Below are positions 1 through 64,000 of a DNA stretch of 64,000 nt, in pieces; position 1 is the stretch's first letter, and each line of letters opens with the position of its first letter. This DNA is from Allosphingosinicella indica (GTDB lineage: Bacteria; Pseudomonadota; Alphaproteobacteria; Sphingomonadales; Sphingomonadaceae): assembly GCF_900177405.1 (NCBI RefSeq), contig NZ_LT840185.1, positions 186,001-250,000 on the forward strand, in the 5' to 3' direction. Made by a program: the position numbers and the translations under genes. The notes beneath the pieces are model-generated. The model was not told where the DNA came from, did not search any database, and was given only the letters and a program-made list of their open reading frames with translations.

Positions 1-834
1 GAACAGGATGCCGACATCGCGGCGCTGGAGATCGCCGTCGTCATAGCCGAACATGCGCGCGGCCGCGGGGTTGAAGCTCTCGATGCCGCCACTCGGATTG
101 AGCACGATCATGCCGTCCTTCGCGCCGTCGAAGATGGCCTCCTGGCGCGCGGCGAGATCCTCGATGCGGCGCAATGCCGCATTGCGCTCGCGCGCCTGGC
201 GAAGGGCAATCGCCGCCGCCAGCGCCAACAGCAGGACGAGCATGAGCTGTAGCGACAGCGATCGGCTTTTCAGCCGGTCGCGGGCCTCCACGACACTGGC
301 GGTGCGCGCCGCGAGCTGGGCCTGCTCATGCCGGTCCATGCGCGCGATCACGGTCCGGATCTCGTCCATCAGCCCCTTGCCGCGACCCGCGCCGACGAGA
401 CGCCGCGCTTGGTCGGCACGGCCCTGCTGGGTCAGGCGCACCACATCGTCGGCGAACGCGCGCTTCCTTTGCGACGCCTGCCGCAATGCCGACAGATCGG
501 CAGCGGCGCTGGCGCCTGCCAGCTCGCTCGCGGAAAGGCCGCGGAACGCCCGATCCAGCGCGCTGCCAGCGGCCTCATAGGGTTCGAGAAAGCGCCGGTC
601 GGACGTCAACGCGAAGCCGCGCTGTCCCGTCTCGATATCCTGGTGCAACGACAGGATCCGCTGGAGCCGGGACCGGCTTTCGTACGAGCGGATGACGTCG
701 CCGCGGAGGGCTTCGGTCTCGGCGAAGCCCCGCGAAACGAGCAGCGTCAGGATCGCCAGAAAGATCGGCACCACCGCCAGGGCGATAACCTGCCAGATCA
801 GATTCTTACGGCCCATCACCTTAAGCAGAGCCAT
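1..834 (-). CDS. CHASE3-PAS sensor protein, probably a histidine kinase (3' end outside window)
   Basis: The minus strand is open from an ATG at 834 to the left edge, giving 278 codons without a stop. After a short basic start comes a membrane segment (about residues 10-30). A periplasmic CHASE3-like helical domain follows, with the typical QDIETGQRGF stretch and RRFLEPY, then a second membrane segment (about 195-215). The visible part ends in a PAS domain (IFDGAKDGMIVLNPSG, AARMFGYDDGDL). CHASE3-PAS proteins are mostly histidine kinases, less often diguanylate cyclases. The output domain is not visible, so the type is inference. It is transcribed away from the conjugation operon and may be element-borne. 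Confidence 0.82.
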   Translation of the reverse strand, partial: MALLKVMGRKNLIWQVIALAVVPIFLAILTLLVSRGFAETEALRGDVIRSYESRSRLQRILSLHQDIETGQRGFALTSDRRFLEPYEAAGSALDRAFRGLSASELAGASAAADLSALRQASQRKRAFADDVVRLTQQGRADQARRLVGAGRGKGLMDEIRTVIARMDRHEQAQLAARTASVVEARDRLKSRSLSLQLMLVLLLALAAAIALRQARERNAALRRIEDLAARQEAIFDGAKDGMIVLNPSGGIESFNPAAARMFGYDDGDLQRRDVGILF

Positions 835-1173
835 TCGCCTCGCTGCCTATCCGGGACAAGCGTCCTGCATAAGCAGGTCCATGCAAGGCGGCAAATTTCC
901 AGGATCGCCGCAGCCATATTCTCGCATGATGCGGTGGCCGTCCGGCGGACCGGCCCGGCTCGATTGCCGGCGCCGGCTCGACCCCTCCCGTCGCCGTTGC
1001 GCCGACAGCAGGGCGTCGTCTGCCGCCCGCATGAGACGACGTCGCCGGGCCGCCGGACCCCAATGTCCCGCAACGGGCCCGAAAGTCCCCGTACGGCATC
1101 TCATCGCGCGGCGCCCGATCGGCCACCTTGAGCCCGCAGCCGTCGAATCCCCGCCGGCCGCGGACTCGAAGCG
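835..1173. other. Divergent intergenic region between sensor gene and traG
   Basis: This 339-base gap separates the minus-strand sensor gene from the plus-strand trb operon, so it should hold both promoters. I see no convincing gene. Open frames on both strands here are GC-driven and continue through the neighbouring genes in the wrong frame. I found no clear promoter consensus. Confidence 0.5.
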
Positions 1174-3177
1174 ATGACCCCCACCAAACTCCTTGTCGGC
1201 CAGATCCTCGTGACGCTCGCGATCGTCGTCGCGGGCCTGTGGATCGCGACCCAATGGGTTGCCGGCGCGCTTGGCCATCAAAGCGAGCTCGGACCCGCCT
1301 GGTTCGAATTGTTCGAACGGCCCGTCTATCATCCCTGGTCGCTCTTCCCCTGGTGGTTCCGCTTCGAGGCCTATGCGCCCGGGGTGTTCGACACCGGCGG
1401 CGCCATCGCCGGCGCAAGCGGCTTCGCGGGTTGCGCCGCGGCGATCGCCGGGTCGCTGTGGCGCGCACGCCAGGCGCGCCACGTCACCACCTACGGCTCG
1501 GCGCGCTGGGCGGACCGGCGCGACGTCCGCCGCGCCGGCCTTCTCGCACCCGACGGCGTCATGCTCGGCCGGTACGACGGCGAATACCTCCGCCACGACG
1601 GGCCCGAGCATATCCTCGCCTTCGCGCCGACCCGCTCGGGCAAGGGCGTCGGCCTCGTCGTCCCTACCCTCCTCAGCTGGACCGGCTCGGCGGTGGTCCA
1701 CGACATCAAGGGCGAAAACTGGCAGCTCACCGCCGGCTGGCGAAACCGCTTCTCGCACTGCCTCTGCTTCAATCCGACCGACGCGCGATCGGCGCGCTAC
1801 AATCCGCTGCTCGAGGTCCGCCGCGGCGCGCTCGAAGTCCGCGACGTCCAGAATATCGCCGACATCCTGGTCGACCCGGAAGGCGCGCTCGAACGGCGCA
1901 ACCATTGGGAGAAGACCAGCCACGCGCTTCTCGTCGGCGCGATACTCCACGTCCTCTACGCGGAGGCCGACAAGACCCTGGCGGGCGTCGCCGCCTTCCT
2001 CTCCGATCCCAAGCGGCCCTTCACCGCGACGCTGAAGCGGATGCTCAAGGCCAATCATCTCGGCTCCGACGCAGCGCCGGTACCGCACCCGGTGGTCGCC
2101 GCGGCGGCGCGCGAACTCCTCAACAAGAGCGAGAACGAGCGCTCCGGCGTGCTTTCGACGGCGATGAGCTTCCTCGGTCTCTACCGTGACCCGACCGTAG
2201 CCGCGGTAACCTCGGACTGCGACTGGCGGATCGCCGATCTCGTCGAAGCCGCGGCGCCGGTGACGCTCTATCTCGTCGTACCGCCCTCGGACATCAGCCG
2301 CACCAAACCGCTCGTCCGGCTCATCCTCAACCAGATCGGCCGGCGCCTGACCGAGACGCTGCCCGGCGCGGACGCGCCGCGCCATCGCCTGCTCCTGATG
2401 CTCGACGAATTCCCCGCGCTCGGCCGCCTCGACTTCTTCGAGACCAGCCTCGCCTTCCTCGCCGGCTATGGCGTCCGTGCCTTCCTCATCGCCCAATCGC
2501 TCAACCAGATCGAAAAGGCCTATGGCGAGCACAATGCTATCCTCGACAATTGCCACCTGAGGATCGCCTTCGCCGCCAATGACGAGCGGACCGCGGGGCG
2601 CATCTCGGACACGCTCGGCACCACCACCGAGCAGCGTGCAATGCGCAATTATGCCGGCCACAGGCTCGCGCCCTGGCTCGCCCATGTCATGGTCAGCCGC
2701 CAGGAGACAGCGCGTGCACTGCTGACGCCGGGCGAAGTCATGCAGCTCCCGGCAGACGCCGAAATCATCTTCGCAGCGGGAGCGCCGCCGGTCCGCGCAC
2801 ACAAGCTACGCTACTATGAAGAACCCGCACTGGCGCGCCGCGTCGTCGACCCGCCCGTCCCGGGCCGCTCTGCCGACCTGCCGCCGCGGCGCGGCCACGA
2901 CTGGACGGCCGCGCCGGCAGGCCAGCCATGCGCAGCGGCCGAACCCGTCGCCGCCAACGGAGCAGACGGCGGTCTCGAGCAGTCGCGGATGCCGCCGCTC
3001 GACTTGCCGGCCGCGCCCGCCCCGGAGCCGGCCGCCGACCCGCTCGGGCTCGGTGAGGAGGAACTCGACGCGGCCGGCGACGGCGAACTCGCGCGCTTCC
3101 GGGCGCTGAGCGCAACGCGCGCCTTCGGCGTCGACCAGGCGCTGGCGCCGTCCCAGCAGATGCTCCCGGGTTTCTGA
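1174..3177 (+). CDS. traG: TraG/VirD4-type conjugal transfer coupling protein
   Basis: A 667-residue type IV coupling protein. This inner-membrane ATPase brings the relaxase-DNA complex to the secretion channel. Two N-terminal membrane segments (about residues 7-30 and 75-95) precede the ATPase domain. Walker A is APTRSGKGVG at about 151-160 and Walker B is LLLMLDEFPALG at about 406-417. HDIKGENW and the FLIAQSLNQI stretch are typical of TraG. The C-terminal 110 residues are Pro/Ala-rich and variable. It is the first gene of the trb operon; the next gene starts 1 base after its stop. No relaxase is visible in the window. Confidence 0.95.
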   Translation: MTPTKLLVGQILVTLAIVVAGLWIATQWVAGALGHQSELGPAWFELFERPVYHPWSLFPWWFRFEAYAPGVFDTGGAIAGASGFAGCAAAIAGSLWRARQARHVTTYGSARWADRRDVRRAGLLAPDGVMLGRYDGEYLRHDGPEHILAFAPTRSGKGVGLVVPTLLSWTGSAVVHDIKGENWQLTAGWRNRFSHCLCFNPTDARSARYNPLLEVRRGALEVRDVQNIADILVDPEGALERRNHWEKTSHALLVGAILHVLYAEADKTLAGVAAFLSDPKRPFTATLKRMLKANHLGSDAAPVPHPVVAAAARELLNKSENERSGVLSTAMSFLGLYRDPTVAAVTSDCDWRIADLVEAAAPVTLYLVVPPSDISRTKPLVRLILNQIGRRLTETLPGADAPRHRLLLMLDEFPALGRLDFFETSLAFLAGYGVRAFLIAQSLNQIEKAYGEHNAILDNCHLRIAFAANDERTAGRISDTLGTTTEQRAMRNYAGHRLAPWLAHVMVSRQETARALLTPGEVMQLPADAEIIFAAGAPPVRAHKLRYYEEPALARRVVDPPVPGRSADLPPRRGHDWTAAPAGQPCAAAEPVAANGADGGLEQSRMPPLDLPAAPAPEPAADPLGLGEEELDAAGDGELARFRALSATRAFGVDQALAPSQQMLPGF

Positions 3178-3178
3178 G

Positions 3179-3583
3179 ATGGCAGAGCGCATCCGCCATC
3201 AATTGTTTCTGGGCAAGCCGCTCAGCGACCGTCTGGAAGCGCTCGCTGCAGCGCCGGGCGTGACCAAATCGGCGCTGCTCGCCGAAGCGCTCGACCGCAT
3301 GCTCAAGCTGGAAGGCGCGTCGGAGATCGACGATCGCTTCGGACCCCGGCTCGACACGCTGTCGCGCAGTCTCGGCCGCATCGAGCGCGACCTCCACATT
3401 CTCCTCGAATCGCTCGCGCTCTTCATCCGCTACGAGCTTTCGGTTCGCGCGCCGCTCGCCGAGGAGGATGCCGCCGGCCGCGCGCAGGCACGCCGACGGT
3501 TCGAGGCCTTCATCACCCAGGTCGGCCGCAGCATCGCCGGCGGCAAGCGGACGCTCGATGCCGGATCGGACGGCGAGACATGA
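3179..3583 (+). CDS. CopG-like ribbon-helix-helix protein of the trb operon
   Basis: A 134-residue protein between traG and trbB, a position where CopG-type proteins are common in trb loci. The N-terminal 45 residues (MAERIRHQLFLGKPLSDRL, then VTKSALLAEALDRML) fit a ribbon-helix-helix DNA-binding fold. The rest is predicted helical. It starts 1 base after the traG stop and its own TGA overlaps the trbB ATG (ATGA). It probably regulates the operon or takes part in DNA processing; neither role is shown by the sequence. Confidence 0.8.
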   Translation: MAERIRHQLFLGKPLSDRLEALAAAPGVTKSALLAEALDRMLKLEGASEIDDRFGPRLDTLSRSLGRIERDLHILLESLALFIRYELSVRAPLAEEDAAGRAQARRRFEAFITQVGRSIAGGKRTLDAGSDGET

Positions 3584-4638
3584 GCGGCCAGCGCACCGTC
3601 CCCGGGCCCGCCTCCGCCCCCGCCCCCGCCGCCTCGCTCCCGCCTGCGCTCAGCGCCGCGGACCAGTCGAGCGCGCGGGCCCGGGCGATGCTCGCGACCG
3701 CAATGGGTCCTGCGATCGCCGCGGCGCTCGCCGATCCGCGCGTCGCAGAGATCATGGTCAATCCCGACGGCGCGCTGCGCCTTGACATATTGGGCGAGGG
3801 CCGTGCCGATACCGGCATCCGGATGGCGCGCGCCGATGTCGAGCGCATCATCCGCCTGGTCGCGGCGCATGTCCGCGGCGAAGCGCATGCCGATGCGCCG
3901 ATCGTCTCGGCCGAGCTGCCGCCGCGCGCAGACGACGCTGCGGGCGAACGGTTCGAAGGGCTGCTCCCGCCGGTGGCGAGCGCACCCTGCTTCGCGATCC
4001 GCAAGCCCGCGCGGCGGATCCACAGCCTCGCCGACTATGTCGCCGACGGCATCCTTGCCGCAGAAGATGCGCGGCGGCTATCGCTGGCCGTCGCGGGACG
4101 TCGCAACATCCTCCTCGCCGGCGGCACGAGCTCGGGCAAGACCACGCTCGCCAATGCGCTGCTCGTCGAGCTCGCCACCCGCGACGAGCGGGTGATCCTC
4201 ATCGAGGATATCCGGGAACTGCAATGCGCTGCGCCCGACCTGGTGGCGCTGCGCACCCGCACCGGCCGGGTCGCGATGGCCGATCTCGTCCGCTCGACGC
4301 TCCGTCTTCGTCCCGACCGGATCATCATCGGCGAGGTGCGCGGTCCCGAAGCGCTCGACATGCTGAAGGCTTGGAACACCGGTCACCCCGGCGGCATCGC
4401 GACCATCCACGCCAACAGCGCGCTCGCCGCGCTCTTCCGGCTCGAGCAGCTCGTCCAGGAGGCGGTCGCGACCGTGCCGCGCGCGCTCATCGCCGAGGCG
4501 ATCGATGTCGTCGCCTTCATCGCCGGCCGCGGCCCTGCCCGCCGAGTCGAGACCATTCTTCGGATCGACGGGCTGCTGCCCGACGGCCGCTACCGGACCG
4601 AACCACTCGGCGACGATCCGCACTTCCAGGAGCCCTGA
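3580..4638 (+). CDS. trbB: TrbB, VirB11-type secretion ATPase
   Basis: A 352-residue cytoplasmic hexameric ATPase that energises pilus assembly and substrate transfer. The N-terminal domain (about 25-140) includes VAEIMVNPDG. The RecA-like domain carries Walker A GGTSSGKTTL at about 180-190, the Asp box IEDIRELQ, Walker B-like DRIIIGEVRG, and the His box TGHPGGIATIHAN. All signature residues of the PulE/VirB11 family are present. The first codon overlaps the upstream stop. The first 30 residues are Ala/Pro-rich. Confidence 0.95.
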   Translation: MSGQRTVPGPASAPAPAASLPPALSAADQSSARARAMLATAMGPAIAAALADPRVAEIMVNPDGALRLDILGEGRADTGIRMARADVERIIRLVAAHVRGEAHADAPIVSAELPPRADDAAGERFEGLLPPVASAPCFAIRKPARRIHSLADYVADGILAAEDARRLSLAVAGRRNILLAGGTSSGKTTLANALLVELATRDERVILIEDIRELQCAAPDLVALRTRTGRVAMADLVRSTLRLRPDRIIIGEVRGPEALDMLKAWNTGHPGGIATIHANSALAALFRLEQLVQEAVATVPRALIAEAIDVVAFIAGRGPARRVETILRIDGLLPDGRYRTEPLGDDPHFQEP

Positions 4639-4640
4639 TC

Positions 4641-5051
4641 ATGACCGCAAGAACGCCGCATCTTCGAGACCTCGCGCATCGTCTTCGCCCCCGCTCCCGC
4701 CCCTGCTGCGTGCAACCGAGCCGCGGCCGGTGTCGCAACATCACGGCCCGGCTCGCCACCAGCGCGATGGCTGCGACCTCCCTGATGCAGCACGCCGCCG
4801 CGCAGGCCGCCGGCTCGGGCATGCCGTGGGAGCAGCCGCTCGAGCAGGTGCTGCAATCGGTCCAAGGACCGGTCGCCAAGATCGTTGCGGTGATCATCAT
4901 CATCGTCACCGGCCTCACGCTTGCGTTCGGCGAAACCGCGGGCGGCTTCCGGCGTCTCATCCAGATCGTCTTCGGCCTCTCGATCGCCTTCGCCGCATCC
5001 TCCTTCTTCCTGAGCTTCTTCAGCTTCGCGGGCGGAGCGCTGGTCGGATGA
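4641..5051 (+). CDS. trbC: TrbC, VirB2-like pilin precursor
   Basis: A 136-residue protein with a long basic N-terminal extension (about 40 residues), a hydrophobic leader ending near QHAAAQAAGSG, and two closely spaced hydrophobic helices (VAKIVAVIIIIVTGLTLAF and LIQIVFGLSIAFAASSFF) typical of TrbC/VirB2 pilins. TrbC-type pilins are processed and cyclised to form the conjugative pilus. I chose the ATG at 4641, three bases after the trbB stop, because the frame continues upstream only into trbB. Its TGA overlaps the trbD ATG. Confidence 0.9.
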   Translation: MTARTPHLRDLAHRLRPRSRPCCVQPSRGRCRNITARLATSAMAATSLMQHAAAQAAGSGMPWEQPLEQVLQSVQGPVAKIVAVIIIIVTGLTLAFGETAGGFRRLIQIVFGLSIAFAASSFFLSFFSFAGGALVG

Positions 5052-5320
5052 GTGCGGGGAGCGAAGACGTGCCGGGCTTCATCGTGCCCATCCATGCGAG
5101 CCTCGGCGCGCCGATCCTGCTCGGCGGCGCCCCGCGTGCGCTCGCCATCACCATCGGCACCGCGGGTGCAGCGATCGGTCTCGGGCTGCAGCAATGGCTG
5201 GCGGGCATCATCCTCTGGGCGCTCTGCCACAGCCTGGCGGTCGCGGCGGCGCGCCGGGACCCCGACTTTCTCGCGGTGACGCTCCGCCACCTCCGCCAGA
5301 AGGCGCATCTTTCATGCTGA
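5048..5320 (+). CDS. trbD: TrbD, VirB3-like membrane protein
   Basis: A 90-residue inner-membrane protein with two adjacent hydrophobic segments around residues 32-65. The family pattern is visible in the N-terminal PIHASLGAPILLGGAPR and the C-terminal RRDPDFLAVTLRHLRQK. VirB3-like proteins sit with the VirB4/TrbE ATPase at the channel base. The ATG overlaps the trbC stop (ATGA) and the last codons overlap the start of trbE. Confidence 0.92.
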   Translation: MSAGSEDVPGFIVPIHASLGAPILLGGAPRALAITIGTAGAAIGLGLQQWLAGIILWALCHSLAVAAARRDPDFLAVTLRHLRQKAHLSC

Positions 5321-7755
5321 TGCTCCACGAATATCGCCGGCGCGCGGACCGGCTCGCCGATCATCTCCCCTGGGCGACGCTGGTCGCCGCCGGTGTCGTC
5401 CTCAACAAGGACGGGAGCTTCCAGCGTACGATCCGCTTTCGCGGTCCCGATCTCGAAAGCGCGACCCCGGCCGAACTGGTCGCGGTCGCGGCACGCGCCA
5501 ACAATATCTTTCGCCGCTTCGGCTCGGGCTGGGCCTTGTTCTGCGAGGCCGAACGGCGCGCCGTCTCTTCCTATCCCGACAGCGCGTTCCCCGACGTCGC
5601 GAGCTGGCTGGTCGAGCGCGAGCGCCGCGCCGCGTTCCGCGCCGCAGGCCAGCACTTCGAGACCGTCCATCATCTGACGCTCTGCCGGCTGTCCCGCCCC
5701 GACACCGCGGCGGCGGCGGGCCGCGCACTCGTCGATGCGCCCGAGGCCAGGCCCGGACGCAACTGGCGCGCCGAGCTCGCCGATTTCGTTACCGAGACCG
5801 ATCGCGCGATCGACCTCCTGGCCGCTTTCATGCCCGAGGCCCGTGCGCTCGACGACGAGGCGACGCTGACCTATCTCCACGGCTGCATCTCGACCCGTCG
5901 TCATCCGGTGGCGGCACCCGCGACGCCGGTCCATCTCGACGCCATCCTCGCCGACACCGAACTCGTCGGCGGCCTCGAGCCGATGCTCGGCGACAGGCAT
6001 CTGCGCACGCTCAGCATCCTGGGCTTTCCCGAAGCGAGCCGCCCCGGCATCCTCGAAGCGCTCGACGCGCTCGGCTTCGCCTACCGCTGGACGACACGCT
6101 TCCTGCCGCTCGACAAGCCGCAGGCCGAGCGCGCGCTGACCGCGATCCGCCGACAATGGTTCAACAAGCGCAAATCGATCACCGCGCTGTTCCGCGAGAT
6201 GCTGACCAGCCAGCCGGCGCAGCTCCTCGACTCAGATGCCGACAACAAGGTCGCCGACGCCGATCTCGCGCTCCAGGCGCTCGGCGGCGATCATGTAGCG
6301 TTCGGCTATCTCACCATTTCGGTGACCGTCGCCGACGAAGACCGCGACGAAGCCGAGCGCCAGTTCCGCGCCGTCGAGCGGGTGATCAACGGGCTCGGCT
6401 TCACCACCATTCGCGAGCGGATCAACGCCGTCGAGGCCTGGCTCGGATCGCTCCCCGGCCATGCCTATGCCAATGTCCGGCAGCCGCTCGTCCATACCCT
6501 CAATCTCGCGCATCTGATGCCGCTGCACGGGCGGTGGGCAGGACCCGCCGCCAACGCCCATCTCGGCGGCCCGCCGCTGCTCCATGCCGAGACCCGCGGC
6601 GCGACCCCTTTTCGCCTTTCGACACATGTCGGCGACGTCGGCCATATGATGGTGGTGGGGCCGACGGGCGCCGGAAAGTCCGTGCTGCTGGCGCTCATCG
6701 CGCTCCAGTTCCGCCGTTATCCCGGCGCGCAGATTTATATCTTCGACAAGGGCTGGTCGGCCCGCGCCGCGGTGCTGGCGATGGGCGGCGCGCATCACGC
6801 GCTCGGCCATGGCGACGCGGAGGCCGGCAGTCTCGCCTTCCAGCCGCTCGCGCGCATCGACGATCCGGCCGAGCGCGGCTGGGCCGCGAACTGGCTTGCC
6901 GGCCTCCTCGCGCACGAGGGCGCACCGCCAACGCCTGAAACCAAGGACATGCTCTGGGCCGCGCTCGCGAGCCTTGCGGAGGCGCCGCAGGCCGAGCGCA
7001 CGCTCACCGGCCTGTCGCTGCTGCTGCAGTCCAACGCGCTGCGCGCGGCGCTCGCGCCTTACACGCTCTCGGGGCCGCACGGCCGGCTGCTCGACGCCGC
7101 CGACGAGAGCCTCGCGCTCGGCGACCTCCAATGTTTCGAGACCGAGGCGCTGATCGATCAGCCCGCCGCAGCGCCGGTGCTGACCTATCTCTTCCACCGG
7201 CTCGAGGCGCGCTTCACCGGGCAGCCGACGCTACTCATCCTCGACGAAGCCTGGATCTTCCTCGACCATCCGCTGTTCGCGGCGCGCATCCGCGAGTGGC
7301 TGAAGGTACTGCGCAAGAAGAATGTCGCGGTGCTGTTCGCGACGCAGAGCCTCGCCGACATCGCCGCGAGCAGCGCCGCGCCGGCGATCGTCGAAAGCTG
7401 CCCGCAACGCATCTTCCTGCCCAACGACCGCGCCGTCGAGCCGCAGGCGCGCGAAGCCTATCAGTGCTTCGGGCTCAATCCCCGCCAGATCGCGCTGATC
7501 GGCGAGGCGACTCCCAAGCGCCAATATTATCTCCAGTCGGCGCGCGGCAACCGGATGTTCGAGCTCGACCTCGGACCCGTCGCGCTCGCCTTCGCCGCCG
7601 CCTCCGATCCTGACGCGCAGCGCGCGATCGATGCACTGCTCGCCGACCACGGTCCCGAGGACCTCGCCGGCGGTCTGCTGCGCCGCGCGGGTCTCGACTG
7701 GGCCGCCGCGCTTGCCGCCGACTTCCACCCCGCCAGCCAGGAGACAGACCAATGA
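5314..7755 (+). CDS. trbE: TrbE, VirB4-type conjugal transfer ATPase
   Basis: An 813-residue ATPase, the usual length for TrbE. It has the N-terminal CagE/TrbE/VirB domain (MLMLHEYRRRADRLADHLPWA, typical for TrbE) and a C-terminal motor domain with Walker A GPTGAGKSVLL near 449 and Walker B LLILDEAWIFLD near 640. FATQSLADIAAS is the family sensor region. The ATG at 5314 is chosen because the protein aligns with TrbE from there and trbD ends 6 bases later; the frame stays open 40 codons upstream. The stop overlaps trbJ. Confidence 0.95.
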   Translation: MLMLHEYRRRADRLADHLPWATLVAAGVVLNKDGSFQRTIRFRGPDLESATPAELVAVAARANNIFRRFGSGWALFCEAERRAVSSYPDSAFPDVASWLVERERRAAFRAAGQHFETVHHLTLCRLSRPDTAAAAGRALVDAPEARPGRNWRAELADFVTETDRAIDLLAAFMPEARALDDEATLTYLHGCISTRRHPVAAPATPVHLDAILADTELVGGLEPMLGDRHLRTLSILGFPEASRPGILEALDALGFAYRWTTRFLPLDKPQAERALTAIRRQWFNKRKSITALFREMLTSQPAQLLDSDADNKVADADLALQALGGDHVAFGYLTISVTVADEDRDEAERQFRAVERVINGLGFTTIRERINAVEAWLGSLPGHAYANVRQPLVHTLNLAHLMPLHGRWAGPAANAHLGGPPLLHAETRGATPFRLSTHVGDVGHMMVVGPTGAGKSVLLALIALQFRRYPGAQIYIFDKGWSARAAVLAMGGAHHALGHGDAEAGSLAFQPLARIDDPAERGWAANWLAGLLAHEGAPPTPETKDMLWAALASLAEAPQAERTLTGLSLLLQSNALRAALAPYTLSGPHGRLLDAADESLALGDLQCFETEALIDQPAAAPVLTYLFHRLEARFTGQPTLLILDEAWIFLDHPLFAARIREWLKVLRKKNVAVLFATQSLADIAASSAAPAIVESCPQRIFLPNDRAVEPQAREAYQCFGLNPRQIALIGEATPKRQYYLQSARGNRMFELDLGPVALAFAAASDPDAQRAIDALLADHGPEDLAGGLLRRAGLDWAAALAADFHPASQETDQ

Positions 7756-8531
7756 TCCGCCGCACCCTTCGCCCGCGCGCAACCGGCACCGGACGACGCC
7801 CGCGTAGGCCGCACCGCACAAGGGCGATCGTAGCGATACCGGCGCTCGCCGCAGCGCTCGCCGCCGCGCTGCCGGCACCGGCGGCTGCGCAGCTCACCGT
7901 CTTCGATCCGAGCACCTACGGCCAGAGTGTGCTGACCGCGGCGCGCACCCTCGAGCAGATCAACAACCAGGTGCGCTCGCTGCAGAACGAATCGACGGGA
8001 TTGCTCAACCAGGCGCGCAACCTCAGCCGCATCGATTTTCCCGAGCTCGCCAAGCTCCGCGCGAACATCGCCGAAACCGGCGCGCTGCTGCGCGAAGCGC
8101 GCGGCCTCGGCTTCGATCCCGCCACGCTCGAGCGCGAGATGACGACGCTGGTTCCGGATATCGGTGCGGTCGCCGGAACTTCTGGCGCCGCGGCGCGCGG
8201 CGGCGCTGCGCGCCTCGAGGCGGCGATCGCGGCCCATCGCCAGGCGCTTCGGCTCCAGGCGCGGATCGCGAAGGAAGTGGCGCGCGACGCCGACGCGCTC
8301 GGCGCGATCGTCGGACGCAGTCAGGGGGCCGAAGGCCAGCTCCAGGCGAGCCAGGCCACCAACCAGCTCCTCGCACTCGCCGCCAAGCAGCAGCTCCAGG
8401 TCCAGACCCTGCTCGCGGCGCAGGACCGGGCGCGCAGCCTCGACGCCGCGCGCCAGGCCCAGGGCGAGGCCGAAGCGCGCGCGGCGACCCGCCGATTTCT
8501 GGGATCCGGCCGCGCCTACCGGCCCGACTGA
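7752..8531 (+). CDS. trbJ: TrbJ, VirB5-like conjugal transfer protein
   Basis: A 259-residue secreted protein. The N-terminus has about 25 basic residues, a hydrophobic signal segment and a likely cleavage after AAAQ near residue 47. The mature part contains FDPSTYGQSVLTAARTLEQI, a TrbJ signature, followed by long amphipathic and coiled-coil helices rich in Ala, Gln and Arg. VirB5-type proteins are minor pilus components. The start overlaps the trbE stop. The usual next gene, trbK, is absent. Confidence 0.92.
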   Translation: MIRRTLRPRATGTGRRPRRPHRTRAIVAIPALAAALAAALPAPAAAQLTVFDPSTYGQSVLTAARTLEQINNQVRSLQNESTGLLNQARNLSRIDFPELAKLRANIAETGALLREARGLGFDPATLEREMTTLVPDIGAVAGTSGAAARGGAARLEAAIAAHRQALRLQARIAKEVARDADALGAIVGRSQGAEGQLQASQATNQLLALAAKQQLQVQTLLAAQDRARSLDAARQAQGEAEARAATRRFLGSGRAYRPD

Positions 8532-8632
8532 TCCGCGATGCGGCGGCGGCTGCCCCCTGGCCGCCGCCGCGCCCGCGGGGCGCGGTGTCAAAGCCCACCG
8601 CCGCGCCCCGCGGCAACCGGGATGGAAACGAA
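8532..8632 (+). promoter_or_regulatory. Two consecutive perfect hairpins between trbJ and trbL
   Basis: An 11-base stem at 8540-8550 pairs perfectly with 8560-8570 around a 9-base loop. It is followed at once by a 6-base stem (8569-8574 with 8578-8583) around a 3-base loop. The two stems share two bases, so they may compete. There is no T-run, so a simple terminator is unlikely. This is the longest gap in an otherwise overlapping operon and occupies the place where trbK usually lies. It could tune trbL translation or stabilise the upstream mRNA. Confidence 0.6.
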
Positions 8633-9928
8633 TTGAACGATCTCAACGTTATCGACCGGTTTCTCGACGCCTTCACCCGCTACATCGACAGCGGGTTCGG
8701 GCTGCTGGGGCCCGACGTCGCCTTCCTTACAGCGACGCTGATCGGCATCGACATCACGCTTGCCGGCCTCTTCTGGGCGCTCGGCGGCGAGGACGACGTG
8801 ATCGCCAAGCTCCTGCGCAAGATCCTCTACGTCGGAGCCTTCGCCTTCCTCCTCACCAATTTCGCGAGCCTCGCCGACATCATCTTTCGCTCGTTTGCGC
8901 AGGCCGGGCTCACCGCGGGCGGCGGCACGCTCGCGGCCGAGGATCTGCTCCGGCCAGGACGGCTTGCCGGCATCGGCTTCGAGGCGGCCTGGCCGCTGCT
9001 CGACCAGGCCGCCGAGATGACCGGCATCGCGAGCTTCTTCGACAATGTGCTGACCATCGCCATTTTGCTCTTCGCCTGGTCGGTGGTCATCGCGGCCTTC
9101 TTCCTGCTTGCGGTGCAGATGTTCGTCACCATCGTCGAGTTCAAGCTGACCGCGCTTGCGGGCTTCATCCTCGTCCCCTTCGCCCTCTGGAACCGCACCG
9201 CCTTCCTTGCCGAGCGCGTGCTCGGCAACGTCGTCTCGTCGGGCATCAAGGTGATGGTGCTCGCCGTCATCGTCGGAATCGGATCGGGTTTCTTCGCCGA
9301 GTTCACGGCGGCGCTCGACGGCGCCGAGCCCGACATCGGCCAGGCGATGAGCCTCGTGCTCGCGAGCATCGCGCTGTTCGGGCTTGGCATCTTCGGGCCG
9401 GCCATCGCGACGGGACTGGTCGCCGGCGCACCGCAGCTCGGCGCCGGCGCTGCGGCCGGCGCGGCCGCGGGCGCCGCGGGCATGACCCTTCTTGCCGGAG
9501 CGGCCGGGATTGGCGCCGCGCGCGCCGCGGCCGGCGCAGGATTGGGCGCGATCCGCGCAGGGACCGCGATGGGTGCGGGCGCGAAAGCCGCCTACGGGCT
9601 TGGGCAAGAGGCGGCCGGCAGCAAGAGCCTCGGGGCAGGCCTCGGCGGCGTCGCCCGCGCCGCCGCGGGCACTGCCCGTCAACGAGCCGCCTCGGCGACC
9701 GGCCTTGGCGACGCGGCCAGCCGCGGCCGTGCCGCCGCTTGGGACGGGCTCAACGCCACACCGTCGGGTGGCGCGCCGCAAGCGGGACAGGCGCCCGGCT
9801 GGGCGCGCGCCATCCGCAACGAACAGACCATGCGCCACCGCCGCCAGCTTGCAATGCAGACGCTCAAGGACGGCCCAAGCGGCGGCGGCGGGATCGCGCC
9901 CGACATCAGCGAAAGGGACCGCCCATGA
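8633..9928 (+). CDS. trbL: TrbL, VirB6-like polytopic channel protein
   Basis: A 431-residue inner-membrane channel subunit. It opens with the conserved NDLNVIDRFLDAFTRYID and GFGLLGPDVAFLTATLIGID, has about six membrane segments over the first 270 residues, and ends in a long Gly/Ala-rich cytoplasmic tail. I prefer the TTG at 8633 because family similarity begins there and the hairpins lie just upstream. An in-frame GTG at 8585 would add 16 unconserved residues. The stop overlaps the trbF start. Confidence 0.92.
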   Translation: MNDLNVIDRFLDAFTRYIDSGFGLLGPDVAFLTATLIGIDITLAGLFWALGGEDDVIAKLLRKILYVGAFAFLLTNFASLADIIFRSFAQAGLTAGGGTLAAEDLLRPGRLAGIGFEAAWPLLDQAAEMTGIASFFDNVLTIAILLFAWSVVIAAFFLLAVQMFVTIVEFKLTALAGFILVPFALWNRTAFLAERVLGNVVSSGIKVMVLAVIVGIGSGFFAEFTAALDGAEPDIGQAMSLVLASIALFGLGIFGPAIATGLVAGAPQLGAGAAAGAAAGAAGMTLLAGAAGIGAARAAAGAGLGAIRAGTAMGAGAKAAYGLGQEAAGSKSLGAGLGGVARAAAGTARQRAASATGLGDAASRGRAAAWDGLNATPSGGAPQAGQAPGWARAIRNEQTMRHRRQLAMQTLKDGPSGGGGIAPDISERDRP

Positions 9929-10737
9929 TCTTCAAGCGAAGCGTCCAGCGTTACGGCACCACCCCCGAGCCGGCGACGCCCTATCAGCGCGCCGGGCAGC
10001 TATGGGACGAGCGGATCGGATCGGCGCGCGTCCAGGCGCGCAACTGGCGGCTGATGGCATTCGGCGCGATGCTGCTCGCCATGGGCCTGTCGGCGGCGCT
10101 GGTCTGGTCGGCGGGCCGGAGCCGCGTCGTCCCCTATGTCGTCGCGGTAGACCGATTGGGCGCACCGATCGCCGTCGGCCCGGCCGAAGCCGACCATCGC
10201 CCCGGCGATGCCGAAATCGCTTGGCATCTCTCGCGCTTCATCGAGCAGGTGCGCACCATATCGCTCGATCCCGTGCTCATGCGCCGCGACTGGCTCGTCG
10301 CTTATGCGCATGCGACTCCGCGCGGGGGCGCCTTCCTGACCGCGCATGCGCGGTCAGCGGATCCCTTCGCGCAGGTCGGCGAGCGTAGCGTCGCGGTGCA
10401 GGTGACCAGCGTGGTTCGCGCGTCGGACCGCTCGTTCCAGGTCAAATGGATCGAGAATGCGTTCGAGCGCGGCAGTCCGGCAGGCACCAGTCACTGGACG
10501 GCATTGCTGACTCTCGAGTTACGTCCGCCGCGCGATGCCGAGACGCTGCGCAAGAATCCGCTCGGACTTTACGTCGACGCGATCGACTGGAGCCGCGAGC
10601 TCGAGCCGCCAGCGCCGCGCCCCGCGACATCGCGCGCGCGGCTGCCTTTCCGCGACGCCGAAGGCGAGACCAGCCTCCCGCTCGGCTCGCCGCTCGACCC
10701 AGAATTGTCCCGTCCAACCGAGGAGCTCCGCCCATGA
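9925..10737 (+). CDS. trbF: TrbF, VirB8-like inner-membrane protein
   Basis: A 270-residue bitopic protein. The short cytoplasmic N-terminus has the TrbF pattern TPYQRAGQLWDERIGSARVQA. A membrane helix lies at about 45-65 and the rest is a periplasmic NTF2-like domain (VVPYVVAVDRLG, IAWHLSRFIEQVR, NPLGLYVDAIDWSREL). VirB8-type proteins nucleate channel assembly. The ATG overlaps the trbL stop. The much longer frame open upstream only reads trbJ and trbL out of frame. Confidence 0.94.
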   Translation: MIFKRSVQRYGTTPEPATPYQRAGQLWDERIGSARVQARNWRLMAFGAMLLAMGLSAALVWSAGRSRVVPYVVAVDRLGAPIAVGPAEADHRPGDAEIAWHLSRFIEQVRTISLDPVLMRRDWLVAYAHATPRGGAFLTAHARSADPFAQVGERSVAVQVTSVVRASDRSFQVKWIENAFERGSPAGTSHWTALLTLELRPPRDAETLRKNPLGLYVDAIDWSRELEPPAPRPATSRARLPFRDAEGETSLPLGSPLDPELSRPTEELRP

Positions 10738-11543
10738 TTGTCTTAGCAATGTCGCTCGCGCTCGTGACGGCGACCGCGCATGCTGCGCAACCCCTTCCGC
10801 AACGTGGCGCAGCGCCCGTCGCACCGCATCCGCTCGCGCCGATCGCGGCACACGGGCCTGGCCATCGAGTCTATCACCCGGGAACGGTCTATGCGGTCAG
10901 CGCGGCGCCGGGCGCCATCACCGACATCGCGCTGGAGCCGGGTGAGAGGCTCATCGCGGTGGCCAGCGGCGACACCGTGCGATGGGTGATCGGCGACACG
11001 ACGAGCGGCAACGGCCCCGGCGCGCGTGCGCACATCCTTGTGAAGCCCGTTGCGGCCGGCCTCGCCACCAACCTTGTCGTGACCACCGACCGCCGCGTCT
11101 ATCACCTCGCGCTCAAGAGCAGAGCGAAGGATCCGGCGATAGCAATATCCTGGATCTATCCCGAGACCGCCCTCCTATCCCTCTCGCGGCCGGCACCGCC
11201 GGCCGCTCCCAGAACCGAGTTGGACACGCTGACGATGGACCGGCTGCGCTTCGACTATGCGATCGAGGGCGACCGCGTGCCGTGGCGACCGATCCTGGCA
11301 TTCGACGACGGGCGTCAGACCTATATCCTTTTCCCTGATGGCATAACCGCGACCGATGCGCCGCCGCTGTTCGCGCTCGGCCCCGACGGTCCCGAGCTCG
11401 TGAACTACCGCATGCGCGGCCGCTATTATGTCGTCGATCGCATCTTCGATGCCGCCGAGCTTCGCTTGGGGAGCCGCAAGCCGAAGGTCGTCCGCATCTC
11501 CCGCGCCGGAGCATCCGCAGCGGAACGTCGAGGCCGGAAATGA
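10734..11543 (+). CDS. trbG: TrbG, VirB9-like outer-membrane complex protein
   Basis: A 269-residue periplasmic protein with a cleavable signal (MIVLAMSLALVTATAHAAQ). Family features are HPGTVYAVSAAPGAITDIAL, GDTVRWVIGD, HILVKPVAAGLATNLVVTTDRRVYHL and the C-terminal VPWRPILAFDDGRQTYILFP. VirB9-type proteins join VirB7 and VirB10 in the outer-membrane core. No separate VirB7/TrbH lipoprotein gene is seen. The start overlaps trbF (ATGA) and the stop overlaps trbI. Confidence 0.94.
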   Translation: MIVLAMSLALVTATAHAAQPLPQRGAAPVAPHPLAPIAAHGPGHRVYHPGTVYAVSAAPGAITDIALEPGERLIAVASGDTVRWVIGDTTSGNGPGARAHILVKPVAAGLATNLVVTTDRRVYHLALKSRAKDPAIAISWIYPETALLSLSRPAPPAAPRTELDTLTMDRLRFDYAIEGDRVPWRPILAFDDGRQTYILFPDGITATDAPPLFALGPDGPELVNYRMRGRYYVVDRIFDAAELRLGSRKPKVVRISRAGASAAERRGRK

Positions 11544-12628
11544 CCATGGAGGACGATAGCCCGCCACCCAAGATGCCGCCCGAAAGCCTCGCGCTGCGTG
11601 GCCGCCCCGTCCGCGCGATCCGATTCCGGCGAAACCTGATCATCGCAATCGCCGCCGCAGCCGCGCTCGCGCTGACCCTCGTCGCCTGGCTCGCGTTCCG
11701 TCCGGCGCTCTCCGGCAATTTGCGAGCGGAAGCGTCGCGCGCGCCGGAGGCGCGCCCCGATGCGGCACTGAACGATCTCCCGTCGAGCTATGCGGACGTG
11801 CCGCAGCTCGGGCCGCCGCTTCCAGGCGACCTCGGGAGACCGATCCTTGCCCGACAGCGCGCGCAAGAAGCGGCCGCAGGCGGCCGCGACGAAGACGCCC
11901 AGCGCCGCTCGGCCGAGCGCGAGCGACTGCTTGACGAACGGCGGGCCGCGGCCGCGGCGCCGCTCCTCGTGCAGCGTGCCAGCGCCCCCGCCACGATAGC
12001 TGGGGACGTCTCAGCGGAACGGCTCGAGGCCGGCGCGATCCGGCCCGGCGCCGGCGTAGACGATGGCAAGCTTCTGCTGTCCGCGGGCACCGTCGTCAGC
12101 GCCAGCCTCCTGACCGGGATCCGTTCGGATGTCCCCGGCATGGTCATTGGCCAAGTCACCAGTCCGGCCTATGACAGCCCGACAGGACAGGTTCTGCTCA
12201 TCCCGCAAGGGACGCGGCTGCTCGGAGACTATGACAGCGTCGGCAGCTTCGGGCAGCGCCGCCTGAACGTGCGCTGGCAGCGGTTGCTGCTTCCGGATGG
12301 CACCACCGTCCTCATCGATGGCGCCCGCGCCACCGATGCCGCAGGCAATGCCGGACTCGAGGGCGAGGTCGATCTTCACACCGGCATGCTTTTGAAAGGC
12401 GCCGCCATCGCGACCGTGCTCGGGGTCGGCGCCGAACTCTCGCTGGGCAGCGGCGGCGCACTCGTCGGTGCGCTGCGACGCGGCATGCAAGACAGCACAT
12501 CACGTGCGGGCGACAGGCTAGTACAGCGAAACCTGGACATAATGCCGACGATCGCCATTGACCCCGGAACGCCGATACGCCTGCTCGTCGAGACCGATCT
12601 CTTCCTCGAACCCTGGAGTCCGCAATGA
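11540..12628 (+). CDS. trbI: TrbI, VirB10-like channel scaffold protein
   Basis: A 362-residue protein with a cytoplasmic N-terminus, one membrane helix near 32-52, a variable linker, and a C-terminal VirB10 beta-barrel domain (VSASLLTGIRSDVPGMVIGQVT, SPTGQVLLIPQGTRLLGDYDS, near the end TPIRLLVETDLFLEPW). VirB10-type proteins span both membranes and transmit the energy state of the ATPases. The start overlaps the trbG stop and the stop overlaps the following DUF2274 gene. Confidence 0.94.
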   Translation: MTMEDDSPPPKMPPESLALRGRPVRAIRFRRNLIIAIAAAAALALTLVAWLAFRPALSGNLRAEASRAPEARPDAALNDLPSSYADVPQLGPPLPGDLGRPILARQRAQEAAAGGRDEDAQRRSAERERLLDERRAAAAAPLLVQRASAPATIAGDVSAERLEAGAIRPGAGVDDGKLLLSAGTVVSASLLTGIRSDVPGMVIGQVTSPAYDSPTGQVLLIPQGTRLLGDYDSVGSFGQRRLNVRWQRLLLPDGTTVLIDGARATDAAGNAGLEGEVDLHTGMLLKGAAIATVLGVGAELSLGSGGALVGALRRGMQDSTSRAGDRLVQRNLDIMPTIAIDPGTPIRLLVETDLFLEPWSPQ

Positions 12629-12879
12629 CTATAAAGCTCGCACGCCTGCCCGACCGCACCCCGATCAGGCTGTCGCTCAGCCTCCCGCCCGAATTGGCAC
12701 GCGATCTGGAGACTTATCAGGAATTCTACGCCCAGACCTATGACGCGAACGAGCCACTCTCGTTGCTTGCCCCTGCCATGCTGACCGCGTTCATGGCGAA
12801 CGATCGCGGCTTTTCGGCTTGGCGCAAAGCGCAGTTGGCAGGCGTGACGGGCGTGCAACGCAGGGCGGACAGCGCGTGA
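12625..12879 (+). CDS. DUF2274 protein, terminal gene of the trb operon
   Basis: An 84-residue soluble protein. MTIKLARLPDRTPIRLSLSL and the pattern LARDLETYQEFYAQTY match DUF2274, a small family found almost only directly after trbI in such conjugation modules. Its function is unknown; the N-terminal strand and helices are compatible with a small DNA-binding fold. It overlaps trbI by 4 bases, and its TGA shares a base with the ATG of the next gene, so it is translationally coupled on both sides. Confidence 0.85.
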   Translation: MTIKLARLPDRTPIRLSLSLPPELARDLETYQEFYAQTYDANEPLSLLAPAMLTAFMANDRGFSAWRKAQLAGVTGVQRRADSA

Positions 12880-13088
12880 TGCCGGGCAACGACAGAATTC
12901 TTCGTCTCGGTGCCGTCATGCACCGTACCGGACTCAGTCGATCGACAGTCTATCGGAAGATCAAGGAAGGTTCTTTCCCGCGCCAGGTCCAACTCAGTCA
13001 CCGCTGTTCGGGTTGGAGAGAGTCGGCCATCGACACATGGCTTGCCGATCCCATGGCCTTTGTGGAGCTGAACAGCGCCAGGAACTGA
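12879..13088 (+). CDS. AlpA-family DNA-binding regulator
   Basis: A 69-residue MerR-like winged-helix protein of the AlpA family. LRLGAVMHRTGLSRSTVYRKIKEGSFPRQVQLS is followed by a Trp-containing segment (GWRESAIDTWLADP). AlpA proteins regulate integrase or excision functions in phages and integrative elements, so it may link transfer gene expression to excision. Its start overlaps the preceding stop by one base. It is the last plus-strand gene of the conjugation block; the next genes converge on it from the other strand. Confidence 0.88.
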   Translation: MPGNDRILRLGAVMHRTGLSRSTVYRKIKEGSFPRQVQLSHRCSGWRESAIDTWLADPMAFVELNSARN

Positions 13089-13109
13089 TCGAACGAAGCC
13101 CAGACATCA

Positions 13110-13403
13110 TCAAATGATGAGCGCGGGAAGGCCCTGCCAGAGAACCGCTATCAACGCGCCTCCCGCGAAGAGGGTCGAAAGCTGGGCCAGCCAGTTATCG
13201 GTATCGGACCCGGCGCTCTTCTGGCGCGCGACGATCAGCAATCCCGAGGCCGCGGCGGCGCAGACCAGCGTTGCGGCGAGCGTCAGCCAGCGAGCGATGG
13301 GGCTGGTGAGGAACAGGCTGGCGATCGCATAAAGCGCGAAGAAGTGCGCCGCCCAGATGATCAGGCCGCCCAGGAAGAAAGCCCAGGTGCGCATCCCGCT
13401 CAA
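13110..13403 (-). CDS. Small membrane protein at the end of the oxidase operon
   Basis: A 97-residue protein with three predicted membrane helices (about 5-30, 38-60 and 75-95). I do not recognise a named family. Its ATG overlaps the stop of the cytochrome oxidase subunit I/III gene, so it is translated with it. It is most simply a small accessory or subunit IV-like component of the oxidase, which is inference from position and topology. Confidence 0.7.
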   Translation of the reverse strand: MSGMRTWAFFLGGLIIWAAHFFALYAIASLFLTSPIARWLTLAATLVCAAAASGLLIVARQKSAGSDTDNWLAQLSTLFAGGALIAVLWQGLPALII

Positions 13404-15934
13404 CCCCCCGGTACCAGGCGCGTGACGAGCGCCGCGACGCTCCCCTGAGCCGCGGTGTAGACGGTGAAGAGCACCGCCAGATCGAGCGTCGAATTGCTCG
13501 GCTTCGTCACGAGGCCTCGCGCCGTCCGGGCGGCGAGATAGAGCGCCATGAGAGCGGCAATGGCGACGAGCAGCGACTGCAGCGACATCAGCGCATGAAC
13601 GGTCGCGCCCTGCCCGCTGTCGGGGCCGGCGAGACCGGTGGCACGCCAGCTCGACCAGTCTGCACCGGACCCAACCACGAGCGCTGCAGCGGCAAGCAAT
13701 ATCATTGTCGCGGGCGTCCAGCGCGTGACTTTATCGCGTGCCAGAAGGCGGCGCGCCAGTAGCGCGAGACCGGCCGCGCCTATGTTTGCACCGATGATCG
13801 GCGCCAGCCAGGCAGGGGCCGGCGGGGCGCGCCAGACGTCCGGATGGATGCCGAGCAGATAGACGTAACTGAACAGCGCCATGATGAAGACCATGCCGAT
13901 CACGATCAGCAGGATCACCATCGCCCACCAGCCGTGCGAGCCCGAGCCAGTGACGTAGGTAGGCACGCGGATGCCGGCGCCGATGTCGGCGCTCGAATCC
14001 GCGACTGGCCGGTCGGTTTCCCAGAGCCAGCGGATCATCGCCGCCAGCGCGAGCAGGCCGCTGACGACCGACGGCACATAGGCCTGGATAGTGAGAAGGA
14101 TGAAGAAGCCCGCGGTGAACACCGCGGCCATCAGCGGCCAAACCGAAGGCTCGGGCATGATCTGCAGATATTGCGGCTCGGCGCGGATCGGGCTGGTGAC
14201 GACCGTTTCGCGATGGCCGGTCGCCGAGCCCGGCAGGAAATAGCGGCCCTCGTCGACGTCGTCGGCGAGCCCGGGATCGTCCCACAGCGGCTCGCGGCTG
14301 CGGATCACCGGAATGCTGCGCGCGGAATAGAGTCCGTTGGGCAGCCATTCGAGCGTGCCGCCGCCATAAATATTGCCGGCATTGCCGTCCGTCGCGAAAC
14401 GGAACCGTCGCGCAAGGTCGACCACGAAGAGTAGTACGCCGGCGCCGATCATGAACGCACCGACCGTCGAGATCATGTTAGGGATCTCCCAATCGCGGCC
14501 GGGGAGATAGGTGTAGACCCGGCGCGGCATGCCCATGAGACCGGTGAGGTGCATCGGCAGGAACGCTATCTGCATCCCTGAGAACGTCAGCCAGAACACC
14601 CATTTGCCCGCGCGTTCGGACAGCGCATTGCGGCTCATCATCGGCGTCCAGTAATATAGCGCCGCGAACATCGGAAAGACCATGCCGCCGATAAGCACGT
14701 AGTGCAGGTGCGCGACGATGAAATAGCTGTCGTGCGCTTGCCAGTCGAAAGGCACCAGCGCGACCATCACGCCGGTAAGGCCGCCGATGACGAAGGTGAC
14801 GAGACCGCCCAGGAGGAAAAGCGTAGGCGTGTTCATCACCGGCCTGCCGGTCGCGAACGTGGCGATCCAGGCGAACACCTGGATGCCGGCGGGTACGCTC
14901 ACCGCCATACTGGCCGCCGAGAAGAAGCTGACCGACAGCAAAGGCATGCCGGTCGTGAACATGTGGTGCGACCAGACGCCGAAGCTGATGAAGGCGGTGG
15001 CGACGATCGCCAGCACGATGAGCTCGTAACCGACGATCGGGGTGCGGGAGAGCGCTGCCGCCATCATCGAGACGAGGCCCGCCGCGGGGAGGAAGATGAT
15101 GTAGACTTCCGGGTGACCGAAGAACCAGAAGAGGTGCTGCCAGAGGACCGGATCACCGCCACGGGTCGCGTCGAAGAAGGGCCAGTTCAGCGCCCGCTCG
15201 AGCTCGAGCAGCAAGGTGCCGAGGATGACCGCCGGAAAAGCGATGATGATCATCACCGCGAAAGCGAGCATCGCCCAGGCGAAGATCGGCATCTTGTCGA
15301 GGGTCATGCCGGGTGCGCGCGTGCGCAGCACGCCGACGAGGATCTCTATCGCGCCGGCGATCGCCGATATCTCGATAAAGCCGATGCCGAGCAGCCAGAA
15401 ATCGGCGTTGATGCCGGGCGAATAGGTGCGGCTGGTAAGCGGCGGATACATGAACCAGCCGCCGTCGGGTGCCAGACCGAAGAAGAGCGACGCGAAGAAA
15501 CATAAACCGCCGACGAAATAGGCCCAGAAGGCGTAGGCCGAAAGCCGCGGAAACGGCAGATCGCGTGCCGCGAGCATCTGCGGCAACAGCAGCACGCCGA
15601 GCGCCTCGACCATCGGCACGGCGAACAGGAACATCATCACTGTGCCGTGCATGGTGAAGAACTGATTGTAGGTTTCCTGCGGCAATATGCCCTGCAGCGG
15701 CAGTGCGAGCTGCGCGCGCATCACCAGCGCGAGCACACCCGCGAACACGAAGAACAGGAAGGCGGCGCCGACATAATAAGTGCCGACATAATTGTTGTTG
15801 ACGACGGTCAGCAGCCGCCAGCCCTTGGGTGCGCACCAGATGCGCTCCAGCTCCTCGCGCTCGGCTTCGGGCCGCGGTTCCTTGGTAGGAAAGCGATCGT
15901 AGAGCGCGGGATCGAAGCCCGTCTCCGATGTCAC
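13400..15934 (-). CDS. ctaD: Cytochrome c oxidase subunit I fused to a subunit III-like domain
   Basis: An 844-residue haem-copper oxidase catalytic subunit. Residues 1 to about 560 are subunit I: MHGTVMMF near 95 (haem a ligand), FFGHPEVYI near 273 (CuB His and crosslinked Tyr), SHHMFTTGM near 323 (CuB pair) and VAHLHYVLIGGM near 408 (haem ligands). After a linker, residues from about 620 carry further helices, including HGWWAMVILLIVIGMVF, like subunit III. I/III fusions are known in caa3 oxidases. The GTG at 15934 overlaps the subunit II stop (GTGA) and precedes the conserved N-terminus; the frame is open far upstream but only in shadow. Confidence 0.93.
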   Translation of the reverse strand: MTSETGFDPALYDRFPTKEPRPEAEREELERIWCAPKGWRLLTVVNNNYVGTYYVGAAFLFFVFAGVLALVMRAQLALPLQGILPQETYNQFFTMHGTVMMFLFAVPMVEALGVLLLPQMLAARDLPFPRLSAYAFWAYFVGGLCFFASLFFGLAPDGGWFMYPPLTSRTYSPGINADFWLLGIGFIEISAIAGAIEILVGVLRTRAPGMTLDKMPIFAWAMLAFAVMIIIAFPAVILGTLLLELERALNWPFFDATRGGDPVLWQHLFWFFGHPEVYIIFLPAAGLVSMMAAALSRTPIVGYELIVLAIVATAFISFGVWSHHMFTTGMPLLSVSFFSAASMAVSVPAGIQVFAWIATFATGRPVMNTPTLFLLGGLVTFVIGGLTGVMVALVPFDWQAHDSYFIVAHLHYVLIGGMVFPMFAALYYWTPMMSRNALSERAGKWVFWLTFSGMQIAFLPMHLTGLMGMPRRVYTYLPGRDWEIPNMISTVGAFMIGAGVLLFVVDLARRFRFATDGNAGNIYGGGTLEWLPNGLYSARSIPVIRSREPLWDDPGLADDVDEGRYFLPGSATGHRETVVTSPIRAEPQYLQIMPEPSVWPLMAAVFTAGFFILLTIQAYVPSVVSGLLALAAMIRWLWETDRPVADSSADIGAGIRVPTYVTGSGSHGWWAMVILLIVIGMVFIMALFSYVYLLGIHPDVWRAPPAPAWLAPIIGANIGAAGLALLARRLLARDKVTRWTPATMILLAAAALVVGSGADWSSWRATGLAGPDSGQGATVHALMSLQSLLVAIAALMALYLAARTARGLVTKPSNSTLDLAVLFTVYTAAQGSVAALVTRLVPGG

Positions 15935-16908
15935 CGCTGCGCTTCCATATAAGCGGCGAGCGCGGTGAGCTCGGCGGCGCTTAGCACTTTGTAGGGCGGC
16001 ATGCGGTTGCCGGGCTTGATCGCCTGGCTGTCGCCGATCCAGCCCATCATCGTGCCGCGATTGTTGGGCAGGATGCCCGCCCCCAGGCTGCGGCGTGACG
16101 CGATGTAGGTAAGGTCGGGCCCGGCAAGTCCGTTTGCGGCGGTGCCCGCGATGCGATGACAGGCCGCGCAGCCCGCGCTTTCGAAAAGCACGGCGCCTTG
16201 TGCGGCCTGCGGCGGAGGTGGAGCAGCAGCAGCTCGCCGCTCGACCATCAGCCGCGCGAAATCCTGCGGGCTGTGCGCGACGACGACGAATCCCATCAGG
16301 GCATGCGGCCCGCCGCAATATTCGGCACATTGTCCGCCATAGACGCCGGGGCGGTCGGCCTGGATGCGCATGAGGTTGCTGCGGCCGGGGATCATGTCGA
16401 GCTTGCCGGAGAGGCGCGGCACCCAGAAGCTGTGGATGACGTCGTTGGAGCGCAGATCGAGCACCACCGGCTCGCCCGTCGGAATATGCAGCTCATTGGC
16501 GTCGGTCATGACGATGCCGCCGTCGGCGCCAAGATAATCGACCCGCCACCACCACATCTCGCCAGTGATGCGCACCCGCATCTCGTCGCCTCGGATCGGC
16601 TCGGTCAGATGGCGGGTCAGCGACAGGCCCCAGATCAGCAGCAAGGTGAGCACGACGACCGGGAAGATTATCCCTCCGATCCACACCGCGCGCGTGCCGC
16701 CGAAGCGGGCGCGCAGCCGTTCGCCCCCGGCCAACGCGACCCACAGGCCGAACAGGACGACGGCGAGCACGAAGACCGCCATGGCGAGCAGGGTCCAGCC
16801 GAGCGTGGTCACCGGTCCGGCGAACGGCCCCGCCGGATCGAACACCGGCGGCGGCCAGCCCGACAGGGCGTCAGCGAGACCGGAGGGAGTAGAGGTAGGC
16901 TGCGACAT
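15931..16908 (-). CDS. coxB: Cytochrome c oxidase subunit II with fused cytochrome c domain
   Basis: A 325-residue subunit II. Two membrane helices (about 30-60 and 75-100) precede the cupredoxin domain with MWWWRVDY and the CuA motif QCAEYCGGPHALMGF near 193-207. A C-terminal cytochrome c domain carries CAACH near 248 and a Met-containing NRMPPY segment. This layout defines the caa3 type, in which the fused haem accepts electrons. The ATG at 16908 is chosen as the nearest start before the first helix. It lies 38 bases inside the upstream cytochrome c gene. Confidence 0.94.
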   Translation of the reverse strand: MSQPTSTPSGLADALSGWPPPVFDPAGPFAGPVTTLGWTLLAMAVFVLAVVLFGLWVALAGGERLRARFGGTRAVWIGGIIFPVVVLTLLLIWGLSLTRHLTEPIRGDEMRVRITGEMWWWRVDYLGADGGIVMTDANELHIPTGEPVVLDLRSNDVIHSFWVPRLSGKLDMIPGRSNLMRIQADRPGVYGGQCAEYCGGPHALMGFVVVAHSPQDFARLMVERRAAAAPPPPQAAQGAVLFESAGCAACHRIAGTAANGLAGPDLTYIASRRSLGAGILPNNRGTMMGWIGDSQAIKPGNRMPPYKVLSAAELTALAAYMEAQR

Positions 16909-17242
16909 CGCGCGCCTCCGTCTCGCCGAGCGGCATCGCCGGCATGGTGGTTCCGGGCAATGTCGACGGGGCATCGCGGACGAAAGCCGCGAGCAGGTCC
17001 GGCCGGTTGGGCAGGCGCCCGGCGATGAGTGTGCGGTTGCCGAATGCCTCCAGCGTTGGCGCGACCCTTCCGGCGGGCCAGCGAATCCCGGGAATGCTAT
17101 GGCAGGCAGCGCAGCCCGCCCGCTCGATCGCGGCCAGGCCGCGCGCGGGATCCGCTCCCGTCATCTCGGTGCCGGCGTCGGGCGGCGGTTTGCAGGCCGC
17201 GAGAAACAGCATCAGGACGAGGACGAACGAAACAGCCGGCAC
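16871..17242 (-). CDS. Monohaem cytochrome c lipoprotein
   Basis: A 123-residue lipoprotein. The hydrophobic leader ends in lipobox LAAC (lipidated Cys near residue 17). The haem motif CAACH lies at 44-48, with a candidate Met ligand in TTMPAMP and a C-terminal DVAAYLYSL helix. I choose the GTG at 17242 because AAGGGGGA sits about 7 bases upstream; an ATG at 17266 would add MRTKGDQD. The gene leads the subunit II and I/III genes and probably feeds electrons to the oxidase. An EcfG-like promoter lies upstream. Confidence 0.85.
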   Translation of the reverse strand: MPAVSFVLVLMLFLAACKPPPDAGTEMTGADPARGLAAIERAGCAACHSIPGIRWPAGRVAPTLEAFGNRTLIAGRLPNRPDLLAAFVRDAPSTLPGTTMPAMPLGETEARDVAAYLYSLRSR

Positions 17243-17289
17243 ATCTTGATCCCCCTTGGTGCGCATTCATCGTCGATCATGTCGATACC

Positions 17290-17317
17290 GGAACCATCGC
17301 CGCGTTGCAGCGGTTCC
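17290..17317. promoter_or_regulatory. Palindromic pair of divergent EcfG-like promoters
   Basis: The plus strand reads GGAAC (17290-17294), 17 bases, GGTT (17312-17315). The minus strand reads GGAAC (17317-17313), 17 bases, GGTT (17295-17292). The alphaproteobacterial general-stress sigma factor EcfG recognises GGAAC-N16/17-CGTT, so each strand matches with one variant base. The imperfect dyad GGAACC...GGTTCC thus places opposing promoters on nearly the same bases, between two cytochrome c genes. The plus-strand -10 is only about 10 bases before the ATG at 17325, implying a very short leader. Confidence 0.55.
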
Positions 17318-17324
17318 CGGCCAG

Positions 17325-18068
17325 ATGGGATTCCGGCCTTCTGCTGTCTTCTTCGCCGTCGTCGCGTTGCTCTGCGCGGGCTGCGGCGCGGTCGACCGGA
17401 CGTCGGCCGACCGCTTCACCGAAACCGGAAAGCTGGTCGCGATGAGCGGCGGGGATGCGGGCGCTGCAGCCGCCTGCTTTACTTGCCATGGGCTCGAGGG
17501 GCGCGGCGACGGCGGCAGCACGCCGCGGCTTGCCGGCATCGATGCCGGCTATTTGCAGCGGCAGATGGAGGGCTATGCGGCAAACCTTCGTCTTCATCCG
17601 CAGATGCAAGCGATTGCCAAAGCTCTGACGCCCGAACAACGCGCTGCGGTGTCGGCTTATTATGCGGCGATGCCGTTCGCGGCATCGCCAACCGCCAGTG
17701 TGCTGCCGCCGATATTGTGGACAAGCGGTGATCCCGCGCGCGGGATTGCCGCATGCGCCGATTGCCATGGGGTCGAGGGCGAAGGGATAGGTCCGGCCAA
17801 TCCGCCGCTCGCCGGCCAGCCGCCGCTCTATCTCGACGCGCAGATCGCCGCGTGGCGCGCGAGCGATCGCCGCACCGATCCAGACGGCGTGATGCTCGCA
17901 ATCTCGCGCGCGCTTACGTCCCGAGAATCCCGGGATCTCGCGGCTTATGCTCGGACGCTGGCCGGGGGTCCACATCGTCCGGGATCTCTGGCAGCATCCC
18001 CCGGAGCACGTCGTGCCGATCCCAGAAATGATGTTTCAGCGCGGCGCCCACATGAAGCGGAACCGTAA
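17325..18068 (+). CDS. Dihaem cytochrome c lipoprotein
   Basis: A 247-residue protein with a lipoprotein leader ending LCAGC (Cys near residue 20) and two cytochrome c domains of the cytochrome c4/c553 type: CFTCH near 51-55 and CADCH near 142. Each is followed by a distal PRLAG/PPLAG segment. It probably shuttles electrons to the neighbouring caa3 oxidase. The ATG at 17325 begins the leader. The gene stands alone on the plus strand inside the oxidase cluster. Its last 155 bases overlap the 3' end of the cytochrome b561 gene antisense. Confidence 0.87.
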   Translation: MGFRPSAVFFAVVALLCAGCGAVDRTSADRFTETGKLVAMSGGDAGAAAACFTCHGLEGRGDGGSTPRLAGIDAGYLQRQMEGYAANLRLHPQMQAIAKALTPEQRAAVSAYYAAMPFAASPTASVLPPILWTSGDPARGIAACADCHGVEGEGIGPANPPLAGQPPLYLDAQIAAWRASDRRTDPDGVMLAISRALTSRESRDLAAYARTLAGGPHRPGSLAASPGARRADPRNDVSARRPHEAEP

Positions 18069-18576
18069 CGAAGAGGACGAGCACCAGCACATGATGCACG
18101 CTTTCCGCGGCGCTCATGATCTGCCAGCGTGTCTCCAGCGGCAGATCGTGAAACGGTAGCTGTGGCCAGGGAAGCACGCCTGCCAGATAGAGCGGCCCGG
18201 GCTCTGCGACCGACGACCACATCGCCCAGCCGCTCAAGGGCAAGCCGAAAAAGCAGAGATAGAAGATATAGTGGATGGCATAAGCGATCTGGGTCTGCAC
18301 GCCCTGCCGGTCGGCATCGTTTTCGGGGCCGGGAATGACGATGCGCCAGACCAGCCGGCCTATCGCGAGGATCAGGATCGGAAGTCCGACCGCGCTGTGC
18401 ACTTCATAAGCATGAAGCTTGTCGCCCCCGGCCATCAGCCGTCCGGCATACCAGCCCCAGCCCAGCTGGAAGATCACGAGTGCGGCCATGATCCAGTGGA
18501 AGGCGATGCCGACCGGCGAATAGCGCCGTCGCTCGGCATGACGTGCCGCCCAGGCGCGGATGCCCGCCACGCTCAT
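17914..18576 (-). CDS. Cytochrome b561-family membrane protein
   Basis: A 220-residue membrane protein with four helices and a haem-ligand His in each expected place: RYSPVGIAFHWIMAALV, HAYEVHSAVGLPIL, IHYIFYLCFFGLPLSGW and VHHVLVLVLFVTVPLHVGAALKHHF. Bacterial b561 proteins pass electrons between quinones and periplasmic carriers or scavenge superoxide. Its ATG overlaps the ctaG stop (ATGA). Its last 50 codons lie antisense to the dihaem cytochrome gene; that tail is hydrophilic and probably unimportant. Confidence 0.88.
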   Translation of the reverse strand: MSVAGIRAWAARHAERRRYSPVGIAFHWIMAALVIFQLGWGWYAGRLMAGGDKLHAYEVHSAVGLPILILAIGRLVWRIVIPGPENDADRQGVQTQIAYAIHYIFYLCFFGLPLSGWAMWSSVAEPGPLYLAGVLPWPQLPFHDLPLETRWQIMSAAESVHHVLVLVLFVTVPLHVGAALKHHFWDRHDVLRGMLPEIPDDVDPRPASEHKPRDPGILGT

Positions 18577-19295
18577 ATCGTCTGCCGAGCACCGCGCAGC
18601 CAGCGGCCCGCGATCAGCAGCGCCGCTGCGAGATAGAGAGCCGCAGCCGGCGCCCACATGATCAGGCCGGCGAGCTGCTGATCCTCCAGCGGCGAAACAC
18701 CCCAGAGCTGCGGCCCAAAAGCATGCGGTGCATAGAGCGGACCCGGCGCAACGGTGATCAGCGCGCCGAGCAATCCCATCTGCACCATGGTCGCGAGCAA
18801 GGCGCCGACGCCTGCCAGCGGCGGCGCCCGAAAGACCGCCTGCCAGAAGATAGCCGCACTTGCCGTCAGCGACAGCTGCATCAGCCAATAAGCGGGATCG
18901 CTCGACAGCGCCCAGCCATAGACGGTGGGCGCATGCCACATCCAGAAAATTGCTGCGCCGGCTATCGTCGCTGGCACGATGGACAGCAATGTGCGGGTCC
19001 GCAGGGTCAGCGCGATCAGCGGCGCCAGTCCGACGACCAGCGCGACGTGGTGGACGGCGCGCGCGGAAAACAGCGCAGATGTCAGTGCGCAGAAAGGCGA
19101 TGCGAACAGCAGGGTCGCGAGTGCAACCGCGCCGATCCCGAAGTGCCGGCGATCGGATGGCAGACGCGCCGCCCAGAATGCCGCAGCGGCCAACGCCGCC
19201 AGCAAGACAGGATCGGCATTCCAGCGGGAGAGCAATTCCGCCGGGCCGGGCGCGGCGCCGCAATAGGGTGTCCATCCTGACGTTACCGGAATCAT
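18573..19295 (-). CDS. ctaG: Cytochrome c oxidase assembly protein of the CtaG (caa3) family
   Basis: A 240-residue protein with about seven membrane helices. Family features include HHVALVVGLAPLIAL, FWMWHAPTVYGWALS, LTASAAIFWQAVF and the C-terminal LEDQQLAGLIMWAPAAALYLAAALL. CtaG of this Bacillus-like membrane type is needed for caa3 oxidase assembly, probably in copper insertion; it is unrelated to the Cox11-type CtaG. It leads a two-gene minus-strand operon with cytochrome b561. An EcfG-like promoter lies about 31 bases upstream. Confidence 0.86.
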   Translation of the reverse strand: MIPVTSGWTPYCGAAPGPAELLSRWNADPVLLAALAAAAFWAARLPSDRRHFGIGAVALATLLFASPFCALTSALFSARAVHHVALVVGLAPLIALTLRTRTLLSIVPATIAGAAIFWMWHAPTVYGWALSSDPAYWLMQLSLTASAAIFWQAVFRAPPLAGVGALLATMVQMGLLGALITVAPGPLYAPHAFGPQLWGVSPLEDQQLAGLIMWAPAAALYLAAALLIAGRWLRGARQTI

Positions 19296-19325
19296 CGGCC
19301 CGCCTCCTCCCGCATCTGCCCAACG

Positions 19326-19350
19326 AACCTACGGGTGTCACAGCGGTTCC
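19326..19350 (-). promoter_or_regulatory. EcfG-like promoter of the ctaG operon
   Basis: The minus strand reads GGAAC (19350-19346), 16 bases, GGTT (19329-19326), about 31 bases before the ctaG ATG. The -35 is perfect and the -10 differs from CGTT in the first base. The call is a pattern match only. Confidence 0.5.
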
Positions 19351-19409
19351 GACAGTCCGGACGCGGGCGACGCAACCTCCGGGCGGTCCGGTCATTGGAC
19401 GGTCGACCC

Positions 19410-20246
19410 ATGCCCAGCATCGCAACCCATCTCAAGCAAGGCCTCGCCAGCGACGTGAGGGCGATCTTCAACGATTCCGCGCGCGGCGAAACGCCAGTCG
19501 CCCCTTCCGACGATGCGCTGTTCGGTCCCGAGACGGCGATACGCCGCGTGCACGCCGACGTGACCAGCATGATAATCGGCGGCATCGCGGCTCTGCTGAT
19601 GCAGATGCTCCATCCATCAGCGCTGGCCGGCATCTGGGACCATTCGCGATTCCGAGGCGACATGCTGGGACGGCTCCGTCGTACCGCGCGTTTCATCGCC
19701 GTCACCACTTATGCGCAGCGAAGCGAGGCTGAGGCAGCCATTGCGTCGGTCAATGCCGCGCATGGTCACGTTCATGGAGCCCGGCCGGACGGCATTCCCT
19801 ATTCCGCACGCGATCCCGCTCTGCTCGCCTGGGTGCACGTCACCGAGGGGCTCTGCTTCCTCGATGCCTGGCAGCGCTATGGCGACCGGCGCCTGACCAC
19901 TCGCGAAGAAAGCGATTATTTCACTCAGTTCGGCGTCATCGCAGCCGCGCTGGGCGCCGACCCGATCCCCCGGAACCGCGGCGAAGCCATCGCGCTGGTG
20001 GCGAGTTTCAGGCCCGAGCTGATCGCCACGGATCGTAGCAAAGAGGTCGCGCGTCTCATCCTCTCGCCACCGCAGACGCCGGTCCATCTCCTCCCCGCGC
20101 AACGGATCGCGGGCGCCGCAGCCGTCGATCTCCTGCCACGCTGGGCGGCGCGGATGCACGGGCTGGCCATGCCGCGCCTGCTGAAACCCCTGGTGCGAAC
20201 TGGCGCTTTCGGTTTGGCCGGCACCCTGCGCTGGGCGTTTCGCTAA
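19410..20246 (+). CDS. MpaB-like oxygenase (DUF2236 family)
   Basis: A 278-residue soluble protein of the oxygenase MpaB/latex-clearing-protein superfamily, which binds haem b. Conserved stretches are IIGGIAALLMQMLHPSALAGI, SRFRGDMLGRLRRTARFI and WVHVTEGLCFLDAWQRYG, which includes the likely proximal His. LLPAQRIAGAA and WAARMHGLAMPRLL follow. The substrate is unknown; known relatives cleave polyisoprene or cyclopeptides. The ATG at 19410 is the nearest start to the conserved region, diverging from ctaG. It precedes the DUF2231/dehydrogenase pair by 75 bases. Confidence 0.85.
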   Translation: MPSIATHLKQGLASDVRAIFNDSARGETPVAPSDDALFGPETAIRRVHADVTSMIIGGIAALLMQMLHPSALAGIWDHSRFRGDMLGRLRRTARFIAVTTYAQRSEAEAAIASVNAAHGHVHGARPDGIPYSARDPALLAWVHVTEGLCFLDAWQRYGDRRLTTREESDYFTQFGVIAAALGADPIPRNRGEAIALVASFRPELIATDRSKEVARLILSPPQTPVHLLPAQRIAGAAAVDLLPRWAARMHGLAMPRLLKPLVRTGAFGLAGTLRWAFR

Positions 20247-20321
20247 GCGCGTCCCAGAATGCAACCGCCCCGGCGCGCTCGCGTTCAGCAAGGATACCAC
20301 AAAGATGAGGGGAACGGGACT

Positions 20322-20750
20322 ATGGCGACCATCGCAGCAGCACGGCGGGTCAGGCGTGCGCCCCATCCGCTTCATGCCATGCTGTTGTCGTTCGCCTTCC
20401 CTCTGTTTCTGGGCGCTCTCGTCAGCGACATCGCTTATGCCAACAGCTACCAGATCCAATGGGCGAATTTCGCCGCCTGGCTCATCGCCGGAGCGTTGCT
20501 GTTCAGCGCCTTTGCGGTGCTCTGGGCGCTCGTCGACGTCGTCCGAACGAAGCGGATACAGGGCCGCGCCGGCATCTACGCGATGCTCTTGCTGGCGATG
20601 TGGGTCATCGGCCTCATCAACGCACTGGTCCATGCGCGCGATGGCTGGGCGATGATGCCGACCGGGCTCGTGCTCTCGATCGTCACCGTCCTGCTCGCAT
20701 TCGTGGCCTCGTGGATCGGCTACGCGGGAAGCGAAGGAGCAGAAGCATGA
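20322..20750 (+). CDS. DUF2231 membrane protein
   Basis: A 142-residue inner-membrane protein with four helices. HPLHAMLLSFAFPLFLGALVSDIAY is the DUF2231 signature, with His and Asp residues that could bind a cofactor. A GGGGAACGGG segment just before the ATG serves as ribosome binding site. Its TGA overlaps the ATG of the dehydrogenase gene, so the pair is coupled. DUF2231 proteins often lie beside PQQ-type dehydrogenases and may act as their membrane partner; that is inference. Confidence 0.85.
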   Translation: MATIAAARRVRRAPHPLHAMLLSFAFPLFLGALVSDIAYANSYQIQWANFAAWLIAGALLFSAFAVLWALVDVVRTKRIQGRAGIYAMLLLAMWVIGLINALVHARDGWAMMPTGLVLSIVTVLLAFVASWIGYAGSEGAEA

Positions 20751-22063
20751 GCCGCCTCCCGATGTTCGCCAGCGGCGCAGCGCTCCTTCTTGCGAGCTGC
20801 GGCAGCGATCCCGACCCGGCCCAATATGGCGCCTCGCCGGACATTCCCGCAGCCGAGAAGAGCTTGCTGCCCCACATGACGGTGGCGAATCCGGCGGAAT
20901 GGGGGGATGCGCGTCCGACCGTGCCAGACGGCTACACCATCTCCGCGATCGCCACCGATCTGAAAGTGCCTCGGCAGACGCTCGTGCTGCCCAATGGCGA
21001 CATTCTCGTCGCGGAAGGATCAGGAGCATCCGCGCCACGCCTGAGACCCAAGGATGTCATCGCCAACATCATCAAGAGCCGCGGCAAGACGTCGGTAAAG
21101 GGCGGCGACCGGCTGACCCTGCTGCGTGACGCGGATGGCGACGGCGTCTACGAGGGCCGCACCGTTTTCGCGGAGGGGCTCAACGCGCCTTATGGCCTCG
21201 CCTTCGTCGACAACGCCATCTACGTCGCCAATCAGGACGCTCTCATTCGTCTGTCCTATCGCGAAGGACAAACCCGGCAGGAAGGCCCGCAGGTCAAGGT
21301 CACCGATCTTCCCGCTAAGGTGAACCATCATTGGACCAAGGCGATGGCCGCCAGCCTGGACGGCCGCTTCCTCTACGTGGGCAACGGCTCCAATTCGAAT
21401 GTCGGCGAGCGCGGCATGGAGATCGAGGAGGATCGCGCCACGATCTGGCAGATCGATCGCACCACCGGCATGCACCGCATCTACGCGAGCGGTATCCGCA
21501 ATCCGAGCGCGCTTACCGTCCAGCCGGGTAGCGGCGCGCTTTGGGCCGCAGTCAACGAGCGCGACGAGATCGGCCCCAACCTCGCGCCAGATTATATCAC
21601 CGCGGTGCGAGATGGCGGATTTTACGGCTGGCCCTACAGCTATTGGGGCCGTCACGTCGATCCACGGGTCATGCCTCAGCGTCCGGACAAAGTCGCAACC
21701 GCGATCACGCCGGACTACAGCATCGGTTCGCATGTCGCGCCGCTCGGCATAGCCTTCTCCAGCGCGGCGATGGGCACGCGCTTCGCCGACGGCGCGTTCG
21801 TCGGCCAGCACGGGAGCTGGAACCGCCGCAAGCCGGTCGGCTACAAGGTGGTGTTCGTCCCCTTTCGCGGCGGTCGCCCTGCCGGTCCCCCTGTCGACTT
21901 CGTGAGCGGGTTCATGGGAACGGACGGGAAGACCCGCGGTCGCCCGGTCGGCGTCACCCTCGATCCGCGCGGCGCGTTGATTGTCGCCGACGATCTCTCC
22001 AACACGATATGGCGCGTAACGCCGGTAGCGGCTCCCGTCGCCAATGGCGCGCGCGGTGCATGA
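20747..22063 (+). CDS. PQQ-type sugar dehydrogenase (sorbosone dehydrogenase family) lipoprotein
   Basis: A 438-residue six-bladed beta-propeller protein. The leader ends in lipobox LLASC. Blade segments follow: VPRQTLVLPNGDILVAEG, LNAPYGLAFVDNAIYVANQDAL, the metal/PQQ region KVNHHWTKAMAASLDGRFLYVGNGSNSN, YASGIRNPSALTVQPGSGALWA and FVGQHGSWNRR. The family oxidises sugars or aldehydes in the periplasm and passes electrons to cytochromes; no substrate can be read here. It is coupled to DUF2231 and near the c-type cytochromes, a plausible acceptor chain. A second propeller dehydrogenase lies at 39.6 kb. Confidence 0.9.
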   Translation: MSRLPMFASGAALLLASCGSDPDPAQYGASPDIPAAEKSLLPHMTVANPAEWGDARPTVPDGYTISAIATDLKVPRQTLVLPNGDILVAEGSGASAPRLRPKDVIANIIKSRGKTSVKGGDRLTLLRDADGDGVYEGRTVFAEGLNAPYGLAFVDNAIYVANQDALIRLSYREGQTRQEGPQVKVTDLPAKVNHHWTKAMAASLDGRFLYVGNGSNSNVGERGMEIEEDRATIWQIDRTTGMHRIYASGIRNPSALTVQPGSGALWAAVNERDEIGPNLAPDYITAVRDGGFYGWPYSYWGRHVDPRVMPQRPDKVATAITPDYSIGSHVAPLGIAFSSAAMGTRFADGAFVGQHGSWNRRKPVGYKVVFVPFRGGRPAGPPVDFVSGFMGTDGKTRGRPVGVTLDPRGALIVADDLSNTIWRVTPVAAPVANGARGA

Positions 22064-22097
22064 GAAAGGGTGGGTCCGTTCACTTGGGCGGTACGGT

Positions 22098-23105
22098 CTA
22101 TTCGGAGGTAGCGAGCCGTCGCGACCGGAATGTGCGCCATAGGAGGAGGCCAGACGCCCCGGCTGTGGCCAGCAGAACGGGCGCCCGGAGCCGGTCGAGG
22201 GTGCCATAGACGCTGGCCCGCCGGCCGGTCTCATTGTGCGCACGAACACGAACCCTCTCGACGGGCAGGAACAAGGAATCCCGCGCATCGATGCGCGGAC
22301 CACGCGACAACCAGGGTATGATCAGCGCCGAAATGCGATCCGCAATCGTGGGAAAATGTGCGGCAAAGAGAGTCTGCGCGCGCCCGAACCCGCCGACCGT
22401 CACCTCGCGGCGATATCGCTCTGCGCAGGCCAGGATCGTGCTGGCCGCAAGGTCGGGATCGTAAGCCGGGGGCGGCACGCGTGCGCGGCCGGGCCGGTGG
22501 TTGACCGCATGATCGGCGATCGGCGTCGCCATGCCGGAAGGTTTGACGAGGCTCAGCCTGAGCGGAGATCCCTCAGATTCCAATTCTATGCGCAGCGAGC
22601 CGATGAACCCCGCCACCGCATGCTTGGAGGCGGCGTAGGCGCCGAGGATCGGCGATGGAAAGTCGGATGCGATCGATGCGACGGTGATGATTGTGCCGCG
22701 CCTCATCCGGCGCGCAGCGGCGCGCGCACCGTTGACCACTCCGAAATAATTGGTGTCGAAGAGCCTCCGGTGCTCGGCATCAGGCAGCTCGAGCAGTTTC
22801 GCATAGATCGCGACGCCCGCGCAATTCACCCAGGTGTCGATCCGGCCGTAGCGCACGAGGGCTGCGTCGGCGGCTGCTTCGACAGCTGCGACATCCGCAA
22901 CATCGGCAACTGCATAGTCGGCTTCGCCGCCTCGTAACCGCACGTCGCGCGCGACCTGCGCGAGCGCCGCTTCCCCTCGGGCCACGAGGAAAAGCTTCGC
23001 GCCCCGCCCCCCGGCCATTTGCGCCGTTGCCAGCCCGATGCCCGAGGTTGCGCCGGTGATGAGGAGGACCTGATCTTCGACAGGGCAGATTTCTTGTGGG
23101 GACAT
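22098..23105 (-). CDS. Short-chain dehydrogenase/reductase with C-terminal extension
   Basis: A 335-residue SDR. The NAD(P) motif TGATSGIG lies near 16-23. NCAG near 95 and the catalytic Ser-Tyr-Lys set (VASIAS, then YAASK near 158-162) are complete. The SDR core ends near 250; the remaining 80 residues include a basic stretch and a hydrophobic segment near the end, like SDRs that attach to membranes. The ATG at 23105 has GGAG at about 6 bases. It converges on the dehydrogenase gene and diverges from the GH65 gene. Confidence 0.88.
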   Translation of the reverse strand: MSPQEICPVEDQVLLITGATSGIGLATAQMAGGRGAKLFLVARGEAALAQVARDVRLRGGEADYAVADVADVAAVEAAADAALVRYGRIDTWVNCAGVAIYAKLLELPDAEHRRLFDTNYFGVVNGARAAARRMRRGTIITVASIASDFPSPILGAYAASKHAVAGFIGSLRIELESEGSPLRLSLVKPSGMATPIADHAVNHRPGRARVPPPAYDPDLAASTILACAERYRREVTVGGFGRAQTLFAAHFPTIADRISALIIPWLSRGPRIDARDSLFLPVERVRVRAHNETGRRASVYGTLDRLRAPVLLATAGASGLLLWRTFRSRRLATSE

Positions 23106-23129
23106 GAGCACTCCAGACTGTACCGGGCC

Positions 23130-23216
23130 AGCGCGCGACCCGCGCGAGTGGTTCCGAGCCATCGAGGGCGCCTTGGCCCGGATTTTCGGGGGAACGCGAT
23201 CGGGCGCGTGACGGTT
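23130..23216. promoter_or_regulatory. Divergent EcfG-like promoters for SDR and GH65 genes
   Basis: On the plus strand GGAAC (23191-23195), 17 bases, GGTT (23213-23216) lies 22 bases before the GH65 ATG. On the minus strand GGAAC (23155-23151), 17 bases, CGCT (23133-23130) lies 25 bases before the SDR ATG. The first has one variant base in the -10; the second is weaker. Both have sensible distances to the start codons. Confidence 0.45.
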
Positions 23217-23237
23217 CGACCCCCGGAGGCCAACATC

Positions 23238-25307
23238 ATGCCCGGTCCGATCAGTCCACCGTCCTGCTCAGGAACCCGAGGGGGAGCGCTCCCTGCTTAC
23301 GTGAGCAACGGGCTCGTTGGGCTGCGGGTGCGTGAAATTCCCCTTGTCGCGGGGAGCGCCATCGTGAGCGGCGTCGCAGGCGAACATTGCGAACGCCGCA
23401 TCGAGGCCGCGGCTCCAGTCCCCTACCCGCTTGCCGGCGACATCGCGATCGACGGCGTGCGGCTCAGCGATGAGCCCTGGGCGGCCCAAGACCTGGCCCA
23501 AAGCTATGATTTCGCAACAGGCGAACTTACGAGCCGCTTCGCCTTTGGCGCGGGAGACCGCCGCGCAACGGTGGAGATTCTGACATTCGCTAGCAGATCG
23601 CATGCGCCGCTCGTGCTGCAGGAGGTCGCGCTGACGGTGGATGCGCCGTGCCGAATCGAACTTGTTGCGGCGGTCGATCCGAAAGCCGCGCGCGGTATTA
23701 TTCGCGAACGCCGGACCGGGACACCGGGCGAGAAGAGCGCCGTTTGCGACGGTAGCCTGCATTGGGAAAGCCACGGGGCGCTCAGCCGATGCGGGATTGC
23801 GCTGCTCAGCACACTGGACGGCACTGAGGCCGATCGCAGCGTCGCCGATTGGGACGCCCGGGGCCCTCTCCAAACGCGCTACGGCGCCGATGCGCGGCCT
23901 GGCCGACCGCTGCGTCTGCGCCAGATAGCCGCGCTCATCCCCTCCATCGTCCATGACCGGCCGCACGAAGAAGCAGTCCGCCGCGTCGCCGAAGCGGGCA
24001 GGCTCGGGTTCGATCTGTTGCGCGCGCGGAATCGGGAGGCCTGGTTGGAGCTGTGGAAGTCCCGCATCATGGTCGACGGCGCGAGCGTACAGCATCAGGC
24101 GTTGATCGATGCCGGTTTCTTCTACCTTAACAGCTCGGTTCATCCGGCCTCGCCCGCGGCGACATCGATCTTCGGTCTCGCGAGCTGGCCGGATTATCAT
24201 TATTACTATGGCCATGTGATGTGGGACATCGACGCTTTCTGCGTCCCGCCGCTGACCCTGCTCCAGCCGGAAGCGGCGCGCGGTCTGATGTCCTTCCGAA
24301 TCCGGACGTTGGATGTCGCCCGGCGAAAGGCTCGCCTCGAAGGGCGCCGCGGTGTCCAGTTCCCATGGCAGTCCGGCCCGGCGTCCGGCGACGAGTCCGC
24401 GCCCGGCGGCGGCGACGCTGCTGCTACCGAGGATCATGTCACCCTGCACGTGGCGCGCGCGGCCTCCATGTTGGCCGACAGCGTCCCCGACCTCCGCTAT
24501 CTGCGCGAAAAGGCCTGGCCGATACTCGCCGGCGCCGCGGACTGGGCGGTCAGCCGCCTCACGAGAACGGAGCGAGGGTATGAGCTCTGCCGGGCAATGG
24601 GACCGGCAGAGGTGCCGGTGCCGCCCAACAATGACGCCTTCACGCTCATGGCGATGCACGACGTGCTGCGGCGCGCGATCGACGCGGCCGCGCGTCTCGG
24701 CGGGCCTTGCCCGCCGGACTGGCAGAAGGCGCTCGCCGGTCTTTACCTACCCAGGCGCAGCGACGGTGCGATCGCGTCGCACGACGACTTTCGCATCGAC
24801 GAGGACAAGGGAACGACGCCCTCGCCGCTCGCAGGCCTTTTCCCGCTGGAATATCCCTTGTCCCAAGAGGAAAGGACGGCGACGCTCGCGCTTTTTCTCC
24901 CCCGCTGGCGCGCTTATGTCGGATCGCCGATGTTGCCCGCGCTCTACCCAATATGGGCGGCCATGGCGGGCGACAGGCGGCTTGCCCTTCAACTCTTTGA
25001 GGAGGGCTATGCCGCCTACGACCATGGACGCTTCCACCAGTGTCTCGAGTATCGACCCGACTTTCCGGATTCGGAAGTGCCGGCGGGACCATTTTTCGCC
25101 AATATCGGCGGTATGCTCACCGGCTTGCTCTACGGGTTTAGCGGCATGACGATCGACGGCGGAGCGCCCGATCGCTGGCCCCGCCGCCCGATCATTCTGC
25201 CGGAGGGATGGCGGTCGATCGAGGTCGAGAGGCTTTGGGTGCGAGGACGGCCGATGCGGCTCGTGGCCCGCCATGGCGCCGAACGCGCCGAGTTGGCAGA
25301 GACCTGA
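23238..25307 (+). CDS. GH65-family glycoside hydrolase (ATHL1/PGGHG-like)
   Basis: A 689-residue (alpha/alpha)6-barrel enzyme. The N-terminal beta-sandwich starts with LPAYVSNGLVGLRV. The catalytic domain shows the ATHL1-type motif MWDIDAFCVPPLTLLQPEAARGL near 328, then RRGVQFPWQSGPASGDE. In this branch the motif Asp and later acidic residues act as in glucosidases, whereas classical GH65 members are phosphorylases. The substrate cannot be read. GGAGG lies 8 bases before the ATG at 23238; the frame is open further upstream but overlaps the divergent promoter. It lies close to other carbohydrate genes. Confidence 0.85.
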   Translation: MPGPISPPSCSGTRGGALPAYVSNGLVGLRVREIPLVAGSAIVSGVAGEHCERRIEAAAPVPYPLAGDIAIDGVRLSDEPWAAQDLAQSYDFATGELTSRFAFGAGDRRATVEILTFASRSHAPLVLQEVALTVDAPCRIELVAAVDPKAARGIIRERRTGTPGEKSAVCDGSLHWESHGALSRCGIALLSTLDGTEADRSVADWDARGPLQTRYGADARPGRPLRLRQIAALIPSIVHDRPHEEAVRRVAEAGRLGFDLLRARNREAWLELWKSRIMVDGASVQHQALIDAGFFYLNSSVHPASPAATSIFGLASWPDYHYYYGHVMWDIDAFCVPPLTLLQPEAARGLMSFRIRTLDVARRKARLEGRRGVQFPWQSGPASGDESAPGGGDAAATEDHVTLHVARAASMLADSVPDLRYLREKAWPILAGAADWAVSRLTRTERGYELCRAMGPAEVPVPPNNDAFTLMAMHDVLRRAIDAAARLGGPCPPDWQKALAGLYLPRRSDGAIASHDDFRIDEDKGTTPSPLAGLFPLEYPLSQEERTATLALFLPRWRAYVGSPMLPALYPIWAAMAGDRRLALQLFEEGYAAYDHGRFHQCLEYRPDFPDSEVPAGPFFANIGGMLTGLLYGFSGMTIDGGAPDRWPRRPIILPEGWRSIEVERLWVRGRPMRLVARHGAERAELAET

Positions 25308-25406
25308 CTGACGCTCCCAACCGGCGAACGAGGGTAAGCGAAGGTGCCCGCAGCGATGGCTGCGACGGCTCGCCGCCCGAGCACGGAAGTGCCCGGTCCG
25401 CGCAGG

Positions 25407-26516
25407 TTAGCCTGACAACGCCTGTCGGCTCAGTTCCTCGGCAAGCGGGCCATACAGCCGGCGGCGGCCATCAGACATGATACTCGAAAACAAGCCGGCC
25501 TCGGCATGCCGCTCGTTGTCCCATCCCGGGTAGGCGGTTACTGGATAGAGGCAGATGCCCTCCACGCGCGCGCCGCGGCGCCTCGCCTCGCGTACCTCAT
25601 CGCACACGTAGTGGAGCCAAGCCGGACGCGCGGAGCCCTCCGCGCCTGTCTCCGCAATGAGCAAGGGCTTCGCGTAGCGCGCTTGGGCTTCGACAAGCAT
25701 GTCGGCGAGCGGGCGATATTCATGGTGACCGAGCGGGATGGTCGCGCCGCGATAATACCATTGGTTGTGCGGATAGAAGTTCAGCCCAAGCCAATCCGCG
25801 AGGTCCGGACGACCGCCGAGTTCCGGATGCGTCACGCCAAGCAGCATGTCGGCGGCTTCAAATTGCGCCAGGCGGCGCCGTTCCGCGCTCCGCACCTCCT
25901 GCGAAGAACGGTCGCGCGGCGCGATGTGAACGAGAGGCTCGGCCCATAAGATGTGGCTGTCGGGGTCAGCGTCACGGATGGCGCGGGCGGCGGCAATCGC
26001 CGCAAGGACCAGCTGGCGCTTGAAGGCAGCTCCCGATGTGCGGGAGGCTGAAAGGAAATAGCGCTTCCCCACCGCCCAGGCGAAGAACGACATTTCATTG
26101 ATCGGGCAGAACAAACCGGATTGTCCCGTGACGCTGCGCTGCAGCTGCGCTGCTGCCCGCGCGTAGTCCGCGAAGGCGGCGGGAAAGTCCGGTGCCATCG
26201 GATCGAGCCGATCCGGCGTCCCATAATGGAAAAGCGTCCAGATGACCTGGACACCCTCCGCCACTCCCGCCTCAAGCATCGGCAGCCAGCTGCTCCAATC
26301 GCGCCGATCCGCCGAAGCATCGATCAAATGCCAGCGCAGAGCGTCGCGGATCGTGCCGAGACCGGCCTCGCGGCACTGGGCGTAATCGCTACGGACATGG
26401 CTGTCGTGAGCGGTCGCCCGGATCAGGTCGAGCCGTCGACCGTCCCGTCTCCGGTGCGATGCCGCCTCGAAGCCTGCCATGTAATAGCTAGCGAAGGGCG
26501 GCGCGGCGTTACTCAC
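25407..26516 (-). CDS. Clan GH-A glycoside hydrolase (beta-glucosidase-like)
   Basis: A 369-residue TIM-barrel hydrolase. The acid/base segment is FCPINEMSFFAW near 139 and the nucleophile segment LLIAETGAEG near 285. VIWTLFHYGTPDRLDP and WLGLNFYPHNQWYY resemble GH1-like enzymes, but the protein is shorter than a standard 450-residue GH1. Its ATG lies 3 bases after the stop of the glycosyltransferase/mutase gene, so the two form an operon. A role in trimming a glycan made by its partner is inference. Confidence 0.82.
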   Translation of the reverse strand: MSNAAPPFASYYMAGFEAASHRRRDGRRLDLIRATAHDSHVRSDYAQCREAGLGTIRDALRWHLIDASADRRDWSSWLPMLEAGVAEGVQVIWTLFHYGTPDRLDPMAPDFPAAFADYARAAAQLQRSVTGQSGLFCPINEMSFFAWAVGKRYFLSASRTSGAAFKRQLVLAAIAAARAIRDADPDSHILWAEPLVHIAPRDRSSQEVRSAERRRLAQFEAADMLLGVTHPELGGRPDLADWLGLNFYPHNQWYYRGATIPLGHHEYRPLADMLVEAQARYAKPLLIAETGAEGSARPAWLHYVCDEVREARRRGARVEGICLYPVTAYPGWDNERHAEAGLFSSIMSDGRRRLYGPLAEELSRQALSG

Positions 26517-26519
26517 CGC

Positions 26520-28859
26520 TCAGCTTGCGGCCGCCATCAGGTTCTGGCGTGCCTCTTCTCTCGCCCGATCGAGCCGCCGGAAGGTTGCCAGCGCCTGTCC
26601 CACGACTTGGTCCATATTGTAGTAGCGGTAAGTGGCAAGCCGCCCGACGAAGGAGACGTCGGGCGTCGCGTCCGCCAGCGCTTCGTATTTCTTGAATAGA
26701 ACCTGATTTTCGGGTCGGGGAATTGGATAGAAGGGGTCTCCGCCAGCGGCCGGATACTCGTAGGTCAGGCTGGTCGCAGGGTGCTGCTGGCCGGTGAGAT
26801 GCTTATATTCGGTGACGCGGGTGTACGGCACCGCCTCATCCGGATAGTTGATCACAGCCACCGGCTGAAATTGCTCGGCCTCTACCGTGCGGTGCTCGAA
26901 CCGCAAGCTGCGGTAGGGAAGCTTGCCGAACCGGTGATCGAAATATTCGTCGATCGGGCCGGTGTAGACGAGATGCGCGGCGTCGACAGTATCGCGCACG
27001 TCGCGCCAGTCGGTCCCCAGCGCGCGCTCGATATTGGGATGGTCGAGCATGCGCTCGAACATGGCGGTATAGCCGTCGGCCGGCATTATCTGATGCACAT
27101 CGCCGAAGTAGCGGTCGTCGGTCCCGGTCCGGGTGGGGATGCGAGCGGTAACCGCCCGGTCGAGCTCACTGGGATCCATGCCCCATTGCTTGCGCGTGTA
27201 GCCGCGAAAGAACATCTCATAGAGTTCCCGTCCGACCGCATTCACGACGACATCCTCGGACGTGCGTATGTCGTCGACGGGCTCGGAGCGCCCCGCAAGA
27301 TAGCGGGCGGCGTCCTCGTCGCTGCCGAGGGCGAGGTCAAACAGCCGGTTGAGCGTCGTGCGGTTGATGGGGATGGGCACCAGCATGCCCCGGACCTCGG
27401 CGAGCACCCGGTGCTCGTAAGATCGCCACTTAGTGAATTGCGACAGATAGGCGACGATTTCGTCCGAATTGGTATGGAAGATGTGCGGACCATATTGATG
27501 GATCAGCACGCCGGCGTCATCCAGCCGGTCATAGGCATTGCCGCCGACATGGTCGCGGCGGTCGATGATCAGCACCTTCGCATCGTGCTGGCTGGCAAGC
27601 CGCTCGGCAAGCACCGAACCCGCGAAGCCGGCACCGACGATGACATGGTCGTAACGCTTGCGCCGGCCGGTGTGGATGGCCGGGGCCGCCGGCGGCGCCA
27701 GCGACAGCGCGATCAGCGCGGACATCTCGGCATGGGTCCGGTCCCAACTCATGTCGGCAAGGTGCGCGTCGGCTTCCTCCAGCCAAGCGCCGCAGTCGCG
27801 TGTCAGTTCGAGCGCTTCCTCGCACGCCCCGACGAACGCATCCGGGCCGGCTGCGATTTTCACCGCTTCGAGCGAGCCGTAATGGCGAACGACATCGATG
27901 ACCGGTGTCGAAACCACCGGCTTCCCGCCGCTCAGATATTCGGGAGTCTTGGTCGGCGAAATGAAACGCGTCGACTCGTTCTGCGCGAACGGCATGAGCG
28001 CGACATCCCAGCCGGCGAGATAGCCTGGGAGCTCTTCATAGGATTTCCCGCCGAGGTAATGAATGTTCGGGCGGCGCGGCAGACTCTCCGCATCGATCTT
28101 GACCACGGGGCCGACCATGATGATCGACCAGTCCGGACGAGCGTCGGCAAGCGTGGCCAGAAGTTCCAGGTCCATGCGTTCGTCGATGACCCCGAAATAG
28201 CCGACGCGCGGCGTCGCAATCCCGGTCTGGTCCCCAGGCTGCACCTGTGGAGAACGAGCCTTTGCGAAATGCTCGCGATCGACGCTGGAGGGAAAGGGGT
28301 GGATGCTGGCGTGGCGATCCTTCTTGGCTTCGTAGAGACTGTAGCCCCCGGTGAAGACGATGTCCGCGCGCTCGAACAGTTCGGCTTCCAAGTGAAGGAG
28401 CGTCGGCGGCGCGAAGCGAAAGTTGGCGAGCTCGTCCATGCAATCATAGACGATGCCCAGTGCGTCCATGTCGCGGCTGAACGACAGCATCATCGGCGTA
28501 TAAAACCAGGCGAGAACCGGCTTGCTTTGCTGGGCAAGAAAGTCCGCCAGCAGGTGACGCAGCGCCGCGTCGCGGCCGTCCTCCGACAGCCCCTGCGGCA
28601 GCCCCGGCGTCACGACCCGCACGCCCGTCTCCGAACAATCGCGCACGACGAGATGCGGCGCATCCCCGGCCTTCCCCTCGAAAGGCTCCTCCCAATATAC
28701 GACCTGCCGTTCGCGCGCGAACCGGCTCATCAGATGCTGCGGCCGCTGGAACACGAAGTTCCAACGAAGGTGCGAGAAGCATAGCAGCATGCAGTCCGGC
28801 AATTGCGGAGCGCACGGCGCGGCGCCGCCGGCGGCGGCGGAATCGATTAGTTTAGCCAA
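26520..28859 (-). CDS. Fusion of glycosyltransferase and UDP-galactopyranose mutase
   Basis: A 779-residue two-domain protein. Residues about 24-395 form a GT-B-like glycosyltransferase (FSHLRWNFVFQRPQHLMSRF, TPRVGYFGVIDERMDLELL, FISPTKTPEYLSGGKPVVST). Residues about 400-770 form a complete flavin-dependent UDP-galactopyranose mutase (HVIVGAGFAGSVLAERLAS, QYGPHIFHTN, GYTRKQWGMDPSEL, YRYYNMDQVVGQAL). The mutase makes UDP-galactofuranose, so the fused transferase may use it directly. No stop or shift separates the halves. Translation could also begin at the Met near residue 24, just before the conserved region. Confidence 0.92.
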   Translation of the reverse strand: MAKLIDSAAAGGAAPCAPQLPDCMLLCFSHLRWNFVFQRPQHLMSRFARERQVVYWEEPFEGKAGDAPHLVVRDCSETGVRVVTPGLPQGLSEDGRDAALRHLLADFLAQQSKPVLAWFYTPMMLSFSRDMDALGIVYDCMDELANFRFAPPTLLHLEAELFERADIVFTGGYSLYEAKKDRHASIHPFPSSVDREHFAKARSPQVQPGDQTGIATPRVGYFGVIDERMDLELLATLADARPDWSIIMVGPVVKIDAESLPRRPNIHYLGGKSYEELPGYLAGWDVALMPFAQNESTRFISPTKTPEYLSGGKPVVSTPVIDVVRHYGSLEAVKIAAGPDAFVGACEEALELTRDCGAWLEEADAHLADMSWDRTHAEMSALIALSLAPPAAPAIHTGRRKRYDHVIVGAGFAGSVLAERLASQHDAKVLIIDRRDHVGGNAYDRLDDAGVLIHQYGPHIFHTNSDEIVAYLSQFTKWRSYEHRVLAEVRGMLVPIPINRTTLNRLFDLALGSDEDAARYLAGRSEPVDDIRTSEDVVVNAVGRELYEMFFRGYTRKQWGMDPSELDRAVTARIPTRTGTDDRYFGDVHQIMPADGYTAMFERMLDHPNIERALGTDWRDVRDTVDAAHLVYTGPIDEYFDHRFGKLPYRSLRFEHRTVEAEQFQPVAVINYPDEAVPYTRVTEYKHLTGQQHPATSLTYEYPAAGGDPFYPIPRPENQVLFKKYEALADATPDVSFVGRLATYRYYNMDQVVGQALATFRRLDRAREEARQNLMAAAS

Positions 28860-29021
28860 GGGGAGCTCCGTCTGGAGGTTCGTTCGGGCACAGCAACGCA
28901 GTGGCCCGCCTCCCGCGCAGCAAAGTTTTCGTCATTAAATCAGATCAGTAATGAGGCGGAGCGAGCCTCAAAGACGACCAACACCGGCCTTTCACTAATG
29001 TCGATTATGATCTGCAGCTCG

Positions 29022-29741
29022 CTACTGACACTCGGGCCGGAGATAGAGATAGGCAGGATCGAATTCGGCGACCTGCTGCAGGCCCTGGAAATCCTTGATA
29101 CAAACCCACTTTTGCCGGAACTCGACCAGGTCCCGCTCGCGTAGCTGCTTCAGCGTCCGGTTGACGTGTACCGGCGTCAGCCCCGTGCATTCGGCCAGTG
29201 CGGCTTGCGATAGCGGAAGCGTATAGCCCCCTTCGTCGACGAGGCCGACGATCTCGAGCCGAGCCCGCAACTCACAAAAAAGATGGGCAATTCGGGCCAC
29301 TGCATCGCGGCGCCCCAGCGACAGTTCCCATTCGCGGTGCATTGCGGCATCGACATTGGTCAGAAACCAGAGAAGCCGCGTGAGATGGGGATGTTCGCGC
29401 GTCAGGTTTTCCAGACGCGTGTGCGGGATGGCCGCCACCATGCAGGGCGCGAGCGCGACGACGTTGTGATCCAACGCCTTCAACGAAAAACTATGGAGGT
29501 CGACGAAATCGCCGGGAATATGCAGGGCGCTTATCTGGCGCTCGCCTCGCGACAGGTCCTTAAAACGGCCCACCAGCCCCGAAAGCAGCAAGGTCGAACG
29601 ATCGAGCCGCTGGCCCTGGCGGATAAAGACCCTGCCGCTGCCGACCAACGTGGGAGAGTCGAACGCATCGACAAGGGCGTCCCGCTCGCGGTCGGCAAGC
29701 GGGTCCCGTGCCTCAATCCGTGCAAGCAATGTCTCGATCAC
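29022..29741 (-). CDS. Crp/Fnr-family transcription regulator
   Basis: A 239-residue regulator with an N-terminal cyclic-nucleotide-like beta-roll (FIRQGQRLDRSTLLLSGLVGRFKD, ISALHIPGDFVDLHSF) and a C-terminal helix-turn-helix (LSQAALAECTGLTPVHVNRTLKQLRERDLVEF). No N-terminal Cys cluster is present, so it does not carry an Fnr [4Fe-4S] centre. The recognition helix HVNR differs from the ETISR type of Fnr. The ATG overlaps the DUF6894 stop (ATGA). The FNR-type box upstream of the pair suggests regulation by this or a related factor. Confidence 0.92.
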   Translation of the reverse strand: MIETLLARIEARDPLADRERDALVDAFDSPTLVGSGRVFIRQGQRLDRSTLLLSGLVGRFKDLSRGERQISALHIPGDFVDLHSFSLKALDHNVVALAPCMVAAIPHTRLENLTREHPHLTRLLWFLTNVDAAMHREWELSLGRRDAVARIAHLFCELRARLEIVGLVDEGGYTLPLSQAALAECTGLTPVHVNRTLKQLRERDLVEFRQKWVCIKDFQGLQQVAEFDPAYLYLRPECQ

Positions 29742-29992
29742 GATGCCTCACCCGGCTGCTGAGCCTCGAACGCGTCCGCGAAATCTACCTCGCACTGCCG
29801 CTCTCCTAATGGAGAGTCGATCCGTATCGATCCCCGAAGGTGGAGATGACCCGCCCGCGCCTCTTCCGCCACGATGAAACGAATACTCTGCTTTGCTTCC
29901 TCGATTGCCGCTTCCATATCCGGAAGATCTAGGCCCTCTTCGTCCTCGGTCAAACCGTCGCCGTTCAGCACATGCAGGAAGTAACGCGGCAT
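29738..29992 (-). CDS. DUF6894 small protein
   Basis: An 84-residue protein matching the pattern MPRYFLHVLNGDG...DEEGLDLPDMEAAIEEA of DUF6894, common in rhizobia and sphingomonads and of unknown function. It is acidic and soluble. It is the first gene of a two-gene operon, overlapping the Crp/Fnr regulator by 4 bases. The FNR-type box is centred about 64 bases upstream of its ATG, a typical distance for activation. Confidence 0.85.
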   Translation of the reverse strand: MPRYFLHVLNGDGLTEDEEGLDLPDMEAAIEEAKQSIRFIVAEEARAGHLHLRGSIRIDSPLGERQCEVDFADAFEAQQPGEAS

Positions 29993-30049
29993 TCCCTAGT
30001 CCTCAATGCAACGGCTGCCGACCCTTGCAGCAGGTTAGCGTGCACGTCT

Positions 30050-30063
30050 TTGATTTGAATCAA
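30050..30063 (-). promoter_or_regulatory. Perfect FNR/FixK-type box upstream of the DUF6894-Crp/Fnr operon
   Basis: The 14 bases TTGATTTGAATCAA match the FNR/FixK consensus TTGAT-N4-ATCAA exactly. The dyad is centred about 64 bases before the DUF6894 ATG. The operon encodes a Crp/Fnr protein, which makes autoregulation plausible, but its recognition helix is not the canonical one, so a host Fnr/FixK could be the true ligand. Confidence 0.7.
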
Positions 30064-30430
30064 GCCCGCAGCAGTCAGCCGTCGGCGCTTCCCGAACGAT
30101 GCACAATGCGACGGGGACGCCGACGGCGGCAGCGAGAACGAAAGGCGATCACGTCCCAACTCGTGGGCTGTCTGAGTGGTCGCCGGGAAGGCTTTCCAGG
30201 AGCGCCAAAAAAGTTAAGTACGTCACCGGGCTGCGCGGCTCCCCAACCCGACGGGGGTCGCGAGAATGCGGTGCGCCGTTGCGGCTCTATCGACCACCGA
30301 TCGCTGAGCGATGGTCGAGCGTCTTCACCAGGCATCAGCGACATCCGGGCCGAACCGATCTTCGGCCACGCCCGGCCGAAAAAGGTGAGGCCCAAAGCAA
30401 CGCCTGAGCTTCTCGGTGGATCTTCCTTTT
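30064..30430. other. Gene-free stretch between DUF6894 and ferritin-like genes
   Basis: No convincing gene is seen. Frames on both strands lack family features and good ribosome sites. A bulged hairpin lies at about 30288-30314 (CGACCA pairs with TGGTCG, then TCGC with GCGA). The region holds the 3' ends of minus-strand transcripts from 30431 and the upstream part of the DUF6894 promoter. Confidence 0.45.
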
Positions 30431-30949
30431 TCAGTGGCTGGCGGTTTCGCCGGCGGCACGCCGCGCAACGAATTTTCGGGTGATGTCCGGAATGCCGCTG
30501 AGCACGAATTCCGCCATGGCCTGCTCCTCGCCAAGCGACTGCTTCAGGCCAGTGATCGCCGACGTGAAGCCGCCATCCTCTGCAAGTGTGATAAGCCCGG
30601 TGTAGCTCGCCACTTCGAAGTTCTCGAAAGCGTGATTGGCAAAGCTGTTCTTGATGATCTCGTCCCCGGCGAAGACATGACCAATGGCAGCGAGGTTTCC
30701 CGCGACTGCCAATCCGGCATCCTTGATGGACGAGTGGCTCTCGTCCAGCGAGGCAAGTATTTCCTCGATTCGCTCCACTTGTCCGTGCGTTTCCTCGATA
30801 TGGCTGCGCAGACGCGCTTCGATCTCGGGGTAATTGGCGAGGCGGTCCACCTGCCGGTTCATGAGAGCAAGCGCCTGATGCTCCAAAGCGTGCGCGTCGC
30901 GCAGCCCGACGACAAAGATGTCGCGCATTACTTCCTTTTGGGAAGGCAT
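30431..30949 (-). CDS. YciE/YciF-like ferritin-fold stress protein (DUF892)
   Basis: A 172-residue four-helix protein of the YciE/YciF family. Motifs are VMRDIFVVGLRDAHALEHQAL, IEARLRSHIEETHGQVERIEEIL, FANHAFENFEVASYTGL and LGEEQAMAEFVL. The regularly spaced Glu and His residues fit a diiron site. The family is induced by osmotic and general stress; its reaction is unknown. GGAG lies about 8 bases before the ATG at 30949. The gene follows the Mn catalase gene by 22 bases in the same direction. Confidence 0.9.
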   Translation of the reverse strand: MPSQKEVMRDIFVVGLRDAHALEHQALALMNRQVDRLANYPEIEARLRSHIEETHGQVERIEEILASLDESHSSIKDAGLAVAGNLAAIGHVFAGDEIIKNSFANHAFENFEVASYTGLITLAEDGGFTSAITGLKQSLGEEQAMAEFVLSGIPDITRKFVARRAAGETASH

Positions 30950-30971
30950 AGGAAATCTCCTGGATCGGGGT

Positions 30972-31931
30972 TTAGCGGGACGGTGTGAGCGATTGCGCCA
31001 TGGTCCGGGCATCGTCGATATCCTCGGCGCCCCCGTGATCCGCGCCCGTCACCTTGCCGGCACCGGGGCCGGCACCGAGTTCGACGCCGGTCGCGGGATC
31101 GCCGCCCGCGTGCGACTTCGTCCGGCTCGCAAGCGCGGCAAGCGTTGCGCCGTCCTCGTCACCGAGTCCCACGGTCGCCAGGCCATCACCGCCGTCGACC
31201 GGGAGTTCGCTCGTGACATCGTCGACACGCTCCCATTGCTCGCCGCTGTTCCAAGGGCCATCCATGTCTCCCTCGCCTTGCGACGTATTGACGTAGACGT
31301 TGGCGTAGCGCTCGACACCTGGAAGCTTACCCGGCGGAAAATTGTCCTCGATCGCATATAGCGCCTTCTCGAAGCTCTTCTGGTGGGCGATCTCGCGGGT
31401 CATCAGAAAGCCGAGCGCGTCCTTGACGCCCGGGTCGTCGGTCACGTTGATAAGCCGCTCGTAGACGATCTTCGCCCGGCTTTCGGCGGCGATGTTCGAT
31501 CGCAGATCACACGTCGGATCGCCGCGACTGTCGATATAGGCCGCGGTCCACGGCACTCCTGCGGAGTTGGTGAGCGACGGGCCACCTCCGTATAGGATCG
31601 CCTGCGTGTGACTGTTGCCGCCGCGATTGAGCGACATGTAGAGTTCCGCTTCCTCCATCGCACCTTCGGAAATCCGGGCTTTTACACCCTTGTTCAACAT
31701 CGCGACGATCGATCCGATCACTTCCAAGTGGCTCAGCTCCTCCGTCGCGATGTCGAGCAACAGGTCCTTTCGGCCCGGATCCTCGTCGCCGAGACCTTGC
31801 GTAAAATATCTCATGGCGGCGGCCAGCTCGCCATCCGGGCCACCGAATTGTTCCAGCATGTAGGACGCCAGAACGGGATCGGGCTCCGCCACACGTACCG
31901 TATATTGCAGTCGTTTGTTGTGAATGAACAT
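30972..31931 (-). CDS. Manganese (non-haem) catalase
   Basis: A 319-residue manganese catalase, which destroys hydrogen peroxide without haem. It begins MFIHNKRLQYTVRVAEPDP. Metal-ligand helices include LLLDIATEELSHLEVIGSIV, NIAAESRAKIVYERLI and FLMTREIAHQKSFEKAL. The last 90 residues are Gly/Asp-rich and disordered, as in related proteins. AGGAGG lies 8 bases before the ATG at 31931. It leads an operon with the YciE-like gene. A possible but weak EcfG-like element (GGAAC-N17-GCTT) is at 31956-31981. Confidence 0.93.
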   Translation of the reverse strand: MFIHNKRLQYTVRVAEPDPVLASYMLEQFGGPDGELAAAMRYFTQGLGDEDPGRKDLLLDIATEELSHLEVIGSIVAMLNKGVKARISEGAMEEAELYMSLNRGGNSHTQAILYGGGPSLTNSAGVPWTAAYIDSRGDPTCDLRSNIAAESRAKIVYERLINVTDDPGVKDALGFLMTREIAHQKSFEKALYAIEDNFPPGKLPGVERYANVYVNTSQGEGDMDGPWNSGEQWERVDDVTSELPVDGGDGLATVGLGDEDGATLAALASRTKSHAGGDPATGVELGAGPGAGKVTGADHGGAEDIDDARTMAQSLTPSR

Positions 31932-32021
31932 TATGCCGCCTCCTGATGAGGATATAAGCAAGTAGAGCCCAGCAATGTTCCGAAGACCTGGAAAGATTAT
32001 TATTTACGTAGATCAATTTTT

Positions 32022-32033
32022 GATAAATTTATC
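32022..32033. repeat. 12-base AT-rich palindrome upstream of Mn catalase
   Basis: GATAAATTTATC is a perfect palindrome inside an unusually AT-rich stretch (about 31990-32095) between the divergent Mn catalase gene and the DUF4142 remnant. It could be an operator for either side; no known consensus is matched. Confidence 0.4.
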
Positions 32034-32137
32034 TTATGTTACAAATCATCCTGTTCCTCAAAATTAGTATTGTAGATTTGATTTGACGGAACCAAGGCAA
32101 ATAGTTTCTGATTCTGCGGGTTCGATGGGAGAGGCCA

Positions 32138-32676
32138 ATGCTGCGACATGTCCCAAAAATCGGTCTCTGCACCATGATTGCCGGCTCCAGCTGGCTTGCA
32201 GTCCCGGCGCATGCTCAAACCGGCCCGCAGCGGATGGTAGCGAAACGTGGTCAGCGCGCTGGGGTCGCACCGGCCGAATATGCCGCACGCGCGGCGGCCA
32301 GCGACCGGTACGAGATCGAAGCGGTGCGGATCGCGGCGGAAATCGGAGGTGCGCAACCTCGTCGGCATGATCGAGAATAATCACAGGATGTATCGAGCGG
32401 CTGATGCGCGAGGTCAAAGAAATGCGCCCCCCGGTTGACCTCGCTGCGCGAATGGATGCGAAGCAGCGGGGCAATTTCGTCGCTCCGCGGAAGGCCAACG
32501 GAGCCGGGTTCGACAACGCGTATCTGCGGCAGCAGGTCCCTGCGCACCAAGAAGCGCTCGCGCGCGTTGAGCCTTATGCCAAAGCACGGGTTGGATCCCA
32601 CATTGCCCACGCCCCCAGCGCTGCCGGTCCCATCCGCCCGCATGAGCGGGCGCGCGATATCTCGCGGAAAAGATAG
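32138..32676 (+). pseudogene. DUF4142 gene broken by at least two frameshifts
   Basis: The segment reads through three frames. First comes a signal peptide (MLRHVPKIGLCTMIAGSSWLAVPAHAQ) and the DUF4142 start (YAARAAASDRYEIEAVRIAAEI). A shift near 32345 leads to EVRNLVGMIENNH. A second shift near 32388 leads to IERLMREVKEMRPPVDL and FDNAYLRQQVPAHQEALA. Joined, these follow the DUF4142 pattern in order. DUF4142 proteins are periplasmic ferritin-like stress proteins. The sequence after the second shift is degenerate, which favours real decay over sequencing error. Confidence 0.75.
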
Positions 32677-32761
32677 CGGGATCTGCAACCGTCGACCCCT
32701 GGAGTCGTCCAGACGAGGGTGAGCCTTGCATGCCCTCGAATTCCGATTGAGGAAGAAGCCA

Positions 32762-32974
32762 ATGACAGAATTGAAAAAGCCACCCGAGATCAGCGCGGAA
32801 AAATGGGAAGGCGGCGGCGAAAGCGCGGGCGGTTCCTATCCAGCTCCCCGCCGCAGACGAAAGGGCGCTTCGAAACATGGCGGCCAGAGCGAGATCGCAT
32901 ATCACGGCTCTGGACAACTCGGCGATCAGGATGCTGGCCCCGACAATCCGAATGCGCCTGCCAAAGGCGGCTGA
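32762..32974 (+). CDS. Small hydrophilic protein, predicted disordered
   Basis: A 70-residue protein with no hydrophobic core. The N-terminus is lysine-rich (MTELKKPPEISAEKWEGGG), with a basic RRRRKG run in the middle and a Gly/Asn/Asp-rich tail containing YHGSGQLGD. GGAAG lies about 7 bases before the ATG. I do not recognise a named family. It resembles stress-related disordered proteins; the HGSG element recurs in the small protein at 36842-37024. Function unknown. Confidence 0.6.
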   Translation: MTELKKPPEISAEKWEGGGESAGGSYPAPRRRRKGASKHGGQSEIAYHGSGQLGDQDAGPDNPNAPAKGG

Positions 32975-32981
32975 CCCTTGT

Positions 32982-33911
32982 TCAACCGCCTTCGATCCTG
33001 ATGCCCAAAGCCGCGATGCGCTCGACATCGCGATATTCTTCGCGGTCGAGCTCTTCGCCGAAGATGTCCGGGTCGATTTCGCTCGCCTCCATCCGCCACT
33101 CCGGTCCCAATTCTCCCATGAGCCGGGCTGCGAGCAACACCTCGCCCTCCACGACGGGGCTTCCGCAATACACCAGGATCTGGCCGCCCGGCTTGACGAG
33201 GTGGGTCGCCGCGAGCGTCCAGCTTACGGCCAGATCCAATCCCCGGTCCTCGCCGCCGTCGCGATATTGGCGATGTTCGCCGTCCACCATGTAGGGCGGG
33301 TTCATGACGACGGCGTCATAGGTCTGGTCCGGCAAAGCCGTAAGGTCGGCCATTGTCGTTTCCGCGGCGATATTCGCAGCCCGGGCGTTATGCCCGGCCA
33401 TCCAGAGAGCCCTCGCGTTGATGTCCAGCAATGTCGCGCGCGCTGCCTTTCCGGCGCGCACGGCGCTGATTCCACCCGCGCCACTCCCGGCGCCGATGTC
33501 GAGAATATGTCCGTCCGAAGCGGGCAGTTCGCGCATAATGAAGGCAGCGAAGCGATACGTGTCAGGCCCGAAGAAAACGGCGTCCCGCTCCAGCGTCGGG
33601 AATGCAGAATGAACGAACAGCGCCCCGCCCAAGGACGACACGCGGATCAGCGGCCGAAGCCAGTGGCCTTGCGGCTCGATAAACGCGCCGCGCTCGAGGA
33701 GCGCCAGCAGATCAGCATCGATGTCGGCGGGCGAGAAGGGCAGCGACCACCCGAAGATATCGCGCAACGACCGAGCGCGCCGCCGATTTCGCTGCAGGTA
33801 CCGCTGATGCGTCGCCGGTGTCGGCGTGACGAAATTATAATCGAGAGCTACCAGCCGATCGAGCAATTCGGCAAGCACCTGATCCGCGGCAGCCGGAGGT
33901 CTCAGCTCCAT
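32982..33911 (-). CDS. Class I SAM-dependent methyltransferase with NPPY motif
   Basis: A 309-residue Rossmann-fold methyltransferase. SAM motif I is ILDIGAGSGAGGI near 153, motif II LLDINARAL, and the catalytic-type NPPY occurs in AVVMNPPYMVDGEHR. NPPY is typical of N-methyltransferases acting on planar amides or amines, such as HemK/PrmC and RlmG-like enzymes. The N-terminal 100 residues form a helical substrate domain. The ATG at 33911 lies inside the last codons of the diiron-enzyme gene, so both are co-translated. The target is unknown and may be a product of its partner. Confidence 0.85.
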   Translation of the reverse strand: MELRPPAAADQVLAELLDRLVALDYNFVTPTPATHQRYLQRNRRRARSLRDIFGWSLPFSPADIDADLLALLERGAFIEPQGHWLRPLIRVSSLGGALFVHSAFPTLERDAVFFGPDTYRFAAFIMRELPASDGHILDIGAGSGAGGISAVRAGKAARATLLDINARALWMAGHNARAANIAAETTMADLTALPDQTYDAVVMNPPYMVDGEHRQYRDGGEDRGLDLAVSWTLAATHLVKPGGQILVYCGSPVVEGEVLLAARLMGELGPEWRMEASEIDPDIFGEELDREEYRDVERIAALGIRIEGG

Positions 33912-34843
33912 AAATGCTGGCGATACCGCTCGAAGCAGCGTGCACCGCAATGCAGGCGGATCAACGCGCCCTCTGCGATCGCAAGCGCCCGATCGGGATC
34001 CTCGGCAACCAGCGGCTCGATGACTTCGGCGTTCCACGCCTCGCTGTGCTTGACGTCCAGCACCGCGTGAAGCTCGAAATAGTGCCGTTCCCGGCCCGTG
34101 AAGGCGAGCCGCCGCAAACCTTGCGCGACCTTGGCTGCACGACCCGGCGCGGTAAGCTCGATTGCGCCAAGGGCGCCGACCGCGTGAAAGGCGTGTCGCC
34201 GCGACGTCGCCATCGCCGTCATGGCATTCGCAAGACAGAGGCTTTCCCAGACGGTCGTGTCGATCTCGGGCGTCAGTGCGAGGCGTTCGACCAACGCATC
34301 CAGCATCGGCCCGTGCATTCCCTTGCGGTTGCCGCGGCCCATCTCATCCCAGTAATTGCGGGCAAGTTCCAGTTTGGGGCGGACCGGCATCTTGATCTGG
34401 GCGAGCGCCACGAGATCGTCGAAGCCTGCCTCGCCTGCCGCCTCCTGCGTCATGAACCAGCGAAATTGCTCGACATCGGCTTCGGTCGCCAGCCAATCGA
34501 ACAACGGATCTCCCTGGCCGGGGCCGTTGATCTCGAGTGCCTCGAACCAGCGGACGAACCCCGCAGGATCGCGCGGGACGCAAGCCGCTTCAGCGGCAAC
34601 TTCGACACGAAGCGCCTCCAAGAATTCTGCTTCTTCGCAGGCCATTGCCTGGTCACGCGCAAGAGCGCCTCGCCAGTCGTGGGCCGGAAATCCCGGTTCC
34701 AGCCGCATTCGGTTCCAGGCCGCCAGTCGGCGCTGCGGTGTGTCGGCCCGATAGTCGCCCAGCACAGGTGCGCTCGAGAATTTGAGTTGCGTCGCCAAAA
34801 TATGTTGTCCCCATCTGATGAGGGAGAGACGAGGGCGACGCAC
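33902..34843 (-). CDS. Haem-oxygenase-like diiron oxidase (iron-containing redox enzyme family)
   Basis: A 313-residue helical protein of the haem-oxygenase-like diiron family (CADD, UndA and SznF belong to it). Likely ligands are seen in WFMTQEAAGEAGFDDLVAL, ELARNYWDEMGRGNRKGMHG and HYFELHAVLDVKHSEAW, giving a full Glu/His/Asp set. Such enzymes cleave or hydroxylate amino acids, fatty acids or guanidines with O2. The listed start is a GTG at 34843; a TTG at 34798, preceded by GGGGA, is as likely. It is coupled to the methyltransferase gene and diverges from the ATP-grasp gene. Confidence 0.84.
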   Translation of the reverse strand: MRRPRLSLIRWGQHILATQLKFSSAPVLGDYRADTPQRRLAAWNRMRLEPGFPAHDWRGALARDQAMACEEAEFLEALRVEVAAEAACVPRDPAGFVRWFEALEINGPGQGDPLFDWLATEADVEQFRWFMTQEAAGEAGFDDLVALAQIKMPVRPKLELARNYWDEMGRGNRKGMHGPMLDALVERLALTPEIDTTVWESLCLANAMTAMATSRRHAFHAVGALGAIELTAPGRAAKVAQGLRRLAFTGRERHYFELHAVLDVKHSEAWNAEVIEPLVAEDPDRALAIAEGALIRLHCGARCFERYRQHLWS

Positions 34844-34928
34844 GCTTGTTCCGGCAGAATTGCCATACCTTTACATGCGTTATGCAAATAGTTCCGTGTC
34901 GAATCTCAGTGTCGCGCGTAATTGGCGG

Positions 34929-36221
34929 ATGCGATTTCTTGGTGTTTCGGAAACCTGCGACCTCGGCTCGCTCTATCTTCGGTTGATCGAGGAGGGGCAT
35001 GAAGTCCGCGTCTCGGTGAGCGAGCCGCTTGCCGATGGCACGATGCGCGGTCTGGTGCCCAGAACGGAAGATTGGCGCGCCGAGCTCGATTGGGTGCGCG
35101 CCGGCGGCCGAGGAAGCGCGATCCTGTTCGAAGCGGTGTCCGAAGGCTTGGGCGCGCTCGAGGACGATCTTCGCGCGCAGGGCTATAGCGTCATCGGCGG
35201 CAGCGCGTTCGGCGATCGTCTGGAGAATGACCGCGATTTCGCGTTCGGCCTGCTGGAAGAACTCGGTTTCGCAACCGCGCCCCAGCGGCGCTTCGACGAT
35301 GCCGCGGCGGGCCACGCCTACATCGCGGAGCGTCCGCATCGCTACGCGTTGAAGTTCCACGGAGCAGGTGACGGAAGTGCGCGCAACTTCGTCGGCGTGC
35401 GCGACGACGGAGCCGATGTCGCGGCGGTGCTGCGTGCGGCGCGTGGGGCATCGCTCCCGCCTTTCGTACTCATGGATTTTGTGGCGGGCGTCGAGATGGG
35501 CATCGGCGGCTATTTCAACGGCGCACGCTTTCTCCGGCCGACCTGTCTCGACTGGGAGCACAAGCGGTTCTTTCCCGGCGATCTGGGCGAACTGACCGGT
35601 GAGATGGGGACGATCGCCACCTATCGCTCCAATGGCGAATTCTTTCGCCAGACATTGGAGCGGATCGAGCCGGCGCTGCGCGCGCACGGGCATGTCGGCT
35701 ACGTCAATCTCAACACCATCGTGAACGAGAGCGGCATCTTCCCGCTCGAATTCACCTGTCGCTTCGGCTACCCCGGTTTCGCCGTCCTCGATCCTCTTCA
35801 GACCCGTGGTTGGGGGGATCTGTTCGCTCGCATGAGCGATCCGGAGAGCACCTATTTCGAAACAAGCGCAGATTTTTCGGCCGGCGTCGTCGTTACGACG
35901 CCGCCCTTTCCCTATTCGCGCAAGGAGGTCGAGGCTCCGGTCGGTCTCCCGGTCTGGATCGACAAGAAGCTGCACGCTGCGGATCGCGCACACATTCACT
36001 GGGGCGAGGTCGGGATGTCGCACGACATGATGGTCACGAGCGGCCTGTATGGCTGGTCCGCGGTCGTCACCGGCACGGGTCCGACTGTAGTTTCCGCCGC
36101 GTCCGCGGCCTATGAACATCTGGAGGCGCTGGCCATCTCGGACATGCGTTACCGCGAAGATATCGGCGATAAGCTGATCCGGAGCGATCTCGAACGCGTC
36201 CAGTCACTCGGCCTCATCTGA
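34929..36221 (+). CDS. PurD-like ATP-grasp ligase
   Basis: A 430-residue ATP-grasp protein related to phosphoribosylamine-glycine ligase. The N-terminus MRFLGVSETCDLGSLYLRLIEEGHEV is followed by ATP-grasp segments YALKFHGAGDGSARNFVG, FVLMDFVAGVEMGIGGYFNG and YVNLNTIVNESGIFPLEFTCRFGYPG, which includes the metal-binding Glu/Asn region. It is unlikely to be the housekeeping PurD, being diverged and placed in accessory DNA. I chose the ATG at 34929 since family similarity begins there; upstream codons are the divergent promoter. It probably joins two small molecules through an acyl phosphate. Confidence 0.82.
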   Translation: MRFLGVSETCDLGSLYLRLIEEGHEVRVSVSEPLADGTMRGLVPRTEDWRAELDWVRAGGRGSAILFEAVSEGLGALEDDLRAQGYSVIGGSAFGDRLENDRDFAFGLLEELGFATAPQRRFDDAAAGHAYIAERPHRYALKFHGAGDGSARNFVGVRDDGADVAAVLRAARGASLPPFVLMDFVAGVEMGIGGYFNGARFLRPTCLDWEHKRFFPGDLGELTGEMGTIATYRSNGEFFRQTLERIEPALRAHGHVGYVNLNTIVNESGIFPLEFTCRFGYPGFAVLDPLQTRGWGDLFARMSDPESTYFETSADFSAGVVVTTPPFPYSRKEVEAPVGLPVWIDKKLHAADRAHIHWGEVGMSHDMMVTSGLYGWSAVVTGTGPTVVSAASAAYEHLEALAISDMRYREDIGDKLIRSDLERVQSLGLI

Positions 36222-36614
36222 TCAGCTGGGGAAGATAGGAGCACCATCCGCGAACGTATCGCAAATCGTTCGATAGTCGGAGGTCAGCTCCTCGCCAGCC
36301 CGAAGGTCCCGCGCCGCCACGTCGTCCCCGAAGGCGATGCCTTTGGACAGCGTATTGGGCGTTTCCGAATGATTGAAATGGCGTCCATTGTCTCCGCACA
36401 GCACCCAGAGGCGCGTAGCCGCGTGCAATGTCGAATAGGTTCTCAGAAAGCTTCCCAAGCCTTCCGGCAACTGCGCCAACTCGTAGTCTGCGTACACGCG
36501 ATCGATTCTGCTATCGAACTGCCACACGAGCTGGCCCGCCCTCACCGGCTCCAGAAGAAAAACTCCTATTCCGTGAATGACGCTTGGCCGCAATTCGGTA
36601 GCCACGGTGAGCAT
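36222..36614 (-). CDS. SET-domain protein (putative lysine methyltransferase)
   Basis: A 130-residue protein consisting of a minimal SET domain. SVIHGIGVFLLEPVRAGQLVWQF is the N-terminal SET strand, GDNGRHFNHSETPN holds the knotted NHS motif, and AGEELTSDY ends with the catalytic Tyr. It lacks extra pre- or post-SET domains. Bacterial SET proteins can methylate proteins, but many targets are unknown. The ATG at 36614 has AAGGAG 8 bases upstream; a TTG two codons earlier is less likely. It abuts the ATP-grasp stop, tail to tail. Confidence 0.87.
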   Translation of the reverse strand: MLTVATELRPSVIHGIGVFLLEPVRAGQLVWQFDSRIDRVYADYELAQLPEGLGSFLRTYSTLHAATRLWVLCGDNGRHFNHSETPNTLSKGIAFGDDVAARDLRAGEELTSDYRTICDTFADGAPIFPS

Positions 36615-36672
36615 GGGCAAATCTCCTTGCCCGCGCCGTAACGCAGCAAGCGACGACTACCATTCACTCAGA

Positions 36673-36852
36673 TCAGGATTTGCAATTGCCTGCGGCGCCC
36701 GGAGGATAGGGTCGTCCCGACGGAGTGACGGCATCATCCCGCGAACGCTCGGCGTCGTCACTTCCTTTTCCTTTTGCGCGTTTTGCCGATGCCGGCACCT
36801 CATCGATATTTGCCTCGTCGGAAGCTGGAAGCGGATGGCGGCTAGCGGGCAT
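36673..36852 (-). CDS. Possible small hydrophilic protein
   Basis: A 59-codon frame whose ATG overlaps the end of the upstream small gene by 11 bases. The product is polar and charged (SAKRAKGKGSDDAERSRDD) and ends SGRPYPPGAAGNCKS. I do not recognise it, and the only support is its position at the end of the hemerythrin operon and the overlapping start. It may be non-coding. Confidence 0.35.
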   Translation of the reverse strand: MPASRHPLPASDEANIDEVPASAKRAKGKGSDDAERSRDDAVTPSGRPYPPGAAGNCKS

Positions 36853-37024
36853 CGGGCGCCTCGTCCGGGGCCGGATTAATCGGCCCAAGGTCGTCATCGA
36901 AATCCTCCCCCGGGTTGCCGCCGCCAGCGCCAGAGCCGCTACCGTGGACCTCCCCATTCGGTTCGATCCACGGCTTCCGGCCGCGCTCCTGCGCTTCGGG
37001 CGATTTACGGCCGTCTGCAATCAT
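36842..37024 (-). CDS. Small acidic Gly-rich protein coupled to hemerythrin gene
   Basis: A 60-residue hydrophilic protein (GRKPWIEPNGEVHGSGSGAG, then NPGEDFDDDLGP) with no predicted fold. Its ATG overlaps the hemerythrin stop (ATGA), so it should be translated with that gene and fall under the same EcfG promoter. The HGSG element also occurs in the protein at 32762-32974. The family is unnamed to me; similar proteins occur as stress genes in sphingomonads, which I recall but cannot verify. Confidence 0.62.
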   Translation of the reverse strand: MIADGRKSPEAQERGRKPWIEPNGEVHGSGSGAGGGNPGEDFDDDLGPINPAPDEAPDAR

Positions 37025-37608
37025 GCGACCTTGAAGCCTTCAAGGTTAATGGTCCGGGTCAGCTCCCGATTGCGCTCGTTTCCTAGCTGTGCGCGCAATT
37101 GGGGAAACAGCTTCTCTTCCTCCTCGCGCATATGATCCTCGATGTCGGCGCGGAAGCGCCGGACGGTCTCGAGAAACTTCGGTGAATTCGCCGGCGTGTT
37201 CGACAGCTCAAACAGGAATTGCTTCACATATCCATGCTCGCGATTCAGCTCGTCGGCCTCTTCCGAACGGCCGCTCTCCCGAAGCGCCGGATAGATCACA
37301 TTTTCCTCTTCGATCGCATGTTTGGTCAGCGCATATTTGAGCTTGGCCAGCAACGCCGTCCGCTTGATCTTAGCATCATCGCCGCTTTCCTCGAGCGCGT
37401 CGAAAATTGCGCGGACCGCGTCATGCTCTGCCTTGAGGGCCTCGTCCCATTCTCCGGCAAAGTAGCTAGGCGCCTGCGCCGCGCCCTTCCGCGCCACCAC
37501 GGCTGCGATGCCGGCCGCGGCGCCTGCGGCCAATGCACCGAGGAGAAAGCTCGTCTTGTTGTCGGAAACGCGCGCCGAATTGCTCCGCGAACGGGTAGTT
37601 GTCGCCAT
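37021..37608 (-). CDS. Hemerythrin-like protein with N-terminal membrane segment
   Basis: A 195-residue protein. Residues about 20-42 are a Gly/Ala-rich hydrophobic segment, probably a membrane anchor. The four-helix hemerythrin domain supplies the diiron ligands: LKAEHDAVRAIFDAL, LTKHAIEEENVIYPAL, LNREHGYVKQFLFEL and IEDHMREEEEKLFPQL. Such domains bind O2 or NO or handle iron. GGGAG lies about 6 bases before the ATG. A perfect EcfG promoter lies 30 bases upstream, so general-stress expression is likely. Confidence 0.9.
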   Translation of the reverse strand: MATTTRSRSNSARVSDNKTSFLLGALAAGAAAGIAAVVARKGAAQAPSYFAGEWDEALKAEHDAVRAIFDALEESGDDAKIKRTALLAKLKYALTKHAIEEENVIYPALRESGRSEEADELNREHGYVKQFLFELSNTPANSPKFLETVRRFRADIEDHMREEEEKLFPQLRAQLGNERNRELTRTINLEGFKVA

Positions 37609-37637
37609 GGCTCGCTCCCTTCATTTGATATCGCCTA

Positions 37638-37663
37638 AACGCCACGACTGCTTCGGCCGTTCC
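37638..37663 (-). promoter_or_regulatory. Perfect EcfG promoter of the hemerythrin operon
   Basis: The minus strand reads GGAAC (37663-37659), exactly 17 bases, then CGTT (37641-37638), the full consensus for the alphaproteobacterial general-stress sigma factor EcfG. The hemerythrin ATG is 30 bases downstream of the -10, leaving room for a short leader with its ribosome site. Confidence 0.75.
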
Positions 37664-37862
37664 CGCGAACGCAGTCAAAGTTTTCGAGTGGAGACCACCC
37701 CAAGTGACTGACTGGCGTCCACAAAAGTGCTTCAGCTCGGTGGGATCGATTGACGACTCAGCCTAGGCAATGAGCGAACCGAGCCTGCTTGCTTGGACGC
37801 ATACTGCATTGTCTTCGTAAAGAGGCGTCTACCCGAGGGGTTTGGATGATGAAACGATAGCT

Positions 37863-39071
37863 CTATCCCGGCGGTGAAGCGCTCGCGTCATCGTCCCGGA
37901 CATCGTCGAGATAGTCGCTCCACCACTGGTGCATGGAGACGCGCTCGTCCCAATACGACCCACGATTATAGATACCTCGCACGGCATTGGCGTCGGCATG
38001 AGCCAGCGAACGTTCGATCGCATCCGCGCTCCACCGGCCGCTCTCGTTGAGCAGCGTCGACGCAGTCGTGCGCAGACCGTGCGCCGTCACCACGCCCTTC
38101 GCGAACCCCATTCGTCGAAATGCCTGGTTGATCGTGTTCTCGCACTGCGGCTTTCGAGACGAGTGATAAGCTGGGAAGGCAAAGCCCGCCTCCCCGGTCA
38201 GCTGACGAAGTTCGTCGAGGCGCGCCAGAACCTGCCGCGAGAGCGGTACGGCATGTGGTCTGCGCATCTTCATCCGTTCCTGCGGGATCTTCCAGACTGC
38301 TGCCTCCAGGTCGAATTCGCGCCATTGCGCGAAGCGCAATTCGCCAGGCCGCGACATGACATGCGGCAATATCTGCATGGCGAGTCGCGTGACCGGACTT
38401 CCGCCGTATCTGTCCACTTCGCGAAGCAGCGCACCAAGCACTACAGGATCGACGATTGCAGCGTGATGGCATGCCTTCGGAGCCGTCAAGGCCCCCCGCA
38501 GCACAGATGTCGGATCGGTTTCGCCTCGACCCGTTGCAACAGCATATCTGAAAACCCGGCTGGCAAAGGACCGGCAACGCGCCGCCGTTTCGTGCCGACC
38601 CGACGCATCGATGCGCTTCAATGCGGCTAGCACTTCAACGGGTTTGAGATCGGCAATGGCGCAATTCGCTAGCGGCGACAGCTGTTCCAGGAGCCAGTTC
38701 GCTTTGCAGATCGTGGCGACCGCCCGACCTTCGGCAACGGTCTTGTCGATATATTCCGTCGCGACCTCGCCGAAGGTATTCGCTGCATTGAACTTGGCGA
38801 CCAGCTTTGCGTGGCGCCGTTCGGTCACTGGGTCTCCACCCTCCCACACCTTTCGTCGAACCTCGTCGCGAAGACGGCGCGCTTCCGACAGTCCCACCTC
38901 CGGATAGCGTCCAAGGGCAATGCGCTTATCCTTGTCGTGCTGGCGATACTTGAAGCGCCACAGCTTCGACCCGCTCGGATGTATCTCTAGGAAGAGCCCA
39001 TTCGCATCTGCTCGCTTATAGACGCGCGCCTGCGGCCGAAGTGCTCGTATCTCGATATCTCTTAGGGCCAT
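37863..39071 (-). CDS. P4-type tyrosine integrase of the integrative element
   Basis: A 402-residue site-specific recombinase. The N-terminal DUF4102 arm-binding domain includes LRPQARVYKRADANGLFLEIHPSGSK and ALGRYPEVGLSEAR. The catalytic domain has Arg in SRPGELRFAQW near 240, HGLRTTAST near 329 and the nucleophile Tyr in VRGIYNRGSYW near 366, followed by MHQWWSDYLDDV. All catalytic residues are intact. It reads away from the adjacent tRNA-Leu gene, 240 bases away, the usual arrangement for elements inserted at a tRNA 3' end. Confidence 0.95.
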   Translation of the reverse strand: MALRDIEIRALRPQARVYKRADANGLFLEIHPSGSKLWRFKYRQHDKDKRIALGRYPEVGLSEARRLRDEVRRKVWEGGDPVTERRHAKLVAKFNAANTFGEVATEYIDKTVAEGRAVATICKANWLLEQLSPLANCAIADLKPVEVLAALKRIDASGRHETAARCRSFASRVFRYAVATGRGETDPTSVLRGALTAPKACHHAAIVDPVVLGALLREVDRYGGSPVTRLAMQILPHVMSRPGELRFAQWREFDLEAAVWKIPQERMKMRRPHAVPLSRQVLARLDELRQLTGEAGFAFPAYHSSRKPQCENTINQAFRRMGFAKGVVTAHGLRTTASTLLNESGRWSADAIERSLAHADANAVRGIYNRGSYWDERVSMHQWWSDYLDDVRDDDASASPPG

Positions 39072-39136
39072 CGCCTTCCCTTCCTAGCAAAGCGAGCTGG
39101 CCATTCAGATGAATCGGCCTGAACTCGCGAGCCCTT

Positions 39137-39162
39137 GGATCGATGCGTATGGGCATCGATCC
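39137..39162. repeat. 10-base perfect inverted repeat upstream of integrase
   Basis: GGATCGATGC (39137-39146) and its exact complement GCATCGATCC (39153-39162) flank a 6-base spacer. It lies between the integrase start and the tRNA gene, next to three iterons. A role as operator or recombination-directionality site is inference. Confidence 0.65.
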
Positions 39163-39164
39163 CA

Positions 39165-39196
39165 TGGCCCCATTTATGGCCCCATCGGTGGCCCCA
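39165..39196. repeat. Three iterons with 12-base period between integrase and tRNA-Leu
   Basis: TGGCCCCA occurs at 39165-39172, 39177-39184 and 39189-39196, each followed by four variable bases, so the period is exactly 12. Evenly spaced direct repeats beside a tyrosine integrase are typical of arm-type binding sites; spacing near one helical turn fits binding to one DNA face. Confidence 0.65.
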
Positions 39197-39309
39197 CTTT
39201 CCTCCAGATGATCTAGAACGAAATGAGACCGATTGGGACAGCACAAGCTAGAAAGTGGCAGATTTCTGCCGTTTTGTCGATCGATATGAGATGTCATGAA
39301 AAGAACAAA

Positions 39310-39394
39310 TGGTGCCCCTGGTCGGACTCGAACCGACACTCCTTGCGGAACTCGATTTTGAGTCGAGCGCGTCTACCAATTCCACCACAGGGGC
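39310..39394 (-). tRNA. tRNA-Leu (anticodon CAA), probable attachment site
   Basis: An 85-base tRNA on the minus strand. Acceptor GCCCCTG (39394-39388) pairs with CAGGGGC (39320-39314), followed by A and an encoded CCA. The anticodon stem CTCGA/TCGAG holds the loop CTCAAAA, giving anticodon CAA for Leu. The long variable arm and GGTTCGAGTCC T-arm are class II Leu features. Its 3' end faces the integrase gene, so the last bases are the likely att core. I found no second copy of that 3' end in the window, so the other att lies outside. Confidence 0.95.
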
Positions 39395-39609
39395 ACGGCG
39401 ACGCTGCCTAGCCGAGCGTAGAAGGCGGAGCAATATGGCGAGCGATAGAGGCTAGCCAAGCGCACACGAGCAGCAACGCCCAGCTCTTTAGCAACGAACC
39501 CGTGATAGAGCCAAATACTGCTCGCGGAAAATACCGATTCCTTTACCGCGGTATAATCTTTCGGCGGAGACTCAAAGTTATTGAGAATGCCGAATTCTGA
39601 CTATACGTC

Positions 39610-41133
39610 ATGTGTCAGGGGATTTATTCGGGGGTAGTCGGAGTGGCGTTCAAAGATGGTTGTCGGGCTTTAAGCCCGATTGGTTTTGTGCGCGCGTCGG
39701 TATTGGCCATAGCGCTGACTACGGCAACATCTTGCGGCGGAGGCGGAGGTGGGGGAGCGCCAACCCCTTCGCCTTCCCCGTCCAACCAGGCGCCCTCGTT
39801 TACATCGATCAATGCGGCGAGCGTGTCGGAAAACAGCGCTGGGGCGATCTATCTGGCGGCCGCCACAGACCCTGAGGGTAACGCCATCACATTCTCGATC
39901 GCGGGTGGCCCGGACGTATCGCGCTTCAATATTACGACCGCAGGTCAGCTCAGCTTCAAGACGCCGCCGAATTACGAGCTTCCGGATGACGCCGATAAGG
40001 ACAATGTCTATCGCGTGACCTTAGCCGCGAGCGATGGCCGCGCTTCGAGCGTACTGGATCTTGCCGTAACGGTAACCAACGACCCGGAAGGCGTCTTCGT
40101 CCGCCGGATCGCAACCGGCTTCGCCGATCCGGTAGATGTGTCGATCGTCAACGCGTCCACCTTGCTCGTGGCAGAAAGGGACGGGAACGTCTTTGCGTTC
40201 GATGTCCCGAGCGGCCGGAAAACCCTGCTGATTCGCATTCCAGATAGTCTTGGATCACTGGAATTGCATGCCATTGCCGCTTCGAAAACCTACGCAAATG
40301 ACGGGTCATTCTACCTGCTGTACAGCAACCCCCTAACGAGGATCGAAAAATATGCCCGCAACAGTTCGGGCGCAACGGCGTTGGCCAGCTTCAATCCGGT
40401 TCTTACCGTAGGCGAGGCATTTAGCAGCTATCGCGCGGAGCGCGGATGGCTCCATGTCGCTGACGATGGCGACTTGTTCGCAGCGATGGGAGACGGCCGC
40501 AGTTTGACCATGGAGAGTGAGGCCCAATCGGGTCGCCTGCCTTTCGGAAAACTATTCAGATTGAGACTGAAACCAGACCCGTATGCGGGCGCCGCCGTCG
40601 GGCCTTTCTACTTGTCCACTCAGCTCGCGAAGGGCTTGCTTAGCCCGCAGGGGGGCGCGCTGTTGGCAGATGGTCGTGTCCTCCTCACAGACCGCGGCAA
40701 TGTCTGGGCCGAGGTCAACCTTGTGGATCCGCGTCAGCCGCCCGCCAATCTTGGCTGGCCTTACAAGGATGGCAGCCTACTGCTTAAGCCGTCGCCGCCA
40801 GCGAATCTCGTCGATCCGATTCTGGCATATGAGGCGAACGGAGACTTGTCGCCGGACGGACAGATCGTGGGAGGAGCGGTAAGCGCCGGTCCGATCATCT
40901 CATTGCGCGATCGTTTCCTGTTCGCCGATCAGCGTGGCGCGATATTCGCGCTGCCGCTTGCGGCCATCAAGCTAGGGCAAACATTGGGACTGGCCGCGGC
41001 AGAGAGACGCACCGCGGATTTTGCGCCAGATCAAGGTGTGATCAATGGCCCTCGCGCGCTGAAAGCCGACGCCAACGGAATCATTTACATTCTGGACTTC
41101 GACGGCGACATCTTCCGCGTCGACGCTCGCTAG
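39610..41133 (+). CDS. Lipoprotein with cadherin-like domain and PQQ-dehydrogenase-type beta-propeller
   Basis: A 507-residue secreted lipoprotein. The leader ends TATSC, so Cys42 would be lipidated, followed by a Gly7 and Ser/Pro linker. A cadherin-like Ig domain follows (about 60-155; NAASVSENSAGAIYLAAATDPEGNAITFSI, NYELPDDADKDNVYRVTLAASDG). A six-bladed propeller of the sugar/sorbosone dehydrogenase type makes up the rest (VRRIATGFADPVDVSIV, WLHVADDGDLFAAMGDG). Catalytic residues are poorly conserved, so enzyme activity is uncertain. It is the first gene on the core side of the tRNA. Confidence 0.8.
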   Translation: MCQGIYSGVVGVAFKDGCRALSPIGFVRASVLAIALTTATSCGGGGGGGAPTPSPSPSNQAPSFTSINAASVSENSAGAIYLAAATDPEGNAITFSIAGGPDVSRFNITTAGQLSFKTPPNYELPDDADKDNVYRVTLAASDGRASSVLDLAVTVTNDPEGVFVRRIATGFADPVDVSIVNASTLLVAERDGNVFAFDVPSGRKTLLIRIPDSLGSLELHAIAASKTYANDGSFYLLYSNPLTRIEKYARNSSGATALASFNPVLTVGEAFSSYRAERGWLHVADDGDLFAAMGDGRSLTMESEAQSGRLPFGKLFRLRLKPDPYAGAAVGPFYLSTQLAKGLLSPQGGALLADGRVLLTDRGNVWAEVNLVDPRQPPANLGWPYKDGSLLLKPSPPANLVDPILAYEANGDLSPDGQIVGGAVSAGPIISLRDRFLFADQRGAIFALPLAAIKLGQTLGLAAAERRTADFAPDQGVINGPRALKADANGIIYILDFDGDIFRVDAR

Positions 41134-42650
41134 CGATCCTTTAGCTCCGCGGCGCCTGGCGGCGATAGCTGAGGGCTTCGGCGATGTGGACGCGGCCGAT
41201 GCCTTCGCTGGCGGCGAGATCGGCGATGGTGCGGGCGACGCGGAGGACGCGGTGGAAGCCACCGGGCGGAGAGGCGCATCGCGTCCGCCGCTTGCGCGAG
41301 GAGCTTGCGGCCGGGCTCGTCGGGCGTCGCAACCGCATCGAGCAGATCGCCGTCCGCCTCGGCATTGGTGCGCGGCCCCTGCCCTTTGTAGCGCGCCGTC
41401 TGCACCGCGCGGGCTGCGGCGACGCGCGCAGCGACCTCGGCCGATCCTTCGGCGGGAGGCGGGAGCACCAGATCGGCGGCGCTGACCGCCGCGACTTCGA
41501 CATGAAGATCGATCCGGTCCAGCAGCGGGCCGCTCACCTTGGCCTGATAATCCGCCGCACATTTGGGCGCGCGCGAGCAGGCGAGCGCGGGATCGCCGAG
41601 ATGGCCGCAGCGGCAGGGGTTCATCGCCGCGATCAGCTGCACCCGCGCCGGAAAGACGACATGGGCATTGGCGCGTGCGACGCTGACATTGCCGGTCTCG
41701 AGCGGCTGGCGCAGCGAATCGAGCACGGGCCGCTGGAACTCCGGCAGCTCGTCGAGGAACAGCACGCCGAGATGTGCAAGACTGACCTCGCCGGGGCGGA
41801 CCTTGAGCCCGCCGCCGACCAGCGCGGGCATTGACGCCGAATGGTGCGGCGCGCGGAACGGGCGGGCGCGGACCAGCCGGCCGCCGTCGAGCGCACCCGC
41901 GACGCTCGCGACCATCGACACCTCCAGCGCCTCGGAGGGCGTCAGCTCGGGTAGGATGCCTGGCAGGCAGGCCGCGAGCAGCGATTTGCCCGCGCCCGGC
42001 GGCCCGGTCATCAGCAGATTGTGGCCACCCGCCGCGGCAATCTCGAGCGCGCGCTTGGCGGTCTCCTGTCCTTTGACCTGCGCGAGATCGGGGCCGGCCG
42101 GAGGCGGATCGGCGGGACCGGGTTGCGGCGGCGACAGCGCTGCGCCGCCGCGCAGGTGATTGGTGAGCGCAATGAGATCGGGAGCGGCGACCACCTCGAC
42201 ATCGCCCGCCCACGCCGCTTCCGGCCCTTGCGCCGCGGGGCAGATCAGCCCCAGCCCGCGCTCCGATGCATGGAGCGCCGCGAGCAGCACGCCGGGGGAC
42301 GGCATCAGCCGCCCGTCGAGCCCGAGCTCACCGACCGCGACATAGCCCGCCAGCGTCTCAGCATCGAGCGCGCCCATCGCGGCCAGCAGGCCGAGCGCCA
42401 CCGGCAGATCGTAATGCGATCCCTCCTTGGGGAGATCGGCGGGCGACAGGTTCACCGTGATCCGCTTGGGCGGCAGCGACAAGCCGATCGAGGCGAGCGC
42501 GGCGTGGACGCGCTCACGGCTCTCGTTCACCGCCTTGTCGGGAAGCCCGACCATGAGGAATTTGGGCAACCCGCTCGCGACCTGAACCTGCACTTCGACC
42601 GCGCGCGCCTCCAGTCCCAGAAACGCGACCGTGGCGACATGCGCGACCAT
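41130..42650 (-). CDS. comM: ComM/YifB-type AAA ATPase with apparent 3' frameshift
   Basis: A 506-codon frame for the Mg-chelatase-like helicase ComM, which drives branch migration during natural transformation. VATVAFLGLEARAVEVQVQVASGLPKF starts the family N-terminus. Walker A is TGPPGAGKSLLA and Walker B VLFLDELPEF. At 41262-41265 one extra G (minus strand, CCCGGTGG for CCCGTGG) shifts the frame inside LSAR. The expected ending GFHRVLRVARTIADLAASEG...EALSYRR is intact in the other frame and ends at 41141. As read, the last about 45 residues are replaced by an Arg/His-rich tail. Confidence 0.88.
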   Translation of the reverse strand: MVAHVATVAFLGLEARAVEVQVQVASGLPKFLMVGLPDKAVNESRERVHAALASIGLSLPPKRITVNLSPADLPKEGSHYDLPVALGLLAAMGALDAETLAGYVAVGELGLDGRLMPSPGVLLAALHASERGLGLICPAAQGPEAAWAGDVEVVAAPDLIALTNHLRGGAALSPPQPGPADPPPAGPDLAQVKGQETAKRALEIAAAGGHNLLMTGPPGAGKSLLAACLPGILPELTPSEALEVSMVASVAGALDGGRLVRARPFRAPHHSASMPALVGGGLKVRPGEVSLAHLGVLFLDELPEFQRPVLDSLRQPLETGNVSVARANAHVVFPARVQLIAAMNPCRCGHLGDPALACSRAPKCAADYQAKVSGPLLDRIDLHVEVAAVSAADLVLPPPAEGSAEVAARVAAARAVQTARYKGQGPRTNAEADGDLLDAVATPDEPGRKLLAQAADAMRLSARWLPPRPPRRPHHRRSRRQRRHRPRPHRRSPQLSPPGAAELKDR

Positions 42651-42745
42651 AAACGAAGCCCCCCGGCGATGAGCCGCCACCTTGGAGCGACGAATGCGAT
42701 AAGTCGAGCCTTGGCAGGCCGTTCGGCGCCAACCACATCGCCAGT

Positions 42746-43066
42746 ATGGACGCACGCGCAACCTGGATATCGCTCGGCCGCAAGCCCGCCGTCCGGACGG
42801 GCCTGTTCGTGCTCGGCCTGCTGCTGATCGCCGCCTCGCCGATCGTCGGGATCGTGCCCGGGCCCGGCGGCGTCATCGTGTTCGGCGCTGGGCTCGCGCT
42901 GGTGCTGAAATACAGCGAATGGGCGAAGCGCCGCTACGTTGCCTTCAAGCGCCGCCATCCCAAGAAGGGCGAATGGGCTGACTGGGGCCTGAGGCGCCGC
43001 AGCGCCCGCCGCCGCGAGCGCATCCGAAAGGCGGAAGAAGTGGAAACCGCGCTGCCGGGCGATTGA
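42746..43066 (+). CDS. Small membrane protein with PGPGW-like motif
   Basis: A 106-residue protein with two hydrophobic segments (about 18-36 and 42-56) separated by IVGIVPGPGGVIVFGAG, which matches the PGPGW putative transmembrane family, and a very basic C-terminal tail (KRRYVAFKRRHPKKG). Function unknown. It lies between comM, which diverges from it, and rpmH. Confidence 0.78.
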   Translation: MDARATWISLGRKPAVRTGLFVLGLLLIAASPIVGIVPGPGGVIVFGAGLALVLKYSEWAKRRYVAFKRRHPKKGEWADWGLRRRSARRRERIRKAEEVETALPGD

Positions 43067-43157
43067 CTTTCGCGCCCCTCCGCCGTATCGGCGCCGGCAA
43101 CGGTCGCGGCCCTCGTGCTACGCGGCCCTTTTCATTCGATTTCACAAGGTATGAGCG

Positions 43158-43292
43158 ATGAAGCGCACCTTCCAGCCCAGCAATCTCGTGCGCAAGCGGC
43201 GTCACGGCTTCCGGACCCGCTCGGCGACAGTGGGCGGCCGCAAGGTTCTGGCGGCGCGCCGCGCCCGCGGCCGCAAGAAGCTGTCGGCCTGA
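43158..43292 (+). CDS. rpmH: 50S ribosomal protein L34
   Basis: A 44-residue, very basic ribosomal protein beginning [18 protein letters not shown] and ending [11 protein letters not shown], which is the full L34 sequence pattern and length. AAGGT lies about 8 bases before the ATG. It is too short for most frame lists. Its TGA overlaps a CTG that is the best candidate start for rnpA. It heads the conserved rpmH-rnpA-yidD-yidC-engB operon. Confidence 0.97.
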
Positions 43293-43654
43293 CGATCCTC
43301 CGGCGGCGGGCGGATTTCCTCGCCGCTAACCGGGGTCTGCGCGCACCGACCACCGGCTTCGTGCTGCTGGTCCGCGACCGTGCCGATGGCGATACCGCCA
43401 TGCGATTCGGCATTACCGTCACCAAGAAGATCGGCAACGCCGTAGTGCGCAACCGCATGAAGCGGCGCTTTCGCGCGTTGGCGCGCGAGATGCTGCCGGC
43501 GAGCGGAATCGCGGGGGCGGATCATGTTTTCATCGGCCGCAATAGCGGGATCGAACGCCCCTTCAATGATCTGCGCGCCGATCTCGCGAAGGCGCTGGAG
43601 CGGGTCGCACGGGGCGAAAGCGCCGTCCGCCGCCAGCCGCAGCCCCGGCGGTGA
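43289..43654 (+). CDS. rnpA: Ribonuclease P protein component
   Basis: The protein subunit of RNase P, which matures tRNA 5' ends. Motifs are [29 protein letters not shown] (RNR signature) and [11 protein letters not shown]. Family similarity begins at [16 protein letters not shown]. No ATG, GTG or TTG lies nearby; a CTG at 43289 overlaps the rpmH stop (CTGA), matching the NTGA overlaps used across this region. The alternative ATG at 43151 would make a 167-residue form overlapping all of rpmH, as known in Thermus. The product is sure, the start is not. Confidence 0.9.
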
Positions 43655-43863
43655 TCGCGAAGGCGCTTATCCTGGTCGCGCGCGGCTGGCAGATCGGCCC
43701 GTCGCGCATCCTTCCGCCAAGCTGCCGGTACAGCCCCAGCTGCTCCGCCTATGCAATCACCGCCTTGTCGCGCTATGGGGCGCTGCGCGGGGGGTGGCTT
43801 GCGCTCAAACGCCTGCTTCGCTGCCACCCCTGGGGCGGCTGCGGCCATGATCCCGTTCCGTGA
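43651..43863 (+). CDS. yidD: YidD membrane protein insertion efficiency factor
   Basis: A 70-residue YidD protein. [49 protein letters not shown] carries the conserved Cys residues and the RCHPW motif. It supports YidC-dependent membrane insertion. The GTG start overlaps the rnpA stop (GTGA). It is followed by yidC after 24 bases. Confidence 0.95.
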
Positions 43864-43887
43864 CTTTCGCTGCATGAGGAAAGCCGA

Positions 43888-45603
43888 GTGACCGACCACC
43901 GCAACATGATCCTTGCGGTCATCCTGTCCGCCATCGTCCTGTTCGGATGGGGTTTCGTGACGGAGCGCTATTTCCCGACTGCGGACAAGGCGTCGACCAA
44001 GTTCGTCGATGGCAAACAGGTCGCGGTGCAGCAGCCGAGCGCCGGCCCCGCCGCGCGCACCCCCGCCGCCATCCGCAGCCGCAACGTGGTGCTCGGCGAA
44101 AGCCCCCGCGTCGCGATCGAAACGCCTTATCTCAAGGGCTCGATCAACCTGCGTGGCGCCAACGTCGACGATCTGGTGCTCACCACCTACAGCCAGACGA
44201 TGGCGGCCAATTCGCCGCCCGTTCGCCTGCTGTCGCCGGCTGGCGCGCCCAACGCCTATTTCGCGAGCTTCGGCTGGACCGGTGACGGCGTCGCGCTCCC
44301 CGGCCCCGAAACGATGTGGACCGCGAGCGGCAACCGGCTCGCACCCGGCGCGCCGGTGACGCTCTCCTGGACCAACCCGACCGGCCAGCGCTTCGACATC
44401 GCGCTCAGCATTGACGGCAAGTTCATGTTCAAGGTCGACCAGACGGTCACCAACACCGGGCCGGGCGCAATCGCGGCGCGGCCCTACGCCCTCATCAGCC
44501 GTGTCGGCAAATCGCCCGATCCGGACAGCTGGACGGTCCACACCGGCCCGATCGGCGTGTTCAACGGCGCGGCCGAATATGGCGTCGATTTCAAGGATCT
44601 CGACAAGGAGCCGGTGTCGCGCTTCTCTTCGCGCGGTGGTTGGCTCGGCTTCGGCGACAAATATTGGCTGACCGCGCTGGTGCCCGATCAGGCCGCATCG
44701 ATCGACGCCGCGTTCCGCCGCGGCGGCGGCGACAGCTATCAGGCCGATTTCACCGTCCAGCCCGCGATCGTTGCGCCGGGCAAGGCAGTGCGCGCCACTT
44801 CGCGCCTGTTTGCCGGCGCCAAAGAAGTCGAGCTGCTCGACCGCTATGAGGACCAGCTCGGCATTGCGCAGTTCGATAAGGCGATCGACTGGGGCTGGTT
44901 CTACTGGTTCGAGAAGCCGATCTTTTACCTGCTCCACTGGCTGTTCGTGACGATTGGCAATTTCGGCGTTGCGATCATCTGCCTCACTTTCATCGTCCGG
45001 CTCGTGATGTATCCGATCGCGCAGCGCCAGTTCGCGTCGATGGCGAAAATGCGCGTGCTGCAGCCGAAGATGAAGGCGCTGCAGGAGCGCTTCAAGGACG
45101 ACAAGCCGCGCCTTCAGCAGGAGATGCTGAAGATGTATCAGGCGGAGAAGGTCAATCCGTTCGCGGGCTGTCTGCCGATCCTGCTCCAGATCCCGGTCTT
45201 CTATGCGCTCTACAAGGTGCTGCTGCTCTCGGTGGAAATGCGGCATCAGCCGTTCGCGCTGTGGATCAAGGATCTGTCCGCGCCCGATCCGCTGACCCCG
45301 GTCAATCTGTTCGGCTTCCTGTCGTTCACCCCGCCCGCATTCCTCGCGATCGGCGTCCTCCCGATTTTGCTCGGCATCACCATGTGGCTGCAGTTCAAGC
45401 TCAACCCGGCGCCGATGGACCCGATCCAGAAGCAGGTGTTCGGCTTCATGCCGTGGGTGTTCATGTTCATCATGGCGCCGTTCGCAGCGGGGCTTCAGCT
45501 TTACTGGACCGTCTCGAACATCCTCACCATCGCCCAGCAGAAGTGGCTCTACAGCCGCTTTCCGGGGATGAAGGAGGCAAGCGAGGCCGAGGCGAAGACG
45601 TGA
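43888..45603 (+). CDS. yidC: Membrane protein insertase YidC
   Basis: A 571-residue Oxa1-type insertase. An N-terminal helix ([17 protein letters not shown]), a large periplasmic beta-domain (about 60-330), then the conserved membrane core: [50 protein letters not shown] with the Arg of the hydrophilic groove, [23 protein letters not shown], and the last helices. It inserts proteins with Sec or alone. Its TGA overlaps the engB GTG. Confidence 0.97.
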
Positions 45604-46259
45604 GCGGGGACGAAACCCCCGGCGCCGCTGAGACTGCAGAGGCGGAAGAAGCCGCGCGCAAGATCTTTGCAGGCCCGATCGCTTTCCTGAAATCGGCGCC
45701 GACGCTCAAGTTCCTGCCCGATGCCGCGGCGCCGGAGGTCGCTTTCGCAGGCCGCTCCAACGTCGGCAAGTCGTCGCTGATCAACGCGCTCACCAACCGT
45801 AAGGCACTGGCGCGTACGTCGAACACGCCGGGGCGGACGCAGGAGCTCAACTTCTTCGATGTCGGCGAGCCGCTGCTGTTCCGGCTGGTCGATATGCCCG
45901 GCTACGGCTTTGCCAAGGCGCCCAAGGATGTCGTCCGCCAGTGGCGCTTCCTGGTGAACGATTATCTGCGCGGCCGGCAGGTGCTGAAACGCGCGCTGGT
46001 GCTGATCGACGCGCGCCACGGCATCAAGGATGTCGATCGCGAGATCTTGAAGATGCTCGACGATGCCGCCGTCAGCTACCGGCTGGTGCTCACAAAGGCG
46101 GACAAGATCAAGGCGAGCGAACTCGCCGCCGTCACCGCACGCACCGCCGAGGAAGCCGCCAAGCGACCCGCTGCCCACCCGGACATCATCACGACCTCGA
46201 GTGAAAAAGGCATGGGGCTGGCCGCGCTACGCGGGGCGGTGGTCGAAGCGATCGGGTAG
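45600..46259 (+). CDS. engB: Ribosome biogenesis GTPase EngB (YihA/YsxC)
   Basis: A 219-residue GTPase for large-subunit assembly. G1 is [10 protein letters not shown]2 area [15 protein letters not shown]3 DMPGYGFA, G4 TKADK and G5 TSSEKG. The N-terminal 30 residues are an acidic Ala/Glu extension. The GTG at 45600 overlaps the yidC stop (GTGA), which supports this start over frames open further upstream. Confidence 0.96.
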
Positions 46260-46305
46260 CCGGGCCGCGGTTGCCCTCTCCGCTGCCCCCGTCTAACCAT
46301 CCCCG

Positions 46306-46971
46306 ATGCTAAAGCTCATTATCGGCAACAAGGCCTATTCCTCCTGGTCGCTGCGGGGATGGCTGGCGGTGAAACAGTCCGGCCTCGCGTTCGAGGAAAT
46401 CACCGTCCCCATGTTCGACGAAACGTGGAACGCGCGGACGCACGGTGACGAGTTCGCGCCATCGGGTGGCAAGGTGCCGATCCTGTGGGACGACCAGACC
46501 GTGATCTGGGACAGCCTCGCGATCGTCGAATGGCTATCCGACAAATGCGGGCGCGACCGTTTCTGGCCCAAGGACGAGGCGGCGCGTGGCATGGCGCGGT
46601 CGATGGCGGCCGAGATGCATTCGAGCTACCCGAACCTGCGCCGCGATCTCGGCATGAACGTGCGCAAGACCTTCCCGCCGCGCGACCTGTCGGACGAGGT
46701 GAAGCAGGAGATCCTGCGCATCTTCGAGCTGTGGGCGCAGGCGCGCGCGCGGCATGGCGCGGGCGGCCCCTATCTCTTCGGGTCGTTCAGCGCGGCGGAC
46801 ATCATGTTCGCGCCGGTGGCGACACGCTTCGTCACCTATTCGGTCCCGCTGCCCCGCTTCGCGGCGGCCTATGTCGATACGATCCTCAGCCACCCGTGGA
46901 TGCGCGAATGGATCCAGGCTGCGCAGGACGAGCCGTGGGTGATCGAGCAATACGAGCTGGAGGATAGCTGA
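46306..46971 (+). CDS. Glutathione S-transferase family protein
   Basis: A 221-residue GST. The thioredoxin-like domain starts LIIGNKAYSSWSLRGWLAVKQSG, with the active-site Ser in SSWS and GKVPILWDDQTVIWDSLAIVEWL binding glutathione. The helical domain has SFSAADIMFAPVATRFVTY. The C-terminus suggests a beta/zeta-like subclass; the substrate is unknown. Its stop shares a base with the ATG of the lipoprotein gene that follows. Confidence 0.93.
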   Translation: MLKLIIGNKAYSSWSLRGWLAVKQSGLAFEEITVPMFDETWNARTHGDEFAPSGGKVPILWDDQTVIWDSLAIVEWLSDKCGRDRFWPKDEAARGMARSMAAEMHSSYPNLRRDLGMNVRKTFPPRDLSDEVKQEILRIFELWAQARARHGAGGPYLFGSFSAADIMFAPVATRFVTYSVPLPRFAAAYVDTILSHPWMREWIQAAQDEPWVIEQYELEDS

Positions 46972-47465
46972 TGCGGATCGCGCCGCTGTTCGCCTTGCTG
47001 CTCCTCGCCGGCTGCGAGCAGCCGCCAGCCGCGCCGACCGCCGAGCAACCGCAGCAGCCCGCCGCCGCGCCGCAAGCCGATGTCAGCATCGAGACGCTGC
47101 GCCGGATCGGCGATCGCTTCGATGCCGCGCAGATCAACAAGGACGCGGCCGCGCTCGAAGTGCTGGTCGCAGACGATTTGGTGTTCGTCGGCAGCGACGG
47201 GCAACGCCAGGACAAGCGGGGCTTCATCGCTGGCTACACCGATCCCGACGTGACCTTCGATCCAATCGCGATCAAGGATCGTGTCTTCATACCGCTCGGC
47301 CCAGACGCCGGTCTCGTCGGCGGCGATGTGGTGCTGAGCGGCACCTCGGACGGGCAACCCTTCGCCAGCCGCATCCGCTTCGCCGACACCTTCCGCCGCG
47401 TCGATGGCGAATGGAGGGCGGTCCACATCCAGTCGACGCGGGTGCAGGAGCCCGATCAGCCGTAA
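46971..47465 (+). CDS. Lipoprotein with NTF2-like (DUF4440) domain
   Basis: A 164-residue protein. The leader ends in LLLLAGC (lipidated Cys near residue 15), then a Gln/Pro/Ala linker and an NTF2-like domain (DRFDAAQINKDAAALEVLVADDLVFVGSDG, RIRFADTFRRVDGEWRAVHIQSTRV) of the DUF4440 type. Activity unknown. Its start overlaps the GST stop by 1 base. Its last 10 bases overlap the convergent cupin gene. Confidence 0.85.
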   Translation: MRIAPLFALLLLAGCEQPPAAPTAEQPQQPAAAPQADVSIETLRRIGDRFDAAQINKDAAALEVLVADDLVFVGSDGQRQDKRGFIAGYTDPDVTFDPIAIKDRVFIPLGPDAGLVGGDVVLSGTSDGQPFASRIRFADTFRRVDGEWRAVHIQSTRVQEPDQP

Positions 47466-47908
47466 GGCGTGCCATCCTTCCGCGTGTAGCGGTTTCCCGC
47501 CGCGTCCCAATGCAGATCGGCGTCGGGATAATGGCAGTCGCCCGCCTCCGGCCCGCTAACGGCGAGGAACAGGCAATCGGCATCGCCGCGGTTGACGATA
47601 TGGTGGCCGTTGGCGGCGCCCATCGGGAAGGCCGCGCAGTCGCCGGCCTTCAAGACGATCTCGCCACCCTCCTCGATCAGCACGCCCTCGCCTTCCAGCA
47701 CGACCACCAATTCGTCGATCGCGTCGTGCCAGTGACGCTGGCTGGAGACGCCGCCCGGCTCGACCCGCACCAGGCTGGCGCCGATCGTGGACAGGCCGGC
47801 GGCCGGCGCCAGACGACGGAAATGCCGTCGCGCCATGGCCGTGGCATAGGGCTCAGGATAGGACGTCCGGTTGGTCTCGGGGGTGGCGTCGAGGTCGATC
47901 TTGGGCAT
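47456..47908 (-). CDS. Cupin-domain protein
   Basis: A 150-residue single-domain cupin. Metal-binding motif 1 is QRHWHDAIDELVVVLEGEG and motif 2 has AAFPMGAANGHHIVN. The C-terminal part HYPDADLHWDAAGNRYTRKDG resembles cupins of unknown function common in alphaproteobacteria. The ATG at 47908 precedes MPKIDLDATPETNRTSYPEPY, the conserved start; seven more codons upstream are possible. It converges on the lipoprotein gene and diverges from dapE. Confidence 0.88.
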   Translation of the reverse strand: MPKIDLDATPETNRTSYPEPYATAMARRHFRRLAPAAGLSTIGASLVRVEPGGVSSQRHWHDAIDELVVVLEGEGVLIEEGGEIVLKAGDCAAFPMGAANGHHIVNRGDADCLFLAVSGPEAGDCHYPDADLHWDAAGNRYTRKDGTPYG

Positions 47909-47958
47909 CGCTGCGTCTCCGCTGGGCAAGCTGGTGCGGCGTTGCTACGCCCATCGCC

Positions 47959-49092
47959 ATGACCATCGCAATCGATCCCGTCGATCTTGCCGCGCGGCTC
48001 ATCGCCTGCCCCAGCATCACCCCGCGTGAGGGCGGTGCGGTCACCGTGCTTGCCAACGCGCTGGAGCCGCTGGGCTTCACCTGCCATCGCTTTCTTTCGG
48101 GCGATGCACCGGACGGACCGGTCGAGAATATGGTCGCGACGCGGGGCAGCGGCGGGCCGCATTTCGCCTTTGCCGGCCACGTCGATGTCGTGCCGCCCGG
48201 ACCGGGCTGGACGAGCGATCCGTTCGCGCCCGAAGTGCGCGGCGGCATTCTCTACGGGCGCGGCGCAGTCGATATGAAAGGCGGTATCGCGGCGTTCGTC
48301 GCCGCGGCGGCACAGGTGCGCGAGCATCCAGGAACGCTCAGCCTGCTCATCACCGGCGACGAGGAAGGCCCGGCGATCCACGGAACCCGCGCGATCATGG
48401 ACTGGATGGCGGAGCGCGGCATCCGCCCCGAGATGATCCTGATCGGCGAGCCTACGTCCGAGGCCCGGCTGGGCGATGTGGTCAAGATCGGCCGCCGCGG
48501 ATCGGTCAACATGGACATCGTCATCCCTGGCGTGCAGGGCCATGTCGCCTATCCGCACCGCGCCGACAATCCGATCACCAAGCTCGGCCGCGTGCTGACC
48601 GCGCTCGACGCGCTGCATCTCGACGACGGAACCGACGCGTTCCAGCCTTCGAACCTGGAAGTCACCGACGTCGAGACCGCGAACCCGGCGGGGAACGTCA
48701 TTCCCGGCGAGGCCCGCGCGCGGCTGAACATTCGCTTCAATAACCTGCATCGCGGTGATGATCTGGTCGATCTGGTACGCCGCACGGTTGAACAGGAGGC
48801 GCCGGGGTCGCGGGTCGATGCGCGCGTGTCGGGCGAGGCGTTCCTGACGCCGCCGGGCCGACTCTACGACATCGTCACCGAAGCGATCCGCGCCGAGACG
48901 GGTATCGAGCCGAAGCTGTCAACGAGCGGCGGTACGTCCGACGGGCGCTTCCTCATCGCGCTATGCCCGGTGGTCGATTTCGGCCTGCCCAACGCGACGA
49001 TGCACAAGCTCGACGAGGCCGCGGCGGTGGACGATTTGCACGCGCTGACGCGTATCTATGCCCGCGTCATCGGGGCCGCGCTGGGCGGCTAG
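47959..49092 (+). CDS. dapE: Succinyl-diaminopimelate desuccinylase
   Basis: A 377-residue M20-type zinc hydrolase that releases LL-diaminopimelate in lysine and peptidoglycan synthesis. Metal and catalytic residues are AGHVDVVPPG, GRGAVDMKGGIAAFV, LLITGDEEGPA and LIGEPTSEARLGD. The dimerisation domain begins GRRGSVNMDIVIPGVQGHVAYPHRADNPI, and STSGGTSDGRF plus MHKLDEAAAVDDL finish the active site. Full family length. Confidence 0.97.
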   Translation: MTIAIDPVDLAARLIACPSITPREGGAVTVLANALEPLGFTCHRFLSGDAPDGPVENMVATRGSGGPHFAFAGHVDVVPPGPGWTSDPFAPEVRGGILYGRGAVDMKGGIAAFVAAAAQVREHPGTLSLLITGDEEGPAIHGTRAIMDWMAERGIRPEMILIGEPTSEARLGDVVKIGRRGSVNMDIVIPGVQGHVAYPHRADNPITKLGRVLTALDALHLDDGTDAFQPSNLEVTDVETANPAGNVIPGEARARLNIRFNNLHRGDDLVDLVRRTVEQEAPGSRVDARVSGEAFLTPPGRLYDIVTEAIRAETGIEPKLSTSGGTSDGRFLIALCPVVDFGLPNATMHKLDEAAAVDDLHALTRIYARVIGAALGG

Positions 49093-50015
49093 GCGCTGCG
49101 CGAGAAGGGCAGAACCTCGCTTCTGAGATCGAAGGCGGTCGCGAGTTCGGGCCGGAAGTTGGTCGCGCTCCCGCCGCCGCCCGCCTTGGCGTCGTACATC
49201 GCGATGTCCGCGGCACGCATCAGATCGGGCAATTCGGTGCCGTCGTCGGGGCTGATCGCGATGCCGATCGAGGCGCCGATGCGGACGCGGCGCCCGCCGA
49301 CTTCATAAGGCGCCGAGATGACGGCCAGTGCCTTGCGCGCGATCCGAGCCGCTTCCTCACGCGTTCCCGCGCCCGGTAGCAGCATGGTGAATTCGTCGCC
49401 GGCGAGGCGCGCCAGCACCGGCGCGGGCGCGTCGGTGCGCGTCTCGGTATTGAGCACGACGCGCAGCCGCGTCGCGACGATCGCCAGCAGCTTGTCGCCC
49501 TGCGCGTGGCCGAGGCTGTCGTTGACGTCCTTGAAGCCGTCGAGATCGACGAACAGCAGCGCCATCGGCGCCGCGTCCTCGGCGAGCAGCCGCTCTGCCT
49601 CGTGGCGGAAATGGATGCGGTTGGGGAGCGCGGTAACCGGATCGTAAAGTGCCAGCGCGGCCACGTCGTCGAGGTTGGAGCGCACCTGCTCGAACAGGCT
49701 GTCCACCGCGGCCGCGACGCCGGGCATCTCGGCGCGGACGGCGGCAGGCGCAGGCGAATGGAGATCGCCGGTTTTCACCGCGAGCAGGCGATTGACGAGC
49801 TCGCGATTGGCGCGCGCCTGCGCAGCGTTCGGGCGCTCCGAGGCGATCCACACGACGGTCAACGCGAAGAGGCCGATACCGGCGGCGGCGGCGACCTGCT
49901 CGCCCAGTCCCACCAGCATGACGAAGCCAGCGAGCGTGAACAGGAAGGATGCCAGCCCCGCGGTGAGCGAGAACAGCAGGCTTCCACATTGAGACAGGGC
50001 TGGGCGCATCGCCAC
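49089..50015 (-). CDS. Membrane diguanylate cyclase (AGDEF)
   Basis: A 308-residue protein with two N-terminal membrane helices (about 8-32 and 38-58), a helical linker and a GGDEF domain (about 125-295). The signature reads LARLAGDEFTMLLPG; A in the first position is compatible with activity. VDLDGFKDVNDSLGHAQGDKLL is the metal/substrate region. No RxxD inhibitory site lies five residues upstream, so product inhibition through that site is unlikely. It makes c-di-GMP. Its stop overlaps the dapE end. Confidence 0.92.
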   Translation of the reverse strand: MAMRPALSQCGSLLFSLTAGLASFLFTLAGFVMLVGLGEQVAAAAGIGLFALTVVWIASERPNAAQARANRELVNRLLAVKTGDLHSPAPAAVRAEMPGVAAAVDSLFEQVRSNLDDVAALALYDPVTALPNRIHFRHEAERLLAEDAAPMALLFVDLDGFKDVNDSLGHAQGDKLLAIVATRLRVVLNTETRTDAPAPVLARLAGDEFTMLLPGAGTREEAARIARKALAVISAPYEVGGRRVRIGASIGIAISPDDGTELPDLMRAADIAMYDAKAGGGGSATNFRPELATAFDLRSEVLPFSRSA

Positions 50016-50101
50016 TTTGTTCGTCCCGCACGCTCATGCCGCAGCGCGGAATCGCGCAACCGGCAGACACCGGGAATACCGGGATCAGCCTTAACTTTTG
50101 G

Positions 50102-50635
50102 TCAACTCCGCCGCCGCCTCAACACGATATACAATGCGCCAAGGCCACCATGACGGGGATGAGCGCCGCGCACCGCGGCGATCGAACCGGCATGACGCGA
50201 TGCCGCGAGCCAGTCTGCGACAGCGGCGCGGATCGCTCCGCGGCCAACGGGGCGGTCGCGGCTCGTTGGCGGCTTTCCGGTCACCAGCAGCAGCACGCGC
50301 GCACCGGTGGCGATCGCCTGCTCCAGCCGCGCATCCAGGAGAGAATAGGCCGTCGCGAGATTGTGGCCGTGCAGATCGACGCTGAAATCCGGCGAAACCA
50401 GCCCGCGCGACAGCCGTTTGTCCCAGCTTCCATCGAGCGTGACCCCCGGCTGCGGACGCGCCGGCTGCGTAATCGAAGGTGCAACCGGCCGGGCGGGTAG
50501 CCGCGGCGGCGTGGTCGTGACCGGCTCACGCGCAGGCGGGTCGCTCCCGGCGCGAGGCGCCGCGCCATGGATCGGCCGCACCGAAGCGATGACCTTCGCC
50601 CAGAGCGCGGATTCCGCGTCGGACAGGCGGCGCAT
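50102..50635 (-). CDS. Smr-domain protein
   Basis: A 177-residue protein. The C-terminal Smr domain (about 82-177) has VDLHGHNLATAYSLLDARLEQAI, VLLLVTGKPP and LGALYIVLRRRR; DLHG and TGK motifs are typical. Smr domains can be DNA or RNA nicking endonucleases. The N-terminal half is Pro-rich. It follows mltA by 6 bases in the same direction, the usual mltA-smr pair in alphaproteobacteria. Confidence 0.92.
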   Translation of the reverse strand: MRRLSDAESALWAKVIASVRPIHGAAPRAGSDPPAREPVTTTPPRLPARPVAPSITQPARPQPGVTLDGSWDKRLSRGLVSPDFSVDLHGHNLATAYSLLDARLEQAIATGARVLLLVTGKPPTSRDRPVGRGAIRAAVADWLAASRHAGSIAAVRGAHPRHGGLGALYIVLRRRRS

Positions 50636-50641
50636 GGCCGC

Positions 50642-51820
50642 TCAGCGGACGCCGAGACGCGCCAGCGTTCCGCGCGGCACCAGCACGACCGCGCTGCCGC
50701 CCGCCTGCATGCCGCCGGCGATCCGCGCGGCGTCCTCGCCCGCGCCCCAGAAGGTGTCGAAGCGGTTGGTGCCCTTGATCGCGCCACCGGTGTCCTGCGC
50801 CACCCACGGTCCGCTAGCCTCGGGCCTGTCCATCGCCAGCAGCACCATCGCGCCAAGCGGCACGAAGGCAGGATCGGCAGCGACCGTGACGCGCGGACTG
50901 ACCGGCACGCCGAGCGCACCGAGCGGCCCCGGCCCGGTCAGCTCGCGGAAGAAGATATAACTCTTGTTCTCGCGCATGATCGCGCGGCCTTCCTCCGGAT
51001 TGGCGCGGAGCCAGGCGATGATGCCCTGCATGTTGGCCTGGCCGGGCTGGAGCAGCCCGCGCTCGCGCAGCGTCCGGCCGATGGCGACATATTCGCGCCC
51101 GTTCTGCCCGGCATAGCCGATCCGCATCACGCCGCCGTCAGGCAGCAGCAGACGGCCGGAGCCCTGAATCTGCAGGAAGAACAGTTCGATCGGGTCCGCC
51201 GCCCAGCCGATCTCCAGCCCGCGGTTGGCGAGCGCGCCGTCGTAGATGGCGCCGCGGTCATAGTAGAGGACGTAGGCCCCGCGCTCGTCGATCCGCCCGC
51301 GACCTTTCTCTCCGGTCAGAGGATTGGTCTCGAGCAGATCGGGGGGCTTGGCGTAGACCGGCGCGGGGTAACCGGGCCCCGGCGTGCGCGAACCCCGGAT
51401 CTGCGGCTCGAAATAGCCGGTGGCGAATGCCTCGCCGCTGCCGACCTGCACCGGCTCGAAGAAGCGCTGAATGAAGCCGGACAGGCTGATGGTCCCACGA
51501 TTGGCGGGATCGGAGGCGAAGGCGCAGGCGGCGGACCAGTCGGCTGGCTGCGTCATGCCGGTGGCGTCGGTGCGCTTCAGAAGCTGCGGGCAGCTTGTCC
51601 GAAACGCGTCGATCACCTGCTGCGCGCGGCTCTCGTCGATCGCCGGCAGCGCGGCCGGACGGACGCCGGCGGCGACGGCATTATAGGGAATCGTCGCGCT
51701 CGGCGTCGGGGTTGCAGACGGGCGCTGCGCCTGGCCGGGCGGCGCTACGGACGGCTTGGGAACGCACGATGCGAGGAGCATCATTGCCAGCGATAGAGCG
51801 GTGATCGCCCCCCGGCGCAT
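50642..51820 (-). CDS. mltA: Membrane-bound lytic murein transglycosylase A
   Basis: A 392-residue lipoprotein enzyme that cleaves peptidoglycan to 1,6-anhydro products. The leader ends LLASC (Cys near residue 19). The MltA domain shows ATGYFEPQIRGSRT, ELFFLQIQGSGRLLLPDGGVMRIGYAGQNG and the 3D-like C-terminal domain VAQDTGGAIKGTNRFDTFWGAGEDA, with the catalytic Asp region. The ATG at 51820 begins the leader; the frame is open 32 codons further, into the gap to the next gene. Confidence 0.95.
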   Translation of the reverse strand: MRRGAITALSLAMMLLASCVPKPSVAPPGQAQRPSATPTPSATIPYNAVAAGVRPAALPAIDESRAQQVIDAFRTSCPQLLKRTDATGMTQPADWSAACAFASDPANRGTISLSGFIQRFFEPVQVGSGEAFATGYFEPQIRGSRTPGPGYPAPVYAKPPDLLETNPLTGEKGRGRIDERGAYVLYYDRGAIYDGALANRGLEIGWAADPIELFFLQIQGSGRLLLPDGGVMRIGYAGQNGREYVAIGRTLRERGLLQPGQANMQGIIAWLRANPEEGRAIMRENKSYIFFRELTGPGPLGALGVPVSPRVTVAADPAFVPLGAMVLLAMDRPEASGPWVAQDTGGAIKGTNRFDTFWGAGEDAARIAGGMQAGGSAVVLVPRGTLARLGVR

Positions 51821-51824
51821 AGGA

Positions 51825-52469
51825 TCAGGCCTCGTCGGTTTCGACGAGCAGCCAGTTGGGATCGTCCGAAGCGAGCGAACGCTGGAAGGTCCATAGATCG
51901 TGGGTTTCGACCGCATCGGTCAGCGATCCGGCGACGACACCGCCGTCCTTGTCGCGTGTCACGGCCGCGATGTCGGCATCGAACCGCACGGTGACGCGGG
52001 CGTCATGGCCCACCAGCTCCGCGCGCTCGATCACCGCGCGCTCGATCGCAACCAGACGATTGTTGAGCACATGGCCATCCGCCTCACGCTGGGTGATCGC
52101 CGCTTCGAACGATTCGCGGACGTCGTCGGCGACCAGCGCGCGCAATTCCTCGCGATCGCCCTTCCAGAAGGCTTCGAGGATCATGCGGTAGGCGGCCTGC
52201 GCGCCTTCAAGAAAACGCGCCACATCGAAAGACGGATCGGCGGCGATGACCTGGCGTACGCCAGCCGCAGCGGATTCTTCGAACGCCATTCCGGCGGCCT
52301 CGCCGCGGTCGCGCGCAGGTTCGGCGGCGGGCGCCGTGGCGCCGGGCACCGCCTCGGGCCGCGTGACCGGCTGCTGCTCGTGCCCCGTGCGGCGGCCAAG
52401 CACGGCGTAGAGCCGAAGCCCGACGAACAGGGCGACCATCGCCAGCAGGACAATCTCGACCGTCAACAA
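51825..52469 (-). CDS. Tim44/TimA-like membrane protein
   Basis: A 214-residue protein with an N-terminal membrane helix (TVEIVLLAMVALFVGLRLYAVLG), an Ala/Pro linker and a C-terminal Tim44-like domain (about 80-214; FDVARFLEGAQAAYRMILEAFWKGDREELRALV, HDLWTFQRSLASDDPNWLLVETD). Bacterial homologues sit beside mltA, smr and secB and may bind membrane proteins. The start is a TTG at 52469 or the adjacent TTG; GGAGAA lies just upstream and no ATG is available. Confidence 0.88.
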   Translation of the reverse strand: MLTVEIVLLAMVALFVGLRLYAVLGRRTGHEQQPVTRPEAVPGATAPAAEPARDRGEAAGMAFEESAAAGVRQVIAADPSFDVARFLEGAQAAYRMILEAFWKGDREELRALVADDVRESFEAAITQREADGHVLNNRLVAIERAVIERAELVGHDARVTVRFDADIAAVTRDKDGGVVAGSLTDAVETHDLWTFQRSLASDDPNWLLVETDEA

Positions 52470-52672
52470 AATTCTCCGAAAATCCGGTCCCGCCTACATA
52501 GGCCCGCAGGCAGCATCTTTCAAACGCCCATACGCTTTACGTCCGGCGCAGTAAAATGTTGCGCTGGCGCGAGGGGGCAAATGTTGCGCGGACCGCGCGC
52601 GGCTGCTACCCGCCGCCGCGAAGTGCGGTCCACTGGCCGTCACGTCCCATATTCCCGAAAAAGGTGCAAGCG

Positions 52673-53185
52673 ATGGCCGAAGAACAGGGCGCAGCCGATG
52701 TGCAGGCGAACGGCGCGGACAATTTCCCGCAGGTCGGCCTGATTTCCCAATATGTGAAGGACTTGTCGTTCGAAAATCCGAACGCGCCGGCGGTGTTCCA
52801 GTGGCAGTCGCAGCCGCAGATCGACGTGCAGTTCAACATCTCGGTCCAGACCGTCGGCGAGGAGCTTCACGAGGTCACGCTAAAGACCGAGATCAATGCG
52901 CGCGCCGAGGGCAACACCGCCTTCCAGGTCGAGATCGCCTATGCCGGCCTGTTCGGCATCCGCAACCTCGATCAGGAACAGATGCAGCCCTTCCTCCTCG
53001 CCGAAGCGCCGCGCCTGCTGTTCCCGTTCGCCCGCCGCGTCATTGCCGATGCGGTGCGCGACGGCGGCTTCCCGCCGCTGATGATCGACCCGATCGACTT
53101 CCACGCACTCTATCTGCAGCGTGCCGGCGAAGCGCAGGGCAGCACGGCGGAAGGGGCGATCGGCGGGATCACCGGCCAGGCCTGA
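52673..53185 (+). CDS. secB: Protein-export chaperone SecB
   Basis: A 170-residue tetrameric chaperone that keeps preproteins unfolded for SecA. VGLISQYVKDLSFENPNAP, DVQFNISVQTVGEELHEVTLKTEI, EIAYAGLFGIRNLDQEQMQPFLLAEAPRLLFPFARRVIADAVRDGGFPPLMIDPIDF are full SecB signatures. The ATG at 52673 is chosen since the sequence upstream does not match the family. The usual acidic C-terminal end is replaced by a Gly/Ala tail. Confidence 0.96.
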   Translation: MAEEQGAADVQANGADNFPQVGLISQYVKDLSFENPNAPAVFQWQSQPQIDVQFNISVQTVGEELHEVTLKTEINARAEGNTAFQVEIAYAGLFGIRNLDQEQMQPFLLAEAPRLLFPFARRVIADAVRDGGFPPLMIDPIDFHALYLQRAGEAQGSTAEGAIGGITGQA

Positions 53186-53213
53186 GCCAGGCTACGGGGG
53201 TGGATTCCCGGCC

Positions 53214-54776
53214 ATGAACCTTTCCAAGGCCATCGGCACGATCGGCGGGCTGACCATGGTCAGCCGCGTCTTCGGCTTCCTGCGGGAGATGCTGATGTCG
53301 CGCATCATGGGCGCATCGGGCGCCGCCGATGCCTTCCTGGTCGCGTTCCGCCTCCCCAACACCTTCCGCCGCCTGTTCGGCGAAGGCGCCTTCTCCGCCG
53401 GCTTCGTGCCGCTGTTCAGCCAGCGGCTGCACGGATCGGGCGGTATACAGGACGCCAAGAAATTCTCGGAGGAAGTGCTGGCGGTGTTCCTGCCGACGCT
53501 TTTCCTATTCACTTTGGTGTTCGAGCTGGCGATGCCCCTCTTCGTCTGGGCGATCGCGTCGGGCTACGCCGATGAGCCTGCGAAATTCGACTTTACCGTC
53601 TTCCTCACTCGCATCACCTTTCCCTATCTGTTGCTGATCAGCCTGGTCTCTCTCTTCTCGGGCGTGCTCAACTCGCTGACCAAGTTCGCAACCGCCGCCT
53701 TCGCGCCGGCGCTGCTCAACATCGCGATGCTCGGCGCGCTGCTGATCGTCCCCGACGGCGGCGCCAGGACCGCGACCGCGCTCGCCATCGGCGTCACCGT
53801 CGGCGGCTTCCTGCAGCTCGCATTGCTCTGGAACAGCGCGCGCAAGGCCGGCGTTTCGCTCCGCCTCCGCCGCCCGCGCATCACGCCAGGGGTGAAGCAG
53901 TTCTTCGTCGTGGTCATCCCGGCGACGCTCGGCGCGGGCGTCTATCAGATCAGCCAGTTCATCGACACATTCTTCGCGACGCGGCTGCCCGAAGGATCGA
54001 TGTCCTACCTTAACTATTCGGACCGGCTGAACCAGCTTCCCTTGTCGGTTATCGGCACCGCGCTCGGCACCGCGATCCTGCCGCAGATCAGCCGCTTCAT
54101 CGCCAAGGGCGATCCGGGCGAGGCGGCGAAGGTGCAGGGCAAGGCGGTCGAGCTGTCGATGCTGCTCTGCCTCCCCGCCGCGCTGGCGCTGGGCGTCGCC
54201 GCGGTGCCGCTGGTCTCCGCGCTGTTCCAGGGCGGCCGCTTCACCGCGGAGGACGCCTATATCACCGGCAACGTGCTCGCGATCATCGTCGCTGGCCTGC
54301 CCGCTTATGTGATGGTGAAAGTCATCACGCCGGGCTTCTACGCGCGTGAGGACACCAAGACGCCGGTCAAGACCGCGGTGATCGTGCTCGTCGCCAACGT
54401 CGCGCTTAATTTCGCACTGATTCCCTTCTTCGGCATCTACGGCCTGGCATTCGTCATCGCCTTCTGCTCGTGGCTCAACTGCCTGATGCTCTACGTCATC
54501 CTGTCGCGTCGCGGCCATTTCCGGATCGAAGGCTGGCTGTGGGGACGGATCGCGCGACAGCTCTTCGCCGGCCTGCTGATGGTCGGGGTGCTGGTAGCGC
54601 TGCGCTATGTCTTCGCCGGCTGGTTCTCGGGATCGGTGATCGAGCGGATGATCGCCGTCGTCACCATCGTCGGTGCCGGCGTCGCGGTCTATTTCCCGGT
54701 CGCCTGGTTCATCGGTGCGATGGACAAGGAAGACCTCTACCTCCTCCTCAGGCGCAAGCGGGTGCAGCCATCATGA
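53214..54776 (+). CDS. murJ: Lipid II flippase MurJ (MviN)
   Basis: A 520-residue membrane protein with about 14 helices. MSRVFGFLREMLMSRIMGASGAADAFLVAFRLPNTFRRLFGEGAFSAGFVPLF is the MurJ N-terminus, with the Arg residues of the central cavity. It flips lipid II for peptidoglycan synthesis. The ATG at 53214 lies 28 bases after the secB stop. Its TGA overlaps the trpS ATG (ATGATG), so the two are coupled. Confidence 0.96.
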   Translation: MNLSKAIGTIGGLTMVSRVFGFLREMLMSRIMGASGAADAFLVAFRLPNTFRRLFGEGAFSAGFVPLFSQRLHGSGGIQDAKKFSEEVLAVFLPTLFLFTLVFELAMPLFVWAIASGYADEPAKFDFTVFLTRITFPYLLLISLVSLFSGVLNSLTKFATAAFAPALLNIAMLGALLIVPDGGARTATALAIGVTVGGFLQLALLWNSARKAGVSLRLRRPRITPGVKQFFVVVIPATLGAGVYQISQFIDTFFATRLPEGSMSYLNYSDRLNQLPLSVIGTALGTAILPQISRFIAKGDPGEAAKVQGKAVELSMLLCLPAALALGVAAVPLVSALFQGGRFTAEDAYITGNVLAIIVAGLPAYVMVKVITPGFYAREDTKTPVKTAVIVLVANVALNFALIPFFGIYGLAFVIAFCSWLNCLMLYVILSRRGHFRIEGWLWGRIARQLFAGLLMVGVLVALRYVFAGWFSGSVIERMIAVVTIVGAGVAVYFPVAWFIGAMDKEDLYLLLRRKRVQPS

Positions 54777-55771
54777 TGCGCGTCGTCTCCGGCATCCAGC
54801 CGACCGGCAATCTCCACCTCGGCAATTATCTCGGCGCGATCCAGCGCTGGGTGAAGATGCAGGACGAGGCGGAGTGCATCTTCTTCCTCGCCGATCTCCA
54901 CGCGATCACGGCCTACAATGATCCCGCGGAGCTTACCGCCAACATCCGTGCGATGGCGGCGGCGCTGATCGCCTGCGGCGTCGATGCGGAGCGCTCGATC
55001 CTGTTCAACCAGGCGCGCGTCCCCGCGCATCCCGAGATGGCGTGGCTGCTCAACGGCACCGCGCGGATCGGCTGGCTCAACCGGATGACCCAGTTCAAGG
55101 AGAAGTCGGGCAAGAACCGCGAAGGCGCGAGCGTCGGTCTGTTCGCCTACCCCGTCCTCCAGGCCGCCGACGTGCTGCTCTATCAGGCGACGCACGTGCC
55201 GGTGGGCGAGGACCAGAAGCAGCATCTCGAGCTGGCGCGAGACGTCGCGATCAAGTTCAACACCGATTACGGCGTCGAGCTGTTCACCGTGCCCGAGCCG
55301 CATATCGGCGCGGCAGGTGCGCGGATCATGTCGCTGCGCGACGGTGGCGCCAAGATGTCCAAATCCGACCCCTCGGACATGAGCCGCATCAACCTCACCG
55401 ACGATAGCGATACGATCGCGCAGAAGGTGAAGAAGGCGAAGAGCGACGCCGAGCTGCTGCCCGCGACTTGGGCAGAACTCGAAGGCCGCGCCGAGGCGCG
55501 CAATCTCGTGCAAATCTACGCGGTGCTTGCCGAGCGCAGCGCCGACGACGTGCTCGCCGAGTTCGCGGGCCATGGCTTCGGCCGGTTCAAGCCCGTGCTC
55601 GCCGATCTGATGGTCGCGGTGATCAGCCCGATCACCGCGCGCTTCCGCGACCTCCTTGCTCATCCTGAGGCGATCGACGCGATACTCGCCGACGGCGCGG
55701 CGAAGGCGGCCGAGCTTGCCGCACCGACGCTCGACGGAGCGTATCGTGCGCTGGGGCTTCCCAACCGCTAA
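54773..55771 (+). CDS. trpS: Tryptophanyl-tRNA synthetase
   Basis: A 332-residue class I synthetase that charges tRNA-Trp. The HIGH-like motif is TGNLHLGNYLGA and the KMSKS motif GGAKMSKSDPSD. IFFLADLHAITAY and PVLQAADVLLYQATHVPVGEDQKQHLELARD line the active site. Two adjacent ATGs (54773 and 54776) are possible; the first overlaps the murJ stop. Confidence 0.97.
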   Translation: MMRVVSGIQPTGNLHLGNYLGAIQRWVKMQDEAECIFFLADLHAITAYNDPAELTANIRAMAAALIACGVDAERSILFNQARVPAHPEMAWLLNGTARIGWLNRMTQFKEKSGKNREGASVGLFAYPVLQAADVLLYQATHVPVGEDQKQHLELARDVAIKFNTDYGVELFTVPEPHIGAAGARIMSLRDGGAKMSKSDPSDMSRINLTDDSDTIAQKVKKAKSDAELLPATWAELEGRAEARNLVQIYAVLAERSADDVLAEFAGHGFGRFKPVLADLMVAVISPITARFRDLLAHPEAIDAILADGAAKAAELAAPTLDGAYRALGLPNR

Positions 55772-55886
55772 GTCGCGGCAAACAAGCCTGTTCCGGCTGC
55801 CGCACTTCAGCGTCGGTTCATCGGACCTTTTGCATGCTCAAACCGTTGTGTATGCAAGATTTCCCGCGGTTCCGAGGTTCCTCGCC

Positions 55887-56543
55887 ATGTCCATCCAGAA
55901 GAAACTGCTGACGCTCGCCGCGCCGCTGGCGCTCCTGACGCTCGCCGGCTGCGCCACCGGCTTGCCCACCCAGGTCTCCCGTTTTCAAGCGATGCCGGCG
56001 CCCGCGGGGCAGAGTTTCGTCATCCAGCCTGTCGCGCCCGATCTGCAGGGCAGCCTCGAATTCTCGCAATATGCCGATCTCGTCCGCCGCAATCTGATTG
56101 CCGAGGGTTATAGCGAGGCGCCGTCGGCTTCGGCCGCGACCTTTGTCGTCTCGCTCGATTATGGCGTCGACGGCGGTCGTACAAAGATCGTCACCACGCC
56201 CGGCTTCGGCGGCGCGATCCACCGGCCTTATTTCTCACGCTGGGGCTATTTCGGCGCGCGGCCCTATCCCTTCTATTATGGCTGGTCCGATCCGTTCTGG
56301 GATTCGCCCTGGGATTATCCGGAGGTCCGCAGCTACGTCGTTTACGAAAGCTTCGTCGACATGGACATCAAGCGCACCGCCGATGGCCAGTCGCTGTTCG
56401 AAGGCACTGCCCGCGCCCGCTCGCGCACCGACGATCTGACCACGTTGGTGCCGAATCTGGTCGAAGCGATGTTCACCGGCTTCCCCGGCAATTCGGGCGA
56501 GACCGTGCGGATCACCGTCCCGCCGCCGCGCGAACGCGGCTGA
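55887..56543 (+). CDS. DUF4136 lipoprotein
   Basis: A 218-residue lipoprotein with lipobox LTLAGC near residue 22 and a DUF4136-type domain (FQAMPAPAGQSFVIQPV, SLEFSQYADLVRRNLIAEGYSEAPSASAATFVVSLDYGVDGG). A Tyr/Pro/Trp-rich insert in the middle (ARPYPFYYGWSDPFWDSPWDYP) is typical of sphingomonad members. Function unknown; probably envelope-associated. The ATG at 55887 begins the leader. Confidence 0.85.
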   Translation: MSIQKKLLTLAAPLALLTLAGCATGLPTQVSRFQAMPAPAGQSFVIQPVAPDLQGSLEFSQYADLVRRNLIAEGYSEAPSASAATFVVSLDYGVDGGRTKIVTTPGFGGAIHRPYFSRWGYFGARPYPFYYGWSDPFWDSPWDYPEVRSYVVYESFVDMDIKRTADGQSLFEGTARARSRTDDLTTLVPNLVEAMFTGFPGNSGETVRITVPPPRERG

Positions 56544-56588
56544 TCGAAGCAGTTGCAGCCTCTCTGCCCTAGCCGCTAGACCGGCGGC

Positions 56589-57449
56589 ATGGGCGGGGAA
56601 GAGTGCGCGACAACACAGCCGACGATCAGTCCGGACACGTCGGCGTTGATTCGCGCGAGTCTAGGCGTATTCGTCGCCTGCACGCTCGCCGCCTTTCTCT
56701 TCGCCGCGCAAAATTGGGTGGTGGGCGGTCCTTATGGATCGCTGGTCTGGCCGCGCAACCTCACCATCGCGCTCGTCCAATGGTGGGCCTGGGCCCTGCT
56801 CGCTCCGGCGATCCTGCTGTTCGTCGCGCGCCGGTCGTTGCTGCCGCTCTCGCCCGTCACCATCGCTCTCTACGTCGCGCTGTTCGTCGCGACGCTGGCG
56901 CTGCATCTGCTGATCGTCACCCTCGCCGAGCGCACGCTCGACCGGGTGACGCCCGGCGAGCCGTTACGGCTCACCGCCTCCAACCTGCTGCGCAAGCGCT
57001 GGGCGATTGATTTCGCCATATTGGCCGGTCTCGTGGCGCTCGGCCACGCACTCGCCTTCCGCGCACTCTGGCAGCGCCAGTCCGCCGCGACCGAAACCGC
57101 CATCGCGGCGTCGCCGCCGGGCCGGATCGCAGTCCAGAAGGGGGACCGCACCATCCTCGTCGAGACCGGCCGGATCGACTGGGTCGAGGCTGCGGGTAAT
57201 TATGCGATCCTCCACAGCGGCGGCGAGGAATATATGCTCCGCGCGACGCTCGGCAGGCTCGAGACCGGCCTTGCCCCGCAATTGGTGCGCGCCAGCCGGT
57301 CCGCGCTGGTTGCCCCGCACGCGGTCGCCGCGACCCGCAACCCGACGCGCAACGGAGACCTGACGCTGGTGCTCAAATCCGGCCGTGAGGTGAAGCTGAC
57401 ACGCAAACATCGCCGCGCGCTGATCGAGCGGCTCCCCGCCGCTCTCTGA
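56589..57449 (+). CDS. Membrane-anchored LytTR transcription regulator
   Basis: A 286-residue protein with four membrane helices (about 22-45, 60-82, 90-115 and 142-162) and a C-terminal LytTR DNA-binding domain (about 175-286; ILVETGRIDWVEAAGNYAILHSGGEEYMLRATLGRLE, LVRASRSALVAPHAVAA, GREVKLTRKHRRAL). Membrane LytTR proteins of this build regulate nearby or own genes without a phosphorylation domain. No partner is obvious. The gene stands alone on the plus strand. Confidence 0.88.
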   Translation: MGGEECATTQPTISPDTSALIRASLGVFVACTLAAFLFAAQNWVVGGPYGSLVWPRNLTIALVQWWAWALLAPAILLFVARRSLLPLSPVTIALYVALFVATLALHLLIVTLAERTLDRVTPGEPLRLTASNLLRKRWAIDFAILAGLVALGHALAFRALWQRQSAATETAIAASPPGRIAVQKGDRTILVETGRIDWVEAAGNYAILHSGGEEYMLRATLGRLETGLAPQLVRASRSALVAPHAVAATRNPTRNGDLTLVLKSGREVKLTRKHRRALIERLPAAL

Positions 57450-57554
57450 TCCCCGCTCCCGTTCGCGTCACCCCTCCGCCGCTTCGTCCCGTGCCGGTTG
57501 GCACTCGTCTCTGTCATCCCCATCCGCGACGGCGCTGACAGAGGGAGGAAAGAG

Positions 57555-58673
57555 ATGCTCGCGACCCGCAGGACGATACTCGGCGGCGCCGCAATGCTCG
57601 CCGGCGCGGCCACAGCGCCGGCGACGGCGGCCCGCGCCGTTGCGGAAAGCGAGACGTCCGGCCGTCCGTTGCGCATCCTGGTGCTGGGCGGCACGCGCTA
57701 CCTCGGCCCCGCCGTTGTGACCGCAGCAGCGGCGCGCGGCCATGAGATCACCCTCTTCAACCGCGGGGTGACGCAGCCCTGGCTCTTCCCCGGCGTCGAA
57801 AAGCTGAAGGGCGACCGTTACCCCGATATCGGCGTCGGCCTCGCTCCGCTCGGCCAGCGGGAGTGGGACGTGGCAATCGACCTGTCCGGCCAGTATCCCC
57901 GAGTCGTCGAGGCCAGCGCCTCGCGCCTCGCCGATCGCGTCGGACATTACGTCTACGTGTCGAGCATCAGCGCCTACCGCAGCTTCGCGACGCCCGACGT
58001 CGACGAATCCGCTCCGCTCCGCGCGCTCCGGCGCGAATATGTCGAATCGCCCGATCTGGTCGAGGGCGACTGGCCGACCTACGGCGCGCGCAAGGCTTTG
58101 TCGGAAGCGGCGGTCGCGCGCCATTTCCCCGGCCGCCACACGATCCTTCGACCCGGCCCGATCTGCGGCGGCGCGAACAACGACGGTTCCGGCGCTTATT
58201 GGGCGGAACGCCTTTATCGCGGCGGCACGGTGCTGGTGCCGGGCGACGGCAGCGACCGCGTCCAGCTCATCGACGTTGGCGACACCGGCGATTTCACCGT
58301 GCTCGCGGCGGAGCGGCGCCTGCCCGGCGCCTACAATCTGGTCGGCCCCGCCGAACCGATCGACGCCAGAGCCTATCTCGCCGCCTGCGCCCGTGCCGTC
58401 GGGCGCGAGGCGGAGCTGGTGTTCGCGGGCGACTTTCCGGACGGGATCAATTCCATGCCGATGATCCCGCCCTACCGCCACGTCCCCGGCCACGCGACGA
58501 TGCGCAACCAGCGGGCGCTCGCCGCCGGCCTACGCCTCCGGCCGATCGAGGAGACGATCCGCGACAATTGGATCGACCACCGGCTGCGCCGCGGCAAGGT
58601 TTATGATTATGCGGCGGCGGGGATCGGGGTGACCGCGGCGCGCGAGGCGGAGATGATCGCGGCGCTCCGCTAG
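57555..58673 (+). CDS. Exported NAD-dependent epimerase/dehydratase-like protein
   Basis: A 372-residue extended SDR. The N-terminus TRRTILGGAAMLAGAATAPATAARA looks like a Tat signal peptide, unusual for this fold. The NAD motif is ILVLGGTRYLGPAVV, then HYVYVSSISAYRS and YGARKALSE (catalytic Tyr and Lys). ILRPGPICGGANNDGSGAYW and VQLIDVGDTGDFTV follow. GAGGGAGG is an excellent ribosome site 7 bases before the ATG. Substrate unknown. Its stop overlaps the dnaA end. Confidence 0.87.
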   Translation: MLATRRTILGGAAMLAGAATAPATAARAVAESETSGRPLRILVLGGTRYLGPAVVTAAAARGHEITLFNRGVTQPWLFPGVEKLKGDRYPDIGVGLAPLGQREWDVAIDLSGQYPRVVEASASRLADRVGHYVYVSSISAYRSFATPDVDESAPLRALRREYVESPDLVEGDWPTYGARKALSEAAVARHFPGRHTILRPGPICGGANNDGSGAYWAERLYRGGTVLVPGDGSDRVQLIDVGDTGDFTVLAAERRLPGAYNLVGPAEPIDARAYLAACARAVGREAELVFAGDFPDGINSMPMIPPYRHVPGHATMRNQRALAAGLRLRPIEETIRDNWIDHRLRRGKVYDYAAAGIGVTAAREAEMIAALR

Positions 58674-60064
58674 CTTTCGAGCTGGCGCATCAGCAAGCGG
58701 ATGTCGGCATCAAGCTCGGCATCCTGCGCGCGCAATTTCTCGATCTGGCGGACCGCGTGGATCACTGTGGTGTGATCGCGCCCGCCGAAACGACGGCCGA
58801 TCTCGGGCAGCGAGCGCGGGGTGAGCTGCTTCGAGAGATACATCGCCACCTGCCGTGGCCGCGCCACCTCGCGCGCCCGCCGCGCCGAGGTCATCTCGGC
58901 CTTACGGATGCGGTAATGATCCGAAACCTTGCCCTGGATCTCGTCGATCGAGATGCGGCGCTGGTTGGCGCGCAGGATATTGGCGAGCACTTCCTCGACG
59001 AAATCGAGGTCGATCGTGCGGTTCTGCATCGCGGCATAAGCGGCGATGCGGTTGAGCGCGCCTTCCAGCTCGCGGACGTTGGAGCTGATCCGCTTGGCGA
59101 GGAAGTTCACCACCTCGGCCGGCACGGTCACGTCCGGCAGCGTCTCCAGCTTCCTGAGGATGATATTGTAGCGCAGCTCGAAATCGGCAGCGTTGATATC
59201 GGCGACGAGGCCCCACGACAGCCGCGACAGGATACGCGGCTCGATCCCGTCGAGATCCTGTGGCGCGCGGTCCGAGCTGATCACCAGCCTCCGTCCGGCG
59301 GAGATGATCTCGTTCATCGTGTGGAAGAATTCTTCCTGGGTCGATTCCTTGCCGGCGATGAACTGGACGTCGTCGATCATGAGGAGATCGGCCGAGCGGA
59401 GCTGCTGCTTGAAGCGGATCGTGTCGTTGGCGCGCAGCGCCGCGACGAATTCGACCATGAACTTCTCGGCCGACATGTAGACGATCTTCGCGTCCGGCCG
59501 CCGCGCGCGGAATTCGTGGCCGATCGCGTGGAGGAGATGCGTCTTGCCGCGCCCCGTGCCGCCGTGGAGGAACAGCGGGTTGAACGCGACATTCTCCGCA
59601 GTCGCCAGCGTCTTGGCCGCGTTGAACGCGACTTCATTGGCCTTGCCGACGACGAAGCCTTCGAAGCGGTAGCGCGGCTCCAGCGACAGCGCGAACAGGC
59701 CGTCCTGCGCGGGCCCGCGCGGCGCTTCGGGCTCTGGCGCCGGTATCTCGGCGGAAGCTGCAGTCTTGGGCGCGCTTGCGCTGACCGAAACCTGGACGTG
59801 CCGAACCGCGGGCAGCGTCGCGCGCCACGCGAGCGCGAGCCGTTCGGCGAAATGCGAGCGCACCCAGTCCGCCATGAACTGCGAGGGCAGCTCGAGCGTC
59901 AGTGTACCGCTATAATCGTCGAAAGCGCCAAGCGTGATCGGGCGCAGCCAGCCGTCGAAGGTGCGGGCGCCGCAATCACGGCGCAAACCGGTGCGGATCG
60001 ATTCCCACGCGATTGCGACGGCGCTTTCGTCCCCTGCCGAATGTCCGCCGCCCGCCTTCGCCAC
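58670..60064 (-). CDS. dnaA: Chromosomal replication initiator DnaA
   Basis: A 464-residue AAA+ initiator. Domain I begins WESIRTGLRRDCGARTFDGWL; domain II is short and Ala/Pro-rich. Domain III has YRFEGFVVGKANEVAFNAAKTLA, Walker A HGGTGRGKTHLLHAIG and Walker B LMIDDVQFIAGKESTQEEFFH. Domain IV has ISIDEIQGKVSDHYRI and the DnaA-box motif GRDHTTVIHAVRQI. The GTG at 60064 follows GGGAGAGG and gives the family N-terminus. It is opposite to most of its neighbours. Confidence 0.97.
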   Translation of the reverse strand: MAKAGGGHSAGDESAVAIAWESIRTGLRRDCGARTFDGWLRPITLGAFDDYSGTLTLELPSQFMADWVRSHFAERLALAWRATLPAVRHVQVSVSASAPKTAASAEIPAPEPEAPRGPAQDGLFALSLEPRYRFEGFVVGKANEVAFNAAKTLATAENVAFNPLFLHGGTGRGKTHLLHAIGHEFRARRPDAKIVYMSAEKFMVEFVAALRANDTIRFKQQLRSADLLMIDDVQFIAGKESTQEEFFHTMNEIISAGRRLVISSDRAPQDLDGIEPRILSRLSWGLVADINAADFELRYNIILRKLETLPDVTVPAEVVNFLAKRISSNVRELEGALNRIAAYAAMQNRTIDLDFVEEVLANILRANQRRISIDEIQGKVSDHYRIRKAEMTSARRAREVARPRQVAMYLSKQLTPRSLPEIGRRFGGRDHTTVIHAVRQIEKLRAQDAELDADIRLLMRQLES

Positions 60065-60404
60065 CCTACACCTCTCCCTCGCGGACCTTGGCAGTCCGTT
60101 TCCGAAGCAAAGCGCTGCCCATGCCGGAAAGCGCATAGCGCGATCCGATTCGAGCGACTCTCCAGCTCTGCTTACCCCCTCCCCCAGCGATTCTCCGGCG
60201 AAGGAGTGGTTTTGTAGGGAGGCAAGGCGGCGCGTATCAAGGGCCGAAAATGTAATTTAAGTGAAATAAAGCGATTGACAGCGGAAATGCGCGCTTTGGG
60301 TCAAATCGCTTTAGTTTCAGTCATTTACAATTATTACGATGTCGCAACGGAATCGCGAATCGCGGGAAATGCTTGGATTCATTAACCGTTGCGTTTGCGC
60401 CACG
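60065..60404. promoter_or_regulatory. dnaA upstream region with a 10-base inverted repeat
   Basis: This gap between dnaA and rpsT becomes AT-rich at 60250-60350. TAAAGCGATT (60267-60276) and AATCGCTTTA (60304-60313) are perfect inverted copies, part of a longer near-match (GAAATAAAGCGATTGAC versus 60300-60318). It is about 200 bases upstream of the dnaA start and may be an operator for a cell-cycle regulator. I see no TTATCCACA-type DnaA box, so I do not call an origin. Confidence 0.5.
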
Positions 60405-60445
60405 AAAAAGGCCCGCGGAACGCGCGTCCAGCGGGCCTCTTTTTG
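60405..60445 (-). terminator. Intrinsic terminator of rpsT
   Basis: GCGGGCCT (60431-60438) and AGGCCCGC (60409-60416) form an 8-base stem with a 14-base loop. On the minus strand the stem is followed by TTTTT, as expected for a terminator of rpsT. T-rich sequence on the plus side also could end a transcript, but no plus-strand gene precedes it. Confidence 0.85.
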
Positions 60446-60462
60446 TTCCGCCGAAGCGAGGA

Positions 60463-60726
60463 TCAACCGAGCGCGGCGACCCGCTTGGTCAGGCGCGACA
60501 TCTTGCGCGCCGCGGTATTCTTGTGGACGACGCCCTTGGCGACGCCGCGTGCCAGCTCCGGCTGCACCTTGGTCATGGCCGCCTTGGCGGCATCCTTGTC
60601 GCCCGCGGTGAGGGCCGATTCGACCTGCTTGATGAAGGTGCGGATGCGGCTGACGCGCGCGCCGTTGACGATGGCGCGGGCTTGGTTGCGACGGATGCGC
60701 TTCTTGGCTTGCGGCGTGTTCGCCAT
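60463..60726 (-). CDS. rpsT: 30S ribosomal protein S20
   Basis: An 87-residue basic protein with the S20 pattern [36 protein letters not shown] and [22 protein letters not shown]. It binds 16S rRNA early in small-subunit assembly. It lies between dnaA and mutM and is followed by a strong terminator. Confidence 0.97.
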
Positions 60727-60829
60727 TCTGGTCCTCGATCGTCTGAAATGAAAAGGGCGCGGCTATCGGCCGCACCCGCTCGGCGCGCTCTCTACTGAGA
60801 GACCGCCGGAAGGTCAACCCGCCGCGGTG

Positions 60830-61642
60830 TCAATGCTGGCACCGCGGGCAGTAAAATGTCGATCGTCCGCTATCGACGCGGCGGCGCACCGTTCCGCCGC
60901 ACAGGCAGGGCTCGCCCTCGCGCCCGTAGACGCGCCAGTCCTTCGCGAAATAGCCGAGCTCGCCGTCGGGACGGGCGTAGTCGCGGAGGGTGGAGCCACC
61001 GGCGGCGATTGCAGCGACCAGCACTGCCTTCACCGCATCGGCAAGCCGATCGAGTCGAGCCCGGCCGATCCGCCCGGCCGCCCGGCCCGGCGCGATACCG
61101 GCCAGATGCAGCGCCTCGCAGACATAAATATTGCCGAGGCCCGCGACGATCCGCTGATCGAGCAGCATCGCTTTGATCGGTGCGCTCCGCCCGGCAAGCA
61201 CGTTGTGCAGCCAGCCGCCGTCGAACTCCCCGCCCAGCGGCTCCGGCCCCATCCGGCGAAACGGTTCATAGGCATCGAGCGCAGCCGTCTCGACCAGATC
61301 GACGAAACCGAATCGGCGGGGATCGTTGAGCGCCAGCCGCACCCCTTGGTCGGTCCCCAGCAGCAGGTGATCGTGCGTACCGATCGTCTCCGGCTCGATC
61401 CGCCATCGGCCCGACATGCCAAGGTGGAAGATCATCGTGTCGCCGCGGTCGGTGTCGATCAGCCCGTATTTGGCGCGGCGCCCCAGGGCCGTGACCCGTG
61501 CCCCCGTCAGCCGCTGGCGGAGATCGGGCGGGAACGCATGGCGGAGGTCCGCGCGGCGCGTCTCGACCTTGGTCAGTCGCCGCCCCGCCAGCACCGGCTC
61601 CAGCCCGCGCACGGTTGTCTCGACCTCGGGCAGTTCAGGCAT
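60830..61642 (-). CDS. mutM: Formamidopyrimidine-DNA glycosylase MutM (Fpg)
   Basis: A 270-residue repair enzyme that removes oxidised guanine. It starts MPELPEVETTVRGLEPVL with the catalytic Pro1 and Glu2. ALGRRAKYGLIDTDRGD supplies the conserved Lys. The helix-two-turn-helix has MLLDQRIVAGLGNIYVCEALHLAGI. The C-terminal zinc finger is CLCGGTVRRRVDSGRSTFYCPRCQ. It diverges from ubiE with 48 bases between, so the two share a promoter region. Confidence 0.97.
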   Translation of the reverse strand: MPELPEVETTVRGLEPVLAGRRLTKVETRRADLRHAFPPDLRQRLTGARVTALGRRAKYGLIDTDRGDTMIFHLGMSGRWRIEPETIGTHDHLLLGTDQGVRLALNDPRRFGFVDLVETAALDAYEPFRRMGPEPLGGEFDGGWLHNVLAGRSAPIKAMLLDQRIVAGLGNIYVCEALHLAGIAPGRAAGRIGRARLDRLADAVKAVLVAAIAAGGSTLRDYARPDGELGYFAKDWRVYGREGEPCLCGGTVRRRVDSGRSTFYCPRCQH

Positions 61643-61690
61643 GGAGATCGGTGCTGCACATTCGTCTCTCCCCTGCTAGACGCGGCGCCG

Positions 61691-62419
61691 ATGGACAAGG
61701 TTTCTTTCGGCTATGAGGACGTCGCCCCGGCGGAGAAGACCGGCCGGGTCGGCGCCGTCTTCTCGAGCGTCGCGCGCCGCTACGATCTGATGAACGACTT
61801 CATGTCGGGCGGCATGCACCGGCTGTGGAAGGACGCCTTCGTCCGGCGGCTGCGCCCGCGCGCCGGGGAAGCGGTGCTCGACATGGCGGGCGGCACCGGC
61901 GACATCGCCTTCCGCATTGCAAAATCCGGCGCGTACGTAACCGTCGCCGACATCAATCCGGACATGCTGGCCGTCGGCATGGAGCGCGCGGAAAAACGCG
62001 GCATCGACGGACTGGTCTGGGCCGAGGAGAATGCCGAAAGCCTCAGCTTCGGCGATGCGGGCTTCGATGCCTACACCATCGCCTTCGGCATCCGGAACGT
62101 CACCGACATACCGGCAGCGCTGCGCGAGGCGCATCGCGTGCTGAAGGTCGGCGGGCGCTTCTTCTGCCTGGAGTTTTCGACCACCACCTGGCCGGGCTTC
62201 AAGACGATCTACGACCGTTATTCGCATGAGGTCGTGCCGCGCATCGGCAAGGCCGTCGCCGACGATGAGGACAGCTATCGCTACCTCATCGAATCGATCC
62301 GCCGCTTCCCCGATATGCCGGCCTTCACCGCGATGATCCGCGAAGCCGGCTTCGCCAACGTTTCCGCGACACCGATCCTCGGCGGGCTCGTCGCCATCCA
62401 CAGCGGCTGGAAGATTTGA
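61691..62419 (+). CDS. ubiE: Demethylmenaquinone/ubiquinone methyltransferase UbiE
   Basis: A 242-residue C-methyltransferase of ubiquinone synthesis. FSSVARRYDLMNDFMSGGMHRLWKDAFV is the N-terminal family block. SAM motif I is VLDMAGGTGDIAFRIA. IAFGIRNVTDIPAALREAHRVLKVGGRFFCLEFS is a full signature, and ILGGLVAIHSGWK ends the protein. Its TGA overlaps the ubiB TTG (TTGA), so both are coupled. Confidence 0.97.
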   Translation: MDKVSFGYEDVAPAEKTGRVGAVFSSVARRYDLMNDFMSGGMHRLWKDAFVRRLRPRAGEAVLDMAGGTGDIAFRIAKSGAYVTVADINPDMLAVGMERAEKRGIDGLVWAEENAESLSFGDAGFDAYTIAFGIRNVTDIPAALREAHRVLKVGGRFFCLEFSTTTWPGFKTIYDRYSHEVVPRIGKAVADDEDSYRYLIESIRRFPDMPAFTAMIREAGFANVSATPILGGLVAIHSGWKI

Positions 62420-63948
62420 CCACGCCTGCAGTACACATCTGGCGGCTCCTGAAATGGGGCCGGGTGCTGGCGCGGCACGGCGCGTTGCGCGGGATCGAGC
62501 GTGATCCCAACACGCCGACCCCGGTACGGCGGCTGGCGCGGATCGCGCGGTTCGGCGCGCGCGTGCCCAAGCAACCGGCCTATTCCGAAGCCTTCCAGGC
62601 GATAGGCCCGGCTGCGATCAAGCTCGGCCAGGCGCTCGCGACCCGGCCTGATCTGGTCGGCGAAGATGCCGCGCACGACCTGCTCCGCCTCCAGGACCGG
62701 CTGCCGCCCGCGCCTTTCGAACAGATCAAGGCTTCGGTCGAACAGGCGCTGGAAGGACCGCTCGAGCGCTTCTTCTCCGACTTCGATCCCGAACCGGTCG
62801 GCGCCGCGTCGATCGCGCAGGTCCACCGCGCGGTGACCACCGACGGGCACCAGGTGGCGGTAAAGGTGCTTCGGCCCGGCATCGAAGATGATTTCGCCCG
62901 CGCGCTCGACACCTATGAGTGGGCGGCGGCGCAGGTCGAGGCGATGGGCGGCGAGCCGGCGCGGCTCCGCCCACGGCTCGTCATCGCCCATTTCCGCCAG
63001 TGGACGATGCGCGAACTGGACTTGCGGCGCGAGGCCGCCTCCGCGTCCGAACTGCGCGAAGGCATGGCGGCAGAAAGCGGTTTCTTCGTCCCCGCGATCG
63101 ACTGGAGCCGCAGCGCACGCCGGGTGATGACGCTCGAATGGATCGACGGCATCAAGCTCACCGACCGCGCCGCGCTGGTCGAGGCGGGCCACGATCTGAA
63201 AGCGCTCGCCCGCACATTGGTGCGCGCCTTCCTGCGGCAGGCGGTGGTCGACGGCTTCTTCCACGCCGACCTCCACCAGGGCAACCTCTTCGCGCTGCCC
63301 GACGGGCGGCTGGCGGCCATCGACTTCGGCATCATGGGCCGCGTCGACCGCCAGGCGCGGCTGTGGCTCGCCGAGATTCTCTACGGTCTTATCACCGGCA
63401 ATTACCGCCGCGTCGCCGAAATCCATTTCGAGGCGGGATACGTGCCGCCGCACCACAATGTCGCCGAGTTCGCGACGGCGCTGCGCGCGGTCGGCGAGCC
63501 GATCCGCGGGCTGCCGGTCAAGGAAATCTCCGTCGGTCAGATGCTCGACGGCCTCTTCACCATCACCCGCGATTTCGACATGCCGACGCAGCCGCACCTG
63601 CTGCTGCTCCAGAAGACGATGGTGATGGAGGAAGGCGTCGCGACCGCGCTCGATCCCGACATCAACATGTGGGAGACGTCCGAGCCGTTCCTCAAGGAAT
63701 GGCTGCGCACCGAACTCGGCCCTGAAACCGCGCTCGCCGACAAGCTGGTGCGCGATTTCCGGACGCTTGCCGGGCTCCCCGATCTCGTCCGCCGGATCGA
63801 GCTCGCCTATCCCAAGCCCGGCGCCGCGCCGCCGCCGCCGCCGCTTCCCGATGTCATCGTCGTCCAGCCGCACCGCTACGTCGCGCTCGCCCTCACCGCC
63901 ATCCTCGCCGCCGCCGCCGGTGCCGGCGCGATGTGGCTGCTCCATTGA
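62416..63948 (+). CDS. ubiB: Ubiquinone biosynthesis kinase-like protein UbiB
   Basis: A 510-residue ABC1/UbiB atypical kinase needed for ubiquinone synthesis. The KxGQ motif is AAIKLGQALATRPDLVG, the Ala-rich loop PVGAASIAQVHRA, and the catalytic/metal region DGFFHADLHQGNLFALPDGRLAAIDFGIMG. The C-terminus has a Pro-rich linker and a membrane segment (LALTAILAAAAGAGAMWLL), as in proteobacterial UbiB. The start is a TTG overlapping the ubiE stop. Confidence 0.96.
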   Translation: MTTPAVHIWRLLKWGRVLARHGALRGIERDPNTPTPVRRLARIARFGARVPKQPAYSEAFQAIGPAAIKLGQALATRPDLVGEDAAHDLLRLQDRLPPAPFEQIKASVEQALEGPLERFFSDFDPEPVGAASIAQVHRAVTTDGHQVAVKVLRPGIEDDFARALDTYEWAAAQVEAMGGEPARLRPRLVIAHFRQWTMRELDLRREAASASELREGMAAESGFFVPAIDWSRSARRVMTLEWIDGIKLTDRAALVEAGHDLKALARTLVRAFLRQAVVDGFFHADLHQGNLFALPDGRLAAIDFGIMGRVDRQARLWLAEILYGLITGNYRRVAEIHFEAGYVPPHHNVAEFATALRAVGEPIRGLPVKEISVGQMLDGLFTITRDFDMPTQPHLLLLQKTMVMEEGVATALDPDINMWETSEPFLKEWLRTELGPETALADKLVRDFRTLAGLPDLVRRIELAYPKPGAAPPPPPLPDVIVVQPHRYVALALTAILAAAAGAGAMWLLH

Positions 63949-63959
63949 TGCGCGCGATT

Positions 63960-63982
63960 GATGCGCATATATCATGCGCATC
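63960..63982. repeat. 23-base palindrome at the window's right end
   Basis: GATGCGCAT (63960-63968) and ATGCGCATC (63974-63982) are perfect inverted copies around ATATC. It begins 12 bases after the ubiB stop. A possible next gene (ATG at 63974 or 63983, open to the edge) would start inside it; too little is visible to name that gene. It may be an operator rather than a terminator, since no T-run follows. Confidence 0.45.
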
Positions 63983-64000
63983 ATGCCGAGCCTGAACCGC

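Follow-up and report, generated by a model that had tools for sequence, protein, structure and literature searches.

Gene clusters that combine a haem-oxygenase-like dimetal oxidase (HDO) with ATP-grasp enzymes form a recognised class, of which at least 25 cluster types have been counted (PMC13185094). HDO enzymes yield rare groups (nitro, alkyne, azetidine, and nitrile), and only about a dozen of them have been functionally validated (PMC13108848). The mangotoxin system (MboA-F) uses an HDO, ATP-grasp amino-acid ligases, and a guanidine hydrolase in the production of a small modified peptide; it has a dedicated Fe2S2/flavin reductase, MboB, is without a SET protein, and is described in a paper that names no methyltransferase (PMC13185094). 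In streptozotocin formation, SznE and SznF bring together N-methylation and HDO N-oxygenation on one amino acid. SznF carries a cupin domain, and neither an ATP-grasp nor a SET protein is known to belong to the SznE/SznF system. The lysine N6-oxygenases HrmI and BelK belong to the hormaomycin and belactosin pathways of Streptomyces, which are not known to include a PurD-like ligase or a SET protein. Planar-amide N-methylation is represented by AerE and PoyE, asparagine N-methyltransferases that act on ribosomal peptides.

Here, we describe a locus in which an HDO gene (HO) is grouped with genes for an N-methyltransferase (MT), a PurD-like ATP-grasp ligase (AG), and a SET-domain methyltransferase (SET). 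No paper uniting HDO, ATP-grasp, methyltransferase, and SET was found in the literature searched. A first-pass annotation had put the locus forward as a candidate for an undescribed system. The pairing of HDO and ATP-grasp ligase is itself not new, whereas the composition and the stress link of this cassette look new.

Layout of the locus

The window (the whole stretch of DNA analysed, 64,000 nucleotides) lies in the complete 2.8 Mb genome of Allosphingosinicella indica, and the sampled relatives are Sphingomonadaceae. All four open reading frames named in the first-pass annotation are present, and their placement by Pfam and NCBIfam agrees with the families proposed there (Table 1). HO had been described as co-translated with an NPPY methyltransferase; the ATG of MT (33911) indeed lies within the final codons of HO (stop at 33902), and translational coupling is to be expected from this 10-bp overlap. 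HO probably starts at TTG 34798 and possibly at GTG 34765, and the gap to the divergent AG gene is accordingly approximately 130 bp or 163 bp. The ligase is, as claimed, PurD-like (GARS_A, 2.8e-8) and encoded on the opposite strand, and the SET gene said to abut it converges on it, with the stop codons of AG and SET directly adjacent (36221/36222).

Table 1. Positions of the cassette genes and of the candidate promoter in the window
Feature	Assignment	Position	Strand	Basis
METHYLTRANSFERASES (MT, SET) and ligase AG	Cassette members beside the oxidase HO			
MT	Class I SAM-dependent N-methyltransferase, NPPY and own N-terminal domain, 309 aa	32982..33911	-	PF05175
HO	Predicted haem-oxygenase-like dimetal oxidase, HrmI-like	33902..34798	-	PF14518
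Promoter	Putative EcfG-type promoter before HO, GGAAC-N16-CGTC	34828..34852	-	Motif, one -10 box mismatch
AG	ATP-grasp ligase of 430 aa, similar to PurD but distinct from it	34929..36221	+	TIGR00877 below cut-off, tree
SET	Small SET-domain methyltransferase, 130 aa, convergent with AG	36222..36614	-	PF00856

Families of the four proteins

HO matched PF14518 (Haem_oxygenas_2) in a Pfam search (9.1e-41, 140 bits), and its nearest solved relative is HrmI (E = 1.8e-29, about 28% identity), an oxidiser of the lysine side-chain amine (PMC13108848). Six candidate metal ligands (E108, E141, H151, H233, D237, and H240) each show 97% or higher conservation across 54 orthologues and align with those of HrmI, so that the three-His/three-carboxylate set is present in the spacing E108, E141-x9-H151, H233-x3-D237-x2-H240, a pattern (E, E-x9-H, H-x3-D-x2-H) identical to that of HrmI and BelK. 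The first-pass annotation had asked whether metal ligands might be missing; all six are in place, an assignment that is mainly sequence-based because the structural model is of low confidence. E203, which lies 30 residues ahead of H233, is conserved as highly as the ligands; HrmI also has Glu there and is nevertheless described as a three-His/three-carboxylate enzyme. E203 may correspond to the extra glutamate of SznF. The AF2 models of HO and MT were each built from three sequences and are weak (pLDDT 61 and 65, respectively). Foldseek with the HO model returned HrmI (1.4e-8), followed by RohS, CADD, and BesC. HrmI is thus the best match of HO in both sequence and fold, and the comparison with the SznF and CADD pathways that had been drawn earlier gives way to one with HrmI, which is the closest characterised oxidase and nearer to HO than is SznF. 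Taken together, HO is, by these comparisons, a haem-oxygenase-like dimetal oxidase with predicted metal binding.

AG shares the ATP-grasp and C-domain fold of PurD (phosphoribosylamine-glycine ligase). Its TIGR00877 score of 79 bits nevertheless falls far short of the 288-bit cut-off, a true PurD (515 bits) is encoded elsewhere in the window's genome, and 31 AG rows split from 5 PurD rows in a tree with 100/100 support; AG was accordingly rejected as a PurD itself. The AG proteins form a monophyletic group of ligases distinct from PurD, and their closest relatives are PurD-type small-molecule ligases. The mangotoxin ligases, in contrast, are described as ATP-grasp amino-acid ligases (PMC13185094), and no MboB-like reductase was found among the Pfam-searched open reading frames of the 29- to 39-kb stretch.

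MT was assigned to MTS (PF05175, 2.2e-14) by Pfam search and carries the motif N204-P-P-Y207. Its identity as the release-factor methyltransferase PrmC was rejected (TIGR03534, 58 bits against a cut-off of 199). The best structural match of its low-confidence model was the asparagine-amide N-methyltransferase AerE (1.7e-11), followed by a gentamicin methyltransferase and RsmC; sequence identity of MT to AerE and PoyE is about 18%.

With 30.4 bits for PF00856, above the Pfam cut-off of 22.4, and with the NHS and ELTxDY signature motifs kept (N81-H82-S83 and E109-L110-T111-x-D-Y114, conserved in orthologues), SET belongs to the SET-domain proteins. Two SET subtypes adjoin AG. Sphingomonads have the one present in the window; Methylobacteriaceae MAGs and two further alphaproteobacterial families have the other. 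This distribution suggests that a SET activity is required and that one subtype has taken the place of another one or more times.

Conservation and mobility of the cassette

Among the 249 genomes of the family sample, HO was found in 38 and MT in 27, with 23 genomes common to both (P = 1e-18), and AG was found in 4, the identical 4 that carry close SET orthologues (P = 6e-9; P values for co-occurrence ignore shared ancestry). SET adjoins AG in all four. MT is missing from 15 of the 38 HO-bearing genomes, the two genes are unlinked in many genomes, and most HO and MT genes of Sphingomonadaceae are without a linked ligase. AG was present in 24 further loci (one genome scan) and in three more alphaproteobacterial families.

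All four genes, with SET of either subtype, stand together in the window and in loci L038, L088, L128, L172, and L173 (L089 is also listed with L088 among the loci bearing the combination), and HO, MT, and AG stand together in L039 and L174. The exact order MT-HO/AG/SET was found in L038, a Sphingomonas MAG, and on the Sphingomonas daechungensis plasmid NZ_CP060781.1 (L128), a record in which HO and AG have frame breaks. The genes form a one-strand operon AG-MT-HO-SET in L172 and are arranged as AG-SET-HO plus MT in L173, HO-AG plus MT in L174, and HO/MT/AG in L039 (Gemmatimonadaceae). A longer HO-like protein follows AG in the Comamonadaceae Variovorax (L040) and Polaromonas (L056). Seven Acetobacteraceae/Roseomonadaceae genomes have an HO-MT tandem with AG elsewhere in each, and AG-SET or HO-MT occur as tight pairs in other genomes. 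HO, MT, and AG thus recur together in varied order in several alphaproteobacterial families, Gemmatimonadota, and Comamonadaceae, accompanied by SET in alphaproteobacteria; HO and MT were not detected in haloarchaea that carry AG or in two AG-bearing Methylobacteriaceae MAGs. Because the arrangement or parts of it recur in many genomes, the four genes are a conserved mobile cassette and not a chance neighbourhood. Conservation in other genomes, on which the first-pass annotation had made its proposal depend, therefore extends over several alphaproteobacterial families and beyond. An integrase gene (37863-39071) and a tRNA-Leu gene adjoin the cassette, and a direct repeat of the tRNA end (att) was not found within the window. 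Catalase, DUF892, and hemerythrin genes lie in the surroundings.

A putative EcfG-type promoter upstream of HO

Promoters read by the general stress sigma factor EcfG have the published consensus GGAAC-N16-CGTT, in which the -10 box tolerates variation (PMC7083833). GGAAC-N15-17-[CGA]GTT was present upstream of HO in 21 of 56 orthologues, compared with 15 of 699 control genes (P = 9e-17, ignoring ancestry), and the strict motif was found for 22 of 47 HO genes heading a transcription unit and for 0 of 13 operon-internal HO genes. The bare GGAAC box was not counted as evidence, since it was also present in 8 of these 13 operon-internal genes. The copy in the window reads GGAAC-N16-CGTC, with one mismatch in the -10 box; measured from the aligned HO start (GTG 34765), it lies 87 nt upstream, a position that agrees with that in orthologues (83 to 123 nt). 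Among the foremost EcfG targets of Sphingomonas melonis, a member of the same bacterial family, are a methyltransferase gene and an adjacent TIGR03440 gene (PMC6599016). A PhyR-type protein is encoded in the window's genome. The S. melonis pair presumably represents ergothioneine-type genes. Judged from the motifs, HO in many Alphaproteobacteria is probably transcribed by EcfG, which would make its product more likely a metabolite of the stress response than one formed constitutively. Such a general stress link, if true, would suggest that environmental bacteria produce an unknown protective or signalling metabolite.

Proposed pathway and alternative explanations

We consider it reasonably probable that the four genes together specify a single small pathway, horizontally mobile and linked to stress, in which an amino-acid-derived substrate undergoes ligation, N-methylation, and N-oxidation; its substrate, step order, N-oxidation, and product are our reading of the gene families, ligand residues, co-occurrence and adjacency, mobility, and enriched stress motifs observed. 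AG would form an amide, at the expense of ATP, from an amine and an amino acid (or an amino-acid-like carboxylate), and the methyl group transferred by MT may go to a planar nitrogen, that of an amide or a guanidine, in keeping with the reactions of NPPY enzymes. HO, as an HrmI-type dimetal oxidase, would perform an O2-dependent oxidation, most likely at a side-chain nitrogen, and SET could place methyl groups onto an amine, probably a lysine-like one. Action of SET on a small molecule, if true, would be unusual. The earlier view of the locus as a small-molecule pathway gains from the conservation of the neighbourhood and of the ligands, whereas the small-molecule product itself is what we infer. 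Compact and conserved, with one HDO, one ligase, and two methyltransferases, the cassette could readily be rebuilt in vitro.

The genes that partner HO and MT in other loci point to amino acids as the substrate, with arginine favoured, and our leading guess would be a basic one, above all arginine. HO-MT lies beside an ATP-grasp-like gene (assigned from weak matches) in Komagataeibacter and Variovorax. A complete cyanophycin operon adjoins MT in three genomes, among them a case on a Sphingobium yanoikuyae plasmid in which HO and a dicarboxylate symporter are present as well; cyanophycin synthetase was found in only 9 of the 249 family genomes. A DDAH/arginine-deiminase-like domain is fused to MT on a Legionella plasmid, and four sphingomonads have a DDAH-like gene next to HO or MT. 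Across the 249 genomes, 7 have a DDAH-like gene, 6 of them with HO and 0 with AG; none was detected in the window's genome. The best reading of these arrangements is that HO-MT is the core and AG-SET one of several ligase or tailoring attachments. A bolder formulation, which we offer tentatively, is that an HrmI-like oxidase and an AerE-like N-methyltransferase work with interchangeable ligases (PurD-like, ATP-grasp-like, or cyanophycin synthetase), with SET tailoring a small molecule or short peptide, in a mobile, stress-regulated, and undescribed system.

These partner genes also bear on a version of the pathway built on arginine, which is unlikely in its full form. MT would methylate the guanidine, HO would N-hydroxylate it (compare SznE/SznF), AG would join the modified arginine to an amino acid, and the DDAH-like enzymes of related loci would remove the modified guanidine nitrogen. 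The fusion in Legionella and the DDAH/ADI-like neighbours in sphingomonads fit this course, as do the operons for cyanophycin, an Asp-Arg polymer, beside MT, the N-oxygenase function of the HDOs SznF and RohS, and the combination of HDO, ATP-grasp ligases, and guanidine hydrolase in mangotoxin formation (PMC13185094). However, HrmI, the closest characterised relative of HO, acts on lysine, MT (in its weak model) more resembles an amide N-methyltransferase, and the window's genome is among those in which no DDAH-like gene was detected.

HO and MT could instead serve the stress-induced turnover or detoxification of odd amino acids or dipeptides (e.g., beta-Asp-Arg from cyanophycin), with AG and SET being separate, which we hold to be quite unlikely. 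The EcfG-type promoters upstream of HO, the cyanophycinase and isoaspartyl peptidase genes that adjoin MT-HO plus a dicarboxylate symporter, and the scarcity of linked ligases in Sphingomonadaceae would be accounted for, but not the recurrence of ligases of different kinds next to HO-MT or the packing of AG, HO, MT, and SET into single loci in several lineages; a methyltransferase with an oxygenase would, moreover, be unusual for amino-acid salvage.

An improbable alternative to a small-molecule pathway has a protein or ribosomal peptide as the substrate, which SET and MT would methylate and to which AG would append an amino acid. SET enzymes normally target protein lysines and AerE-like methyltransferases ribosomal peptides, yet the nearest kin of AG are small-molecule ligases of the PurD type, and no consistent short precursor open reading frame was noticed nearby in unsystematic inspection. 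That unrelated genes were merely gathered on a mobile, stress-gene-rich island, as the adjoining integrase and tRNA-Leu and the catalase, DUF892, and hemerythrin genes around them might suggest, was already disfavoured and is highly improbable, given the missing att repeat in the window, the overlapping genes, and the many arrangements in which the families recur in different classes and phyla.

Stress-type genes around the cassette

The genes for hemerythrin, Mn catalase, DUF892 and an Fnr-type regulator were repeated neighbors of AG (ATP-grasp ligase), MT (methyltransferase) or HO (haem-oxygenase-like oxidase) in other genomes. In the window, the hemerythrin-domain gene is preceded, approximately 55 nt upstream, by a perfect match to the promoter motif of EcfG, the general stress sigma factor. 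The opposite flank of the cassette carries genes for Mn catalase, DUF892, DUF6894 and a Crp/Fnr protein. The wider stress region may travel as one unit, since a long fused protein of the window is also present in two loci carrying AG-SET or MT. By eye, one half of this protein is glycosyltransferase-like and the other UDP-galactopyranose mutase-like. GC content drops locally at the tyrosine integrase and tRNA-Leu(caa), for which no att duplication was found within the window.

Features of the stress region and related loci
Feature	Window	Strand	Other loci	Remark
Long fused protein	26520-28859		L037 8610-10988; L110
Hemerythrin-domain gene	37021-37608	-
EcfG motif of hemerythrin-domain gene	starts at 37663	-		GGAAC-N17-CGTT
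Tyrosine integrase adjoining tRNA-Leu(caa)	37863-39394
Stress-type neighbors			L172 2013-2552; L168 5308-6231; L121; L110

AG loci in other genomes

A convergent PRK07550-like aminotransferase gene, possibly encoding an additional pathway enzyme, comes next after AG in most Roseomonas-type genomes (L041-L050, L129). Both HO and AG are interrupted by frame shifts in the Sphingomonas daechungensis plasmid record (L128 8065-10256), which may reflect sequencing error or decay. In one sphingomonad (L090 10418-10912), AG is followed by a tandem pair of differing SET genes.
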